From Phycomyces blakesleeanus NRRL 1555(-) (taxonomy: Eukaryota > Mucoromycota > Mucoromycetes > Mucorales > Phycomycetaceae), in assembly GCF_001638985.1 (NCBI RefSeq), contig NW_017265162.1, positions 1 through 64,000 on the forward strand: 64,000 nt of DNA. Direction: 5' to 3'. A program made the translations under genes and the position numbers. Of the stretch, positions 1 through 64,000 are shown one piece after another; position 1 is the stretch's first letter, and each line of letters starts with the position of its first letter. Below the pieces are notes generated by a model, which was not told the DNA's origin, searched no databases, and was given only the letters and a program-made list of their open reading frames with translations.

Positions 1-234
1 CAAAACTACCAGAATCGCCACCACCAACAATATTATTCTTTTATTTTATAATCACTGAAAAATAAAAATCGAAATAATGGCCATATAATAAAACCTCAAC
101 ACTCGGAAGTCATATACAATATTTCTCTATACCTGAAGTGTTATATGCCACCATTCTCAGAGCTGACCTTCAACTCTCCAAGTCATATAGTATTCATACC
201 ACCATAATTCCGACACCTTCTTCGATCCTAATGA
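1..234. repeat. 234-bp direct repeat, copy A (window-truncated)
   Basis: These bases are identical to 4169-4402 as far as I can read. The identity stops after '...CTAATGA', where this copy continues with CCATCCCATC-rich sequence. The left end lies at or before the window start, so the true length is unknown. It has no coding potential. It could be a terminal repeat of a non-autonomous element or a recent segmental duplication. Confidence 0.85.
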
Positions 235-2219
235 TGCCATTCAATTCCATCCCATCCCATCTAATTCCATCCCATCGGACATAATTTTCAAAGCTCACGC
301 TTTTCAGTATACTTTTACGCGACTGGGTCTAGACCAAGCGGACGCCACCTAACAAAAAGTCTCGCGATGTTAATCTCTCGTCATTAGCATGCGCCATGAA
401 TGTCAAAACTTTGTCACACTGACTACTCACACGGACCACCCACACGGACCACCCACACGGACCACCCACACGGACCACCCACTCACACCGCCCACTTCTC
501 GCCCATATAAAAAATACACTACTATTAAAACTTGATATTTTTAAATAAAAAATAAACTCATATTATTGTTCTCGCGCATTGTTTTATTCAGTTTTCTTCT
601 AATAATAAAGTGTTTCTCTCAATCATTTGTAAAGCAGACATTGTATTTATGGGCAGACAAAAATGGTTTAAAAAAAAATTTTATTAATATTCAAATATAT
701 CGTCAGAATCTTAGTTCACCACCTATAAAGGCGGATCCATCCTCCACAGGGCGTAGACCTGTCCTGACTTCGTGGAAGAGAACGGAGTGGGGAGGAGATC
801 GGGAACGCTGGGGTGTGAGGCTAGCTATGGGCTTAAAAAATAAAAGGTGAACAGGGAACGAAACTATCAATCTAAGCTAAGCTAAAGGGATAAACGAAAG
901 CTATATCTAAAGACTACCCACTACGTAAACTAACTAGAGAGGGGAAACTAAACTACCCCACACCCACCACACCCACCACACCCACCACACCCCCCATCCA
1001 CACCACACCAACACCCATCCATCCGACACGCCGCTGATTCACATAGAAAAAAGGTCAAGATTAGTATATCTATAGACTATACTACTCCCTCAACACAAAT
1101 GAAAAGGAAATAATAGACTTACCATGCACAAGAGGAAAACAGAGATGGTCTGGCTGGCACTCTTACTAAATAACTGTGAAAAAATTTTATGCTTTCGTCA
1201 TTAGATGATGACATAGCAGCATGCATAGAAAATTGTAGATCAATGGATTGATTGCTCTGATTAGAAGCAATATAAAGACTTTCATTTTAAAAACCCGAAT
1301 TTCTTATATGGCTACCCATTTTCGTGAATTGATTTTATATAAAAATTTACTTGACACATATGTTATATATTAATATACTATTTCTTAAAAGAAAGGTTGT
1401 AAAACTGTACCACTTTAGTTGGAATATGAAAGAGAAAGTGGTCTATATATATATATATGTATAGACTATAAGAGCATATCAAGAGACTCTTTATATTATC
1501 CCAGCTTTTTATTAAAGCAAGTCTCATAAATTAAAAATATTATTGACATGTTTAAAATGCAATTAGTTTTTTTTTTATTTACCGAATTGCTATAGTCGAT
1601 AAGAGCAGATATCTAGTCTTAGATTATATATATAAATGTATTACAAGAGAACTAAAAGTTTTCACAACTGGGCATAGTAATATATAATATTGAGAGTATC
1701 GGGTTTTTATATTAGATAATAAGCAAATATAATAACAAGAATGTTTTAATAAAACATATAAGAATAAAAGGAATCTATACTTTATATAAAGGTTTTGATA
1801 TGGAATATATATCATAGAATTAACTTTTAGTTATATAATTAAATGTTATGAAAGAAAGAAAGCGCATATAGAAAAAAAAATTATTCTGAACACTCTAATA
1901 AACTGACATCATGTTCATCGCACTGCTTGAGATCTTTATTAGAAATAGATCCACTAAGAAAAAATTGGCAATTCAACTAGTGATTATAAAGAATGCTTAT
2001 AATAGCTTTTAAAATCACTCTCTGAATCGCTCCTTTTTTGTAGTGATATAGTATCTTACTGAAAATTATATAAACTAAATAGGAATTAATTTAATATGTT
2101 CTTATAACAGTTTGATCCACGAAATAGCTCGATGGATCATTAACTATCGCATTGTTTTTTTCTTTTTATTAATATATTAAATGTGTGACAGATACTATAT
2201 ATATGTCTTTTCTTTAATC
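235..2219. other. Non-coding, repeat-like AT-rich stretch
   Basis: No supportable gene is present. CCATCCCATC-like runs lie near 238-285. A 14-bp tandem repeat (CACACGGACCACCC, about four copies) covers about 427-480. A short GC-richer island at about 720-845 contains an open frame without an ATG start. A CACCACACCC-type low-complexity run covers about 955-1020. The rest is AT-rich sequence with stops in all frames. Confidence 0.6.
427..480. repeat. 14-bp tandem repeat
   Basis: About four consecutive near-perfect copies of CACACGGACCACCC lie here. They are followed by a TATAAAAAA sequence at about 505-515, which resembles a promoter TATA element, but no convincing gene follows. Confidence 0.7.
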
Positions 2220-2620
2220 CACCACACACACATACGCACACTCACCCAATTGTCTACCAATATATTGGCTGAACTGGTACAAAATATACTTGATTGTATG
2301 TTCCTTTTATATTTTCTTACAAACTAAGGATTATAATCCATAATTCGGACAGAATGCACTTTTTTGTAAACTGTTATTACCAATTGGTTGCGCAGGCGGT
2401 TTTTGTGTATCAATAAGCTAAAATAACATAGCAGAATCAATTGACAGGGATACTGTTCCCCATACATAGACTTAAAAACCGCCTAGTTCTCACTTACAAT
2501 CGCTCAGACAGGATGATATATTAAAGTGGCCTTCACTGCGCCATAATCATAACAAAAAAAACTTTTTTTTATGGTGGCTTGCATCCTCCTTCTACATTCC
2601 CCCATTCATCCATCCCGTCA
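2220..2620. repeat. Diverged dispersed repeat, copy 1
   Basis: This stretch is clearly similar to 3750-4165, though with many substitutions. Shared blocks include the region around ATTCGGACAGAATGCAC, the ACCAATTGGTTGCGCAG block and the AAGTGGCCTTCACTGCGCC block, followed by a CATCCCGTCATCC-type run. A weaker match of the first half lies near 20585-20770. It is non-coding and looks like an old transposon end or a dispersed repeat. Confidence 0.7.
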
Positions 2621-3388
2621 TCCTTTTTGAGAATATTCATTCCTTTTGGGAATCGTCATTCATATAATATTACATTTCATAGTAGACAGAAGTCGGCCCA
2701 GTATAAAAATAAAACATATGTATGATTAATAAGAACTACAATTTCAGTTAACCAATAAAAACCGAATATGTTATATCAGCAATATGGTCCTGTCCGGATC
2801 GGCCGCCTATTGAGCTCGATCTGGACTGAAGGGATATTTCCAACAATCTTGGGCCTTCGGAATCCAGAAGATAATAATATCGTAAAAACATATATGCTAG
2901 TAATAATAGTTTTGCTTTCTTATAAATATATAGCTTGTATCATACCTCTCTCAAATAATTCCAAAATTGTTCATATATCCTGTCTCCTCAAGATTCTAAT
3001 TAAAATTAGATTGGGTTTAATCTATAGATAATAATACAAGATATATTGGAATATACTTCTATAGCCGATTTTTATTCCACGGTATATATTTACAAATCAT
3101 TCACAATCGCATTGTTATTTATATTTTTGTTAATACTTTTAATGTATGATAGAAGCTATATATAATAATATAATTTAAACTATGTTTTCTAGTATGTTTC
3201 ATAAATAACACACTATCCAGATCCATACAAATTCTTCTATAATTATACTTAATGAAATTGGATCAAAAAGCATCAAACATTTTACACCAAAAAAGCAAGA
3301 GCCTACAGAAAAATATTACCAAGTCAAAATGAAAAGGGTGATATTCATAAACCAAAAGTAACTTTCGAACTAAATATATATAAACTGT
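2621..3388. other. AT-rich non-coding stretch, part of a dispersed repeat
   Basis: No gene is supported. Segments around 2950-3050 and 3210-3330 resemble 19830-19920 and 20030-20130 in the same order. This suggests that the 2.6-4.1 kb region and the 19.8-20.8 kb region derive from one repeat family. Confidence 0.4.
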
Positions 3389-3760
3389 TATCATGTTTTG
3401 GATTATATTATCTTATATATGTTATTATTATTATTCAACACACTGGCACACACCAGAAGCTACTCCCGAACTATATACATATATGAGCCTCTATCATATT
3501 TTGGATATACTATCTTGTATATTTTATTATTATTATTCAACACACGGACACACACCAAAAGCTACTCCCAAAATATATATATATACGAGTCTCTATCATA
3601 TTTTGGATACACTATCATATATATTTATTTTCCTTTTATTCAATATACGGTTACACACCAGAAGCTACTCCCAAACTATATATATATAACCTGCTATCAT
3701 ATTTTGGGCTTACTATCATATATTTTTCTTTTCTTTTATCCAACACACGCACATACGCAC
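3389..3760. repeat. Tandem repeat, unit about 102 bp, about 3.6 copies
   Basis: The phrase TATCATRTTTTGGRT recurs at 3389, 3492, 3594 and 3695, a spacing of 103, 102 and 101 bp. Each unit continues with ATTATTATTCAACACACGG and a CAGAAGCTACTCCC-like block. The long open frames here are by-products of the periodicity and are not called as genes. Confidence 0.8.
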
Positions 3761-4168
3761 ACTCGCACACTCGCCCAATTGTCTACCAATACAATTGCTG
3801 CACTGATACAAAATATACATATTGTCTATTTCTTTTTGTGTCTTTTTACAACCTAAGGATTCTACTCAATAATTCGGACAGAATGCACTTTTTTGTAAAT
3901 TGGTATTACCAATTGGTTGCGCAGACAGCTTTGTGTATCCCTAAGCTAAAGGAACATAGCAGGGTCCATTGACAGGGATACTGTTACCCATACATAGGTT
4001 GAAAGACCGTCTTGTGATCACTTACAATCGCCCAGAGAGGACGGTATATTAAAGTGGCCTTCACTGCGCCGTAACCAAAATAAAATAAAAATTATATTTA
4101 ACGATGGCGTCAATCCTCTTCCTACATTCCCTCCATCCCGCCATCCCACCATCCCGCCATCAACTTTA
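3750..4168. repeat. Diverged dispersed repeat, copy 2
   Basis: This is the partner of 2220-2620 in the same orientation and abuts directly on direct-repeat copy B at 4169. The junction contains CCATCCCGCCATCCCACC-type runs. Because copy A begins at the window edge, the same unit may precede it outside the window. Confidence 0.7.
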
Positions 4169-4402
4169 CAAAACTACCAGAATCGCCACCACCAACAATA
4201 TTATTCTTTTATTTTATAATCACTGAAAAATAAAAATCGAAATAATGGCCATATAATAAAACCTCAACACTCGGAAGTCATATACAATATTTCTCTATAC
4301 CTGAAGTGTTATATGCCACCATTCTCAGAGCTGACCTTCAACTCTCCAAGTCATATAGTATTCATACCACCATAATTCCGACACCTTCTTCGATCCTAAT
4401 GA
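4169..4402. repeat. 234-bp direct repeat, copy B
   Basis: Identical to 1-234 at an offset of 4168 bp. It is preceded by ...CATCAACTTTA and followed by CGCTCTTACG, whereas copy A is followed by TGCCATTCAA. Perfect identity in otherwise diverging DNA points to a recent duplication or gene conversion. Confidence 0.85.
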
Positions 4403-7128
4403 CGCTCTTACGCATATTTAAAAATTTCAACAAGCAACATTTGATATATGCTACTACATAATTTGACTTGGATTCACTCGTTTAATAAAGTGCGGATACT
4501 TCATACAAGGTTTTGTGTTTTTTTAAACACAAACATCAGACCATTTGTAGGAAAAGTGTAATATACACAAAACAAATGTTTATGTAACATTTATGTGTAC
4601 ACTGTGTTTATTTGATTTGCGACCTCTATTTTAATTCTCAATTTGGACTCTTAGCAGGTTCAAGCCAGTACTAACTCAGATATTACGGAAAACATTCCCG
4701 AAAATAATATATATCTGTGATGTACATATATTCAATTGTGAAACACACGGTTTATTATAAGAAATTGTCTGAGTATAGTAAAGTGGCTCAGAGTTTATAG
4801 TTTAAGTACAAACTATATTATTATATTTATATGTTTTTATAAAATATGTTTTTGCTATTTGCTATCTACGTGTAACCTCACAATCTTTTTATCATCTGAA
4901 CTATATTTAAAGTAAGCACAGGAACTAATCGGATACATATATAATGACTATAATATATATATATATATATATTGAATTTTACCCGACCAAACCAGGTTCT
5001 CTTTTTATTGTATTAATCAAGACTTTTAAACTAGTACAAGCTTTCTTTAATTATTCTTCTTCGTTTATATTAATTATCAACATTTTATTTTTATTTGCTC
5101 TATATATTTAATTTTAAAATTTGATATCTTCGCATATCTCAAACAGTCAAATTTATATCAGCTTCTATCTGAAATATAAAAGTTTAGTAAAGCGTTATAT
5201 TCACAAGTCTGAATTATTTTATTTTATGGAAAAAATATAGTCTTTTTTTTATCTTCGTGCCAACTTTGACAAGGATTTAAAATTTATTAATGGAAATGCT
5301 CCCATAATTTATGTTAAAAAAAAACTAAATTGAACTGATGGGTGAAGTGATTTTTTTTATCTAGAGTTGTGATGTTTGATTTTAAGAAAAGATAAAATCA
5401 TCTAATTGTTAGAGATACTCTTACAAGTAATCGAACATATAGAATACAATCAAAGAAAGGCATATATTTCAGAATAATCTTCAATATATATATATATATC
5501 GATTGTTTAAGTCAGAGGTATCATAATAGTAAACTGATATAAATCGCAATTGCAATGTCTTCTTTAAACACAATAAGAATAAACAAATATTGAAGAGAAT
5601 TAAAGGGAACAAAGACTCCATGTCTATAAATAAAATAAATTTATATAAAAGCGGATTTGATTTAATCAAATCAAAGCAGATGTTTAAAAAAATTCAATAA
5701 ACAAGTGAAGGATAAATTGTTTTTAATATTTAATTATATATTTTTTTGTTTTTCTTTGGATTTTATTTTTATTATTATTATTATTGATAATATTCAATAT
5801 TTAACTGATATTTAGAATGTATACTTGTTCTCAATATATTGTTAAGTGTTTTTTGTATAATAGTGTTTTTTTTTTCTTATTTTTTAATAAAACTTGATAT
5901 TCCAACATCAAATAAAATTATTAAATTCTCAGTTGATAAGATTCTTAGTTTTGTTCTATTTCAGTTAGATATATTTGAAAATCTCATATAAATCAAATAA
6001 ATATGTATATTTTATTAAATCTGACAAGATACAGCTCTTATAATAAGGATATATTTTTTTAGTCTATCTTTAAAATTCTTAACTAGGGAACATATTGTCC
6101 AATTTGACATTTCATATTAAATCCGTGTCTGATAAAATAGAGTGTTTCAAGTTTAAAGATCTTGAAGAATTCAAGGTTTTTATTTTCTATCCATACTCTA
6201 TTAATTAGCTAATAACATCTAATATGAAAATATATTACTTAACTTCCCTACGTAAAGTCATGTAAAAAATAATCAACTTCTAAAAGTCTAAAAGAAATGT
6301 ATTGAAGCTTTTTGATTTAGATATTTTTTACAGATACTTCACTAGTTTCAGAATCCTTTTAAGAAGCTGACTTACTTCTTACGTTCGCCGATGAAAATAT
6401 CTAAATTTAAAACACCCTAATTGTATGTGTCCTGTCTTTTAATACTACTCAAATGGAGACTGAAAACATCACTTTCCCACTGCAGGAGTAAGTAGCGGAT
6501 TTCAATTTTCAAGCTAATTCATACTCCGAATATTCGATTTATTTAAAAGCCCGCAGCGCCTCTTATTCCACTCGTTTTTTATTGTCTCTAGCTCTTTAAT
6601 GCACTTGTTTTCAGCAAAAACGAATTACTAGAACGCAAGATAATTAAACATTTGGTTGAATTATGTAAAATACAAAATATATAAATTTGGGTCAATTCAA
6701 ACTGCGGTTATAATTTATTTGTTTTTTGGTCTTTGTGGTACAGTGATTCAACTTTAATAAAATAGTACATATGCACTGAGTTATATTCAAGGTGCTGTAA
6801 TAGTAAGTATATTAAAATCTGGAGTTTTGATTAGAACACATTGAAAAAACACATACAAATACACTTGTGTCAAAATTAACTGGTGATTGCATATACACCC
6901 ACTGATTTTTTTTTATTTTTAATAATTCTATTGGGTTAGAGAGTGCATCTTTAGTTTTTATATGTTTAAATTCAAAAGTAGCTTCACGAAAAAACTAGAA
7001 TTATAGCAAAAAAGGAATAACTATATTTTTTCAGAAAATAATTTTATTTTCAGATAATACGCACTTTCTGGAAATTATTGGTACAAAAACAAAAAACGAT
7101 TTGGTGCAAAAATGGAATGCACGAAATG
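4403..7128. other. AT-rich intergenic DNA, no gene seen
   Basis: About 2.7 kb of very AT-rich sequence with poly-T runs and (TA)n tracts (for example near 4950-4970 and 5485-5500). Stops are dense in all frames, and I found no RNA gene or recognisable transposon protein. Confidence 0.5.
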
Positions 7129-7407
7129 TGTGGTATACATACCACAATTGAGTGAAATACAAACTCCACAATCCAGAATGGATACTACAATTGCTAATGA
7201 ACCTGGCAGGGTCACATCTCAGGAACGTAACACATATCAGGCACTCGTACACTTCACACTGCTTCAGTGATAACCAACCATTAACCGATAGAGATCTTAA
7301 ATTAGGGAACCTGATATCTATATAAACAGTTATGATCTTCTTTATTAAATAAACAACATTCTCACAGTACTTATTGTTCCCTTTTAAAATCCTATTCGTA
7401 TACCTCA
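7129..7407 (+). mobile_element. Solo-LTR-like element, copy 1
   Basis: It starts TGTGGTATACAT and ends TATACCTCA (TG...CA). Over its whole length it aligns with 9561-9857, sharing ACCACAATTGAGT, TTGCTAATGAACCTGGCA, AACCAACCATTA and CTCTCACAGTA in order. The two copies are clearly diverged. No matching 5-bp target duplication is visible (AAATG before, CGTGT after), so this copy is older or rearranged. Known LTR ends fit a Ty1/Ty3-class retrotransposon; that class is inferred because no internal gag-pol is present. Confidence 0.7.
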
Positions 7408-7562
7408 CGTGTATACGTGGAGTATTTTTCGTCTCAACACTGTTTTTTGTACTCAAATAAATAAACATGTTTTTACCACCTTCTATTAGCTAGTATATAA
7501 CAAGCAACAAAAGCTATTTTATTTATTACTGTAGAGTCTCTGTGAATGAATAAATGTAACAC

Positions 7563-8018
7563 ATGTTTTCTTTTTACTTCATTATTAAAAGAAACACAGG
7601 CGTCTTGTCTTCTACTATTGAACAAAACTTTGAAGAATGCAATTGTACTGAATTCTTAGAAAATAATGATGGATACACCTTAGTATTAAAGAGAGCTGGT
7701 CAGCGTCATAGCAAGAAAGCAGCTTTAAACGATGCTTTTAGAAGCGAAATGGGTATTTCATTCACATTATAAGCTTTGCTGCTCTATATGCTGATACCTT
7801 TTATACTTCACACAGTTGTACTAAGATATTTAATGAATGATGATGCGGAGTGTAAGACATTTTTATTTGGGTATAAAAAACATCAACTTTCTTATTATAT
7901 TCTATATGTGTAGCTAATGTAATCCAAAAATCTGGATCTGGGGAAGTTCTTGCTCGTCAGTCTGACTTACCCGTTTTAGATATCTCCCCTATGCCATTCG
8001 ACAATATGTTTGTATAAA
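7563..8018 (+). other. Possible two-exon gene fragment, unknown
   Basis: An open stretch ending near 7749 can be joined across a GTATTT...TGTAG intron (about 7750-7915) to a second reading stretch that stops at 8018, in matching phase. The joined tail contains SGSGEVLARQSDLP and ends PFDNMFV. No ATG start is visible because the track begins with TTG, so it may be the 3' remnant of a gene broken by the flanking LTR and transposase. I recognise no family. Chance splicing is a real alternative. Confidence 0.25.
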
Positions 8019-8104
8019 AGATAAAGAAAAAATCTAAAAACAAAGAGTGAAAAAAGTGTTAATTTTTTCTATTTTAAAGTAGGTATGTTTTCGAACAGCA
8101 GTAT

Positions 8105-10717
8105 TCCTGAGAATCCTGTACACATATTCATTACAATATTCACCGTGCTATTTGCATCCCGCTAAGTGGTCAATAAGAGCGCATTTGTCTTGATCGAGTT
8201 CATCAACGAGCTCATGGACATTTGCAAGCAGGACTTTTAGCTTCCAACAAGTTTGTCTGGTTTTCAGCGCACGACGGGATTCTGTGAGCTGTCTAAAGGC
8301 ATAAGAAGATTCGTGGCCTGCGAAGATTGTCAGGCAATTTACGAAGAAACTCAGTATGTTCCTTCTTGCTGTGTTTTTGCAAAAACACGTGCTAGTGAAG
8401 CTTGTAATTGTGAGTCGACGAGAAATCAACATCTAGCGCTTTGTTTCCGAGCATAGCTTCCATTACCAGTCGATCCAAAAAGCTCTCAGAATCCTCTTCA
8501 GTCGTCCTGGATTTGAAGAAAAGATATGCCAATGGAGTAGAGTTTAAGGTAGCGGGTACAGGGATTGACGTGTATGATGGTGAAGTTTGGAAAGAGCTCA
8601 AGGACAGTAATGGTATTCTGTTTGTTGAGCAACTTCGTTCGCTGATATTAACGCTTAACATAGACTGGTTTCAGCCGTTTGGCAATACCACATACTATTG
8701 CGGTGCGATATACTTGGCCATTAACAACTTGCCTCGTAGTGAGTGTTTTAAAGCCAAAACCATCATCGTTGTGGGTCATATGCCTGGTCCCAGAGAGCTC
8801 GAAACGGACGAAATCAACAGCTACACTGAGCCATTGGTATATGAGCTGGTACAGTTATATCACAGAATAAGAATGCCAACGTTTGGGTTTCTTGTTGGTG
8901 AGGTGATTTGCGCTGCGTTGATGATAGTTGCCTACGATATTCCAGTTGCCAGAAAGACCAGTGAATTTACCGCACATAATAGCACGTGTGTATTCTTCAA
9001 GTATACCCGCCATTTCACTCGACTTGCTGATACAATTCAGGTTGATTTCTGTGGGTTTAATGAATTTCGGTGGTGTCGGGTAGCTTTGAGAAGAATAGGC
9101 TACATGCTGAGAAGTGAAAGAGTGTAAGTACGCCCTCAGAAAGGCATCGCCTGGACGTCAAAAATGGTGCTCGATTGTCGTAGTTGCACCACCTTGGATA
9201 CTTTGATCCAGTACGTGGAACGATCATTGATCCCATATACAACCTGTTCTTGGAGACAGCAAAAAGAATAATGGATCAATGGATCGAACGTGGTATTCTT
9301 GGAGACATGAATTTCATCGTCATGTGAAAGGTAGTCGATGATATGATTGTCCCTAATGGACATACAGTGTTGAGGAGCAAATTTGACAAGAAGTTTGCCG
9401 ATATGAAAGCAGCCGAGTAGAAATCGTGGTGGTTGGTATATTCCCCCGTGGTGTTGAAGTTGATGCTCTCATCCTTGTAATTTAATAACTGGATCAATTC
9501 TGTCCACGCTTGCCGTCACCTCGTAAACCCAGTATTACATTCAATGATATTAATACCGCCTGTGGTATACACACCACAATTGAGTAAAGAACAGACCCCA
9601 CAACCAAACACTGGTTCCTTCTTGCTAATGAACCTGGCAAGTTAACAATCTCCGGAACTGTTACACACCAGGCGCACGTACACTACACACTCATACAGTG
9701 TAAACCAACCATTACACAGCAGGGATTTGAATTACAGGGATTTTAATAGTAGCAGATATAAACAATATTATTTTGTCTCTTTAATAAATAATACTCTCAC
9801 AGTATCTACTTTTCCAATTATTGAGATACTAACCCATAAACAATCCCGAATACCTCACCGCCCATAGACGCCTCAAAGAATTCTGTGAAGAATGCAACAC
9901 CTTATACACTGCAACAATCCTCATATGTAACATGCGCCTGCACCTCCATCTTCGTGAAGCTATTTTCGATTTTGGGCTAGTGTACGGTTATTGGCTCTTT
10001 GGGTTCGAGAGGTACAACGGCCTACCCAAGAATATCAATATCAATGATAAAAAAAGGGTTTGAGGTCACATTTATCAGATACTTCCTTGAAGATATATAC
10101 AAAAGCGACTTTATTAATACTGCTCTCGTATGCCCCACCCAAGCTCCCTTCCTTTCAGCCCTTTTTAAGCCTGTCTCTTCCCCCACAGATGACATTACCT
10201 CGCTATCTCCTTCCTCCGGAATTATTCATCAACCATTTATTTTGTGAGCATTTGCGGATTCTTCTGAAACTACCGGAATTCCTATCATAGGTAATTAACC
10301 TCTCCCACCTAAATCCTTCCCACTTTTAATTAGTAAACCTTCTTGAATGGGTGATATTGATTATATCCATTCGTTGGTATACTACAAATTTGTATATCTC
10401 ACCCCTCAATTTCGTCAATTACCACAATGCCGATGCTTCTCCATTCTTTCTTTGTTGATAATCAAATCATAAAATTGGAATCAATCGACATCCTTGGTCA
10501 AGTGTTTTATGGTAATAATGGCACCACTGGTCGTGGATCATATTTACAATCGTTGTTTCTTGAAAGTGATATTACCGGAACTACATTTATTTGTCAGATA
10601 CAATATGTCTTTATATATTCCTTCACTCCTTCTCTGACTCCGTTTATTTTAAAACTCACCTCACTCAACACGATTAACATGTGTTTGCATTCGTCAGCTG
10701 ACTTCCTTTGCTTGTAG
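8105..10717 (+). pseudogene. tnp2-type (CACTA-like) transposase, broken and LTR-interrupted
   Basis: Fragments in several frames match, in order, the tnp2 transposase family common in fungi. They are: an N-terminal block with LIEFINELMDIC and SGFQRTTGF (about 8105-8290), a zinc-knuckle-like FVACEDCQAIY (about 8310), RPGFEEKICQW (about 8505), and the core VYDGEVWKELKD...LNIDWFQPFGNTTY...HMPGPRELETDE (8570-9090). After a frame change come YFDPVRGTIIDPIYNLFLETAKR (split here, about 9200-9275) and WWLVYSPVVLK (about 9430). After the LTR come EFCEECNTLYTA and WLFGFERYNG (about 9878-10020), and a C-terminal block at 10427-10717 containing RGSYLQSLFLE. Frameshifts and stops make it non-functional. 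I did not find the element's own terminal repeats. Confidence 0.85.
9561..9857 (+). mobile_element. Solo LTR inserted in the transposase, 5-bp target duplication
   Basis: The element is 297 bp, starts TGTGGTATACAC and ends TATACCTCA. It is flanked on both sides by CCGCC (9556-9560 and 9858-9862), the 5-bp duplication expected of LTR-retrotransposon integrase. The transposase reading frame before it (...FNDINTA) and after it (HRRLKEF...) belongs to one continuous family segment, so the insertion came after the transposon. No internal retroelement genes remain, consistent with LTR-LTR recombination. Confidence 0.88.
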
Positions 10718-11054
10718 ATAGATGACGAGAGAAAGATGGAATAGACATTTGTGGTTCAATACCTTTGCCATCAAATTTTTATTCAATTCTGCCCGTACAT
10801 AGAATCTCTTTATAAGTAACAAGTGCTAATCATACAATAGAGCTTGTCCAAAAAAACTAGTGGTTGCCTTACCAAAAAAAAACAGCAATAAATACCCTTC
10901 TTTCATTCATTTCTTTTTTTTTAAAGAAAAAGAAAAGTAGATGACTGAAAAAAAAGGACAGAGCAAAATAATTACTGCCTCTATATAAATCGTCAGCATT
11001 GATTTGGTGGAGATGATAATAAATAAGATGAGATAAACAATAATTTTATTATTT
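10718..11054. other. Short intergenic stretch, nothing recognised
   Basis: AT-rich with A and T runs. It sits between the end of the transposase remnant and the stop of the minus-strand gene. No element is supported. Confidence 0.4.
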
Positions 11055-12110
11055 TTATTGTGGCCCATCTCTAAGGGTCCACGGGGGGAAACATAATGCG
11101 ACGTCATCGGGAACTGGTTTCTCAGACAGGCGGGTGAGATTTCTGTCTAACAACTGGCAAATGTTGCTACCCAAGTTTGTTCTCACAATTTCATCAATGA
11201 TGAAGTTGAGGTTGTTAAACTAAAAACATAGTTATGTATATTATGTTAAACATTATTCAAAAATAGAATTTTTTTTTGCCAAATTATTCATTTTATCACT
11301 TCTCCAAAAAGAACAGGTAACCTTTACAATGCGTTTGCAAGGTCTCCCAGGAAACTCGTCATCTGACTCGCCTTCAGATGACGCTGATTCCATCATCAGC
11401 TCAGAACAGTTTTTCTCCATCAAAACATCAATGGCTGTCTTGTTTGACACACACGCCATTACGCGGCGGTTGAAGTGCTGTAATTTATATATATATATAT
11501 ATTAATGTTAATTCTATGGTTTGATTCGGACTGATATGTAAAACAACACTTACTTCAGTTTCTCTTGCAGCCCGTCTTCCACGAGCGTTTGCAGCAGCTC
11601 GTGCTATAAGATCTTCCCTGTACTTAAGAATTATGCTCCGGAAGTTTGTGTGAACCATAGTACGGAATTCGCCTGTTTTTATGCCCTCCCTAGCAAGCTT
11701 TGGGATTGGATAACCGAGGAAATTGGCAACGATCTTCTTGCTGAGACTTCTATTAAAGAAGATACTAGTTTCTCACCTTGGGTTTGCCTCGTTTGCACTG
11801 ACAAGGACAGGTTCAGTTGAAGTGAATTTTTCCTTCCGCATGTACCCTCGAATTAATTTCTATTTAACAAAAATGTTTAATGATTGAAATATTATATATA
11901 GTAATACTTACAAAGACCTTGGCTTTGTTTTCACGGCTGATCTCAGAGGTGATACCAGCAGGAATTCTGTCAGTGGAACCGGCGGCAACAAGAGAACCAC
12001 CAAGAGGAACAGAGACAGATGTCTGGGATCCAGTGCCTTGTCCGAAACCAACAAGGATGGCTGTATGCGTTGTGGTAAGTTCATCATGTGCATTGGCTTG
12101 TACTCCTCCA
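11055..12110 (-). CDS. Unknown multi-exon protein, 5' end unresolved
   Basis: On the minus strand several exons read in compatible phase. The first runs from about 12110 to 11912 (contains GFGQGTGSQTSVSVPLGG). The second, from about 11860, contains GYMRKEKFTSTEPVLVSANE. The next contains NFLGYPIPKLAREGI and ARAAANARGRRAARETE and ends at a GTAAGT near 11555. Another contains CVSNKTAIDVLMEK and an acidic ASSEGESDDE stretch. The last is NNLNFIIDEIVR...LCFPPWTLRDGPQ with its stop at 11055. The intron after 'ANEANP' (near 11780) would be unusually short (27-36 nt), and no upstream ATG exon is evident. It may be a truncated or decaying member of a repeated family. I do not recognise the family. Confidence 0.5.
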
Positions 12111-12129
12111 TTTTTGTCGTCTTAGCCAA

Positions 12130-13740
12130 AACATCTTTGTATTATTCGGATGGATGGGTGGGCAATTGGGCGTATTCCAGTCATGATCTATAATATTAAA
12201 TAAAGCATGTTTTTCAGTTATTTAATTTTTAATTTTTAATTTACAATGTTTGATATCAAATTAATAATATACTTCGTACCTATAAAAAGGTATGTGAGTA
12301 AGTGAATGGGTGAAAGTGTGCGTATGTGCAAGAAGTATTATGATATTGCAAATAATGATTTTATATAAGTATACTGGATGGAGCTGTAAATATATCCAAA
12401 ATAACCTCTTGTAACTCTGGAATGACAATCCGTCATTATATTATCCTTTTTTGTTTCAAATATATACACACACACTTCTTTTCTTTTCCTTTTTTGTTTC
12501 AAATATACACACACACACACACTTCTTTTCTTTTCCTTTTTTATCTTGTCCTTTTGCCCTTTTGTCCTTTTGTCCTTTTGTCTTTTTCATTATTCTTTTC
12601 TTTGTTTTCACTTTTGTTTCATTTTTTGTTGTATTCTCTCTTTTCTCTCTCTCTTTCGAAATTTTATTATATTCAGGCGTGTTTCTAATAAGACACATAC
12701 TTTTTTTTTAGCGAAATAAAATATTTCTTTAAAAGAATAAAATAACTAATTCATTTCACTGCTATAGACAAGCACACACTCGCTCTGCCTCTCTTACACT
12801 TTTACATCCCTCAGTTTTTCTGGCAATACAATCTCTTTAAAATACTATAGAACTAAAAAATAATGACTGTTTCTATTGTCATAGACACTTGCCTTTTATT
12901 TATTTATTAATTATATTCTGTTTTAATATTTATCTAACTGAATATAATTTTTATTATAGATAAACATCCCTCACACGAACACACTAAAGATCAACAGCCT
13001 CCATTTCATGCTGCTGGCATTGTCATGGTAAAACCTATTTGTCTTTTATTCTCTTTATATGTATGGTAGTATTATCTACAGTGTATATTAATATAACAAA
13101 AAATTACTAGAGATTATATCAACTCTTGGAAAGTACTATCTAGGTCTACAAATAAATCGTTTTGCTTCGGGTATGTAAATTAAGTTCCTCTGATCCTTTT
13201 TATAGTCAAAGAAAAGCATACCAGCCGCCATGTTTAACATAACCGATGTCTTTTTGCTCGATACATTTTTATCCAATATTTTTAATGTAATTTAGCATAT
13301 ATTGATATGCAAATACCACCGCAAGCCTAATAACTACATGATATTAAATTTAGAATAGTATGTTACAGGTTGAGAGCAATAAAAAGGCTTTCTTGATTGG
13401 ATACGATTGAACAGAAAGTAGTGGATAGGTACCTATACTCTAGTGCCAAAGATATCTGTACCTATAGTAAGAGAAACCTTATCAGATTCATGATTATTTA
13501 GGACCTTAAAATATTTTTATAAAGCTATAAGCTTTACACAAACACTTATAGCATATATGTGTAATTGCCATATGTGGAATGCAAATTAGTCATATCTGCG
13601 GCACCTTGCTTTGACACCACTCTAGTGATCGGCTCATCACGGACCAAGTGTCTAAGGTACTCTGCCCATAGTATACGGGTCACCTAAAACTAATGCGTAT
13701 TGTTCGGCTAAATATATTAATATACTCATTTCTGCACATA
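12130..13740. other. Intergenic; pyrimidine-rich and CA-repeat DNA
   Basis: At 12430-12660 there is a strongly pyrimidine-biased stretch. It includes a duplicated unit (CTTTTCCTTTTTTGTTTCA followed by an ACACAC run) and CCTTTTGTCCTTTTGTC-type repeats. Open frames on both strands here are low-complexity artefacts. The remainder is AT-rich with no recognisable gene, up to the mariner element. Confidence 0.5.
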
Positions 13741-15120
13741 TGTATACTCGAGTGTATTAGGTTATGGGTCGGTCACAAAATTTGTGATTTTTTTATTTCT
13801 TATGCGTTATCAAAACACTGTTTTCTCTGTAAAACTACCAAAAGCTCTTAAGCAAATAGAAAATAAGCAAAAAAGGACTCCACCAAGTTCTAGTCTGACA
13901 AAATCCAAAAGATAAGGGCTATATGTGTTTATTAGGAGCCTGTTTATAGGCCAGTGGGAAAAGGATACTGGTTATGGAGAAATATCTAAAGCCCTTGACA
14001 TCCCAAAGAACACTGTTGGAAATGTAGTAAAAGCTTTTAGAGATAAAGTTGCTTCCAAGCCCTCGATATGTCTAGGAAGAGAATCAAAGGTTACAAAGAG
14101 AACACATTTTTTATGGTGCACTCATTTGATAGTGAGCCATTCTTTTTTATTGCGGCTCAGCATCAGAGACTAGTCTATGTGGGAATCTCCATTTGCATGA
14201 CTACATTTCGTAAGAACATGGAACTTTTTGGCTTTAGTTTTCACCCAGTAGCTCGCAAGCCAGGGTTGAGCGAAAAGCAGAAGGGAAACAGGTTGAAATG
14301 ATGCCTTGACAAAGTGAATTAGACCGTTGATGAGTGGAAATCGGCTGTCTGTTCAGAAGAGTTCATCTTCACGGTAGTTGGCAATGATAGAGGAGTCAGG
14401 GTCATTAGGAAGCTGTCCGACAAGCTTGACAAGAGACACACTGTCCAAACATACAAATTTGATAAGAGTTCCGTCATGGTTCGGAGCTGTTTTTGGGATA
14501 GGGTTCTTGGCCATTTAGTGAAATTAAAAGAAAACATCGATTAAGAGAAGTACATCAATTGTTTGGCGCAGTACTTTTTTTCCTGGTACTAGAAACCGCT
14601 CATAAATTATATGAAGCAGTTTTTGTTTCAAGTTGATGGCGCCCCATGCCACACGGGCGCTTATCCCGCATGATATAAGAAAGACATGTGTCTCATAGAT
14701 AGCTTTGATTTTTAGTCTGCCCAGAGTCTGGATCTAAATCCTATATAGCGTATTTGGTTTCTTCTGGCGAAGTAGCTTTGCAAAAATAGAGCAGAAGTAA
14801 CGAACGTAGAAGAATTTAAAGAAGTAATCCACAAGACATAGTTGAAGATACCATTTCAAGTTCTGGAAACTTTTATAGCCAGTATACCAGATAAACTTAA
14901 ACAAATAATTCCAGATCGTGGGGGCACAGCTCATTATTAGAGCTTCATGTCCGTTCTTGTAAATACATATATATTGAACTATGCTCTCTATACGTTTTGC
15001 TTTATTTAGAGTATTTTTTATTATCAAAATTATTGAAAAGAAAGTATTGTCCATAATATGCTTGAGAAATCATCTTGAAAATTAGAAAAATCAACCAATG
15101 ACCTATTACACTTGTGTACA
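13741..15120 (+). mobile_element. Tc1/mariner-type element with terminal inverted repeats
   Basis: The left end reads TGTATACTCGAGTGTATTAG. The reverse complement of the right end reads TGTACACAAGTGTAATAG. Similarity continues inward for about 35 bp. Both ends are flanked by TA (13739-13740 and 15121-15122), the target duplicated by Tc1/mariner transposases. The interior carries the transposase remnant at 13925-14940. The terminal repeats differ at several positions, so this is an old copy. Confidence 0.82.
13925..14940 (+). pseudogene. Tc1/mariner transposase, decayed
   Basis: The recognisable parts in order are as follows. A helix-turn-helix region (YGEISKALDIPKNTVGNVVK) is near 13975. The KPGLSEKQKGNRLK block is near 14255. 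The strand around the first catalytic Asp follows, with 'TVDEWKSAVCSEEF' where active family members have WSDES. Then come SSVMVRSCFW, a QVDGAPCHTGAYPA block (family QDNAPCHTA, second Asp region) and SLDLNPI near the third acidic residue. Several in-frame stops and frame changes, and the apparent loss of catalytic residues, make it inactive. Confidence 0.82.
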
Positions 15121-15122
15121 TA

Positions 15123-15600
15123 AACTTGATCTACTCCACCTTTATTGACATCCATATCTTTCAATACATACTATATTATTCAAAAACTTTATTTTTCAGA
15201 TAATTCAACAATAGTAAAAACTATTTATATTTAAAAATAATAAAATACAAGTAATACAAGTAATACAAATAATACATATAATACAAATAATACAAATAAT
15301 ACAAATAATACAAGTTTCTGTTTTTGCTTTCTGCTTTTCGGTATTTGGCGCTTAGTGTGTGGTACGTGTTGTTTGCTTTTTGTTTGCAGTTTCTGGTTTT
15401 CAGCATTTGCTTTTGAGTTTTGATTTATAACCTAAGGCTCTACTTATTTGTTAGTGGGGTTAGTTGTTAGTAGGGTTAGTTCCTGTTGCTTGTTAGTAAC
15501 TGTTGCTTGTTAGTATCTGTTGCTTGTTGCTTCCTGTTGCTTCTGCCGGAGCCACTTATTTATATTCCTTATAGGAACCGCCGCTTTGAGGGTCTTCCCT
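15123..15600. other. Intergenic with two simple repeats
   Basis: A 10-bp-periodic AATACAAATA/AATACAAGTA array covers about 15235-15312. GTTGCTTGTTAGTA-type repeats cover about 15485-15550, just beyond the stop of the next gene. No gene is supported. Confidence 0.55.
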
Positions 15601-18231
15601 CTATCGGAAGAGGAACCTCGCTACTGCATTTGCTGTAGACATCACGCTTGACTGGATAGCAGTTGTGATGTCTACAGCAAATGTTGCCGCCCTTGTCAAC
15701 TGGTTTTCCTCCATGTCTGCCGTAGGAGATACCTCTTGGGTGACAAATTCAGTTGGAGGAGACGGAAGACATGGAGGAGGAGACGGAAGACATGGAGGAG
15801 GAGACGGAAGAAAAGGAGGAGGAGGAGACGGAAGAAAAGGAGGAGGAGGAGACGGAAGAAAAGGAGGAGGAGGAGACGGAAGAGAAGGAGGAGGAGAAAG
15901 TGACGAGAAAGAAGGAGGAGGAGACAAGAAAGAACGAGGGGAAAGAGTCGAAAAAGGATGAGGAGAAAGAGATGAGAAGGAAGGTGACGAGAGAGGCAAG
16001 AAAGAAGGGGAAGAGAAAGAAGGGGACGAGAAAAAGGAAGGAGTGAGAGAAGAAGGCGAGCGAGAAGAGAGAGAAGGGGATGAGAGAGGCGAGGAAGAAG
16101 GAAGAGAAAGAGATGTAGGAGGAGGAAACCAGATGTAACGAGGAGGAGACGAGAAATATGGGGGAGGAGGATATGAGAGAGATGGAGGAGGAGACGAAAG
16201 AGAAGTAGGAGGAGGAAACCAGATGTATCGAGGAGGAGGAGACGAGACAACTGGAGGAGGAGACGAGACAACTGGAGGAGGAGACGAGACAACTGGAGGA
16301 GGAGACGAGACAACTGGAGGAGGAGACGAGACAACTGGAGGAGGAGGAAGAGACAAGAAAGCTGAAGGAGGAGGAGACGAGAGAGATGGAGGAGGAGGAG
16401 ACAAGAGAGATGGAAGAGGAGGAGACGGGAGAGAAGGAGTGGGAGGAGACGGGAGAGAAGTAGGAGGAGGAAACCAGATGTACCGAGGAGGAGGAGACGA
16501 GACAACTGGTGGAGGAAGAGATGAGAGAGAAGGTGGGGGAGGCGACGGGAGAGAAGGAGGATCAGTAGGGCCAGAATGGCCAGAAACCGAGGGAGAGATG
16601 GTGTTGGCTGAGACAACAGCAGTACCCTCGGAATTCTCCTTAGGCATACTGTTGTAGGCCTTCTTTTTCCCAATCTCCTCTCTTTTGTCAATTATTGACA
16701 GTATCATTTGTTTACTTCTCCATTGAAGTAGTTGCAAATGGAGGCTCGTCGAGAGTTTCCGCCCAACTTTGCTTCTCTTTGGCAGTGTTGCGTCTAGGGC
16801 TTCGATTTTTCTTTTGGTTCTTTCCGAACAGGACAAATCGTAGCCAAAATCGTCAGGACAAGGCCGCTTCTTTCCTGTGATCGCAGCTAAAGAAAATAAT
16901 ATAGATATTATTATTGATGCAAAAATTAAATACTACAAATAATAATAGTATTAATAATAAAAATATTCCTACCTTTTACAGAAACATAGTCTGATATTAC
17001 AATCGGGGTCCGCCCAAAAGCCTTGCCTCCCCGTTTGGTGATGGGGGAAGGAGCAAAACATTTATTAGGACCCCCTCGTCTACGAATAGATGGACGCTCT
17101 TTATCCAGCTCAGTTTCATCTTCCACAGATGACAGCTTTCTTTTCGTACCTCTTGTCTCGCAAGATACTAAATAAAAGCAGCAATGATAATTATGTAAAG
17201 TTATGATTAGAATTATTGGATCTACAAAAAGTTTTGTAAATTCAGTAATTACCCAAATGATCAGAGGATTCTTTGTCAGCTGCTTTAGAAGGACTACTGC
17301 CTTGATCAGCCGCATCCGACGTTTTGGGATGAGCAGAATGACCAGACGAACAAACAGGCACCTCTGAGACAACCCCACAATCAGAATCACTAACAAGTGA
17401 TCCGGAACAAACCTCAGGTCTTGAACAACTAGCAGCCTGTCCAAAAAGAGCATATTGCCCACCAACAATTCTTTTGTAAGAAGAGCAAGACTGGTCAGAA
17501 CCAGAAGAAAGAGTCTCAAAAAAGCCCACATTGTCAGAAGCATTGCTTGAATCTCTAGGAAATGAAAAGGCACGTTTACAGGCGGTGCCAACTCTGTCAT
17601 CACCAAAATCAGCGACTCTTTTTGAAGGAACAATGGAAGAAGCGCCTAAAAGAGTACTCAAAGGAGAACCAGAAGAGGCACCAGAAGAGGTATCAGAAAA
17701 GGTACCAGAAAAGGTACCAGAAGATGTACCAGACGAGGCACCAGAAGAGGTACCAGACGAGGCACCAGAAGAGATACCAGAAAGAGTACCACAAAGAGTA
17801 CCAGAAGAGATACCAGACGAGGTACCAGACGAGGTACCAGACGAGGTACCAGACGAGGCACCAGAAGAGGTACCACAAAGAGTACCAGAAGAGATACCAG
17901 AAGAGGTACCAGAAGAGATACCAGAAGAGATACCAGAAGAGGTACCAGAAGAGGTACCAGAAGAGGTACCAGAAGAGGTACCAGAAGGAGCACCGGAAGG
18001 AGTACCTACCACTAAGAGAATGTTTTCTTCACTCTCACAAGGAGTGCGGGAGCCTGAAGAAACATTATTTGTGGTAGTTTGGAAGGCAAATGCCTCAAAG
18101 TCACTCGCCAAAGGCGTGCGAAGATGAGGAAAACGGGAAAGGAGATAAGACCCATATGGGCGAGAGGAGGGTGAAGAAGAGTTGGTTGAGCTGTAGCTGT
18201 TGCTGTTGCTGGAGGCAGTAGATTGTGGCAT
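15601..18231 (-). CDS. Repetitive Ser/Gly-Thr and Pro-rich protein, three exons
   Basis: The phased exons 18231-17253, 17167-16973 and 16886-15601 give 819 codons. ATG 18231 (MPQSTASSNSNS) is preferred because a TATATATAAAG element lies about 65 bp upstream; an earlier ATG at 18312 would overlap that element. Exon 1 encodes a long array of four-residue units (SSGT, SSGI and variants). Exon 2 is basic (SIRRRGGPNK, ITKRGGK). Exon 3 begins with a charged segment (GKKRPCPDD, TKRKIEALD, LPKRSKVGRK) and continues with dozens of PSPPPP/SSPPP/SLP units. It ends with ADMEENQL...AVDITTAIQSS...NAVARFLFR. There is no signal peptide or known domain. Basic clusters could be nuclear signals; the function is unknown. 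The reverse-frame ORFs are periodicity artefacts. Confidence 0.7.
15750..16560. repeat. Purine-rich coding repeat (GGAGGAGAC units)
   Basis: GGAGGAGACGGAAGA and GGAGGAGACGAGACAACT units recur. The latter occurs five times in a row at about 16250-16340. They encode the proline-rich blocks on the minus strand. The strand asymmetry (almost only purines on +) is extreme and could favour triplex or R-loop formation; that is inference. Confidence 0.8.
17640..18010. repeat. 12-bp coding minisatellite
   Basis: Imperfect tandem units of GAGGTACCAGAA (plus strand) with variants such as GAGATACCAGAA and GAGGCACCAGAA encode the SSG-(T/I/A) array on the minus strand. About 27 units are present. Length variation between strains is likely by analogy with other coding minisatellites. 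Confidence 0.85.
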
Positions 18232-21200
18232 TGTGGAATTACAAGCGATAAGAGGGTATAAAGAGAAAAAAAGGAAGAGCGAGTAAATGGTCTTTATATA
18301 TACTTTTTTCATTCATTTTTTTTTTGCATTGGAATGTCTTGTTGGAAAAAAATATGGCATATAATTACTTGTAAAAATTCAAAATTTTACATAAAAGCTA
18401 CGAAGTATGTATGTATATCTTTTGGTTTATTTGCTGATATTGTAATAAGACATACATAGTATTAGGGCTGCTACTACCTTTATTATTATTATTATTTTAC
18501 AATAGATTCAAATACTTATTTTCTCTTATGAAAACAACAACAACAACAATATAAGCCAAGATCTAGACTGGCTAAAACGAGTATGTGCAAATTACCGAGT
18601 CAAATTAACAGTGCTTCCTAACATATTTTGTTGCATACTTATATGTGTAAAATAAAAAGAGCCGGTGAGTTTTATACCGTTATTTTTTTCTTTTCTATTC
18701 ATAAAACAATTAAAATAGTTTTACCACAAATAAGACATTAATACAATATATAATAGTATCTCAGGCAATAGTTGGTGGACAAAGTAGATTTAATTCTTAA
18801 TAGCACAATGATTTAGATACTCATCAACGAATTTAAATGAGAGAATGTACAAAGCTTAAAGGCTATTCTACTATATGAGATATAGATTATATACTCTATA
18901 GATTTGTACAAATATCAGAGCATCATGAAAGAAAGAAAAAAGAGAGAGGAAGAATTTGATAAATTAAATAATACTGATCAGCAAAATCATACCATCGGAT
19001 AAAATGCTTGTAACTTTTAATGACTATCCCTCTATATATATATATATATGCGTAGGAATATATTTTCATTTAAAGAAACAACAACAGATGATTAGTTGAC
19101 AGTCAATAATATTAATAATATTATTTAATTAATATAATACTGAAATGTTATGCATGTATTCAAACGTTCGGCTGGTTCAAAGATATCATATCTTTCCAAA
19201 TGTGCCTTGTATCAATTATGTAAACAAAATGATTAAGCCGTGGCCTTGGCAAACATAGGACTTTTACAACTGATAGCCATCAATTGAAAGGGCATACAAA
19301 TTGTAACAACAAACCATCACAGTGCTTATCTCTTTCAATTTTTCTTTTTTACTCATAATTTTATTATTTAAATAAAGAAGTATGGTTTATCTCAGCATCT
19401 TATTATTATATTTATTACCTTTATTACCTATTAGAATATTTTTATAAGCTTAGAAAGATAAAAGAAATAAAGTCCATCCCAACACATCACTTGAATTCTC
19501 TTTTCATCATTCTTGAAAGAACAATCTTCCGGTTATCAATGCTTGAGCTAAATAGCTGCTAGGGAATATCAATATTCATTCTCTTTTCTTGTCAAGTCAT
19601 ATCTCTAAAGCTGTAGAGACTTCTTTACTATTCAGAACAGGTATTAAATGGGTAAATCATTTCTTTAGAATCATATGTATATATAGCTACTTAATTGGAT
19701 TAATAAATTAAGCATACTTAAGCAGACACAGTACTGGATCTACCCACCAACTGTGCGCAAGTCGACATTTATTAAGTTAAGTTTGAAGCCATGCTTGTGA
19801 AGTTGTATACTTTCCAGTCAATTTCTGAAATAATTCCATAAAAGACCCAATTATATTTCCTGTTCAAGATTTTTATTAAAATTAAATTGGATCCAAGCTA
19901 TAAGCAACTAGACAAGATGGATTTGATACACATTAGATATCTATGAATCAATTAAAACTTCATTTTCTTATTTCCGTTTTCTTATACCATTGCATTGGTA
20001 TTCTGTTCTGTTTATAAATTCAACATAAGGTGGATACTCTATCTATAAGTATAATCACACACTTGGTAACTATACAAAAAGAGTCAAACACCTTACGTCA
20101 AAAATAGTAGCCTAAACAGAAAAATATTATCCGGTTTTCTGAAAGGGAGTGTACTTACATACAAGAGAGAACTATATAATCATGTATATAAACAAGCACT
20201 AATTGGAGCATCTGCACAAAACCCAAAGCATATACAAAGTGAAGAAAAAGAAAAAAGGCAATGACTTTGGCAGACACTCTTGAAATGGACGGCTGTGTAA
20301 TATATGTCATGATATTTTATATTGCCCTTTAAGAGAAAAGAAAAATACATAGGATACTTTTTATGTGTTCCATTAAATAGCATACTTGAAGTCTTTGTTT
20401 CAGATTTATTAATTAAAATTATGATAGTAAATTGGTGTAAAGAAGTAAAAAAGAAAAAAAAAAATGGGAAAATTTAAATTAATAAGGGCATTTTTTCTTT
20501 TTTTTTTTGGGTTAAATACCTGTCTCCAAGGTGTATATGTGTAGTGTATACATCCCAGTCTTTCTTCACATATAGACGCACAAACCAGCTTGTCCACCGA
20601 TATCTTGGCTGTACCATTATAAAATATAGAGTATAAGGTGGTTTGCTTTTTATGTCTTTTTTGTAGACTGTGTAGAGGCTCATTGGTAAATTAGAGCCTA
20701 CGACTTCCTACAAACAAAAATCTTTTTGTAGACTGATATTATCAATTTGTGGTGCAAACAACCTATGTGTATTTTTTTGTAAGGAGGCTGGGCCGCAAAA
20801 TTTTTATTGAGCTTAACAATTCTAAGAGGAAGAGGAAGTCACAATCTTGTTTTTGGGTTTACACTGTAAGAAATGGCAGGTATTAAACTACCGACCTGGC
20901 AAAAATCGTTAAAAATTGCCACCTGGCAACATTATTCTGAGCCAATAGAACTTAAGTATAAAGTCATTAGATTCACTTATTTAAGCAAATCAGATGTGTA
21001 GAATAATGAAGTTCTGGGATTTATTAAACCAATAAAATACAAGTATTTTCATAATTTAGACTTTTTTGGTGTGATATTTCAGCGCTCCAATTGGTCAAAA
21101 GTATATATATTGCATAATGGACAAAATGATTTTTATTTATAGATTTTTTTTTACAGTGATATAGTTTTCAACAAAGGGTTTAGCAAAATATGTGTTTTAC

Positions 21201-21562
21201 ATATTATTGTGAGAACATTTGTTACAGCTTTTAGAAGCCGTATATCATTTAAGCTCTAAAATCTTCCAAATATAGTCTTTCGGCCTATTCGTGTTGTTCG
21301 ATCTATCACTCCATAAGCCCTGTAAGTTTTTATATAACACGGAAATATTTAATTTGAATTCGTTTCAAATTTCAGTAACGAGATGTTGGGATATGTTGAA
21401 TTGAACAGCCGATTTATAAAAGAGGTCTAACTGGCCAAGCTCGGTCGAGATCTTTTAGGCGTGCAATTTACGATGATGTCTCTTCGTAGAAATGTAAGCT
21501 ATACTAAATTTCGCCAATGAGGTGTGATATCTCGATTGCGATGTGCTAATTGCACCAAACAG
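18232..21562. other. Long AT-rich intergenic region with old repeats
   Basis: TATA-like promoter DNA for the minus-strand gene lies at 18285-18300. The next 3 kb are AT-rich and stop-dense. Segments at 19830-20130 and 20585-20770 are diverged relatives of the 2.2-4.1 kb repeats. A possible MITE occupies 20862-21158. 21240-21560 may hold upstream exon(s) of the CHFR-like gene: a good GTAAGTTTTT...TTTCAG intron lies at 21322-21374. The translated pieces carry stops and I could not assemble them. Confidence 0.45.
20862..21158. mobile_element. Possible MITE with CACTGTAA ends
   Basis: The left end is CACTGTAAGAAAT after TTTA. The right end is ATTTTTTTTTACAGTG before ATA. Only about 9-10 terminal bases are inverted repeats, and the flanking TA is not exact on the right. 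It has no coding content and is about 297 bp long. The call is weak. Confidence 0.25.
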
Positions 21563-23489
21563 AAAGAGATGGCAGCCGAACTTACCTGTGGCAAGTATAA
21601 CGAAATCGAACCATCATGCATAGAAAAGTCTCCATTATGATCAGGAATTAATTTCGAATGACCGCTACATAGCTCTTTGCCAAGATCTATTCAGTGATCC
21701 AGTATCTTTTATCCCATGCCTTCACACATACTGTCTTCAATGTACTAAGAATCTTTCTCGGTAAGAAAGACAATAAAGAAGAAAAAGAGAAGACGTGTGA
21801 AAATAATTGAGCTAGCTATTTGACAAAACCAAGAATATATTTAGAGCTAATTCTGAGACAAATTGTCCAATATGCCGAGAGAAAGTACAAGGCGTTAGAA
21901 AGAATTTCATGGCATCAAGTTTTTTACGAATATATCTTGAAGTTAACTTAGACATAAAGAAGATGAAAAATGAGGAATCAGGAATCTCTTCGGAGTCACC
22001 CAACGCACGTTCTACAGCAGCCATAATGGTAAGACATTTATACTTTTGTAAACATACTATCTTTTATTGATAAACGTCTTATCTTATTTGATTCATTTTA
22101 GGCAAGAACCTTCCAAGCAGTAGAATATGATCAATTTAGATGGGACAGGAAGAACTTCGCAGTGACCGACTACAAGTAATATTACCAATCTTCTATGCAC
22201 TATTACTAACCAATCGATTTTGTAGACCATGTCGTTCTTGCATCCCAAATAATCCAACGGGCTACATGTGCCCAGTACCTCTTGAAGCAGGGTACGCAAC
22301 TTCAGAGCTAAATCCAATCGGTCATTTGTTCTGTACATTCTGTCAGACATATATGCCTGCCCGGGGTACATTTGGAATGCCTGCACTAGATCAAGCGTGT
22401 ATGAATCAAACTGTTAAATGGAACATATTACCTTGCAATTTATACCTATAGAAACTATTTATATAGGTAGTTTTTGTGGCGTAGTAGCTTGTGATAGCTA
22501 CTGGGGTTGCTTTAATCATAGCCATGAAGCAAAGCTGTTTCTTCTTAAAGGTATAGTTTGATACATTAGCAGTCTCCCCTAGTATAAAACATGCTTTGAA
22601 TGTTTATTTTTATTAATCATTTATATTAGATATAGGAGATCTTGATGACTTTGAACAGATCTTTCTGACCAAAGATTCGAGTCTATCTTCTCCAGAAGAA
22701 GGATATCTCAATTTTGTCGAGATAAAATACTTAAAAGCGTACCTGAAAGATAATAAAATATCGTGGAAGGAGGCATGGAAATCTTGTACTGACATGTTTG
22801 ATAGCCAAGATTATATATGCTGTACGTAGAGTCACTAAAACATCCTTTGATAATATCTAACATTACATATTACTATAGCTGCCGCAAGCTCACTTACTCT
22901 CCCAGCCCAAGACATATGTCGCCAGATCGAGAATGCTGGAAGAGAGCACTTCACATCCATAAACGTCATAGCACCACGAGGAAATACTATTAAACGACCA
23001 CAAAAACCTCATGAACCAACCACAAAGAACATCAATAGTACACCCACATCACGTACTACATCTAATACATCAATTGGGGATCGACAAGGACGATCTCTAG
23101 TTGAGCCTGGTATTCCTCGTAACCAAGTTTCCTCCAGATTAAATGGATTTACGGATGAAAATCACCCATCTGGACACCTAATGGCATGTTACTCCTGTGC
23201 TAATGATATAACAAATGGCCAATTGTTTGGTTATTGGAAAAACATTCCTGTGGAATCTCTTCCAGGTAATAGGCTGATTAAATCACATTACTAGGATACT
23301 GACTAATTTATCATTTTAGCACACATAGGTCTTCGCGATGTATGCGAATGGGGCGAAGAATGCACTGTACAGTGGGCTGAAGATGGTGGTAATTGTATAG
23401 ATACGAATATTTTCTCTGCCAACAGCTGTACTTATATAATTGTTTTTTTAGAACATGCCAAACAATACAGCCATGTCGACCATATATAA
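21563..23489 (+). CDS. CHFR/Dma-like RING E3 ubiquitin ligase (5' part unresolved)
   Basis: The phased exons are 21563-21590, 21673-21760, 21845-22028, 22102-22175, 22226-22398, 22467-22550, 22630-22821, 22879-23265, 23320-23388 and 23452-23489. The RING reads ELTCALCQDLFSDP...PCLHTYCLQC...CPICREKV, and a GC-AG intron (21591-21672) splits the CALC pair. The downstream cysteine-rich part (CRSC, LFCTFCQ, CSFCGVVACDSYWGC, YLKAYLKDNKISWKEAW, C-terminal CEYG-like CEWGEECTVQW...HAKQYSHV) matches the CHFR C-terminal region in order. CHFR is a mitotic-stress checkpoint ubiquitin ligase; yeast Dma proteins act at the spindle checkpoint. The family normally starts with an FHA domain. An upstream exon ending at 21493 may belong, but I could not build an FHA, so the N terminus may lie further upstream or be decayed. 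Confidence 0.82.
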
Positions 23490-23649
23490 TTACGCTTTCA
23501 CTCTCAATACCCCCATTGAATCTTTTGTTATAAATATCATGTTTATTGATATTCTTAGTTTTGGTATCGCAGCAATGAATTTAATGCAAAGCACAAATAT
23601 TTTGCCAACATTTTTTTACTGCGGATTCTAATAAATAAATACAGAATCT

Positions 23650-25370
23650 TTAAAGTTCATCTCTCTCATGGTGCACGGGCTCTTGTTTCTGTTCTGGGAG
23701 AAGTTTTGAAGGTGTAAAAGGCTTGGCAACATTATCCCACTTTGAGAAGTTTATGGCTACCATGCGAGCTTGAAGCTCTTTCAGATAGGGTAGGTGTTTT
23801 TGGTAAAAATCAACGATTATCGAGTTGAAGTAGGTGTGCATGGGCGCGTTATTGAAATTACATCCATCAGGAGCAGAAATCAACTCTTCCAATAATCTAG
23901 GCTCATAAAGCTAAAACAAAAAACAAGAGTCAGGTCCTTGTTAAGGTGTTATATCCAATATTTTACTAAATTGTTTGTATATTACCTTTTCGTTTGCACT
24001 TTATACATTTTAACAGCATATAATATGTTAGTATGTGTATAATCGAAAATATCCACATGCGTTTTTTATTTACCTGACATAGTCTGTTGAAGAAGTATCG
24101 GGATAAGCTAAATAATATCCCCAAAGTTAGGTTCGTCTGTGTGTGTGTGTGGGTGTGTTTTTTTTTTACAAACTCAGACGCACCTTTAAGGCTGATTCCC
24201 CCTGTTTTCTTGCACATATAATGAAGACGATCTTTAATATCTTGAGGTTCCTGGCCAGGGACATAGGATGATTTCCAGAATACCTAACAAGACCAACACA
24301 TTATCTAGTTTATAACGGTAGGTCTTTGTCATGTAAATGTATCATTACCTCAGAGAAGTAGCTAGAGGTGTAGCCTTGTGGTTCGATGAGCTCCTCCGAA
24401 TGTGTAAATATCAGCATGCCTTTTACGCCGACGTCTACACCATCTCCCTCCCACTGAGCCATCTCTGGGTCATAATTCACCAGCTCACCCAAGGTTGGCC
24501 ATATGCGTTTAGCATCCTTTTGAGCATAAATAAAGGGGCACTATAATGTTTTTTTTAGTTATTACATACAAACTTATAAAACAATATTGAATATTTACCT
24601 CTCCTTCTTTGAAGAGATCTGTTCCCTCTGTTCTTTCTGTGTGAACCTTGCACACTTCGTCAATAGCACTTTCAATATCTTTAATAGATACTTGTTTCTC
24701 AGGAGAAGCATTCGAGGAAATATGGGTAACAATAATTTGTTTTGGGCGTGTCTGAATAAATTCAAAAAGCTGATCCGTAAAATCCCGGAAAGGCTCTCTG
24801 TTATGTAGATCTGTTTCTTGATCAATAGCAGAGCACAAGAATGTCTTTCCATTGGCTCTAATTCAGATACTTGTTAAATTTATAATTTGTTGGAATAAAG
24901 TATCTTTTACCCTTTGCATAATGATATTTCTAACAGGCGAACACCTAGATATTCTTTATATGTTTAGCTTATTGTGTTTATTAGTTAGGTTTATGTACTT
25001 GCCATCATCAAGCATCTCCGTAACAGTGCGATCCTGAGTAATAGATGGATTGTTTGATGAAGAGGTTGATTGATCTGTTGTCTGGTGGTTAAATCCAGTT
25101 GGGCTATCCAACCGATTAACGTGTGCGCCAATATAGAAGAAATAGTTTGCCGGAATATCTCTCTCTTCCGGGAACCCATTACAAGGCAATGGGTCTTCTT
25201 TTACAAGTCCATCGGTTCTATATATAAAAAGTAAGATTAAGATTCTTTTGTTTCCCGTCATGAATCGATGTAATCGGTGTTAATCCAGAAACTTACGCGT
25301 CTGTTGAAGAGGCAAGTACTTTGCATTGGAATGCAAAAGCAGCTAAGAAGACGGCATTCCAGATTTTCAT
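23650..25370 (-). CDS. PLC-like phosphodiesterase with ER-retrieval tail
   Basis: Starts at ATG 25370 with a signal peptide (MKIWNAVFLAAFAFQC). Exon 2 has LPCNGFPEERD...YFFYIGAHVNRLD, where G-A-H fits the first catalytic histidine of the PI-PLC-X-like fold. A GC-AG intron then joins MLDDG to VRLLEISLCKG. Next come FLCSAIDQETD, LFEFIQTRPKQIIVTHIS, WPTLGELV and MLIFTHSEE, the usual order in fungal PLC-like TIM-barrel proteins. The tail has CNFNNAPMHTYFNSIIVDFYQ and ends HHERDEL, a KDEL-type ER-retrieval signal. The exon between SLK and LLEEL is ambiguous: either a short AYPDTSSTDYVR exon or a readthrough to GASEF. The substrate is unknown; the role is inferred to be in the ER lumen. Convergent with the CHFR-like gene, 160 bp apart. 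Confidence 0.75.
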
Positions 25371-25996
25371 GATGACAACGAATGATTTTAAGCTTCAACA
25401 CCCGAGATTGACAATAAATTGCTGTAATTTGAATACAAGCAAACTAGCACTGTTTAAAAATAATTTTAAGTTGAAGCCAATTAGCTCTTATTTCTTTTTT
25501 TGAAAAAGCAGGGTTCGTTTAAAAACCTGTAAATAATTCAGAAGCAAGCTTGATATATTAGTCACTATCTAATTTACGGACCAGGCTTGATAAATTATCT
25601 ACACATTACCGTATTTTTTCATAAAGAAAATAAAAATAGAGACTTTGTGTCTAAAAGGCCATAGTAATCTTTAATGTTTATATTAACGGCAACATTATAC
25701 TGTTTTTTTCGCTAATAGCCCCCAGACTGCTAATATGTTATGCATCATTAATGAAAGTAAAGTAATGAAACTATATCACTAACTATTTTATTGTACATAA
25801 AAATAAACTTTGTCTGGACTCAATACGCACTGTGAAAATAAAAATTTAATGGATTATTTAATGCATACTTACTCCAAGTATTATATAGGCTAATTTTATT
25901 GTATTTACAAAGAATATATTCCGGTTTTAAGCTTTAGGTATTGAAGCATATATTCATAATCCTGTCAACAATCAAATATAAGAATATGCAATTTAT
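25371..25996. other. Intergenic, nothing recognised
   Basis: AT-rich sequence upstream of the PLC-like start and downstream of the HAUS6 stop. It should contain the PLC-like gene's promoter. No element other than weak AT tracts is visible. Confidence 0.4.
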
Positions 25997-28543
25997 TTAG
26001 TCACTATGATAAAACTGAGAGGGCTGGCTTTCACCTAAAACAAGACAAAACAAAAATACAACGTTTTAATACCCAATAATAACACAAGTAAATTCTCAAG
26101 CTACATACCAAAGATATCAGGCGCATCCTCTTCAGCATAGCTATAACTTCCCCGTGAAGACATTTGGTGAACAGGGGTATGTTCAAATAGATGAGCGAAT
26201 TGTTGATTATCTGGATTATCGTGCGAAGAAAGACGTATAGGAGATTGATATCTAGAAGTCTGATCCATCGTCTGTTTTCTTGAGTCTTCGGTAAAGTTTT
26301 TCTCTGTGAATAAATCTCCCCATATATCGTCCTTTTGTGTAGATTCGTGTTGATTTATAGACCGGTCAGCCAAATAGTGCCCCTCCTTGTTTAGACCCCT
26401 CGACACAGTATCTAAAGATCGGTTTCGTGTTGGAGAATCCATATAATGTGAAATGCTCTTTCGTTTCGGGCCTATTTCTTGACTAGAAGCCTCACGACTA
26501 TGCTCCATGCTAGACTGATTTGAGAACTGTTGAGCTGCATGTACATAAGTTGGCGAATCGTTTTCCAGGATAGATGCATCAGGGGGATTAGTAGTTCGGT
26601 GCTCAAAAGAACGGCGACGACGCTTGTGCCATTCACGATAAGGGCTTTGTAGTTTTTGAGTTGGGGTAGTTTTCTGAATCTTTTGGTTAGATGAACCCCC
26701 AACATCTAACTGATCGGTAGGTTGTCGGTTTCTTTTGTGTGTAAAAGAATGATGGCTGGTTCGGTGCCATTCACGATAAGGGCTTGGACTTTGATCTTTA
26801 TGAATAGGCGTCCTTTGTCTTTGAAAGTTTTCAATTACATCCGTAGCAATTGCAGCATGAATAGGTGAAAGATTTGAAGAAAAAGGAGAAATATCATCCT
26901 GACTTTTTTGATAATGACCTGGTGTATTTTTATGATAGACCCAATCCGATGAAGTTGTAGCAGGTCTAACTTGCTGTTTATCAGGTGTTTTATATACTGT
27001 ATCATGTTCTGGGTATAATTCCGGTGTTATTTCTCGGTTATAAATGTTTGCATTGTTTTCAGTTATAAATGAGGTACTACTTGGTGGGTTGTTTTTGTCC
27101 GTAAGAGTATCATATCCCTTTGTACTGTTGAGAGAAGTATTTTTTGAAGATTGCTCTTTTAGTTTCTGTTCTCTGGTTTCGTTTGATATGATATCTAATA
27201 CATTCCGCTTGACAAGATCAACGGCCTCAGATTCATTGGGTACTTATATCGATAGTAATATTTAGTCACTCTAAAATTCCTACCCAAAAATCCGCTTATT
27301 ACCTGATGTGATCTCTGGCAGAACAAATCCTATATTATCTTCTTTTTCTTCAGGTAATTGTTCCCTAAGGCGCGAGTAAAGACTTGCCCACTGTTCTTTG
27401 TACTGGTTTGCTCTAAAGTTATACGATAGATGTTTAGTTACCTTTTTTGTGTATAAATAATTATATATAAATGTAAATTTCATATTATTACCTAGTAACT
27501 ATAACAGGATTATTGGAAACAGCGTCTGAAATATCCTCGTTCTTTGCACGGAGTGTATCAAGTATGTTCTTTAATCTGTCACGAATATTTTGCGCATTCA
27601 TTTGCTGGGGTAGTGCTGTTGATCCCGTGCTTGGATAATTCGGGTTTTCTTCTGAAGTATCAGAGTTATCTCGATCACCTGCCATTAGAAGAAGACGGTC
27701 GATAAAAGAAAGAAATGGGCAGATGGTTTTTGTTTTTGTTGATGTTTATTTTGTTTACTTTGAGAGTTTAGATTATTTGCGATGAATTTGGCTGACTTCT
27801 CCCATTGTTCATGATATGTCTTCATTTTATTGACTTGAGCTGTCAATTTAGAAGCATAATTACCGAGCAGATCCTGTATTTGGATCAATTATGTAATTTA
27901 AGTGTCACATTCTCTTATATATATTTTATGAACTATTGAAGGCTTACTTGAAGTGAGTTTGTGGCAGAATCCAAGGACTGTACATAAGGGATATGGTTAA
28001 TATTCATGGGGATTCCGTCTATCTCATCTAAAAGGAAAAAGATTGGGATGGTTTAGAGAAATACAATTAACTATAGATACTTTGGATACGATCATGTTCC
28101 ATACTTAACAGGGGAGAATTAGGGAGGATTTCACGATCAATAGTACGCTGCAAGACATGTGTGGAAAATGCCAACATAATAGTATTCATATGCTCCCCAC
28201 GACAATCCTCGAAATAGCTTCGTCTGAGAACTACTGGGCCCAAAAGACAGTTGTCGCGTTTGAGCTGTTCCAGCCATCGATAAGCTGCTGCTCGGTATTC
28301 GCGAGAATGGCGTTTATAGTCTGTAATTGGCCAGCAGTCTCTAAAGGTTTTTTTGGTCTGGATGGGATCAAGCTTAGAGAAAAGGAAATGACTGGTGATT
28401 TCGAAAGCTTTGTTGTTATCTGCATTCCGAGTGAACATGTCATTGCCGAACCGAATGTTAGAGAAAATTCCTGTCGCATACACCTCAGGATCAAATCCAA
28501 GAATTTTAAGATTAGCTAAAAAGCTATCGGCCACTGAGCTCAT
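25997..28543 (-). CDS. HAUS6: HAUS augmin-like complex subunit 6
   Basis: The phased exons 28543-28081, 28027-27948, 27873-27759, 27678-27492, 27412-27303, 27242-26109 and 26034-25997 encode 708 residues. The N terminus (about residues 8-150) matches the HAUS6 N-terminal domain: LKILGFDPEVY, KAFEITSHFLFSKLDP, FRDCWPI, YRAAAYRWLEQLKRDNC and LAFSTHVLQRTI. The middle is helical and charged (TAQVNKMKTYHEQWEKSAKF, NIRDRLKNILDTLRAKNED). The last 400 residues are disordered, with a duplicated SPYREWHK/R motif. Augmin recruits gamma-tubulin to existing microtubules for branching nucleation in the spindle. Subunit 6 is the known gamma-tubulin-recruiting arm in animals. The final exon is supported by a GTATGT donor and phase; without it the protein stops after DIFGM. 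Confidence 0.85.
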
Positions 28544-28834
28544 GATGTGAATTTAAGACAAGATCGATTAATTCGATCTAGACAATAAACTTAAAGACAC
28601 TGCTCATTTTATTGAATTTTCTCTAATCGCGCAATTTATTTAAGATTATGCGGTCAAATGTCGTCACAAGATATAAAGTCATGGCTTTGTCAATTTTGTT
28701 GAGTTAAAGTAATACGAGATCTATTAATTATATATACGAAAGAAGTTTGTATAAGTATATATTTGTACAAGAGATAAAAGTAAATATTGGCAAATAAAGG
28801 CATATGTCGAATGACTTGGGTTTATTATAGACAT
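28544..28834. other. Short tandem intergenic region
   Basis: This 291-bp AT-rich spacer must hold the SMU1 3' end and the HAUS6 promoter, both on the minus strand. No distinct motif was recognised. Confidence 0.4.
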
Positions 28835-30893
28835 TTATGCTTTCAAAAGATAAATATTTCCTGCGTCGTCATTGGAGGCGAGCACGTTAGAGAAAGGATG
28901 GCCAGCTAGTCCAATTGCCTCGGTATCAGCAATTTTGAGATTTCCTACCAAAATCCCTGTTGATGCATTGAAGCAATACAATTCATAATCTTCACCTAGA
29001 CCATACACAAGTTCTCCTTGGGGTGATATCGCAGCAGCAACAAAATCAGAACCAGACTTTATGTTATGAGAAAATCTCTTGCTAATCGTCCCATCTCCAC
29101 ATAGTATAGAGAGTGTATTGCTCTTGTTGCAAATCAGAACTTGGTCTGTAACGTTTGGTAATAAGACTAAGGATTGTACTGCTAAGAGTGGGTGGTTTGT
29201 TGATCCGCATTCAATGGTGTGAAGACAGGTTTCTGTATCAATATTCCAAACCTATCTCTCTTTTTATTAGTCACCTACACCAAGTTATGTTTATCTTAAA
29301 AACACAGAGGTAGTTCACATATCTCTTTCTTTTTTGTTTTTTTTTACCTTGACAGTACCATCACTGCTTCCGCTGAATATATGCAAATTGTCGGTTGAAT
29401 ATAGTACTGAATTTACAAAAGAAGTGTGCCCCTTGAACTCTTTTAATGCCTTCCCTGACCGGGTGCCATGGATCTTTATGGTTTGATCATAACTTCCACT
29501 TAATATTTGGCTCCCATCCTTATTGAAGCAGACTGAGGTAACACCTTGGCTGTGAGCAGGAGAAAATCGGCGTTGACAATAGCCTGATTGTACTTTCCAT
29601 ATCTAATAGAATATTAATGGATGATACAATATAGAAAGATGTACATTTATATATAATCTTACTGCAATCTTTCCATCTGTAGATCCAGATGCCAATAATT
29701 CAGTATCTTTACTAAAGTTGAGGCAAATTACAGATTCATCCATAGCCATAAGAGAATTCTATAAAGTATATATATATATATTAAAATGATTATTTCACAA
29801 AACAAAATCATGCTTCCAATAAGGTCTTACTTCTGCTTGATATTTAAGATCTTTGCGCAATTTTCCGTTTAGATAATTCCAAATCTCAATAAATCCATCA
29901 ACAGATCCAGTAACAAGATATTGACCATTAGGAGAAAATGCAGTGCATTCAGCATATGTCCCGGTGCCTGGAAACTATATATCGAAGAATAAGAAACAAT
30001 TCATTAAAACAAACGGAGTGGATTATTATTATATCACACACCTTAATCTTGCTGTATTGCTTTGAGGCAAATGCATCTTCCTGTTCTGTTTGGATAGTTG
30101 CCGAATCTTTAAAAGCGTCAAATTCTGTTCCAGGCGGCAGAAGTCCCTGGTGTTGCTGCCATTTTGCACATTGATCTAACAACGACAACAGGCGAGAAGG
30201 CTGAACCACAGTAACCTCATCGGTTAATGCTATTGGAAAAATAAGATTAAGACCTTCTTGACTAACATACAAAATATGCTCTATATATAGACAATACCCT
30301 GTGCAATTATTTGTCGTCTCTTCTCTTTAGTCATTCCATGCGGATACGCGTCTTTGGTATCAAAGATAGTGCGTGACATGACGTGTTCCAAGTGAAGATA
30401 ACGTTCGGGATGTTGGTTCTTCAATATTTCCATTGGTTCGGTTTGTCTTAAAAGTGTTCTTGCAGCACTAATCTCGCGCATCTCGACCAGCTCAAGGACT
30501 ACCTAAAGTCAAGTACAAGCAATTTGCGTTAAAACAAACTTCGGGTGGTTTATATATGTTTTTATGCAATATGTTTTTGTATTAAAAAAAAAGGTTACCT
30601 GCTCGTAGAGATCTAATAGTTTTCTGGGTGCGATCTTTAATTTCGCTACTTGCTTCAGTACAGTATCCCAGCGACCTTGAACAATGTCTTGTACAAATGC
30701 ATCCTTGCTGTCCATTGTGTTTAGTGTAATTGATGTCTCTTCCTCGAGTGTAGAAAGTGCATGATCAAACTTGTTCTCTTTTAAGAACTGAAGAATGAGT
30801 CGAATGACGCTGTTATTCTTATGAGTGAGGTTAATGTACAAATATTTCCTTTATTAATCTTGCTTACTCTTCTGATTCGATTTCAATGGACAT
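28835..30893 (-). CDS. SMU1: SMU1-like WD40 splicing factor
   Basis: ATG 30893 gives MSIEIESE, then an intron, then [19 protein letters not shown] (LisH), [18 protein letters not shown] and [15 protein letters not shown] (CTLH). [55 protein letters not shown] (split across text here) and seven WD40-type repeats follow, each on its own exon or two. The protein ends [22 protein letters not shown]. Order and spacing match metazoan SMU1 from end to end. SMU1 is a spliceosomal B-complex protein that works with RED to activate the spliceosome; it is nuclear. Introns interrupt nearly every WD repeat. It is transcribed divergently from ORC2. Confidence 0.93.
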
Positions 30894-31013
30894 TATTAGC
30901 GTCTTTTGAAATCGATGCTTTCAAAGTTTAGAAAAAAAAATTACAAAAAAATGGAATAACCAAAAGTCGGGATAAATGTCAGGCCCGCGTCACAGAAGAC
31001 CTTCTCTTTCGCC
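30894..31013. promoter_or_regulatory. Bidirectional promoter between SMU1 and ORC2
   Basis: Only 120 bp separate the two start codons, which point away from each other. The spacer has an A-rich tract (AAAAAAAAATTACAAAAAA near 30930-30950) of the type that excludes nucleosomes, and no TATA box in either direction. Shared regulation of the two essential genes is inferred from distance alone. Confidence 0.6.
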
Positions 31014-32744
31014 ATGAAAACCATTATCCAAACCAACGAGGACATTCCTGTTCACATTCCATGCGTTGTCGATGCTGAATCAGCTAAAGCTGAAGAGCTT
31101 TTGGCCAGCCTTATTAAGCCCAGGAAAATTACACGACGTACCAATACGGCAGTAGATCTCGGTTTGACAGTTGAAACACCCATCAAAAGCAAAGGTCAGA
31201 AGAAAGAAGTGGATGTTGCCACTGAATTGTCACAGAATCAACAAGACCTCGTGCGATCCCAAAGTAATCTACAGCCGAACAGGCCAAGCCGAACAGAAAG
31301 CGCACTTGGTGGAGTAGAATGTAGTGACGATGATGAAGATTCTATGATGATTGATCAAGACAATACACAAAAGGATTCGAATGGCAAAGAAATTTATAGC
31401 TTTGGTTTAAAGAATAAGTCGACAAAATCTATGATGAAGAGAGCTGGTGCTGATATAGGACAAGGTACATTGTCCGGCTCGTTAGCTAAGAGAGCACAAT
31501 CCAATTCTACAAAAGCAAACGCTGAAAACCACGATAATCGCGTACGTATTCGGAAACAAATGGAATCTCTCAAAGACGATGCGAACAGCGATGAAGACAT
31601 AGATGATGCAGAAGAGGAAGAAGATAAGGACAATATGGATATAGAAGAGGAAGATGATGAAGATGATGAAGATTCGGGTGGAAGACTTCGAAGCAAACAG
31701 GACAATTCTGAAGCAGGCTATGATCGCTATTTCCAGGATCTTCAAACTTCAGCAAAAACATCTAACAACACTTTATCCAAACTTGCTGTTCTTAATCCGA
31801 AAGAATTCAACGACATTCTGGCTTCAGCACCAAAAAAGCATGATATTGAGATCAAAAGACTATTGAATGCCCACCGTTCTTATTTCTCACAGTGGGTCTT
31901 TGAGCTTCACTCTGGCTTCAACCTCATCTTCTACGGTTATGGGTCCAAGCGACGTCTATTAAACGACTTTGCCCAGTCTTCTCTATCAAATGGACCACTC
32001 ATTGTAATCAATGGCTTTTTCCCTTCAATTAATATCAAAGATATTTTGCTCAAAATCACTTCCGGTGCCCTAAATATCACTTGCTCGACAGGGCAAGTTC
32101 TGGAACATGCAGCTGTTATATGCGATTACTTTTCAGATGATGAGAGAGAGTTTGATCATCTCTACTTGGTAATTCACAACCTGGATGGTGCGAACCTGCG
32201 CAATGAACGTGCACAGACAGTCTTGTCTATGCTTGCAAATTCGCCAAACATTCACTTGATTGCTTCTGTTGACCATATCAATGCTGGCTTGCTGTGGGAT
32301 AATGTCAAGGCAAGTCGCTTCAACTGGATTTGGCACGATGGAACTACGTATGATGATTACCTGGTTGAAACAAGTTTTGAGAACTCGTTGCTAATGCGTT
32401 CGGGAGAAATGGGTGGTGTAAGGGGTGTCCAATATGTTTTGACTTCACTCACCAGCAATGGTCGTGGAGTGTTCCGAGTTCTGGCCGAACACCAGCTAGT
32501 AGAAATGGAGATGTCTTCTTCTGATGGTTCTGACAACTCAGCATTGGGGTTACCTTACAACAAATACTATCAACTGTGTCGAGAAGGTTTCTATGTGTCA
32601 AGTGATGCAAGCTTACGTTCACAATTGACCGAATTTAAGGATCACAAAATTATTCACACAAAAAGATTACCAGATGGTACAGAAGTATTTTATATACCTC
32701 TTGATAAGGCGACTCTTACCAGTATTGTAGAGAACATGGCATAG
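31014..32744 (+). CDS. ORC2: Origin recognition complex subunit 2
   Basis: Intronless, 576 residues. The N-terminal half is disordered and acidic (DDEDSMMIDQD near residue 105; a D/E-rich run at about residues 195-225). The C-terminal half from about residue 250 matches ORC2: LLNAHRSYFSQWVFELHSGF (split here), NLIFYGYGSKRRLLNDFA, PLIVINGFFPSINIKDIL, VIHNLDGANLRNERAQ, SVDHINAGLLWD and NWIWHDGTTYDDY. ORC2 has an AAA-like fold without ATPase activity and a winged helix at the C terminus (FYVSSDASLRSQLTEFKDHK region). It acts in the nucleus to mark replication origins. The length is normal for fungi. Confidence 0.96.
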   Translation: MKTIIQTNEDIPVHIPCVVDAESAKAEELLASLIKPRKITRRTNTAVDLGLTVETPIKSKGQKKEVDVATELSQNQQDLVRSQSNLQPNRPSRTESALGGVECSDDDEDSMMIDQDNTQKDSNGKEIYSFGLKNKSTKSMMKRAGADIGQGTLSGSLAKRAQSNSTKANAENHDNRVRIRKQMESLKDDANSDEDIDDAEEEEDKDNMDIEEEDDEDDEDSGGRLRSKQDNSEAGYDRYFQDLQTSAKTSNNTLSKLAVLNPKEFNDILASAPKKHDIEIKRLLNAHRSYFSQWVFELHSGFNLIFYGYGSKRRLLNDFAQSSLSNGPLIVINGFFPSINIKDILLKITSGALNITCSTGQVLEHAAVICDYFSDDEREFDHLYLVIHNLDGANLRNERAQTVLSMLANSPNIHLIASVDHINAGLLWDNVKASRFNWIWHDGTTYDDYLVETSFENSLLMRSGEMGGVRGVQYVLTSLTSNGRGVFRVLAEHQLVEMEMSSSDGSDNSALGLPYNKYYQLCREGFYVSSDASLRSQLTEFKDHKIIHTKRLPDGTEVFYIPLDKATLTSIVENMA

Positions 32745-32963
32745 ATAATTCCATTGAATGTATATAGAAAGATAAAAAGAAGATACGTCCTATAAATGTC
32801 TACTTGATAACCATATAAATAATTTATTCGAGACCTTGTTATGCTCGTTTTCCCCTATAATATATAAACCAAAATGCCATAAAATAATAAAGAAACTAAG
32901 AAGAAAGAATACACATATAAAAAGAATATTGCCGAATAAACCCAAAGACAAGTCCATGTAGAA

Positions 32964-34332
32964 TTAAATTGCCTGCTGTTGTGCCCATCCATGTTCAGCA
33001 ACCATATACTCTGCTTCTTGCTCATATGCCATTAAAGTATCTTCTACAATCTTTACCGCGGCCACCAGGGCCATGGCATCCCCTTGTTGTTGAATGAAAT
33101 TGACACGGATAACCCATCGCTTATGGTAAGCAGAATGATGCGGAGAACCGAGCTCGAGCTTAAAGCGTAATAATATTGGCTTTACAGCTATATAATTAAA
33201 TAAGAGTAAATATATATGTATATATGTATATATGTATATATGTATATATGTATATGTGTGTATGTGTGTAGGTAATTGATGTACCAATTAAAACCTACCA
33301 TTAGGAAGATGCATCTCTCCCTTTCGCCTTGTTCGACCTTCACTACCTTGGCGTTCCATAAGTGTTCCGTTCATGCACTAGTATAACATGGATTTAGTGA
33401 TTAATTTCATTTTAATCTATCTTTTTTTTTGCTAAATTGTTCATACCTCTTTTAATACATGAGCGATTTTTCCAATAGCCTCCCGCTCATCTCTAGCTGG
33501 ACATTCCAGAGAACAGACCTAGAAGCAAGAGCATATCAGAAATACGATTTTTTTCTTCTTCTTTTTTTTCTTGTGGCAAAAAAATGTACATATATGTACA
33601 AACAATGTATAATTAAGATTAAGCATATTAACCTTTGGTTGTTTAAAATGAAAAAGGCCAGGCAACCATGACGACAAGCGAGGGCTTCCCATAGTTACCG
33701 CTGCTACCGCTGCGGCTGCGGCTGCGGCTGCGGCTGCAGATGATACCTGAGATCCGGGTCGCATTGAAGGTGTACGTGTAGGATAACACGGTGATGCAGG
33801 TGAGGTAGAACTCATACGAGGAGATGATGGTTGGACAGCAAATTGGCCGTACGCAGTAACTGATGAGGAAGGATTTGTGATTTGCTGGTAGCAATATGAT
33901 GAACTATTTCCATGGCTATCACAAAAGCGTATTTCAGGGGTGTTTGGGTGACGCCAAGCAGAAGAGCTTGATTCGATAGCTTCCCGAGATATCATATAGT
34001 GGTGCGCTAATGGGTCATAGCTTCCAACTACACTACTATTGCCGCTATTGCCGCTACTATTGCTATTACCGCTACTATTGCCACTGCTGTTTCTACTGCT
34101 GTCACTTTTAGGAGGTAGTGAATAGCGATGTTGAGATTTTGCGGAATGGAATGAAGAAGGATTGGCTGTGGGGTCAACTTTGTTGGTTGTGCGTTGCCAC
34201 AGATTTGTAAAATTCTTAAAGCGAGAAGCTGTCTCTGGCTGTTTATGCCTTACATCTGGGGAACAAACATGATGGTTTTTGTAATGGTACTGATGCTGAG
34301 GCTGAGGTTGAGGTTGGAGTTGAAGTTGAGGC

Positions 34333-34367
<35 letters not shown>

Positions 34368-35383
34368 ATGTAAAGGGTACTCAGGATAGGAAATATGAGG
34401 TTGCGGCGAGTAGCTTGTGACCTGGGGATAATAAGGAGCAGAAGGGGGTATTGTGTTTTGCATTGGTTGGTGGGTAGTCTGGTAATAAGGTCCATAGCTA
34501 ACTTGGGTATATTGGAAACTATTATCTGTAGAAAGACGCGGTGAGAGCATATGCCCTACGTTCATATGTTGCTGCATTGGCTGCTGCATGGATTGTTGCA
34601 TGGATTGTTGCATGGGCTGTTGCATGGGCTGTTGCATAGGTTGTTGCATGGATTGTTGCATAGGCTGATGCATAGGCTGATGTACAAAGTATTGAGGCTG
34701 TAGATGTATCGAGTGCTCTATAGGTGGAGTATTTGAAAACACATTTGGCTGAGGATGAACTGGATATACAGGTATAGGACGACTAGATGTTTGACGACGA
34801 TGTGCTGGTGAATGCCTTTACCAATCAAGTTTTATAAAAAAAAATTAAGTCAATTTCCATCTTTGTTTTCTATGAAGGAGAGCAAATGATGATAATAATA
34901 ATATAGTTATGACATTATGTACACATACCATTGTCTTTGGGGCTGAACAGGCGTGTATGGCCAAACACGAGTTGGTTTTGGTCCGCTTCCTTGTATAGGC
35001 TCCATACGAGGATTGTTGTATTTAAACTCGGGGCGAGAGCCATTTGACTTTGGGGGAACTGGAGGAGGCATATCAGTGTCTCCATCTTCGTCAACAACCT
35101 CTTCTTTCTCCGATGAAGCAGACAAATAACTTCCTATAGGACTCTTCTGACATGATGAGCTGCCAACATGTTTTTGCTGAGTAGGGTGTCTTTGGATATC
35201 AGGTAGCATCGATTCAACTGTTGATGTCTTTTCGAGTTCTGAAATTTTCATGATCATATCGTTGAGCCCGTGAAGAGGTTCCTTTGATGAAGCCACAGCG
35301 CAGATTGTGGCTGGACGGCGGCGTCGCTTGGCAGGAGATGCAACTATTAGGAATGGTTAGTATGGTACAATTTATGAGTCCTG

Positions 35384-35417
<34 letters not shown>

Positions 35418-37209
35418 ATACTTGCTTGTGCGAAGATCATCGTCTCGTTCTGTTTGCCAATAGTTGACAGCATGACGCTGTAGTAGTACATAAGTTACTT
35501 TTTGCATGTTATATCTATTACATGGATATATCAGTAACTATTCTTTACAAGCTTCGATAGAATTTTTTTTTACTCTTTGTTCAAAAGTGCCTCGATCACA
35601 TTTTCGGCTGTCAAATCGGTCCACAAATCTTTTAAGGTGGCAAGAATACGGTCATCGATTTCAGAGGCGTCTGACACAGGTCTGCCGATTTCTTCTGCTG
35701 TTGGTGGATCCGGTAATGTGGACGGGTTTTCAGGCGGGTCTACGGTGAACCATGGGTGGTCTTGTACCTGCTTCATCTAAAATATTCAAGGATGATATTA
35801 GTCATCAAAGAGTATACAATATATATATATATATATAACGTACTGTTAAACGTTTGGCTGGATCAATGACAAGGATACTTTGAATAAGATCTTTTGCATC
35901 ATCCGAAAAATGCTCTGGCATCTTGTACTTTCCCACTTTGACCTTATTTAGTAGCTGTCGAATGTTATCATCATCGAATGGTAAATGACCACTCAAAAGA
36001 GCATAGAGAATAATTCCACACGACCAGATATCAGATGCTGACCCATCGTAAGGGATTCCCTGTATTTACTTGTGAGCTAATACTCAATTTCTAGTCTTAC
36101 TATTTATTATTATTATAATTGTTATTGTTATTAATAATCTTTGTGAAAATAATTTACATTCACAATTTCTGGACTAGCATAGTGAGGAGAACTATATGGC
36201 AAGTTAACATGAGTTTCTCAAAATAGAATATATATAGTTTACCCGCAACTTGTTTCTAACAGTGAACCAGCTGGCTGTAAGGAAGCCATTCCAAAGTCTG
36301 CAATTTTGATACTTTTTTCCTTATCAAGAAGTAAATTCTCTGGCTTGAGGTCACGATGGCTACCACAAAAAGAAGAAGATGAAGAAAGGGTTTTATAAGA
36401 TGTTTTGGCCATAATTTGAAAAGTGTCATAATATATATATATATGTGTGTGTGTGTGTGTATATATGTATAACGCTCTGCTCACCAGATAAGATGGCGGT
36501 GACAGTAATCGAGACCAAAGATTATCTGTTGAAAGTATTTGCGTGCTTCTGATTCTTGTAGACGACCTTGAGATACAAGGTATTCAAACAGCTCTCCACC
36601 TTGAACGTATTCCAATATCAAATACCTATTACGTATATGTGTGTATATTATTGTGGTTAAAAGACAAGGATTATGGTTTATATTATCTTAGTTGACTTTA
36701 CAGGTTCGGTGAATCTGAGAGATCAATCACATCAATAAGGCTCATGATGTTTGGATGATTGATTAGTTTCATAACTGCGATCTCACGCTTGACAGCTTTC
36801 TCTACTGACACATTGGATGCCAGGTGCGACTTGGCAATGATCTTCACTGCGACTTTTTCACCTGTGATTTTATGAATTCCAATCTTAACACGGCCTGTTT
36901 AAGGCAAGATATGTATGTATGTATGTATGTATGTATTTATGTATATATATATATTTACATGATTGGGATTAGAAATGGCTGAGGAAGTGAGGGGGAGAGC
37001 TCCATAGAGAACCTACCTGAGGATCCTCTTCCTAGAGTTTTTCCTAACCAATAATCTCCAATATCTTTTCGTCGTCTGTTTCCGGGTGACATGGCAATGG
37101 GTGGTGCGGTGAATTTGAAGGAAGGTACATTGATATGTTGTTGTGGTTTTGTGAATACACGTCGCTGAGGGGCAGGAGATGCGATGACACCTATTGCAGG
37201 ATTGAACAT
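32964..37209 (-). CDS. Nim1/Cdr2/BRSK-like Ser/Thr kinase, many exons
   Basis: ATG 37209 is chosen; about a dozen exons run to a stop at 32964. The kinase domain (about residues 50-310) has [10 protein letters not shown]+[55 protein letters not shown]+[27 protein letters not shown] and DPAKRLT: all catalytic residues are present. A UBA-like segment follows ([21 protein letters not shown]). A long disordered part carries PPPVPPK, an (M)QQP-repeat, polyglutamine and polyalanine. The C-terminal module ([51 protein letters not shown]) resembles the lipid-binding KA1-type end of Cdr2/Gin4/BRSK kinases. Fungal relatives restrain Wee1 and link septins or cell size to mitosis; that role here is inferred. 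Convergent with ORC2. Confidence 0.85.
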
Positions 37210-38301
37210 AGCGTCTGTTTGTTTGCTATATAAAAGTGTATATTGAACTAGAAGAATAGAGGGATTGATGTGAAGCTTGATTGAGAAATGTTATAAAAAA
37301 ATATTGAGGTGAAAAGAGAAAAGAAAAGGATCAAAGTGGGGGGGATGAAAACGCAAGCTGAAAGATATACTTGATCGCAGGCTCCTCATCCCAAATGATT
37401 TGCAGTTGGGATGAGGATGAAGGACTCTTTTGTCTAATGACTATAAAAAAAAACTAAATTACAGAGAGAGAGAAAAAAAAATAGGGCCAAGAGATGAATA
37501 TAAAAAGAGGTGAGGAATGTTGGCCTTGAGAGAATGCTGAATTGAGCCAATGTGATAGTCTCACAGCTCAATCCCACACTTGAACAATTAGAGGCAGTAA
37601 ACAAACCAGCCGCCAAGTGTAGTAGCTTTGTTTCATTTTTCTAACTTATTGACTTTTTGCTTTGGATGACAGGTTCATCCTACTTGAGAATACACGTGTA
37701 GATCGGGTTAACAGCTCAATGAAACAAACAAACACACACGTGTATTTAAGACTCGCCGGTCTTCATGACAATCCTATGGCTAATACAACATACCAGGCCT
37801 AGCAGCCAAGAAGGTTGGCTTGGTTTGGTATGCTATCCTGTAACAATATTCTGATTATTCTTAACAATTAAAAAAGAAAGCTTATGCCTTTTAATTAAAC
37901 ACAACTTCCTTTGGCGGTCATTTTATTCTGAGCCCAATGAATTTTTTATTTATTTATTTATTTTACATATTATGCAAATTATGAGAATAATGGTTATTTT
38001 CTAATATAAGATATATCATTCTATTGTCACTAATTAACGCTACCTATTCATAAAGATCATACTATAGTATCTTGATCATAACAGTCCTTTATTTTATATT
38101 ATATCATATTATATTATTTTTTGAAAAATATAGAAATAATATAATATAATATAACACTGATACTAATACTAACACTAATACCAATAATAATAATGAAGGC
38201 ATTAGACGTCATTCAATTTCTTGTACTCTCATATATTTCTTATATTTCTCTTTCCTCTCTTTCTTTCTTAATAAATATACATATATACACATTTATTTTT
38301 G
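37210..38301. promoter_or_regulatory. Divergent intergenic region, kinase / Rtc5-like
   Basis: 1.1 kb between two outward-pointing starts. A [14 protein letters not shown] sequence occurs about 20-30 bp upstream of the kinase ATG. GAGAGAGA and GGCTTGGTTTGG-type tracts lie around 37450-37830. (TATAATATAA)n stretches and TAATACTAACACTAATACC-like repeats lie at 38095-38195. No gene was seen. Confidence 0.4.
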
Positions 38302-40200
38302 ATGGGTCAAACGCACTCTAGAAAGGGCCCAGAAAAGGCTCGAGTCAGTACAATCGTCATCAATGACACCCCGTCCATTCCCACAACACATCGTCGCAAT
38401 CCTGGAATAGAACGACCCCGGTCGGGCTACCAACATGTCAAACGAAAACTCAAACGCATCGAACTGTTCTCTCTTCATCAGGTCTTTGACGATCTAAAGA
38501 CAACATTTCCTGACGATCAGTTTGAATGCATTGAGCCCAAACGATTTTTGGTAAGCAAAAGAAGAATAAGATAATGATTGTGTCATTCATCTCATATGGT
38601 CCCCACATCTCAGGAACACTTGGATTTACCACCTCAAATTGAGCCTGCAGGAGTTCTACTTTTCAAATCATTTTCGTATCTTGGCACCTTCCCGAATTGT
38701 GTTTCATCTGGAGCAGTCCCGCTCTCACTCGATGCTTTTATCACTGCGTTTGTCCTCTTGTCCGGAAGAATGGATACAGAAGACGATGATTCGTTGTTCG
38801 AAGACCTGTTTTTCGAATCCTTAGCTATCCTGCCTGCACCCCGTACGACCGAAATACCACCAGCTGCGGAAGCCATAGTACCCCAGACAGTTGCAGAGGT
38901 TGAAACCGGCGCCCAAGAGCCATCGAGTTCCTTACCTCGAGGTCTTTCACTTGCTGATCTGGGTGTTCAGTTTGATGACTTTGATCTTGAAAACGACACA
39001 AGTCCAGAGGAAGACAAGGAGGAGGAAGAGGAAGGATTGAGCATCCTTCGAAAAGATTTGATAAATCTCTTTGAGCTTCTTTTGTGGATTGTTGAGATGG
39101 AGAAACAGGAGAGCATGATAATACCCTTATTGAAGCCTGCCAAGATTGACTTTGACAATATTTCAATAATGGCAGAGCGTGTAGTTAACTCAATTAAACC
39201 AAAAGACGCGTCCAACACATCACCCCAACAAGCTGCCGATCAATGCATTTCCCACAGACAGTTCCGCACATGGAAAGAACGTAATGCACCCCATCTTTTT
39301 AAGACCATTCAATCGTTTATATACAGCAAATTTGCCATGTGTACCCAGCACTCTTTAGCAGCCATGTCTGACCTTGTACTCAAACAAGATACTGTGCCGG
39401 TACCAAATGTATCAGACATACTCGACCCACTCTATTGTTCGCTTCTCTGCTGGCGTTTGCCAGAAAAGTGTCTCAAAAACAAACAGTGGGAACGACTTTA
39501 CTCTGGTGATCAAGATGGCTTTTCCATGAACCGATTTGCAAGCCATGTGTTCAAGTACCCAGATCCTACCCTTATCATTATCCAAGCCGAGATCACCTCA
39601 GATTCTCCCAATTCAGCATCATCATCATCACCACCACTAACCACTCTCATTCTTGGTGCTTATATTCCAGAACCATGGAAGAGTTCAAAACACTATTGGG
39701 GAGGCTCGGATTGTTTTGTGTTTGAGCTCTCGCCCACATTTGAAGTCTATCGACCTACGGGCCGCAATGATCAATACGTGTACTACCACCCTGATGTTGG
39801 AATCGCTTTTGGAGGAACATCCGTTCTTTCTCTCCCGCCAAAAGCAAACACCAAGCGCACCTCGGCGGCGGCTGCTCCCCAATTAGACAACTTTCTCATC
39901 ACACTCGACAATTCTCTTCAGAATGGATCTTACAAACAAGAATCATATCCAGAGAAGCCCACATTTGAAAAATCTGCTGCTCGGAAATCATTCTCGTATA
40001 CCTTTCAGACCGTAGATATGGAAGTCTTTGGGCTTGGAAATGAAAAGGCACGAAATGCTCAAGAAAAAGAATGGCAATTTGAACAACGAGAGGCTATGAA
40101 GAGAGCTGGCGTTAATATTCGTCGAGATGATCAGTCTGTGGATAAGGAGATGCTTCGAATGGCAGGCATAATTAATGATGAAGATAGACAAGAACGTTAA
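38302..40200 (+). CDS. Rtc5-like TLDc-domain protein
   Basis: Exons 38302-38550 and 38614-40200 give 611 residues. The start MGQTHSRKG is a plausible N-myristoylation signal, as in fungal Rtc5. The N-terminal half contains LFSLHQVFDDLKTTFPDD and a Ser/Asp/Glu-rich linker. The C-terminal TLDc domain (about residues 285-560) has QFRTWKERNAPHLF, LLCWRLPEKCL, WERLYSGDQDGFSMNRF, LILGAYIPEPWKSSKHYWGG, CFVFELSPTFEVY, GIAFGG and VDMEVFGLG. In yeast, Rtc5 binds the vacuolar V-ATPase and promotes its disassembly; the same vacuolar role is inferred. The true start is ATG 38302, not the preceding TTG. Confidence 0.85.
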
Positions 40201-40872
40201 TATTTTTTTTAAATGATTTTTTTTTGATTTTTTTTTTGATTTTTTTGATTAGCTTATTATTTTTTCCTTTTTTTTTTAAAAAAAAAAGTTAGGATTCAAT
40301 GGTGCTTTATTATTGTGAGGCATGGCGGAAAAAAAATGCACCTCTTTTTTTTTGTTTGGTTTATTTTTGTGTGTGTGTGTGTGTTTTATATATATAAAAA
40401 AGATGAAAAGAAGAGAATATGTCAAAATGCTGGTATAAATTGCTTTTAATTATTACTACTGGTATTTGTATTGATACAATAGTATTTTTCTTAGCAAATA
40501 TTTATCAAGAAGAAAGACAGCTTTTTTTCTCTTTTTTTTTTATATAAAAAAAGGGTCCTTGAAAGGCTCGAGAATGGTACAATAGGAAACATGTAGAGTA
40601 AGATGTATTGAGGGAATGAAAGTGATTGTTGAAATAAAATAAATAAAAGAAGAAGAAGAGGAAGAGGAAGAGGGATCTGTTACGTATAGGTTTAAAGTGG
40701 AATGGTAAGAACATAATTATCATTATCATTATTGAGAATAATAACGATAAGTATAACGATAACGATAAAGAAAATCAAAATCAAAATCAAAATAAAAAAA
40801 TAACAAGTACATTAAAGCCTATAGAAGCCATGGTTGCGTTTGAATTCAAACGGGGAAGTATTCGGGTACGAG
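40201..40872. other. Convergent 3' intergenic region
   Basis: Long T and A homopolymer runs (40205-40290), a (GT)n tract near 40368-40384, and an ACGATAACGATAA/AAAATCAAAATCA simple repeat at 40740-40800. The Rtc5-like and Zn2Cys6 genes point at each other across it. No gene was seen. Confidence 0.5.
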
Positions 40873-43310
40873 TTACACTGTATCCCACCCGCAAAAATAA
40901 TCTGTGTCTTGAATCGCGGGCATAGGATCGGAATAGAGTGAATAAGTAGGAGTAATAGGGTTGTCAAACTGATCGATATAGAGCATGGTATCTCCCATAG
41001 GCTGGAATGAGCTGAACGGATATTTTGAGTCTGTACAGGTATTTAGGGTATGATTATGATGATTATGATGATTATGATGATTATGATTATGATGATGATT
41101 ATGATGGTTATGATTATGATGATGATTATGATTGTTGTTATTATTGCTATTATATGATGCCTCCTCTTCGACAAGATTGTTGTTGTCTGTCAATGATAGT
41201 GTAAGTGCAGGAGTGCTATTGAGCATTAATCCTGGCTGTAAAGTCAAATCAAATGACCTGGTCTCCAACAGTTTTCCAAAGTAAGCTACATCCATCAGTG
41301 TTGGTTCAGTCTCAGTCTCGGCACAGAGCACGTTTGAAAAGTCCACTGGAGCGTAACCTGGGAGAGGGTTGTACAACGATTCTTCTGGCCAGCTGGTGCG
41401 GGATGCAAGTTCTGACAGTACAAAATTCTCAACAAAGCCATTGTTCAACATATCGCTCATATGTGACAGTTCCTCGTTTACAAAATGGTCTCTTGTGATT
41501 CCTTTGAAGAATTCGATTGTGGCCAGAGACCGGGCTATCATGTCTGGCAAAGATGTGTTGTCGTGTGTCGTGCGACTAGAGTTGTCGTATGTTACGGTGC
41601 GTGCCACAGACGCCAAAAGTTGGAATTGAAGTGACAGGGACAGTCCAAGTGCCATGGTGCGACCATGTTGAATTGTGGGCGGGATTTGTTTGGCAAAGAT
41701 AGAAAGGTTCTGGTCGAAATTTAGGCAGACTGAATAATCATCATCATCTTCTTCTTCTTCTGGCTGGATGTTATTCTCGTGTCTGATTGCGCTGATAAAA
41801 TAGATGATATCGTACAGAATACTGAGATGCGAAACATAGCTGGTTAGGTTACTTGATCCTTTGTGGGCAAGCAGCTGGCAAGAGTTGTGATTCCCAGAAA
41901 ATGGGTTTGATTGGAGCCAGCGATCACGCGTGTCTTTAATGGCGTGAGGTGTGGTCTGTTCGACGTCTTTAAATAGATCTACGGATAGGACTTTTGAATA
42001 TAGCAGGGTAACCTGGCAAAGATGAGAAAAGTACTGGATTATGTAAATCTGGCTAGGATCACATAGCTCGTCTTCGAGTGCGGTAGGGAAGCTTGTGGGC
42101 AGCGATATGGTTGGACTAAATTGGTGGTATGGTTGGTTTGGATTTGAGAGTGTGGAGATGATATAGTAAGCCCATTGAGCCCTCAACATAAGTTGTTGGT
42201 CATAAAAGGACATTTGGGGCTGTTTTTCATCGAGGAGGATTCTTATTTGCTCGAGGTAGTCTGAGGGAGCCTGCTGGCCTTTTACGGAGATCTGGTTGTG
42301 GTTTAAAAGGAGGAGGGTTTGGAGGTCGGACAGAGTAGATCCTAGAGGTAAATACTGGTTGTTGAGATGGTTATAGGCCTGTTGATGAAAGAAGAGAGAG
42401 ATTGAGTCTGGCGAATCAACGGACAGGGTATTTTTAGGGCAATAGTGACAGGCGGTGGCCATGATCGCACAACGGAGCCCATATGGAATCTGGTGTCGAT
42501 CTTTAAATAAGAGTTCGAGGGTTGATTTCTGGTGAATAATTGGATAGAATGGATGTACGAATTCGAAATAGACATCGAATAGATGGCGTTCGAGTTGTGG
42601 GCAAATGTCCGGAGATAAGAATTGGAGAGTTTTGTCGGTCAAGGTGAGATGAGAGAATTTTGCGGCTTCGATAGATGAGTATGAAATGTCCAAGAGACCA
42701 TTGTTAGCTTCGTATCCGATGTATCCGAGAGGTGAGACATAAAGAAGTTGGAAGTTTAGGTAGAGACGTTTGACTAGATGATGAAAGTTGATCTGCTGTG
42801 TTTTGGATAGACTCGAACGATAATCTGTGGTCATTTTTAATGCGGGGTCAGACGGACTGCTTCTGTTGCTGGTGATCGTGGGTGTGGGTGTGGGCTGGAG
42901 GAAATTTTCGGCTAGAAGAGGTAGTTGAATTTGATGGTCTAGAACTTTAGGATAGGGATTTTGACTGTCTTTGCTGGACACAGAAGAGAAGGTGCAAAGG
43001 GTTTTATGTTTTTGGCAGCTGGAGCATGTACCCGAGTTTGGTATGCCTACATCACACCTACACAATACTTTTTCGTTGGCTCCCTCTCTTTCATATATTT
43101 CTTTGGCTTTTTTTTTTCTTATGTTTTATATGATATACATATGATAGATATGCTAGATAATGAGGTATAATAGTTATTTATTTACTTTGATTTTCGCCGA
43201 CGACAAAAATCACAGGCTTGGGCGACCTTGAGCTTCTTGTACCTATTAGGATCCCCCATGTCAACAAAATGAAACTCTACAGCCTTATTTTTACGACGAT
43301 ATGTAGCCAT
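40873..43310 (-). CDS. Zn2Cys6 fungal transcription factor
   Basis: Exons 43310-43186 and 43057-40873 give 769 residues. The zinc cluster is split by the intron and reads ACDFCRRRKSK | CDVGIPNSGTCSSCQKHKTLC, a complete C-x2-C-x6-C-x9-C-x2-C-x6-C. An adjacent stretch (about residues 150-450) has the features of the fungal-specific transcription factor domain: FHHLVKRLYLNFQ, HLFDVYFEFVHPFYPIIHQ, LRCAIMATACHYCP. The C terminus contains an Asn/His repeat (NHHHNHNHHN type, 41055-41150) and acidic patches that may activate transcription. It is a nuclear DNA-binding regulator; targets are unknown. The chitinase gene is its divergent neighbour, 1.1 kb away, and no regulatory link is shown. Confidence 0.9.
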
Positions 43311-44407
43311 TATAGGCAGTTAAAAGAAAGGCAAATATATATATAAAAAAAAAGGGGGAAAATATTTGATAAATGGGTGAGAAAAACAGGTGAAAAAAAA
43401 AGGCGAGAGAAAAGAATTTAAGAAACAAGGAGAGCCGAGAAATAGACAAGGATAAAGGAAAAAAAAATTAAGAAAAAATAATAATAAAGAGCCAGTCGTA
43501 GGCTTGGTTCAAATTTGGCGGGCATATGGCACCCAACCGTTGTTCTTCTTTTTCTCTTAATCTTTTTATTTATTATTTATTTTTTTCTCACTGTATTTTA
43601 AATACCCGCTGAACCAACCGTAGGTGTTAAGCTATTGAATATCAAAACACAGACGCCTATTATTACTATTTTATATTTTATTTGTCAAAGTTAAAGAAGT
43701 ACATTTTGAAAACACATGAATAAGATAGACCATTATAAACTTTAAATAGAAAGCTTTGTTTTATTTTATTTTATTTTATTTATTAAGGCAAGTCAAACAA
43801 GTCAACTTGAACAAAACCACAGAACCAAACCAAACCAAACCAAACCAAACCAAACCAAGCCAAATTAAATCAAATTAAATCAAATTAAATTAAACTAAAT
43901 ACTTTACAATACAAGAATAAAATAAAATATCAATAAAATGACAAAGGGGTAAGAGGCTTGTTCTTGTTGTAAAGGCAGAAAGGATGGTATGTGCGAGCCG
44001 GCTGATTGGTTTTTTTTTTTCCTTGTTCTTATACTCAGTCGTATGAACCCCTCTCCATTGGTACAACCAAGGAATATACGATACAGAGTTATAGGTCCCG
44101 TGAACACATTTCCAGGAACCACAAAACTCTACATTTGCATTATACTGCGGAGACTTAAACCACTGAAAATCCCGTTTTATTTGAAATCCTACATGCATCA
44201 AAATAGCAATATCACCATCATGGCGTGCCTGTAATTAATCCCTCGATCGTGTATCTTGTATCGTGTATCGTATATCGTGTTTACCTTTTGACCTCAAAAG
44301 AAAGTTAGTCTAAGCTAAGCTAAGCTAAGCTAGATTATTTTGAGTATATAAATATTTAATCAATTCAACATTACAAAATATACATCCTTCTTGTCTTTAA
44401 ACGCAAG
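43311..44407. promoter_or_regulatory. Divergent intergenic region, Zn2Cys6 factor / chitinase
   Basis: Contains A-rich runs (43340-43490), (TTTTA)n at 43760-43780, AACCA/AATTA pentanucleotide repeats at 43815-43900, GTATCGTGTATCGT repeats at 44255-44280 and GCTAA repeats at 44312-44333. A TATAAATATTT element at 44346-44356 lies about 55 bp upstream of the chitinase ATG and is a likely TATA box. The overlapping open frames are not convincing genes. Confidence 0.5.
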
Positions 44408-47228
44408 ATGTTGTATCTTGCACTAATTTCCCTATCTATATGGGCGGTATCTTTGTGTGAAGCATCCTCAAAGGTGATAGGGTAAGAGCTGTCTAAATAC
44501 CTTCCAATGCACTACAAACTAAAAGCCCTCTCTTATTTTTTTCTAGATACCTGCCAAACTGGCTCTATGCCAATTACCCTGTCGAGAAGATTCCCTACGA
44601 AAAGTACACACATCTCAACTATGGTAACTAGGGCTGCAATACAATCCAACCAAGATTTTATTTTCTTCTTTTTCCTTGTTGATAATTGATTTGCTCTCAA
44701 TATTCTCTAGCCTTTGCTGTAGAGAACTCACCAAATTTTCTCCCTGCCTTTACGGATGATTGGGCAATCGAATCTGCACTTCCAAAGATCATTCAACTGG
44801 CTCACAAAGCAAACACAAAGGTTTTGTTATCAGTAGGAGGCTGGACTGGATCACAGATGTTCAGTCCAATGGTCACAACACACGAAGGAAGAAAGAAGTT
44901 TATCGACTGGAACCTGGACTTTATTAAAAAATACAATACTGACGGTGTTGACATTGGTAATAACTAAACCAAAAAAGAATCATGTCATGACATGTCATTT
45001 ATTGCCATGCCATATAGTACCCCCCCCCCCCCTTTTTTTTTTTTAAAAAAAAAAAAGACTTACTCCAAACAATTGACATTTAGATTGGGAATACCCGGCA
45101 AAAGGAGCAGCAGCCTGTAATAAATTCACTCCTGGTGACTCTCAGCATCTACTGTCCTTACTCAAAGAGCTTCGTGCTGCTCTTGACCAGAAATTTCCAA
45201 AGGAGAGAAAGCTCATATCCATGGCTGTCCACGTCGAACCGTTTGTTGGCAAAAATGGGCCCATGAAGAATGTGTCTGCATTTGTGCCTTATTTCGACCA
45301 TATAAATATTATGACTTATGGTATGTGTTTATAGGTCTTTAATTATCGTCCGGTTAACTAACATGCATATATGTGTGTATATGGACCTGTAGATATCAAT
45401 GGTGCGTGGGCCTCTGTTACAGGTCCCAATGCACCTTTTAAAGCAGAGCCTGGGAGACCCGAAGTATACTCATACACAAGTGGTAAAGTCTTGACAAACG
45501 AATCGTTGGTTTGGATCTCCAAGTCAATCGTATTGATAATAGAACCATTTTTATTATTTATTTAGCTATCCAGGCCTGGAAGAATGCTGGTGTCCCTGCA
45601 GAAAAGATTACTGCCGGATTAGCCTTCTATGGACGATCCATTAAAGCAAAGGTCGATATGAGCTTGCACAAGTCACAATATCAGCCATCTGAAGTTGGTG
45701 CACCAAAAGGTGACTCTGATGATGCATGGTGGAGCGACCCTTACTGTCCCAAGGATGGTGCAGGTGTATCCGGTAAGTTTTTTGGTCTGACACTTCAAAA
45801 TTTGTATCAGTCGGTGGTTCTTAATATATATATGTATATATATATGTATATATTTAAAAAGGAATTTGGAAGTGGTCAAATATTCGGTCCGAAGGTCTCT
45901 TGAAGAGCGACCTTGTATCTACTGGCAAAGGATGGACTCGCTACTGGGATAATGTATCCCAGACACCCTGGCTATTCAACCCATCTACAAAAATCTATAT
46001 ATCCTATGATGATCCACGTTCACTTGGAGTCAAAGTACAACACGCTGTTTGTGAAGGTTTGGGAGGAGTAATGATCTGGTAAGATCAAATTGCAGTAGGA
46101 TTCTTTTTAAGACAAAAAAGAAAGGCGTGTTGCTCTAACTGGTGGACTAACGGCTTTGTGTGTGTATATGTTTGGGATTCTAGGGATATTCACCAGGACA
46201 ACGGCGAACTTATCCGTGCAGTTGAAAAGATTCATACCTTGAAACCGAACAACTGTCCATCCAAAAATAGAGCGCCTCGTCCTCAGGAGGTTTCCGACTA
46301 CGACCCTTTAGCTGAATATGATATCGATGCGCTTGATCCAAGTTATGAAAGTGAGGTTGCCGATCTTGCTTCAGTTTCTGGAGATGAGAATCCTATGTCT
46401 GACCAATCTTCTGGAGATAAGGATTCCAATGATCACTCTGTGGATCACAAACCAGCTTTTGATAGTAACATAGTATATATTGATCCAAATTTTGACGACA
46501 ACCTTGTTGACCGTGATCCAAGCTTTGATGACAACATTGTCGATCTTGATCCAAGTTTTGAGGACGATATCTTCTATGATCCGATTCCTGAACCCTCTTC
46601 TATAAGCAACAGTGGGAAGAATTCGGTCCCTTCGGATGATGCATTTTCTGGAGCCGATGATTCTTTTACCGATATACCTTATTCTGATGCATTTGACGAT
46701 TTCTTTTCAGACGATCCATACCCTGGCGAAAATGATGACAACTTTCTTGCGGACGATCCATCTCAGAGAGACAATGAGTCTGGTCCATTCCCTTCAGATG
46801 CAGACACTGGGGCAGATTCTCCTTCAGACTTTTCGTCTGTAAGCGATTCTGGAGATATTGCACTTGGTGAGAGCTGTCCAAGTGATGGTGTCAACAAATG
46901 CGTGGACCCTGAAAAATCTCCAAAATGGGCCACTTGCAACTTTAATAAATGGATCATCCGTGAATGTGCTTCTGGGTTGGTGTGTCATGAACAAATGGGT
47001 AAGAGCTAGAAATGCTTAGGTGTTTCGCTTTAATGTACTGCTCTCTCACAACATATATTTCTCTCTGTAGAAACGATCTACTGTGGTCCCTCTGATTCCA
47101 ACATTGATATGGCAAGCATGGACTTTGTAAACAAAATACCCTTATTCGGTATTGATGCTGAGAGCGATGCCAATATTCATCACTTTGTGGTTGCTTCTGC
47201 CGATACATTGGTCACCAAGGGTTTGTAA
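44408..47228 (+). CDS. Secreted GH18 chitinase with Asp-rich linker and chitin-binding tail
   Basis: Nine phased exons (44408-44481, 44547-44623, 44711-44956, 45084-45320, 45393-45482, 45566-45772, 45862-46078, 46184-46998, 47071-47228) encode 706 residues. A signal peptide (MLYLALISLSIWAVSLCEA) is followed by the GH18 barrel. It has GYLPNW, VLLSVGGWTGS, the catalytic DGVDIDWEYP (D-x-x-D-x-D-x-E complete), MTYDINGAW, GLAFYGRS and GGVMIWDI. A roughly 220-residue Asp/Ser-rich linker follows, with a repeated unit D(P/S)xFDDN(I/L)VD. The tail (CPSDGVNKCVDPEKSPKWATC, CASGLVCHE, YCGPSD) resembles CBM19-type chitin-binding modules. It probably cleaves chitin in the cell wall during growth or separation. 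The Asp-rich linker is unusual for the family. Confidence 0.93.
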
Positions 47229-47694
47229 ATCCTGACTTAAAGCAGGTCTTAATGATAAAGAGTTATATCTTTATCGTTGAATATAATATCTATCTTTATA
47301 TATTATTTTTTAATTCATTCCATATTTTGAACGTTCATTTTCTTTAAAGAAAAAAAAAACTTGAACAATTTTACTTTCCATAGAGTAAATTGTATTTTGT
47401 TTTGTGAAATCAAGAGCTAATAAGTAAATAAATAAATTTATCCCCAAATTACACCTTTTTTTTTTGACCCAAGCAAATTGAACTTAATTGGCTTTATCTA
47501 TAGAGTTGATTTAGATTCCAAACTTTTCTTAATTCTTTCATTGGTTAACAATCTAGCCAGTAAACTTGTTTCAAATAAAATATAAGACAGTCCAGCAAAT
47601 AGCTATCTGTATTAATATTATTATTTTTCAAAAAAAAATATATATAATATATACGGACGTGTTGTTCAAATTACAAAAAAAAATGGTACATATA
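47229..47694. other. Convergent 3' intergenic region
   Basis: AT-rich, with A runs near 47350 and 47625-47640. The chitinase and the SNF2-like gene end towards each other. Nothing else is recognised. Confidence 0.45.
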
Positions 47695-50660
47695 TTATGC
47701 TCGCGACTTTCGTTTACTTTTCTTTGTGGTCTTCTTTGTGGTTTTTTTAAGCTGCTTTGCCATAATTTCGCCGTATGTTGGTCCAGGCTCAAATGTGATC
47801 TCATCTTCGTCTTCACTTGAATCACTTGAGTCTCTTGTCAAAAGGATTCTTTCAGGAGTAGCTGGGCGGTCAGAGTTATCTGTTGAGTTTTCATCGATCT
47901 CTTGTGGATCCTCTAGGCCATTCCTGATCTCTGTATCCTCCACCGCTTTAACTCCACTTTCGTATATCATTACGGAATTCTGTATATTTTCCCACACTCT
48001 TTCATCTAAAATTTGGTATTTAAAGCACACGTTCTTTAGAGCATGTATTTATCAGAATCATTCCCTCTAATTACCTATAGTATCAACACCGATGAAGTAT
48101 TTGGTTTGAAAGGATACGCAGGATTGATTTCCCTGTAATATTAACACCATTTTTATTTTTTAGTTTATTTTTGTCAAACACAATAGCTCACTTTTATACT
48201 TACATACGCCAGGTCTTCCGCCTTGATTAATTCAGATGGGTTATTTGAAATCTCAGCAAAAATAGCTTATTGAAACAAAATAAAACAAAAGAAAACAAAG
48301 ATATTAAGATAAAAGAAAAAGGAGGAGTTCATTCTACAATGTAATACTTCACTTACCTATATTGACACCTTCAAACTTTAGGTTAGGGTCAGCAGCATGA
48401 ATATTCCATAATATAGTATTCACCATCTTTTTCCGTTTATTTGCATTGAAGCCGTCGCATTTTGTTTGCTTGATACTGAATTCTGTATCTTTGTCGACAC
48501 GGCCGTATGTGATCTACATACACAATATTTGAGCAGGTTTAGACTAAAGGATCCTAAGCTATGTTATTAGTCCGGATCAAATACAGTATGCATTTACTTT
48601 TTTTTCTTTCAGCTTTTCTTGAATGGAATCCAAAACTTCATTATTGTAAGCAAATACAATAATACTGGGAGGGTCATTATTTGCTAACACATCGTCTATG
48701 TAAGATATTATTGGCTCGACTTTAGCTTTTCCACACTCAAGCTAAGCAAATAAATAAATGTATAGTATTGGTTATTTTATCAGATAAAAGAAAAAGAAGA
48801 GCACAGCCTGAGGGGAGAGGGTTTATATATATATATATATTCTTTACCATCTCTGGGTCAACAATGTTATCTTGATCTTCTGGGGCTTCATTTCCTTCTG
48901 CTTTTTTCATAGCCTTTTTGGTTTTTTTCAGCTGTATCCTGCTCTTATACGGTATTTCGGTATATATTATCTGTCTCGCTCGTTCAGGTAATTCATAATC
49001 AATAAACTCTCTTTCTCGTCTTATTAAAACAGTTTTAATCATCAAGTGTCTTAGTTCTGCTCCATTCGAAGTGCCTACATTGAAACATGTTCATTATATC
49101 AGTTCATTTATCAGTGAGCCTATCGTAAGATCTTTTACCAGAATAGTCCCAACCAAACACATGATGTGTAGGTTTACAGTATCGTTGGCTAAATCTTATG
49201 AAATCTGGAAATTTAACACTCTGAAGAGCATGAAGTTGCGTTTGAATATCCACAGGGCGGGCATCCTCAGGAGTATTTGATATCATTATGAGGTGTTTTG
49301 TTCGATGAAATACCCTTGTTAGTGCTCTTGGACGGTTGCTCTAAAGAAGTATTGTTATTCTTATTATTATAAGTATATTACTGTGATGTATTGCCTACTA
49401 TTATTATTTTTTGAAAACTTGCCATTCGATTTTTTAGCTGGCTACTCTCATCACATAAAATTATTTGGAAATCCATGTCTTCAATCTCTTTGGCATATCT
49501 TGCTGCAATATCGTAGTTCATGATATAAAACTTTACAGCATTAATTGAATCTTGGTTTGATCCTGATTCTGACTCTGACTCTGAATCCGAGACTTGGGGT
49601 ATATCCTTTTTAAATCTAGTGGGTAATTCTAGATTCGCGTTTCGCTTTTTAGGGATATGAAGACCAGCATCGGCTGGTTTGGATCTCTTGCGCAAATTTC
49701 CTTTGCCGAGAACATCAGATGATCGAAGAGTAACATGAACTTCTTCCTCTTTCAGCTCTAGCCATCTCAAAATTTCGTCCTTCCAAGTAAGGCAAAGTGA
49801 GGCTGGGCAAATAACAAGCGCGGGCCACTTATCCTCATAAGCCAAGGCCAATGCAAGACCCTGAACTGTCTTGCCTGACCCTCTGTCATCTCCAAAAAGA
49901 ACTCTGCCTTTCATCACCACACCCGTTCTTACGCCTTGTTTCTGATAATCTCTGAGTAGGTTCCAAAGCGAAGAATTTTTAACTCGGCTTACTCTTGTAT
50001 CAAATTCTCTGTCATTTTGATCTATCATACTCTTTTCACTCATTTTATCTTTCATATGTGCCACAATTCCGGGCAGAAGAGGTTGTACTTTAAGATTCAA
50101 ATTTGGTGTTTCGGTAGGCATGCGTTGGATAGCGTTCTCGTAGGATGTTACGGTAGCTGGGATGATCCAACGCTCGTTCTCGTCGTCCCATTCCCCATCT
50201 GGAATACTCCGGAGAACAGGTAATAGCGTATCATTGTGTGTTGTTTTGATACAAATCTGATCCTCTGACAGCAAGCTGAATTCGACTATTGTTTTCATCG
50301 GTGACTCCCTGAGCGAAGGTCCCTTTTCTCGCTGTACTTCCATATGCTGAAGAGCCCATTTGTTTGAGTGTATGTTTCTTGAGGCTGCAGCAATAGCATA
50401 GGCTTTTGCAGGATGTGTCGTATATGGACTGGCAGACGTATCCCACTTGAAGTAACTGCACATAGATCTCGAACACTGAAATAACATATAGATATTATTT
50501 AGTAATAATAATAATAAAGCAGTAAATAAAATATATATACTTGTATAAAAAGAGGGGGTTTATCTACCTTCCAAAACCAACGCCCTTGGTTAGGTCCTGG
50601 CTTAAGTGATTCGATGCTTAATGCTGGTACTCCACATGTGCATCTTGGTTGATTTGACAT
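47695..50660 (-). CDS. GRF zinc finger-HARP-SNF2 protein, SMARCAL1-like, motor motifs degenerate
   Basis: ATG 50660 opens MSNQPRCTCGVPALSIESLK, a GRF-type zinc finger (C-x-C...C-x4-C, completed by FWKCSRSMCSYFKWD over an intron). A HARP-like segment follows (KTIVEFSLLSEDQI...IPDGEWDDENERWIIP). The SNF2 half has LLRDYQKQGVRTGV, FGDDRGSGKTVQ (Walker A intact), VICPASLCLTWKDEI and CDESSQLKN where SMARCAL1 has DESH. Next are ISNTPEDARP (normally LSGTP) and FGWDYSG. The second half is shorter and divergent: FAEISNNPSELIKAEDLAY|GNQSC replaces the AED-x2-HRIGQ of active relatives. The C terminus is acidic then Lys-rich (TKKTTKKSKRKSRA), likely a nuclear signal. SMARCAL1 anneals strands at stalled forks; this copy may be a scaffold or a fast-evolving ATPase. 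Confidence 0.8.
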
Positions 50661-50856
50661 TAAATTAAAGTAAGAAGGTGAAAGAGTGTAAGACAGATTT
50701 GCTTTTGCTGACTTGCTGGGTTCCTTATTTTAAAAAATGATGATAGATAATTTAAACAAGTCACTTCTTCCCTTCTCTCGCATTCTGCTTTAAAAAAAAT
50801 GATCCCCTTTGGCTCTCTGTCTTTCTGTCTGTTTCTCTCTCCCTTTTTTTTGCAGT
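50661..50856. promoter_or_regulatory. Bidirectional promoter, SNF2-like / RRM protein
   Basis: 196 bp between two divergent ATGs. It contains a TTTCTGTCTGTTTCTCTCTCCC pyrimidine tract (split here for length) just upstream of the RRM start, typical of fungal core promoters. No TATA box is obvious. The CAG immediately before ATG 50857 could also be a splice acceptor for a 5' UTR intron. Confidence 0.5.
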
Positions 50857-52208
50857 ATGTCATATTCCTACGTGCAACCAGCCTACAACCTATTAGAAGC
50901 ACAGCATGGAAGAACCCTCTGGTGAGCAGGCAATGGTTGATTTGTCAACACGCTGACGATCCCTCAGGATGGGTGAACTGGATTCATGGATGGATGAAAA
51001 TTACGTGTCTCAATTGTGGTGGAGTCTTGGAGAACAAGTTACATGTCGTATGGGTGTAGACAAATTTGGAGCCAGCTATGCTTTTGTTGATTTCAGTTCA
51101 CCTGAGGCGGCGAGTAACGTTTTGATGAGCTACAATGGCTCACTTATTCCAAATACCCAAAAACAATTCAAGCTGAATTGGTCTAATGGTGGTGGATCAA
51201 GGTATGCTCTACACAAAGTCATTTGGAAATTCGATGACCTAACTCGTGGATCTAGCAGTAGTGGACATATTGACGGACCAGAATTCAGTATTTTTTGTGG
51301 AGATCTCGGTAATGATGTAGATGACCAGGCATTGCTGGTAACGTATTTTTTTTTGGAAGCTTCTTCTTAGTACTTTACCCTAACCCACTTTGTCTAAGGC
51401 TGCGTTCCAAACCAGATATGCTTCGTGCAAATCCGCAAAAGTGATGACAGATATAGCAACGGGCTACAGCAAAGGATTTGGCTTTGTCCGCTTTTATGAT
51501 GAAGCAGATCAATTGAAAGCTTTGGAAGAAATGCAGGGCGCATATGTAGTCTCGCGACCATTACGGGTTTCCATTGCAACTCCTCGTAACCGTCCGACAG
51601 TTTTGGGTGCAGCATCAACACAAACTGAAAGCTACCACCAAGATACGATAAGCACTACGGTATTTGTTGGCGGACTAAATACCCCGATTAGTGAAGAAGA
51701 GCTACATGCATGTTTTATGCCGTTTGGGGAGATTTCGTATGTCAAAATTCCTCCAAACAAAGGATGTGGGTTTGTTCAGTTTTCTCAACGGGAGTCAGCA
51801 GAAGCAGCCATAAATGATCTCAATGGATCTGTACTTGCGGGATCTAAGTTGCGACTTTCTTTTGGTCGTTCCCAACTTGACAGGCAGTTTGGATTTAGGT
51901 ATGTTTATATGAATAAGTGGTTGTGTGGAAGTATTAAACAAAGCTTATGCTCACCCTGCTTTTGTATTGTTCTTATATATATATAATTTCCTTTTTTTTC
52001 TGTGAATAAAAAAAGGCCGCCTACTGCACCTTATTCGGGCTATCCTACTCAGTTTTCGTTTTTTTCTGGAGGATACCCACATACCGTTTCTCAACCTGAA
52101 CTTATTGATCCGCGTGAATCTTTCAGTATAGAACATCAAAACAGACTGTATCTTAAGCAGCAGGAGGAAACGTACGAGAGATGGGATAAAGAAATTAATA
52201 CAATCTAG
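50857..52208 (+). CDS. Nam8/TIA1-like protein with three RRMs
   Basis: Exons 50857-50921, 50968-51337, 51399-51898 and 52016-52208 give 375 residues. RRM1 begins LWMGELDSWMDENY and has YAFVDFSSPE. RRM2 begins FSIFCGDLGNDV and has KGFGFVRFYDEADQ. RRM3 begins TTVFVGGLNTPISEEE and has CGFVQFSQRESA. The order and the phrases PNTQKQFKLNWSNGGG and RVSIATPRNRP match the fungal Nam8/Ngr1 group, relatives of TIA-1. Nam8 is a U1 snRNP protein that promotes use of weak 5' splice sites. The tail (RPPTAPYSGYPTQFSFFSGG) is short and low-complexity. RRM2 has Cys in IFCGDL where Val is usual. The choice between a nuclear splicing role and an Ngr1-like mRNA-decay role is open. Confidence 0.88.
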
Positions 52209-52623
52209 AATAGACGTCTGTATTAAATTTAAGGTTCAAACACGAATATTCTATCAAAATAAAAATAAAATAAAATGAATAACTATTATTCGATTGGAAT
52301 ACCCCATATATATATGCGTGTGTGTGTGTGTGTGTGCTAATTCACTCTCTGAAACCCCCCATTTTGTTTTATAGATATAATATTTGATGATTTTAGAAAG
52401 AAAGAAAAATACTATTCTAGAAATAAATAAATTTTGTAGCATATTAGCAAAATTTTAACCTCTTGTGTATATATTTCGTTTAAGAACGCAGATAAAATGT
52501 ATGGAGCAAAAAGAAAATTCGAGTTAATGGCAAACAGTTTGGGAGGTTTTTTTTTTACATTAGATACAGCTTAACCATATTTATAATACACTTTATATAT
52601 AACATGTAATGAGTATGCTTTTA
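52209..52623. other. Intergenic, AT-rich
   Basis: Contains a (GT)n tract at 52318-52336 and AT-rich sequence. No gene is recognised between the RRM gene stop and the MITE. Confidence 0.45.
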
Positions 52624-52910
52624 GAGCATCCACAGCGGTCTGTGTAAATTTAACAAGAATGTTAATTTAGCTAGAAAATTTAGATCTTTTCATCCCCAGC
52701 GGTTTGCTTAACTAAAAGTTTTAACTGGTTATTTCTCAATAATAATTACCGGCTTTTTAAATTTAACAATTCACAAAAACATCCAGGGCTTTTTTACATA
52801 CACTGCTAATTTTACCCAGACCGCTGTGGATGGTCTAAATTATCTCTTTTAAATGCGGCTTTTTTTATTTTACGCAATTATTTTAGTTACACATACCACT
52901 GTGGATGCTC
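52624..52910. mobile_element. Harbinger-like MITE, 287 bp, TTA target duplication
   Basis: The left end reads GAGCATCCACAGCGGTCTGT. The reverse complement of the right end reads GAGCATCCACAGTGGTATGT. Both ends are flanked by TTA (52621-52623 and 52911-52913), the 3-bp duplication typical of PIF/Harbinger elements. Internal sub-repeats echo the same motif (CCCCAGCGGTTTGC near 52696; ACCGCTGTGGATGG near 52820, inverted). This suggests a nested or foldback structure. There is no coding capacity. Confidence 0.8.
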
Positions 52911-52913
52911 TTA

Positions 52914-53735
52914 CCAATAACAATGCTGAACTCGCCCTAAAAGACACTGAGCTAGCTAATAAGAAGGCTGAACTCGCCAAAAAAAAAAACAGAGTACCAA
53001 GATCTATTCTCACAGCTTCATAATAATGTAAAACATATCTGGGAAACTGATGATGATCTTTCTACTATGCAACACCAACTAAACAATATCCAGTCCGAAA
53101 TATCAACAATGACTATGAATTTCAAGAAATATTTGAGTACAGGTAACAAAAAGGTTACAAAATTCTTGTTTATGTATTGAGAATCTGGGGCTATTGGATT
53201 GAAATATTTTACAAGAGAGGAAAATGAAACTCATATCTTTGAATACGGTGTTATCAGCTTGCTTGTGGAGAAGATTATCACTGACACGCTTATTCATTGG
53301 ATTTATGACAAGCCCATCTACTTTGAATTACCTGTTAAATTACCTTATGCCGGTCTTTCTAAGTGGCAACTGTTTACTACAACCAAAGATTGGTCCCTAC
53401 TTCTGCGGGAGCAGTTCTGTTTTCTCGCAGTAAGACCTGAAATTGTCGAACGTCTCAGGTATAATCGAGAGAGACTTGTAAACGAATTGAAAGCACTCTA
53501 TCCGAGATCTTCATTGGCGCTAACTCTTACTTAGAAAAGAAGCTTATTACCATTGTCGAAATAGCCGCCCAAGTTAGTCTGGCTATGCCTGTCAAGCGCA
53601 AGAAGTTGGTCAAGGTAAATGACAAGGCACAAGGTGATATGAGATTTCAATACTTTTGTGTTAAAAGATCAAATAACCGAATGTACGTTAATGGAAGCAA
53701 AGGTCATCTGTAGGGATATTCCTTAGATAACAGAC
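52914..53735 (+). pseudogene. Decayed paralogue of the downstream coiled-coil gene
   Basis: Fragments align in order to the gene at 54957-56864. NNNAELALKDTELANKK is coiled-coil. DDDLSTMQHQLNNIQSEIS corresponds to EDDLFTIHAKLNIVQTKIS. The open block at 53199-53534 (FEYGVISLLVEKIITDTLI, PIYFELPVKLPYAGLSKWQ, REQFCFLAVRPEIVERL) corresponds to FDYGIISLLVESFITEYLI and following. A stop near 53178, frame changes near 53010 and after 53535, and the lack of a 5' exon make it non-functional. The MITE abuts its broken 5' end. Confidence 0.85.
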
Positions 53736-54956
53736 CCTCCCTTTTATTGGTAATAATATAACCTGGAATTTTTAGTAATTTAAAAGCTACAACATTACAA
53801 TATATATAATATTGCTTTTGTTTTAACCAGAGGAACATCATTTTCATTGACTTATATGCCATACAAGTTACAGACGAAGGATTTATTCTGATTTATAAAA
53901 ATGTATTCTATTTAAAACAAAGCCTATGTACTATAATTATCTGAGAAAATAAACCTTAATTGTAAAACACAATGGTGCATGTAAGTTTCATGCTTTTCAA
54001 ACGAATGTACAATAAAGTAGTATGTAGATCTATATACTTTAGATGCTATTAGGAGCTTCAATTAAGCTAATAACTAAAATATATCTACAGATTTGTGAAC
54101 ATACTATCATATTAATATCTTAGTATCGACATTATTAAAAACATATTCAATTTGACAAGAGTATGGGTCTTAATAAAAGAAGTCCAGTAAGATACATAGT
54201 AAGGTGGTCCGTATGACAAAAACCACCAACCTTAGGCTATAACATACACAAGTAACTGAGTTTCGAACCTTAAAAAAAACACGCACACACACATACACAT
54301 ACACATATACTTACCTTTTTACCACTTTGCTTAAAGAGGCTTTAATATAAAGAAAAAGCCTTTCGGTTAATTATATAGTAATGGTATATATATATATATA
54401 AAGGTGTATTGTCGACACGTTTTAAAATCTATTATGAATAAAAGTACATATTTGTTCTTTTTACTTCAATGATGAAAAGAGTTGTCAAAGTAAGGTTTGT
54501 TTTAGATACAATACAGCTTAATAGGAAATTTATACTTGTATTAAGACAATCCAAAAATGATAAGTTGCTTCAAGTAAAATGAAGATAGATAAAAAAAAAG
54601 AGCTAAAGCCATATGCCTTTTTATGCTGGCAAAAGCGAAACTCTATTATTAAAAATATTGGCAATGATTGTCTCTATGTTTGATATTGATTTTTATGAGT
54701 AGATTTAAATTATCATATTCATTACTAATTATTTCATTCTTTTTTAAAACATGCTTCAAAGTACATATTGCTTTTCCTCGATTGATTTACATCATTTCTT
54801 TAGAGACTAACTTGGAAGACTGTGTGTACAACACACCAAGGCTTTGAAGTTTGTGATACTGTTTCATGTGAGCATGTCAATAAAATACCGTATTTTTCTC
54901 CCACTCTTTCTATCCTTTTTACTTTCATAAAACAAACAAGAAAATTCATATCGAAT
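53736..54956. other. AT-rich intergenic region
   Basis: Contains ACACACACATACACATACAC near 54280-54305 and (TA)n near 54388-54400. No gene was seen. It should include the promoter of the coiled-coil gene; a weak pyrimidine tract precedes ATG 54957. Confidence 0.4.
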
Positions 54957-56864
54957 ATGCGTTTGATTAAGAAATATCTCCCGGATAGTCCAAATTATCA
55001 CCAACCAAATACATCCAACCAAAAACCCTTTATCTCGGCTAGCTATTCAAATCCTGCAAGCTCCCAGTCAAGCTTGTTTTTCGATACCGATAGTTGCAGA
55101 TCTGGAGATATTGCTACCATCAAGGATATTTTATCCCATGAACCGCAAAAACCTAGAACTTCAATAAGAAATAAGATATCTGATTTTGCCGAAAAACTTC
55201 CAGTCGTGACTCAAAATAAAAGTAGAAGACCTGAAGGTACGTAAGCTGAACAAGCGATGGGAAATATATTTGTATCCGGAATATCTGGTTTTTACTCACA
55301 TGGTCATACAGAAATACAGGCTGAACTTGATGAGCAAAAAAAGTATTCCAACCTTTTCGGAATCACCCAAGCAAAAAATAATGGCACAGAGAGATCATAT
55401 CCAAACTCTTTCCAGCCAGAGAATTTAGCGGGAATCTTGAATGCTGATTTGTTTACAGAGCTCGTAAAGTATATGAAGAATAATGCCGCAGATAACAAAA
55501 CAGTGCACGCATTAATTGACCAAGAAACTACCGAAGAAAGTGTCAAAAAAGATGCGGAATATGACTTCGAATATACGTTGAAGAAGAATCTTGACAAAAT
55601 AAACACAAAATATGCCGTTCTTTGTAAAGCGAATACATCACTGAAGCGTGGGATAAAGAATGCCGAGAAATCTAAAGAGACTATAACCTGTCAAGCACAA
55701 CTGCGTGATATGAATTACCAAAAAGAAATCCGTGATCTTCAGGATAGTCTTGCTGCGACGAAACTTGAACTTGCTGGCGAAAAGGAGAATAGCGAGATAC
55801 TCAATAAAAGTATAGGCTTACTCAAAGGTGAAAACGATAAACTTAAGGATGATAATGATACACTCAAGAATGAGAATGATACACTCAGGGAGGAAAATGA
55901 TAAACTCAAGGAAAAAAATACCGAGATCTTGAATCAGGCACAATCGAGAGAAAGACGATGCGAAAGAATAATCAACAGTCTTCGATTGCAGTCGACTACA
56001 TCACAAGCCGAGCTCATCGAAAAGAAGATGGAGTATCAAATCTTACTTTCTGAATTCCAAAGCCATGTGGATACAGTCCCTACTGCCGAGGATGATTTAT
56101 TTACTATCCACGCAAAGCTGAATATAGTCCAAACGAAAATATCGGATCTGTGTATGAGTCTCGAAGACTTTTTGAATCCAAACGAAGGCGAGGTTTACAA
56201 TATATTCTTCGACAATTGGAAAGAAGATTCGTTCAGATATAAAGTACTTATGGAAAAGCGTGGAGATGGAAGCTATGGATTTGATTATGGCATTATCAGC
56301 TTGCTTGTCGAAAGCTTCATTACAGAATACCTTATCAACGAGGTTTATGACGTGCCTATATACCTCGGATTACCTATCAACACAGCCTATACTGAACTCT
56401 CTGAGTGGGAACCCTTCAAGAACTGTGCTAACTGGTCCCGGAAGCTTCGGAAACAGCTCTGCTCTCTTGCATCAAGACCAGAGATTAGTGAGAAACTCAA
56501 CGAAAATAGAGCCCAAGTAACACGAAATATACTCAAGCCTTTATCAGCAATTTTTACCCGTATAACTCCAGCAACTATAACAAAAGTTACCGCTATTGTC
56601 AACTTGGCTTCTCAAATCAGTTTGGCCATGCATAGTCAAGACGTGCCTGTCAAATGCATAAAGCTAAAAGAGGGAAAGGACAAGATAAATAACACTATGA
56701 GGTCTCTATATGGCTCAATCGAAGGTGAGACTACAATTCAAATTGTCGTCTGTCCACCATTTATTGCAAATGAAGGTCAAGAAACAGAGTCTGTTCTATT
56801 GGAAGGAAAGGTTATTTGTTTCGAGAGACCACAAAAAGGAAAGACACTAGCTGTTGCAGATTAA
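54957..56864 (+). CDS. Unknown coiled-coil protein with conserved C-terminal block
   Basis: Exons 54957-55236 and 55312-56864 join in phase for 610 residues. ATG 54957 gives MRLIKKYLPDSPNYHQP. Residues about 1-95 are polar and probably disordered. About 150-370 is coiled coil, including a heptad-like array (LKDDNDTLKNENDTLREEND) from 55845. About 390-500 is the best conserved part against the upstream pseudogene (GFDYGIISLLVE, YDVPIYLGLPINTAYTELSE, RKLRKQLCSLASRPEIS). The end has an amphipathic helix and PPFIANEGQETESVLLEGKVI. There is no signal peptide or membrane segment. I know no function. Duplication next door and rapid decay suggest a lineage-specific, expandable family. Confidence 0.8.
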
Positions 56865-58840
56865 ATAAATACCAGTGGATACAATGCTTATGACTCTGGT
56901 TCAGCCGAAACATCTCCACTTTTTAAATAGGTTACATAATATATCTTTTATATATTCTTTTAGTTTTTATTTATACTTCTTCACTGTACTCCATATAATT
57001 TTATCCGTTTAAATCAATGTCTTTATTTCTCTTAAAAATAATTAAAAAAAATAATGCCCGTAATTTGTAAAATAGTAACAAATATCCATATTTTTAGAGC
57101 TTATAACATTTAATTAAACGTATTTAATAAAATAATCCAAAGCACAAAACACGCCGACGCCTTGGCTTTAATGAATAAGTCGACATAAAGCTTAATTTAA
57201 TAAAGTCAAATAGTGCGGTTCCATGACATAGTGTTTAAAATAATGCTTATATACTGTCTGTAAAAATCTTATGGAGGTTAGGTTGTAGTATATTCCTTCT
57301 GTTATACAAAAGCATGTCTTTGTAACAACGTTTTAAGTATTCTAAATAAAACTTAATACACCGGCCTTAATGAAACTATGATATGTTATTTTATGTTTGG
57401 TGTCATAAAGGTTTATTAATATTCTTGAAACTAGAGGAATAATTAGGCCCCTAGTTATTTGATTCAAGTTTCTCAATCGAGTTTTATTATCTAAAGGTAC
57501 AACCCTTTCGTTGCTTATTGAATATAAATACACTATACTTGTAATAAAGCTATAGATGGTAAAGTCTGGATTATATTAGGTAATATATGCAGCCAAATTA
57601 CTATTAATTAACTCCACAAAAGTTTTATTGTAACATTTATTTGATAACAGAGAGTGAGTTTTGCCACAAGTGGCCAAATGAAGTTACTTGTATATTTGTA
57701 TGGTTTGGTGGCTATCCGGAATATTGAGAATATATTTGAAACAGTACTGAAAAATAGAGTGATGTAGGCCTGGAATCTGTAACAAATATGACTGGCTTAA
57801 ATTGATCTTTAAAAAAAGCTAAATGCTTGAATTTCAAGACTTGATTGATATTTGCACATTATTGTGTTATATCTTATACTATTATCTCTGCGCATGACTT
57901 ATATTTGGTCCTTCTATATTTTTAAAACAAGTTTATGAATTACTTTTGCGCAGGTAACTTACGATATAATTGTGTTCCCAATTGAGATGAGCAGTAGAGA
58001 AGTAGCTAATTTTAGGGATAAAATGGCACACTATATATTATTTGAATATACTCAAGAGAACTTTTAGCTATCAAGACAGTTATATAAATTTGAAAGGCTT
58101 TCATAAATTTTGACAAATGGGTAGTCCAAATGGATAGTGAATACTTAAAATTGATAACATTATAAAGCATATAAGAAACTTTAGGAAGAAGTTTTATAAT
58201 AAATGCTAGAAGATGAGTATAAAAAGTATGAAATAAACTAAATAAAACTAAAGAACAAGTTCAATTATTGCTATTTTATTTGAACAAAAGTTTTCAATTT
58301 TTGTATGGGTTATGTTTGTTTTTTGTTTTAGTATCAAATATTTAAATAAACTTAGACTAATAGTTTTTTCTTTCTTAGAATTGTATGGTTATTGCTTCTT
58401 AAACTGTCTCAATGAGTACAACCAGTCTACCTCGTATACAATTAAAGTTTGAATGGAAATATATACTACAAAAATTAGGGTATACCCAAGAGTATTGGTG
58501 GTACTCAATAGTCTCTCTCTCTTTTCTTTTCAATAATCAAGCTTCTTCTTTTTCCAAGTTAAGGCTATTAAAAACCGTTTCTTTGAACAATATGCATATC
58601 TTCATTATCTTTTGTGATTATTTAACTTCTTTCGTAAAGAGAGCTTATATATTCTCTAGATAATTTTGTCTTATCAGTGGGTGGTCTTTGATCCCTTTCT
58701 AACGTATAATTGCTACAAACATTTAATCACAACTCATGTCGGCTAAATAAATTATTCTTGATAATTAAAACTATTTTTTTAAAAGAAAAAAAAAGTCTCG
58801 TTCGTTACCAATTGTGACAAATGCAGTCCTTCTCTTTACA
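56865..58840. other. Long AT-rich intergenic region
   Basis: Two kilobases of AT-rich DNA without convincing genes. One open frame at 58412-58663 has an ATG but no family features or splice support. The RdRP promoter must lie in its last few hundred bases; an AAAAGAAAAAAAAAG tract is at about 58778-58795. Confidence 0.4.
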
Positions 58841-61800
58841 ATGTGGAAACCTTCAGCATCGGTTCAGCCACAAAGATTAAATCGAGCAAACAATAGTACA
58901 AGAAACACACCAGTTGCAACAAGGGATTACAGGCCACTTGCCTTAGGTTCAAAAAATACTCAGCGATGCATACACATCACACGATTGCATCCTAAAACAA
59001 CTGAGCAAACTATCCAAGTTGTGTTTTCACAATTTGGACATATTGAAAAAATTAAGCTTGGGAAGGGAACTCCTGTGTTAGGTGCTGAAGCTTTATTAAC
59101 CTATAGGTAAATCCCAATATAGACATTCGTTAACCTACTGTAACATTACAACCTAAACACGAATGTTCTGTTATGCTTAATGATTTAGTCAGCCACCAGA
59201 GTCAAACGCGCTTCTACGGACACAGATTACAGTAGATGGTTTTCCCGTTAATATAGCTTTTCGCGATCTAGATGAATATGTTCAGAATACTCCACCAGAA
59301 GAAGAACACCAACGCTGCAAAATACCCGTTAGTTGTTTTTCTATGGGGTTTTTGCGGTCACCAAAGACCTTTATGACTGAATGGAGCACCATAGACAATC
59401 CTGATTTTGTAATTGACTATGACCACAACCAATGTGAGATTCACTTTTTTAGTGTTGGTAACCAATATAAGCTGGAGTTTGGTTTCAAAGATTTAGCCAA
59501 CGACTTCAACTTTGAATACACGAACAACAGTGCCTTCTTCACTATTCCTCTCAAAACCCCACCTAAATTCTGGAAGAAATCGGGGGATTTTTCTGTCAAA
59601 GATACAAATGAAGAATCTGGGTGGGTGCGAGTTGTTGAGATCCCTATGTCAGCTCCACGACCTGGCCCTCCTATAAGAACCCCAATAACACCCATGGTAC
59701 CCGATGGATACATGAAGTTAAATACGTGGGTTGTCTATAGAGTAGAAATCAACCCACCACCAGACTACTACCGTGATTTCCAAGACATCCTTCAAACTGC
59801 AGTCAGCTACCGCCTCATTCAATTAGAGTACATATCTACGTTTCATGTGTTTGATGCTTCAGACTTTCCTATCCCACTGAATCACAATGATCGCGCCAAA
59901 CGCTTACCATTTGATATGCTATATCTACTTGAAAGCAGTCTTCTGTCACGCCAAATGGATGAGCACAGTCTAGATAAAGAGTTCTATGATACTCTTACCA
60001 ATCTCGATCCAGCGGTTGCATCAGGTATTCTGACCTTACTTGTTCAGGAAAGAAAACGAGTATGGAATCCTGCCACTGCCTTTCAAGATATGTGGAAAAA
60101 CGAAGATATCAGGATCTTTCACCAACAGAAGATTCCCAGTCATTGTGGCATGGTTCGCAAGGTTCTTGTCGCACCTACAGGACTCTACCTAGAACCACCA
60201 ATTGTAGAAACCACCAACCGTGTTATTCGACATTTCTCAGAACATGCTGATCGCTTTCTTCGCGTTAATTTTGTGGATGAAGATTTTGGTCCTGTTGGGA
60301 CCTTATCTTCAGGTATAAACAATGAGGCATTGTATTCAAGAATATTCAAGACCTTGATAAATGGCATAAAAATTGGTCCGCGACGCTTTGACTTTCTTGC
60401 TTATTCTAAATCCCAATTACTTGAGCATGGATGTTGGTTCTTCGCACCCACGCAGAATCTCACAACCACCATGATTCGAGACTGGATGGGAGACTTCTCT
60501 GATGAAAAAGTCATTGCAAGCTATGGAAACATGATGGGACAGGTAATAAGAACGTAAAAGTTAATACTTGACACGTATCTAATGCTATGTAGTGTTTATC
60601 CTCGACGTATCCCATCACACCTATGGAAGGTAAAGAAGTGGACTACATAGATGATCTTATACGAGGCAACAATCTATTTTCGGATGGTGTTGGAAAAGTA
60701 TCACCGAAACTAGCCAGGGAAATAAGTAGTAAACTTGATTTAAAACGGATACCTAGTGCTTTCGAATTTAGACTCGGTGGTGCCAAAGGTGTCTTGTGTC
60801 TGTCCAACTATTTAAACGGCAGGAAAATCAATCTGCGCCCTAGCCAAATCAAGTTTGAATCTAGGTCCAATATGTTGGAGATCACACGAGCATCAAAGTT
60901 CCTCCCGGCCTACTTGAACCAGCAAACTATCACATTATTATCATCTCTTCGAATAGATGACAGCGTATTTATGACAATGTTCGATAAGATGGTGAACCAA
61001 CTCAGCAGGATGCTAGAAACACCTTTAGAGGCTATCAATGCCTTGACAACGAGTATAGATGATCATAGTACCGTCTTGTCTATGGCTCGTATGGTTGAAT
61101 CTGGTTTCTTGCTGACAAAGGATCCTTACCTTGTAAACATGATACATCTATTCCGCGCCAGCATTCTTAAAAATCTCAAGAAAAACGCAAAGATCATAGT
61201 TCCCGAAGGTGGCTTTTTAATGGGTGTACTTGATGAGACTAACACGCTGGGTGAAAATGAAGTATTTATCCAAATATCCAATCCCTTGTCTGGTACTGCC
61301 AGGCGCATCATTAAAGGAGAGACTCTTATATATCGGGATCCATGCTTCAATGTAAACCAAATGCGTGTGGTGACAGCAGTAGATAGTCCACAATTGCATC
61401 ACATCTACAATGTAATCGTGTTCTCTTCCAAGGGCTATAGGAGTATACCTAGCATATGTTCAGGAGGAAGTCTGGGCGGCGATAACTATATGTAAGTATT
61501 TTTCTAGTGTTCCTTGAGTTTTTAATTATAACTATTCTTTAGGGCTATATGGGATCTGAAACTCATGCCAAAAGGCAACTATCCCCCTATAAAACTTGCC
61601 GGAAAAGCGCCTATTGAGGTGGAAAAAATCAATGTACTTCATGTTGAAAAATTCTTCGTCTCATTTGTCAGCAATGATAATCTTGACCAGATTATTGAAG
61701 CACATACAGCTATTGCAGATCAATCAAAGCTTGGTGCATTGGATGGACATTGCTCGCGTCTTGCGGAACTTCACTCACAAGCTGCTGGTAAGATGTGTTT

Positions 61801-62675
61801 TACCGAGCTTGCTCTCAATCTAACGTCGTATACTAGAATTTGCGAATACTGGAAGATCGGCAGAGTTTCCTTTAGACCTTCGTGTTAAGAAGTTCCCAGA
61901 TTTTATGCAAAAGAAAGACAAGGAATCGTACGCCTCCACGAAAATCTTAGGCAATATCTTTAGAGCAATTGATCCATCGTATTACAAACAGTATCGGTCT
62001 TTCTTGACAGACAATGCAACTTACGACAATCGCCTTTGGATGCCTGGAATGGAACCATATATTGCAGAAGCCAGAGAGCTAAAGATAGTCTATACAAATG
62101 ATGTGATGGCTTTGATGAGTCAGTATGGTGTTCAGACTGAATCTGAACTTATGTCTGGGTTTGTCATAAAATGGCTCAAAAAAGGTGATGTTAAAAGTAA
62201 AGCCAGACTTGGAAAACAGGTTATGGCTGCTGTTAAGAGTATGTGTAAACTGTGGAAAAGGCGATTTGAGCTAGAGTTTACCGAAAACGCTGCGGATTTT
62301 GAGACACGCCAGATCAAAGAGAATGCAATGAATACCAAAGCAGCAGCATGGTATTATGTTACGTATCATCCACAAGAACGGTCTCAACCATCTCCACATG
62401 GTGTTTTTTTCAGTTTTCCGTGGGTTGTTAAAGATAAACTCTGTTCTATTGCCACAAGTTATCAAGAAGGTGCTGGCCAAGGTGAAATCAAGCCATTAGA
62501 CGAGTCTCTTGTCAAGAACTACAAGAAAAACAGTACGATAAATGTTAGCCTTGAAATGTTTTACTCGGCTAGTGAATCGGAAGAAGAGGACGGCTCAGAC
62601 GAAGAAAGCGAGGATGAAGGGTGGGGTCAAGACGTTCCAACAGTGAATATTAGGATTAGCGATTTACGTATTTAA
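58841..62675 (+). CDS. RNA-dependent RNA polymerase (RNAi type) with altered catalytic motif
   Basis: The phased exons 58841-59106, 59189-60542, 60593-61491, 61543-61787 and 61837-62675 give 1,200 residues. ATG 58841 starts MWKPSASVQPQ. Residues about 45-120 form an RRM-like fold (CIHITRLHPKTTEQTIQVVF, LGAEALLTYR). The RdRP core follows: PTGLYLEPP, NRVIRHF, DRFLRVNFVDEDFG, GRRFDFLAYS-like PRRFDFLAYSKSQL, FSDGVGKVSPKLA, PSAFEFRLGGAKGV, VFIQIS, VTAVDSPQLHH. It ends CSGGSLGGDNYMAIWD, then HSQAAEFANTG. Cellular RdRPs carry D-x-D-G-D at this point; here the first two Asp are Ser and Gly. The tail is very acidic (SESEEEDGSDEESEDEG). RdRPs make double-stranded RNA for Dicer in fungal silencing. The substitution predicts loss of polymerisation, so a structural or regulatory role is inferred. 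Confidence 0.93.
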
Positions 62676-63108
62676 CCTTAATATAACACATTATATACTT
62701 GTGCGAATAAAAACTGGCTTAGTGTATGTTACCATAAATCACTGTGGCCCTTAAATACCTAATACATGAATGGATATATAAAAAAGAGAGCTCTGTACAG
62801 TGTAAGAACCAAATGTGTGACCGGGATTGACCAGAACATCTCAATGCGAATAATAATGTGTGATATGGATGATATTTGGATAGACCCCATTTAGAACAAT
62901 TCATTGTGACTGGCGAAGTCTTCAAACATAAATGTGTATTATAGATTTTGTTGCTCTTTAGAAATATAACTGATTTGAAATTATACTACCCCTTTTGGTA
63001 TTTGAGAAAATTAAACAATAGAATGAGTCAAAGTACTTGTATACACGTATAATGAGTAGAACTCTTTTTGTTTAGTCATAAGCATCCAATCTTAAGCTTT
63101 CGTTAAAT
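62676..63108. other. Short intergenic region, RdRP to PIF1
   Basis: 433 bp of AT-rich DNA. It holds the RdRP 3' end (AATAAAAA near 62707 is a plausible polyadenylation signal) and the PIF1-like promoter. No other feature is seen. Confidence 0.45.
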
Positions 63109-64000
63109 ATGGCTCGAAAATCACAAAAGACTCCTTATAAAGACAACCTGGAATATTTCTTTGCTATCTCATACCCAAAAGAAAATTCAAATGAGAACAA
63201 ATCAGCAACCAGATCATTCTTCTCAAAACCTTCATCAGACATTTGGCATTATTTTCTTCCAGGGCAGACTGTAGCAGATCTACCTTCAGCAAGATCAAAA
63301 CCTTTGGAACATGTGATTGAGGAGAAACAGAAAGACATCATTCTGTCGAATAATACCGTTATATCAAACAACGGATGGGTACTCAAACGGGTGACCAATG
63401 TCCATCTAGGAACATCAACACCTCCACCAGAGAGTCGAAAAAGAAGACTATCTGACCCTGATACTTTGGAAGAAAGTCAAAAGAAGATTATTTTAAAACA
63501 CCAACAAAAGAAAGAAACCTCGAAAGGTGTCATGGCAACCCAAGAAACCAGTATTGAAACCGAAAAGATTTCAGTTGTTCCGTCTGGATCAAAGGGCTTT
63601 CGGGTTGAGGCTGATATTTTAGAAGAAGATTCAACAGCACCTGAAATAAAAGCTGATAAAAAGCCTCCATTAACAAAGGAACAAAATCAGATTTATCAGT
63701 TAGTTGTATATGGCCAACAAAACTTGTTTTTTACTGGATCAGCTGGTAAGTGTATTACAAACGTTACCCGTACGTTACTTATGTTTATGATAGGTACTGG
63801 AAAGTCTGTTTTACTTCGTGGTGAGTAATATTATAGCATACACATGGCCTGTACAGTATACTTATACCATAAAAATATAGAGATAATTTCGACAATGACA
63901 CAACTTTATGGCGATAGTATTGCTGTTACTGCTTCTACTGGAATTGCTGCTTTTCACATCGGGGGCACTACTCTTCATAGGTAAGTACTAGCGCGCTAAT
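63109..64000 (+). CDS. PIF1: PIF1-family DNA helicase, 5' part only
   Basis: Exons 63109-63745, 63794-63820 and 63881-63980 are in phase; the gene continues past the window. About 190 N-terminal residues are polar and low in conservation, with a basic RKRRLSD that may be a nuclear signal. The helicase core then begins: PLTKEQNQIYQLVVYGQQNL, FFTGSAG|TGKSVLLRG|E (Walker A, split by two introns) and AVTASTGIAAFHIGGTTLHR (motif Ia). PIF1 is a 5'-3' helicase of the nucleus and mitochondria that resolves G-quadruplexes and limits telomerase. A mitochondrial presequence is not obvious here. Helitron-encoded helicases share this core, but the introns and long N terminus favour the cellular gene. Confidence 0.85.

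What the first reader, a model, noticed from the sequence alone, without database searches (positions are those of the whole stretch)
61462..61491. RdRP whose catalytic D-x-D-G-D reads S-L-G-G-D
The codons read TGT TCA GGA GGA AGT CTG GGC GGC GAT, giving CSGGSLGGD. In cellular RdRPs the DLDGD aspartates coordinate the catalytic metals; two of three are missing, yet the 1,200-residue frame is intact with five clean exons. This predicts a pseudo-polymerase kept for another role, for example a dominant regulator, scaffold or partner of an active RdRP in the silencing pathways known to use several RdRPs in Mucorales.
Basis: partly seen in the sequence, partly recalled or inferred. Interest (0 to 1): 0.88.

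Follow-up and report, generated by a model that had tools for sequence, protein, structure and literature searches.

The report
Degenerate RNA polymerase in a fungus
A mould gene for an RNA-copying enzyme has lost most of the residues that do the copying, yet its reading frame is intact, which suggests the fungus keeps a dead polymerase as a non-catalytic part of its gene-silencing machinery.

Summary
Confirmed. The gene (58841-62675, +, five GT-AG exons, 1200 aa) encodes a full-length RdRP-family protein (PF05183, 535.8 bits). Its catalytic loop reads C-S-G-G-S-L-G-G-D at 61457-61483, so two of the three metal-binding Asp are gone. The loss goes beyond the motif: of 81 RdRP-domain positions invariant across two plant RDR2s and two other RdRPs of this genome, 16 are changed in the window protein only, against 1 in its closest paralogue only. 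Among the 16 are the trigger-loop Lys, the bridge-helix Gly (as Gly-to-Asp, the change that is null in plant RDR6), the HPGD-loop Asp and slab-helix Lys/Arg. The genome has three other RdRPs, all with intact D-x-D-G-D. The frame has no stop; neutral simulation predicted about 13. Sequencing error, hidden exon and passive decay are therefore unlikely. The layout resembles Mucor RdRP3, needed for the Dicer-independent NCRIP pathway, so I read it as a non-catalytic RdRP3-like subunit or decoy. Not settled: orthology to Mucor RdRP3, conservation of the dead site in other Mucorales, and function. The protein database was switched off and no fungal relatives were held.

The parts
58841..62675 (+). 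RdRP-family gene, 1200 aa; exons 58841-59106, 59189-60542, 60593-61491, 61543-61787, 61837-62675 (stop included)
   Evidence: Spliced translation, four GT-AG introns, no internal stop; PF05183 535.8 bits over residues 416-966, profile 1-582 of 582
58841..59106 (+). Exon 1, carrying an RRM-like N-terminus
   Evidence: PF00076 RRM_1 residues 46-74, 16.9 bits, below its cut-off of 20.7: weak
60519..60533 (+). Residues 533-537 SYGNM; K533S, A535G, R537M against the invariant K-x-A-x-R of the slab helix (RDR2 K513, A515, R517)
   Evidence: Alignment of six RdRPs; RDR2 511-521 described as a helix that may match the Rpb2 link helix (PMC8713982 section 14)
61337..61360 (+). Residues 789-796 DPCFNVNQ where RDR2 and the C3 paralogue have NPC(L/F)HPGD: N789D, D796Q
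61457..61483 (+). Catalytic loop CSGGSLGGD: D833S and D835G, D837 kept
61492..61542 (+). 51-base intron two codons behind the motif, same position as in the C3 paralogue
61685..61687 (+). G888D, bridge-helix glycine (RDR2 G886, RDR6 G921)
   Evidence: Alignment; RDR6 G921D is null (PMC8713982 passage)
61784..61847 (+). Residues 921-925 AEFAN where other RdRPs have VD..K: V921A, D922E, K925N (RDR2 V919, D920, trigger-loop K923); spans the intron 61788-61836
   Evidence: K923 described in PMC8713982 (passage)

Best explanation
The gene encodes a pseudo-polymerase: a complete RdRP-fold protein, sister to an intact RdRP2-like enzyme in the same genome, whose catalytic centre has been lost (metal-A site, NTP-contacting trigger-loop Lys, bridge-helix hinge, HPGD loop, slab-helix Lys/Arg) while the frame and most of the fold-defining residues were kept. 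It most likely works without synthesising RNA. Using its RRM-like N-terminus and its largely conserved first double-psi barrel, it would bind RNA and/or another RdRP and act as a non-catalytic subunit or specificity factor in a silencing branch, most likely the role held by RdRP3 in the Mucor NCRIP pathway. Shown here: the catalytic losses, the intact frame, three intact paralogues. Inferred: no polymerase activity, continued function, RdRP3 identity, RNA binding, partner binding.
For: Two of three triad Asp absent. 81 RdRP-domain positions invariant in AtRDR2, ZmRDR2, C6 and C13: 16 changed only in the window protein, 1 only in C3, 7 in both. Single changes at these sites are known to kill the enzyme: QDE-1 of M. 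thermophila with the first Asp replaced (PMC4861493 passage), RDR2 DGD to AAA (PMC8713982 section 14), RDR6 G921D, the same change as G888D here. Constraint: 0 stops in 1200 codons against a simulated mean of 13.3, minimum 7, over 100 neutral runs to the same amino-acid change; 51.0% identity to C3 over residues 401-1120, 43.5% over all aligned positions; 57 of the 81 invariant positions kept in both, including D571, K605, R622, K627, N649 and D837. RdRP3 likeness: 1200 against 1210 aa, RdRP domain 416-966 against 407-944, closer to the RdRP2-like than to the RdRP1-like paralogues (PMC5384783 passages). Mucor RdRP3 is dispensable for transgene silencing but needed for NCRIP, which fits a non-catalytic part.
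Against: No orthologue was seen, so the losses could be confined to this lineage. Mucor RdRP3 has five introns and 30% identity to RdRP2 against four introns and 43.5% here. A dsRBD search of this genome found nothing and no R3B2-like RNase III was recognised, so the NCRIP nuclease was not shown to be present. The protein evolves faster than its paralogue (60 against 25 lineage-specific changes at 458 sites, p = 1.9e-4), which also fits relaxed constraint. Clustering of changed sites in the catalytic elements is not significant if all changes count (9 of 20 inside, 14 of 61 outside, p = 0.085); it becomes p = 0.008 (9 of 20, 7 of 54) only after dropping the 7 positions that C3 also changed. 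The RRM is below Pfam's cut-off. No expression data.
Confidence: 0.6

Rival explanations
1. Decoy: the dead RdRP occupies templates or partners of its active sister (C3, RdRP2-like) and restrains it, rather than being a positive subunit.
For: Window and C3 are sister paralogues with shared introns. In Mucor, loss of rdrp3 raises RdRP2-dependent epimutation (57 of 64 isolates; PMC5384783 passages).
Against: Mucor rdrp3 is also required positively: P1 and P2 mRNAs accumulate in its absence just as in rdrp1 and rdrp2 mutants. That paper explains the epimutation effect by competition between pathways. Identity with Mucor RdRP3 is itself inferred.
Confidence: 0.17
2. A gene on its way out: function was lost and the protein is decaying under relaxed constraint.
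For: Faster evolution than C3 (60 against 25), and some of the 16 changes lie outside the known catalytic elements (I576V, Q598E, G660R, G762N).
Against: No stop and four intact GT-AG introns, where neutral change to the same extent gave 7 or more stops in 100 of 100 runs. pN 0.307 against pS 0.788 in the RdRP domain (551 codons; dS saturated, and this pairwise figure covers both branches).
Confidence: 0.12
3. The protein is still a nucleotidyl transferase with a rebuilt active site (D837 plus other acidic residues, or a different reaction such as template-independent addition).
For: D837, FSDG, G-x-K-G and the R-x-S-x-x-K-F segment are kept.
Against: The NTP-contacting Lys, the bridge-helix Gly and the HPGD Asp are lost as well; single Asp substitutions abolish activity in relatives. 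No replacement D-x-D was seen.
Confidence: 0.06
4. Artefact of sequencing, assembly or gene model.
For: No reads or transcripts were available to check.
Against: Sixteen deep-invariant positions in three exons would all have to be errors; the frame is clean; two introns sit exactly where C3 has them; no alternative exon.
Confidence: 0.02

Closest known systems
Mucor circinelloides / lusitanicus RdRP3 (NCRIP pathway; PMC5384783, passages)
   Same: Length (1210 against 1200 aa), position of the RdRP domain, multi-intron gene of about 3.9 kb, closer to RdRP2 than to RdRP1, in a genome with an RNA helicase beside an HMG mating-type gene
   Different: Four introns here, five there; 43.5% identity to the RdRP2-like paralogue here, 30% there.
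Arabidopsis RDR2 / maize RDR2 (PDB 7roz, 7w82)
   Same: Colinear from residue about 304-322 to 1128 (405 and 375 bits), with slab, DPBB1, DPBB2, bridge helix and trigger-loop segments alignable
   Different: RDR2 has DLDGD, HPGD, G886 and K923; the window protein has SLGGD, NVNQ, D888 and N925
C3 paralogue in the same genome (RdRP2-like)
   Same: 51.0% identity over residues 401-1120; two introns at the same positions
   Different: C3 keeps every residue of the catalytic set; only 1 of 81 invariant positions is changed in C3 alone
Amphioxus RdRP candidates and fungal RdRPs without the full triad (PMC6396948, PMC4290597, passages)
   Same: RdRP-family sequences reported without an intact active site: 3 of 6 in Branchiostoma lanceolatum, about 13 of 84 fungal
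   Different: In the passages seen these are counts, partly of incomplete gene models; no function is assigned to a dead member

Membership tests
Cellular RNA-dependent RNA polymerase (catalytic enzyme, PF05183) | PF05183 domain over its whole length | tested here: met
   535.8 bits, profile 1-582/582
Cellular RNA-dependent RNA polymerase (catalytic enzyme, PF05183) | D-x-D-G-D metal-binding triad | tested here: not met
   S833-L-G835-G-D837
Cellular RNA-dependent RNA polymerase (catalytic enzyme, PF05183) | Trigger-loop Lys and bridge-helix Gly (RDR2 K923, G886) | tested here: not met
   N925 and D888 (roles from PMC8713982)
Cellular RNA-dependent RNA polymerase (catalytic enzyme, PF05183) | Polymerase activity | not testable with these tools
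   Needs purified protein
Mucor RdRP3 of the NCRIP pathway | Size, domain position, nearer to RdRP2 than RdRP1 | tested here: met
   against PMC5384783
Mucor RdRP3 of the NCRIP pathway | Sequence orthology to Mucor RdRP3 (reciprocal best match, tree) | not testable with these tools
   Protein database off; no fungal genomes held
Mucor RdRP3 of the NCRIP pathway | Genome encodes the NCRIP nuclease R3B2 (atypical RNase III plus two dsRBDs) | tested here: inconclusive
   No dsRBD match; RNase III models find a two-domain Dicer-like frame (C15), one at C41 and a partial at C6. PMC4395119 says R3B2 paralogues are too divergent to be annotated as RNase III
Mucor RdRP3 of the NCRIP pathway | Genome encodes the RnhA helicase beside the sex locus | tested here: met
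   TPT, HMG box and AAA_11/AAA_12 helicase within about 10 kb of contig C1; the name RnhA is by position and domain only
Pseudoenzyme | Catalytic residues lost while an intact paralogue keeps them | tested here: met
   16 against 1 of 81
Pseudoenzyme | Frame kept under constraint | tested here: met
   0 stops against a simulated minimum of 7 in 100 runs; indirect, as no orthologue was available
Pseudoenzyme | Loss conserved among orthologues | not testable with these tools

The most novel reading that the evidence does not exclude
RdRP3 of Mucorales as a class is a pseudo-polymerase. The Dicer-independent NCRIP pathway would then use a dead RdRP as an RNA-binding or dimerising subunit that steers an active RdRP (RdRP1 or RdRP2) towards mRNA degradation, so the published model in which RdRP3 itself copies target mRNAs would need changing.
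Probability: 0.33. Interest if true: 0.82.

Novelty: new variant of a known kind. Interest (0 to 1): 0.64.

Why it matters
Dead relatives of kinases and nucleases are well-known regulators, but I found no paper describing a function for a catalytically dead cellular RdRP (listings, in an open-access library only). If the dead site holds across Mucorales, it would explain why RdRP3 is dispensable for transgene silencing yet essential for NCRIP (PMC5384783), and would turn 'what does RdRP3 do?' into one sequence alignment and one polymerase assay. It would also warn that counting RdRP genes overstates RNA-copying capacity in fungi.

Tried and rejected
Sequencing error, hidden exon, alternative splicing: rejected. 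RNA editing: restoring Asp would need two changes at AGT or G-to-A at GGC; A-to-I editing reads the opposite way (codon distances; editing chemistry recalled). A second, intact copy in the genome: none; the protein search returned this gene and its three paralogues only.

Searches for orthologues led nowhere: exon 3 against viral contigs gave no match; exon 2 against prokaryotic genome contigs gave 3 pattern matches, none confirmed. R3B2: no dsRBD match; the partial RNase III at C6:563879-564016, read, lacks the usual RNase III signature and looks to me like a mitochondrial ribosomal protein (label recalled, not tested); the C41 match likewise (recalled). dN/dS with C3 is uninformative because dS is saturated. 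Structure prediction was not run: I judged that spliced products fall outside the tool's stated inputs.

Alignment caveats: the first attempt used wrong splice sites for C3 and C13 and was discarded; one search replaces it. The C13 model used drops about seven residues behind its motif (acceptor choice), treated as a gap. C3's first donor is ambiguous (three stop-free choices). Only five comparison sequences were used, two of them close pairs. Leave-one-out controls (window excluded) gave C3 7 of 78, AtRDR2 7 of 78, ZmRDR2 6 of 77, C6 11 of 82, C13 4 of 75 changed, none of these at the triad or at the aligned positions of K513, R517, N784, D791, D810, G886, D920 or K923 of RDR2. The neutral simulation assumes half of substitutions are transitions and has no indels.

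Full report
What is there. The window holds a five-exon gene at 58841-62675 (+) that encodes 1200 aa without an internal stop, with GT-AG at all four introns. PF05183 (RdRP) matches over its whole length at 535.8 bits, and phmmer against the PDB matches Arabidopsis and maize RDR2 over residues about 304-322 to 1128 (405 and 375 bits). The catalytic loop is C-S-G-G-S-L-G-G-D at 61457-61483: the first two Asp of D-L-D-G-D are Ser and Gly, the third is kept.

The genome around it. The window's assembly (53.5 Mb, 60 contigs) has four RdRP genes by PF05183 (8 exon matches): this one, one on C3 with DLDGD, and one each on C6 and C13 with DYDGD. It has two Argonaute frames and a two-domain RNase III, Dicer-like frame. 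A triose-phosphate transporter, an HMG-box gene and an RNA helicase lie together on C1, the arrangement described for the Mucorales sex locus (PMC5384783 passages; search listing).

The catalytic centre as a whole is gone. I aligned the window protein with C3, C6, C13 and the PDB-derived parts of AtRDR2 and ZmRDR2. In the RdRP domain 81 positions are invariant among AtRDR2, ZmRDR2, C6 and C13. The window protein alone differs at 16, C3 alone at 1, both at 7, neither at 57. The 16 are K533S, A535G, R537M, I576V, Q598E, G660R, G762N, N789D, D796Q, D813N, D833S, D835G, G888D, V921A, D922E and K925N. [quoted passage not shown] structural roles from PMC8713982, passages and section 14).

Some of these changes are known to be lethal to function. 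Replacing the first Asp in M. thermophila QDE-1 gives an inactive enzyme (PMC4861493 passage); RDR2 with DGD replaced by AAA loses activity; QDE-1 D1011A is inactive (PMC2950127 passage), though that Asp is the one kept here. RDR6 G921D, at the glycine equal to RDR2 G886, is null, and the window protein carries exactly Gly-to-Asp there. RDR6 G825E and D826N probably concern the HPGD loop too, but I inferred that from residue offsets without the RDR6 sequence.

Controls. Leave-one-out changes in the other five (window excluded) were 7 of 78, 7 of 78, 6 of 77, 11 of 82 and 4 of 75, so 16 of 73 in the window protein (22%) is higher than 5-13%, and none of the control changes hits the catalytic residues named above. 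Clustering of the changed positions in pre-named catalytic elements (RDR2 511-521, 828-836, 880-896, 906-939) is 9 of 20 inside against 14 of 61 outside, p = 0.085. Leaving out the seven positions that C3 also changed it is 9 of 20 against 7 of 54, p = 0.008. I treat this as suggestive only.

It is not simply decaying. Neutral substitution of this coding sequence until 22% of residues changed gave 13.3 stops on average and never fewer than 7 in 100 runs; the gene has none. Two introns sit exactly where C3 has them, and a third in the corresponding N-terminal stretch. Identity to C3 is 51.0% over residues 401-1120 and 43.5% over all 1168 aligned positions. Against this, the window lineage changed more than C3 (60 against 25 at 458 sites where AtRDR2 and ZmRDR2 agree, p = 1.9e-4), so constraint is looser. 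pN 0.307 and pS 0.788 (RdRP domain) cannot be split by branch and dS is saturated.

What is kept. FSDG (569-572), G-x-K-G (603-606), R622/S624/K627/F628, P645, N649, the G-G before the triad, and D837. This leaves the first double-psi barrel largely intact, which makes RNA binding plausible; that is inference. The RRM at the N-terminus scores below Pfam's cut-off.

Which RdRP it is. Mucor RdRP3 is 1210 aa with the RdRP domain at 407-944, five introns in a 3947-bp coding region, 30% identical to RdRP2 and 17% to RdRP1 (PMC5384783 passages). Ours is 1200 aa, domain 416-966, four introns, 3835 bp, 43.5% identical to the RdRP2-like C3 and about 20-21% to C6 and C13. I think it is the RdRP3 orthologue (about two chances in three), but no sequence of Mucor RdRP3 could be compared. 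In Mucor, rdrp3 deletion leaves transgene silencing unchanged, raises epimutation and lets NCRIP target mRNAs accumulate. The authors propose that RdRP3 could synthesise complementary strands. A dead RdRP3 would contradict that part and fit the dispensability in transgene silencing.

How it most likely works. I favour a non-catalytic subunit: it binds RNA or an active RdRP and directs it into a silencing branch. QDE-1 is a homodimer in which one subunit is proposed to be inactive at a time (PMC8713982 passage), so a permanently inactive partner is mechanically reasonable. A decoy that restrains its active sister is the main rival. Neither was tested.

Novelty. RdRP-family sequences without the full triad have been counted before: about 13 of 84 fungal sequences (PMC4290597) and 3 of 6 amphioxus candidates (PMC6396948 passages). 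What is added here is a full-length, clean gene with catalytic-centre-wide loss beside an intact sister, plus a plausible identity as RdRP3. My searches of an open-access library and the passages of the RdRP3 papers showed no remark on RdRP3's catalytic motif; subscription papers and supplements were not seen.

Noticed in passing
G000:C1:3980894-3990921 (L047): TPT transporter, HMG-box gene and RNA helicase side by side: a Mucorales-type mating locus, useful for naming the organism.
   Followed up: yes
PMC5384783, PMC4395119, PMC7377519: The identifier 80729 is given for rdrp3 in one paper and for R3B2 in another, while a third gives rdrp3 as 159162; anyone fetching the orthologue should check.
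   Followed up: no
G000:C6 130500-138500 and C13 463000-471000 (L010, L011): Two DYDGD RdRPs, 47.6% identical over all aligned positions, where Mucor is reported with a single RdRP1.
   Followed up: no
G000:C6:563879-564016 (L023): RNase III-like frame with a degenerate signature (RLLLLGRRTIEF); may be a mitochondrial ribosomal protein or another pseudoenzyme.
   Followed up: partly
window 15601-16932 (-): Three overlapping long open frames on one strand over a Pro/Ser-rich repetitive stretch; low-complexity coding or chance.
   Followed up: no
window 30960-32741 (+), 49381-50559 (-), 63082 onwards (+): Neighbouring genes: ORC2 and an SNF2-family helicase, and a frame that looks like a PIF1-type helicase beside the RdRP (label recalled, not tested).
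   Followed up: partly
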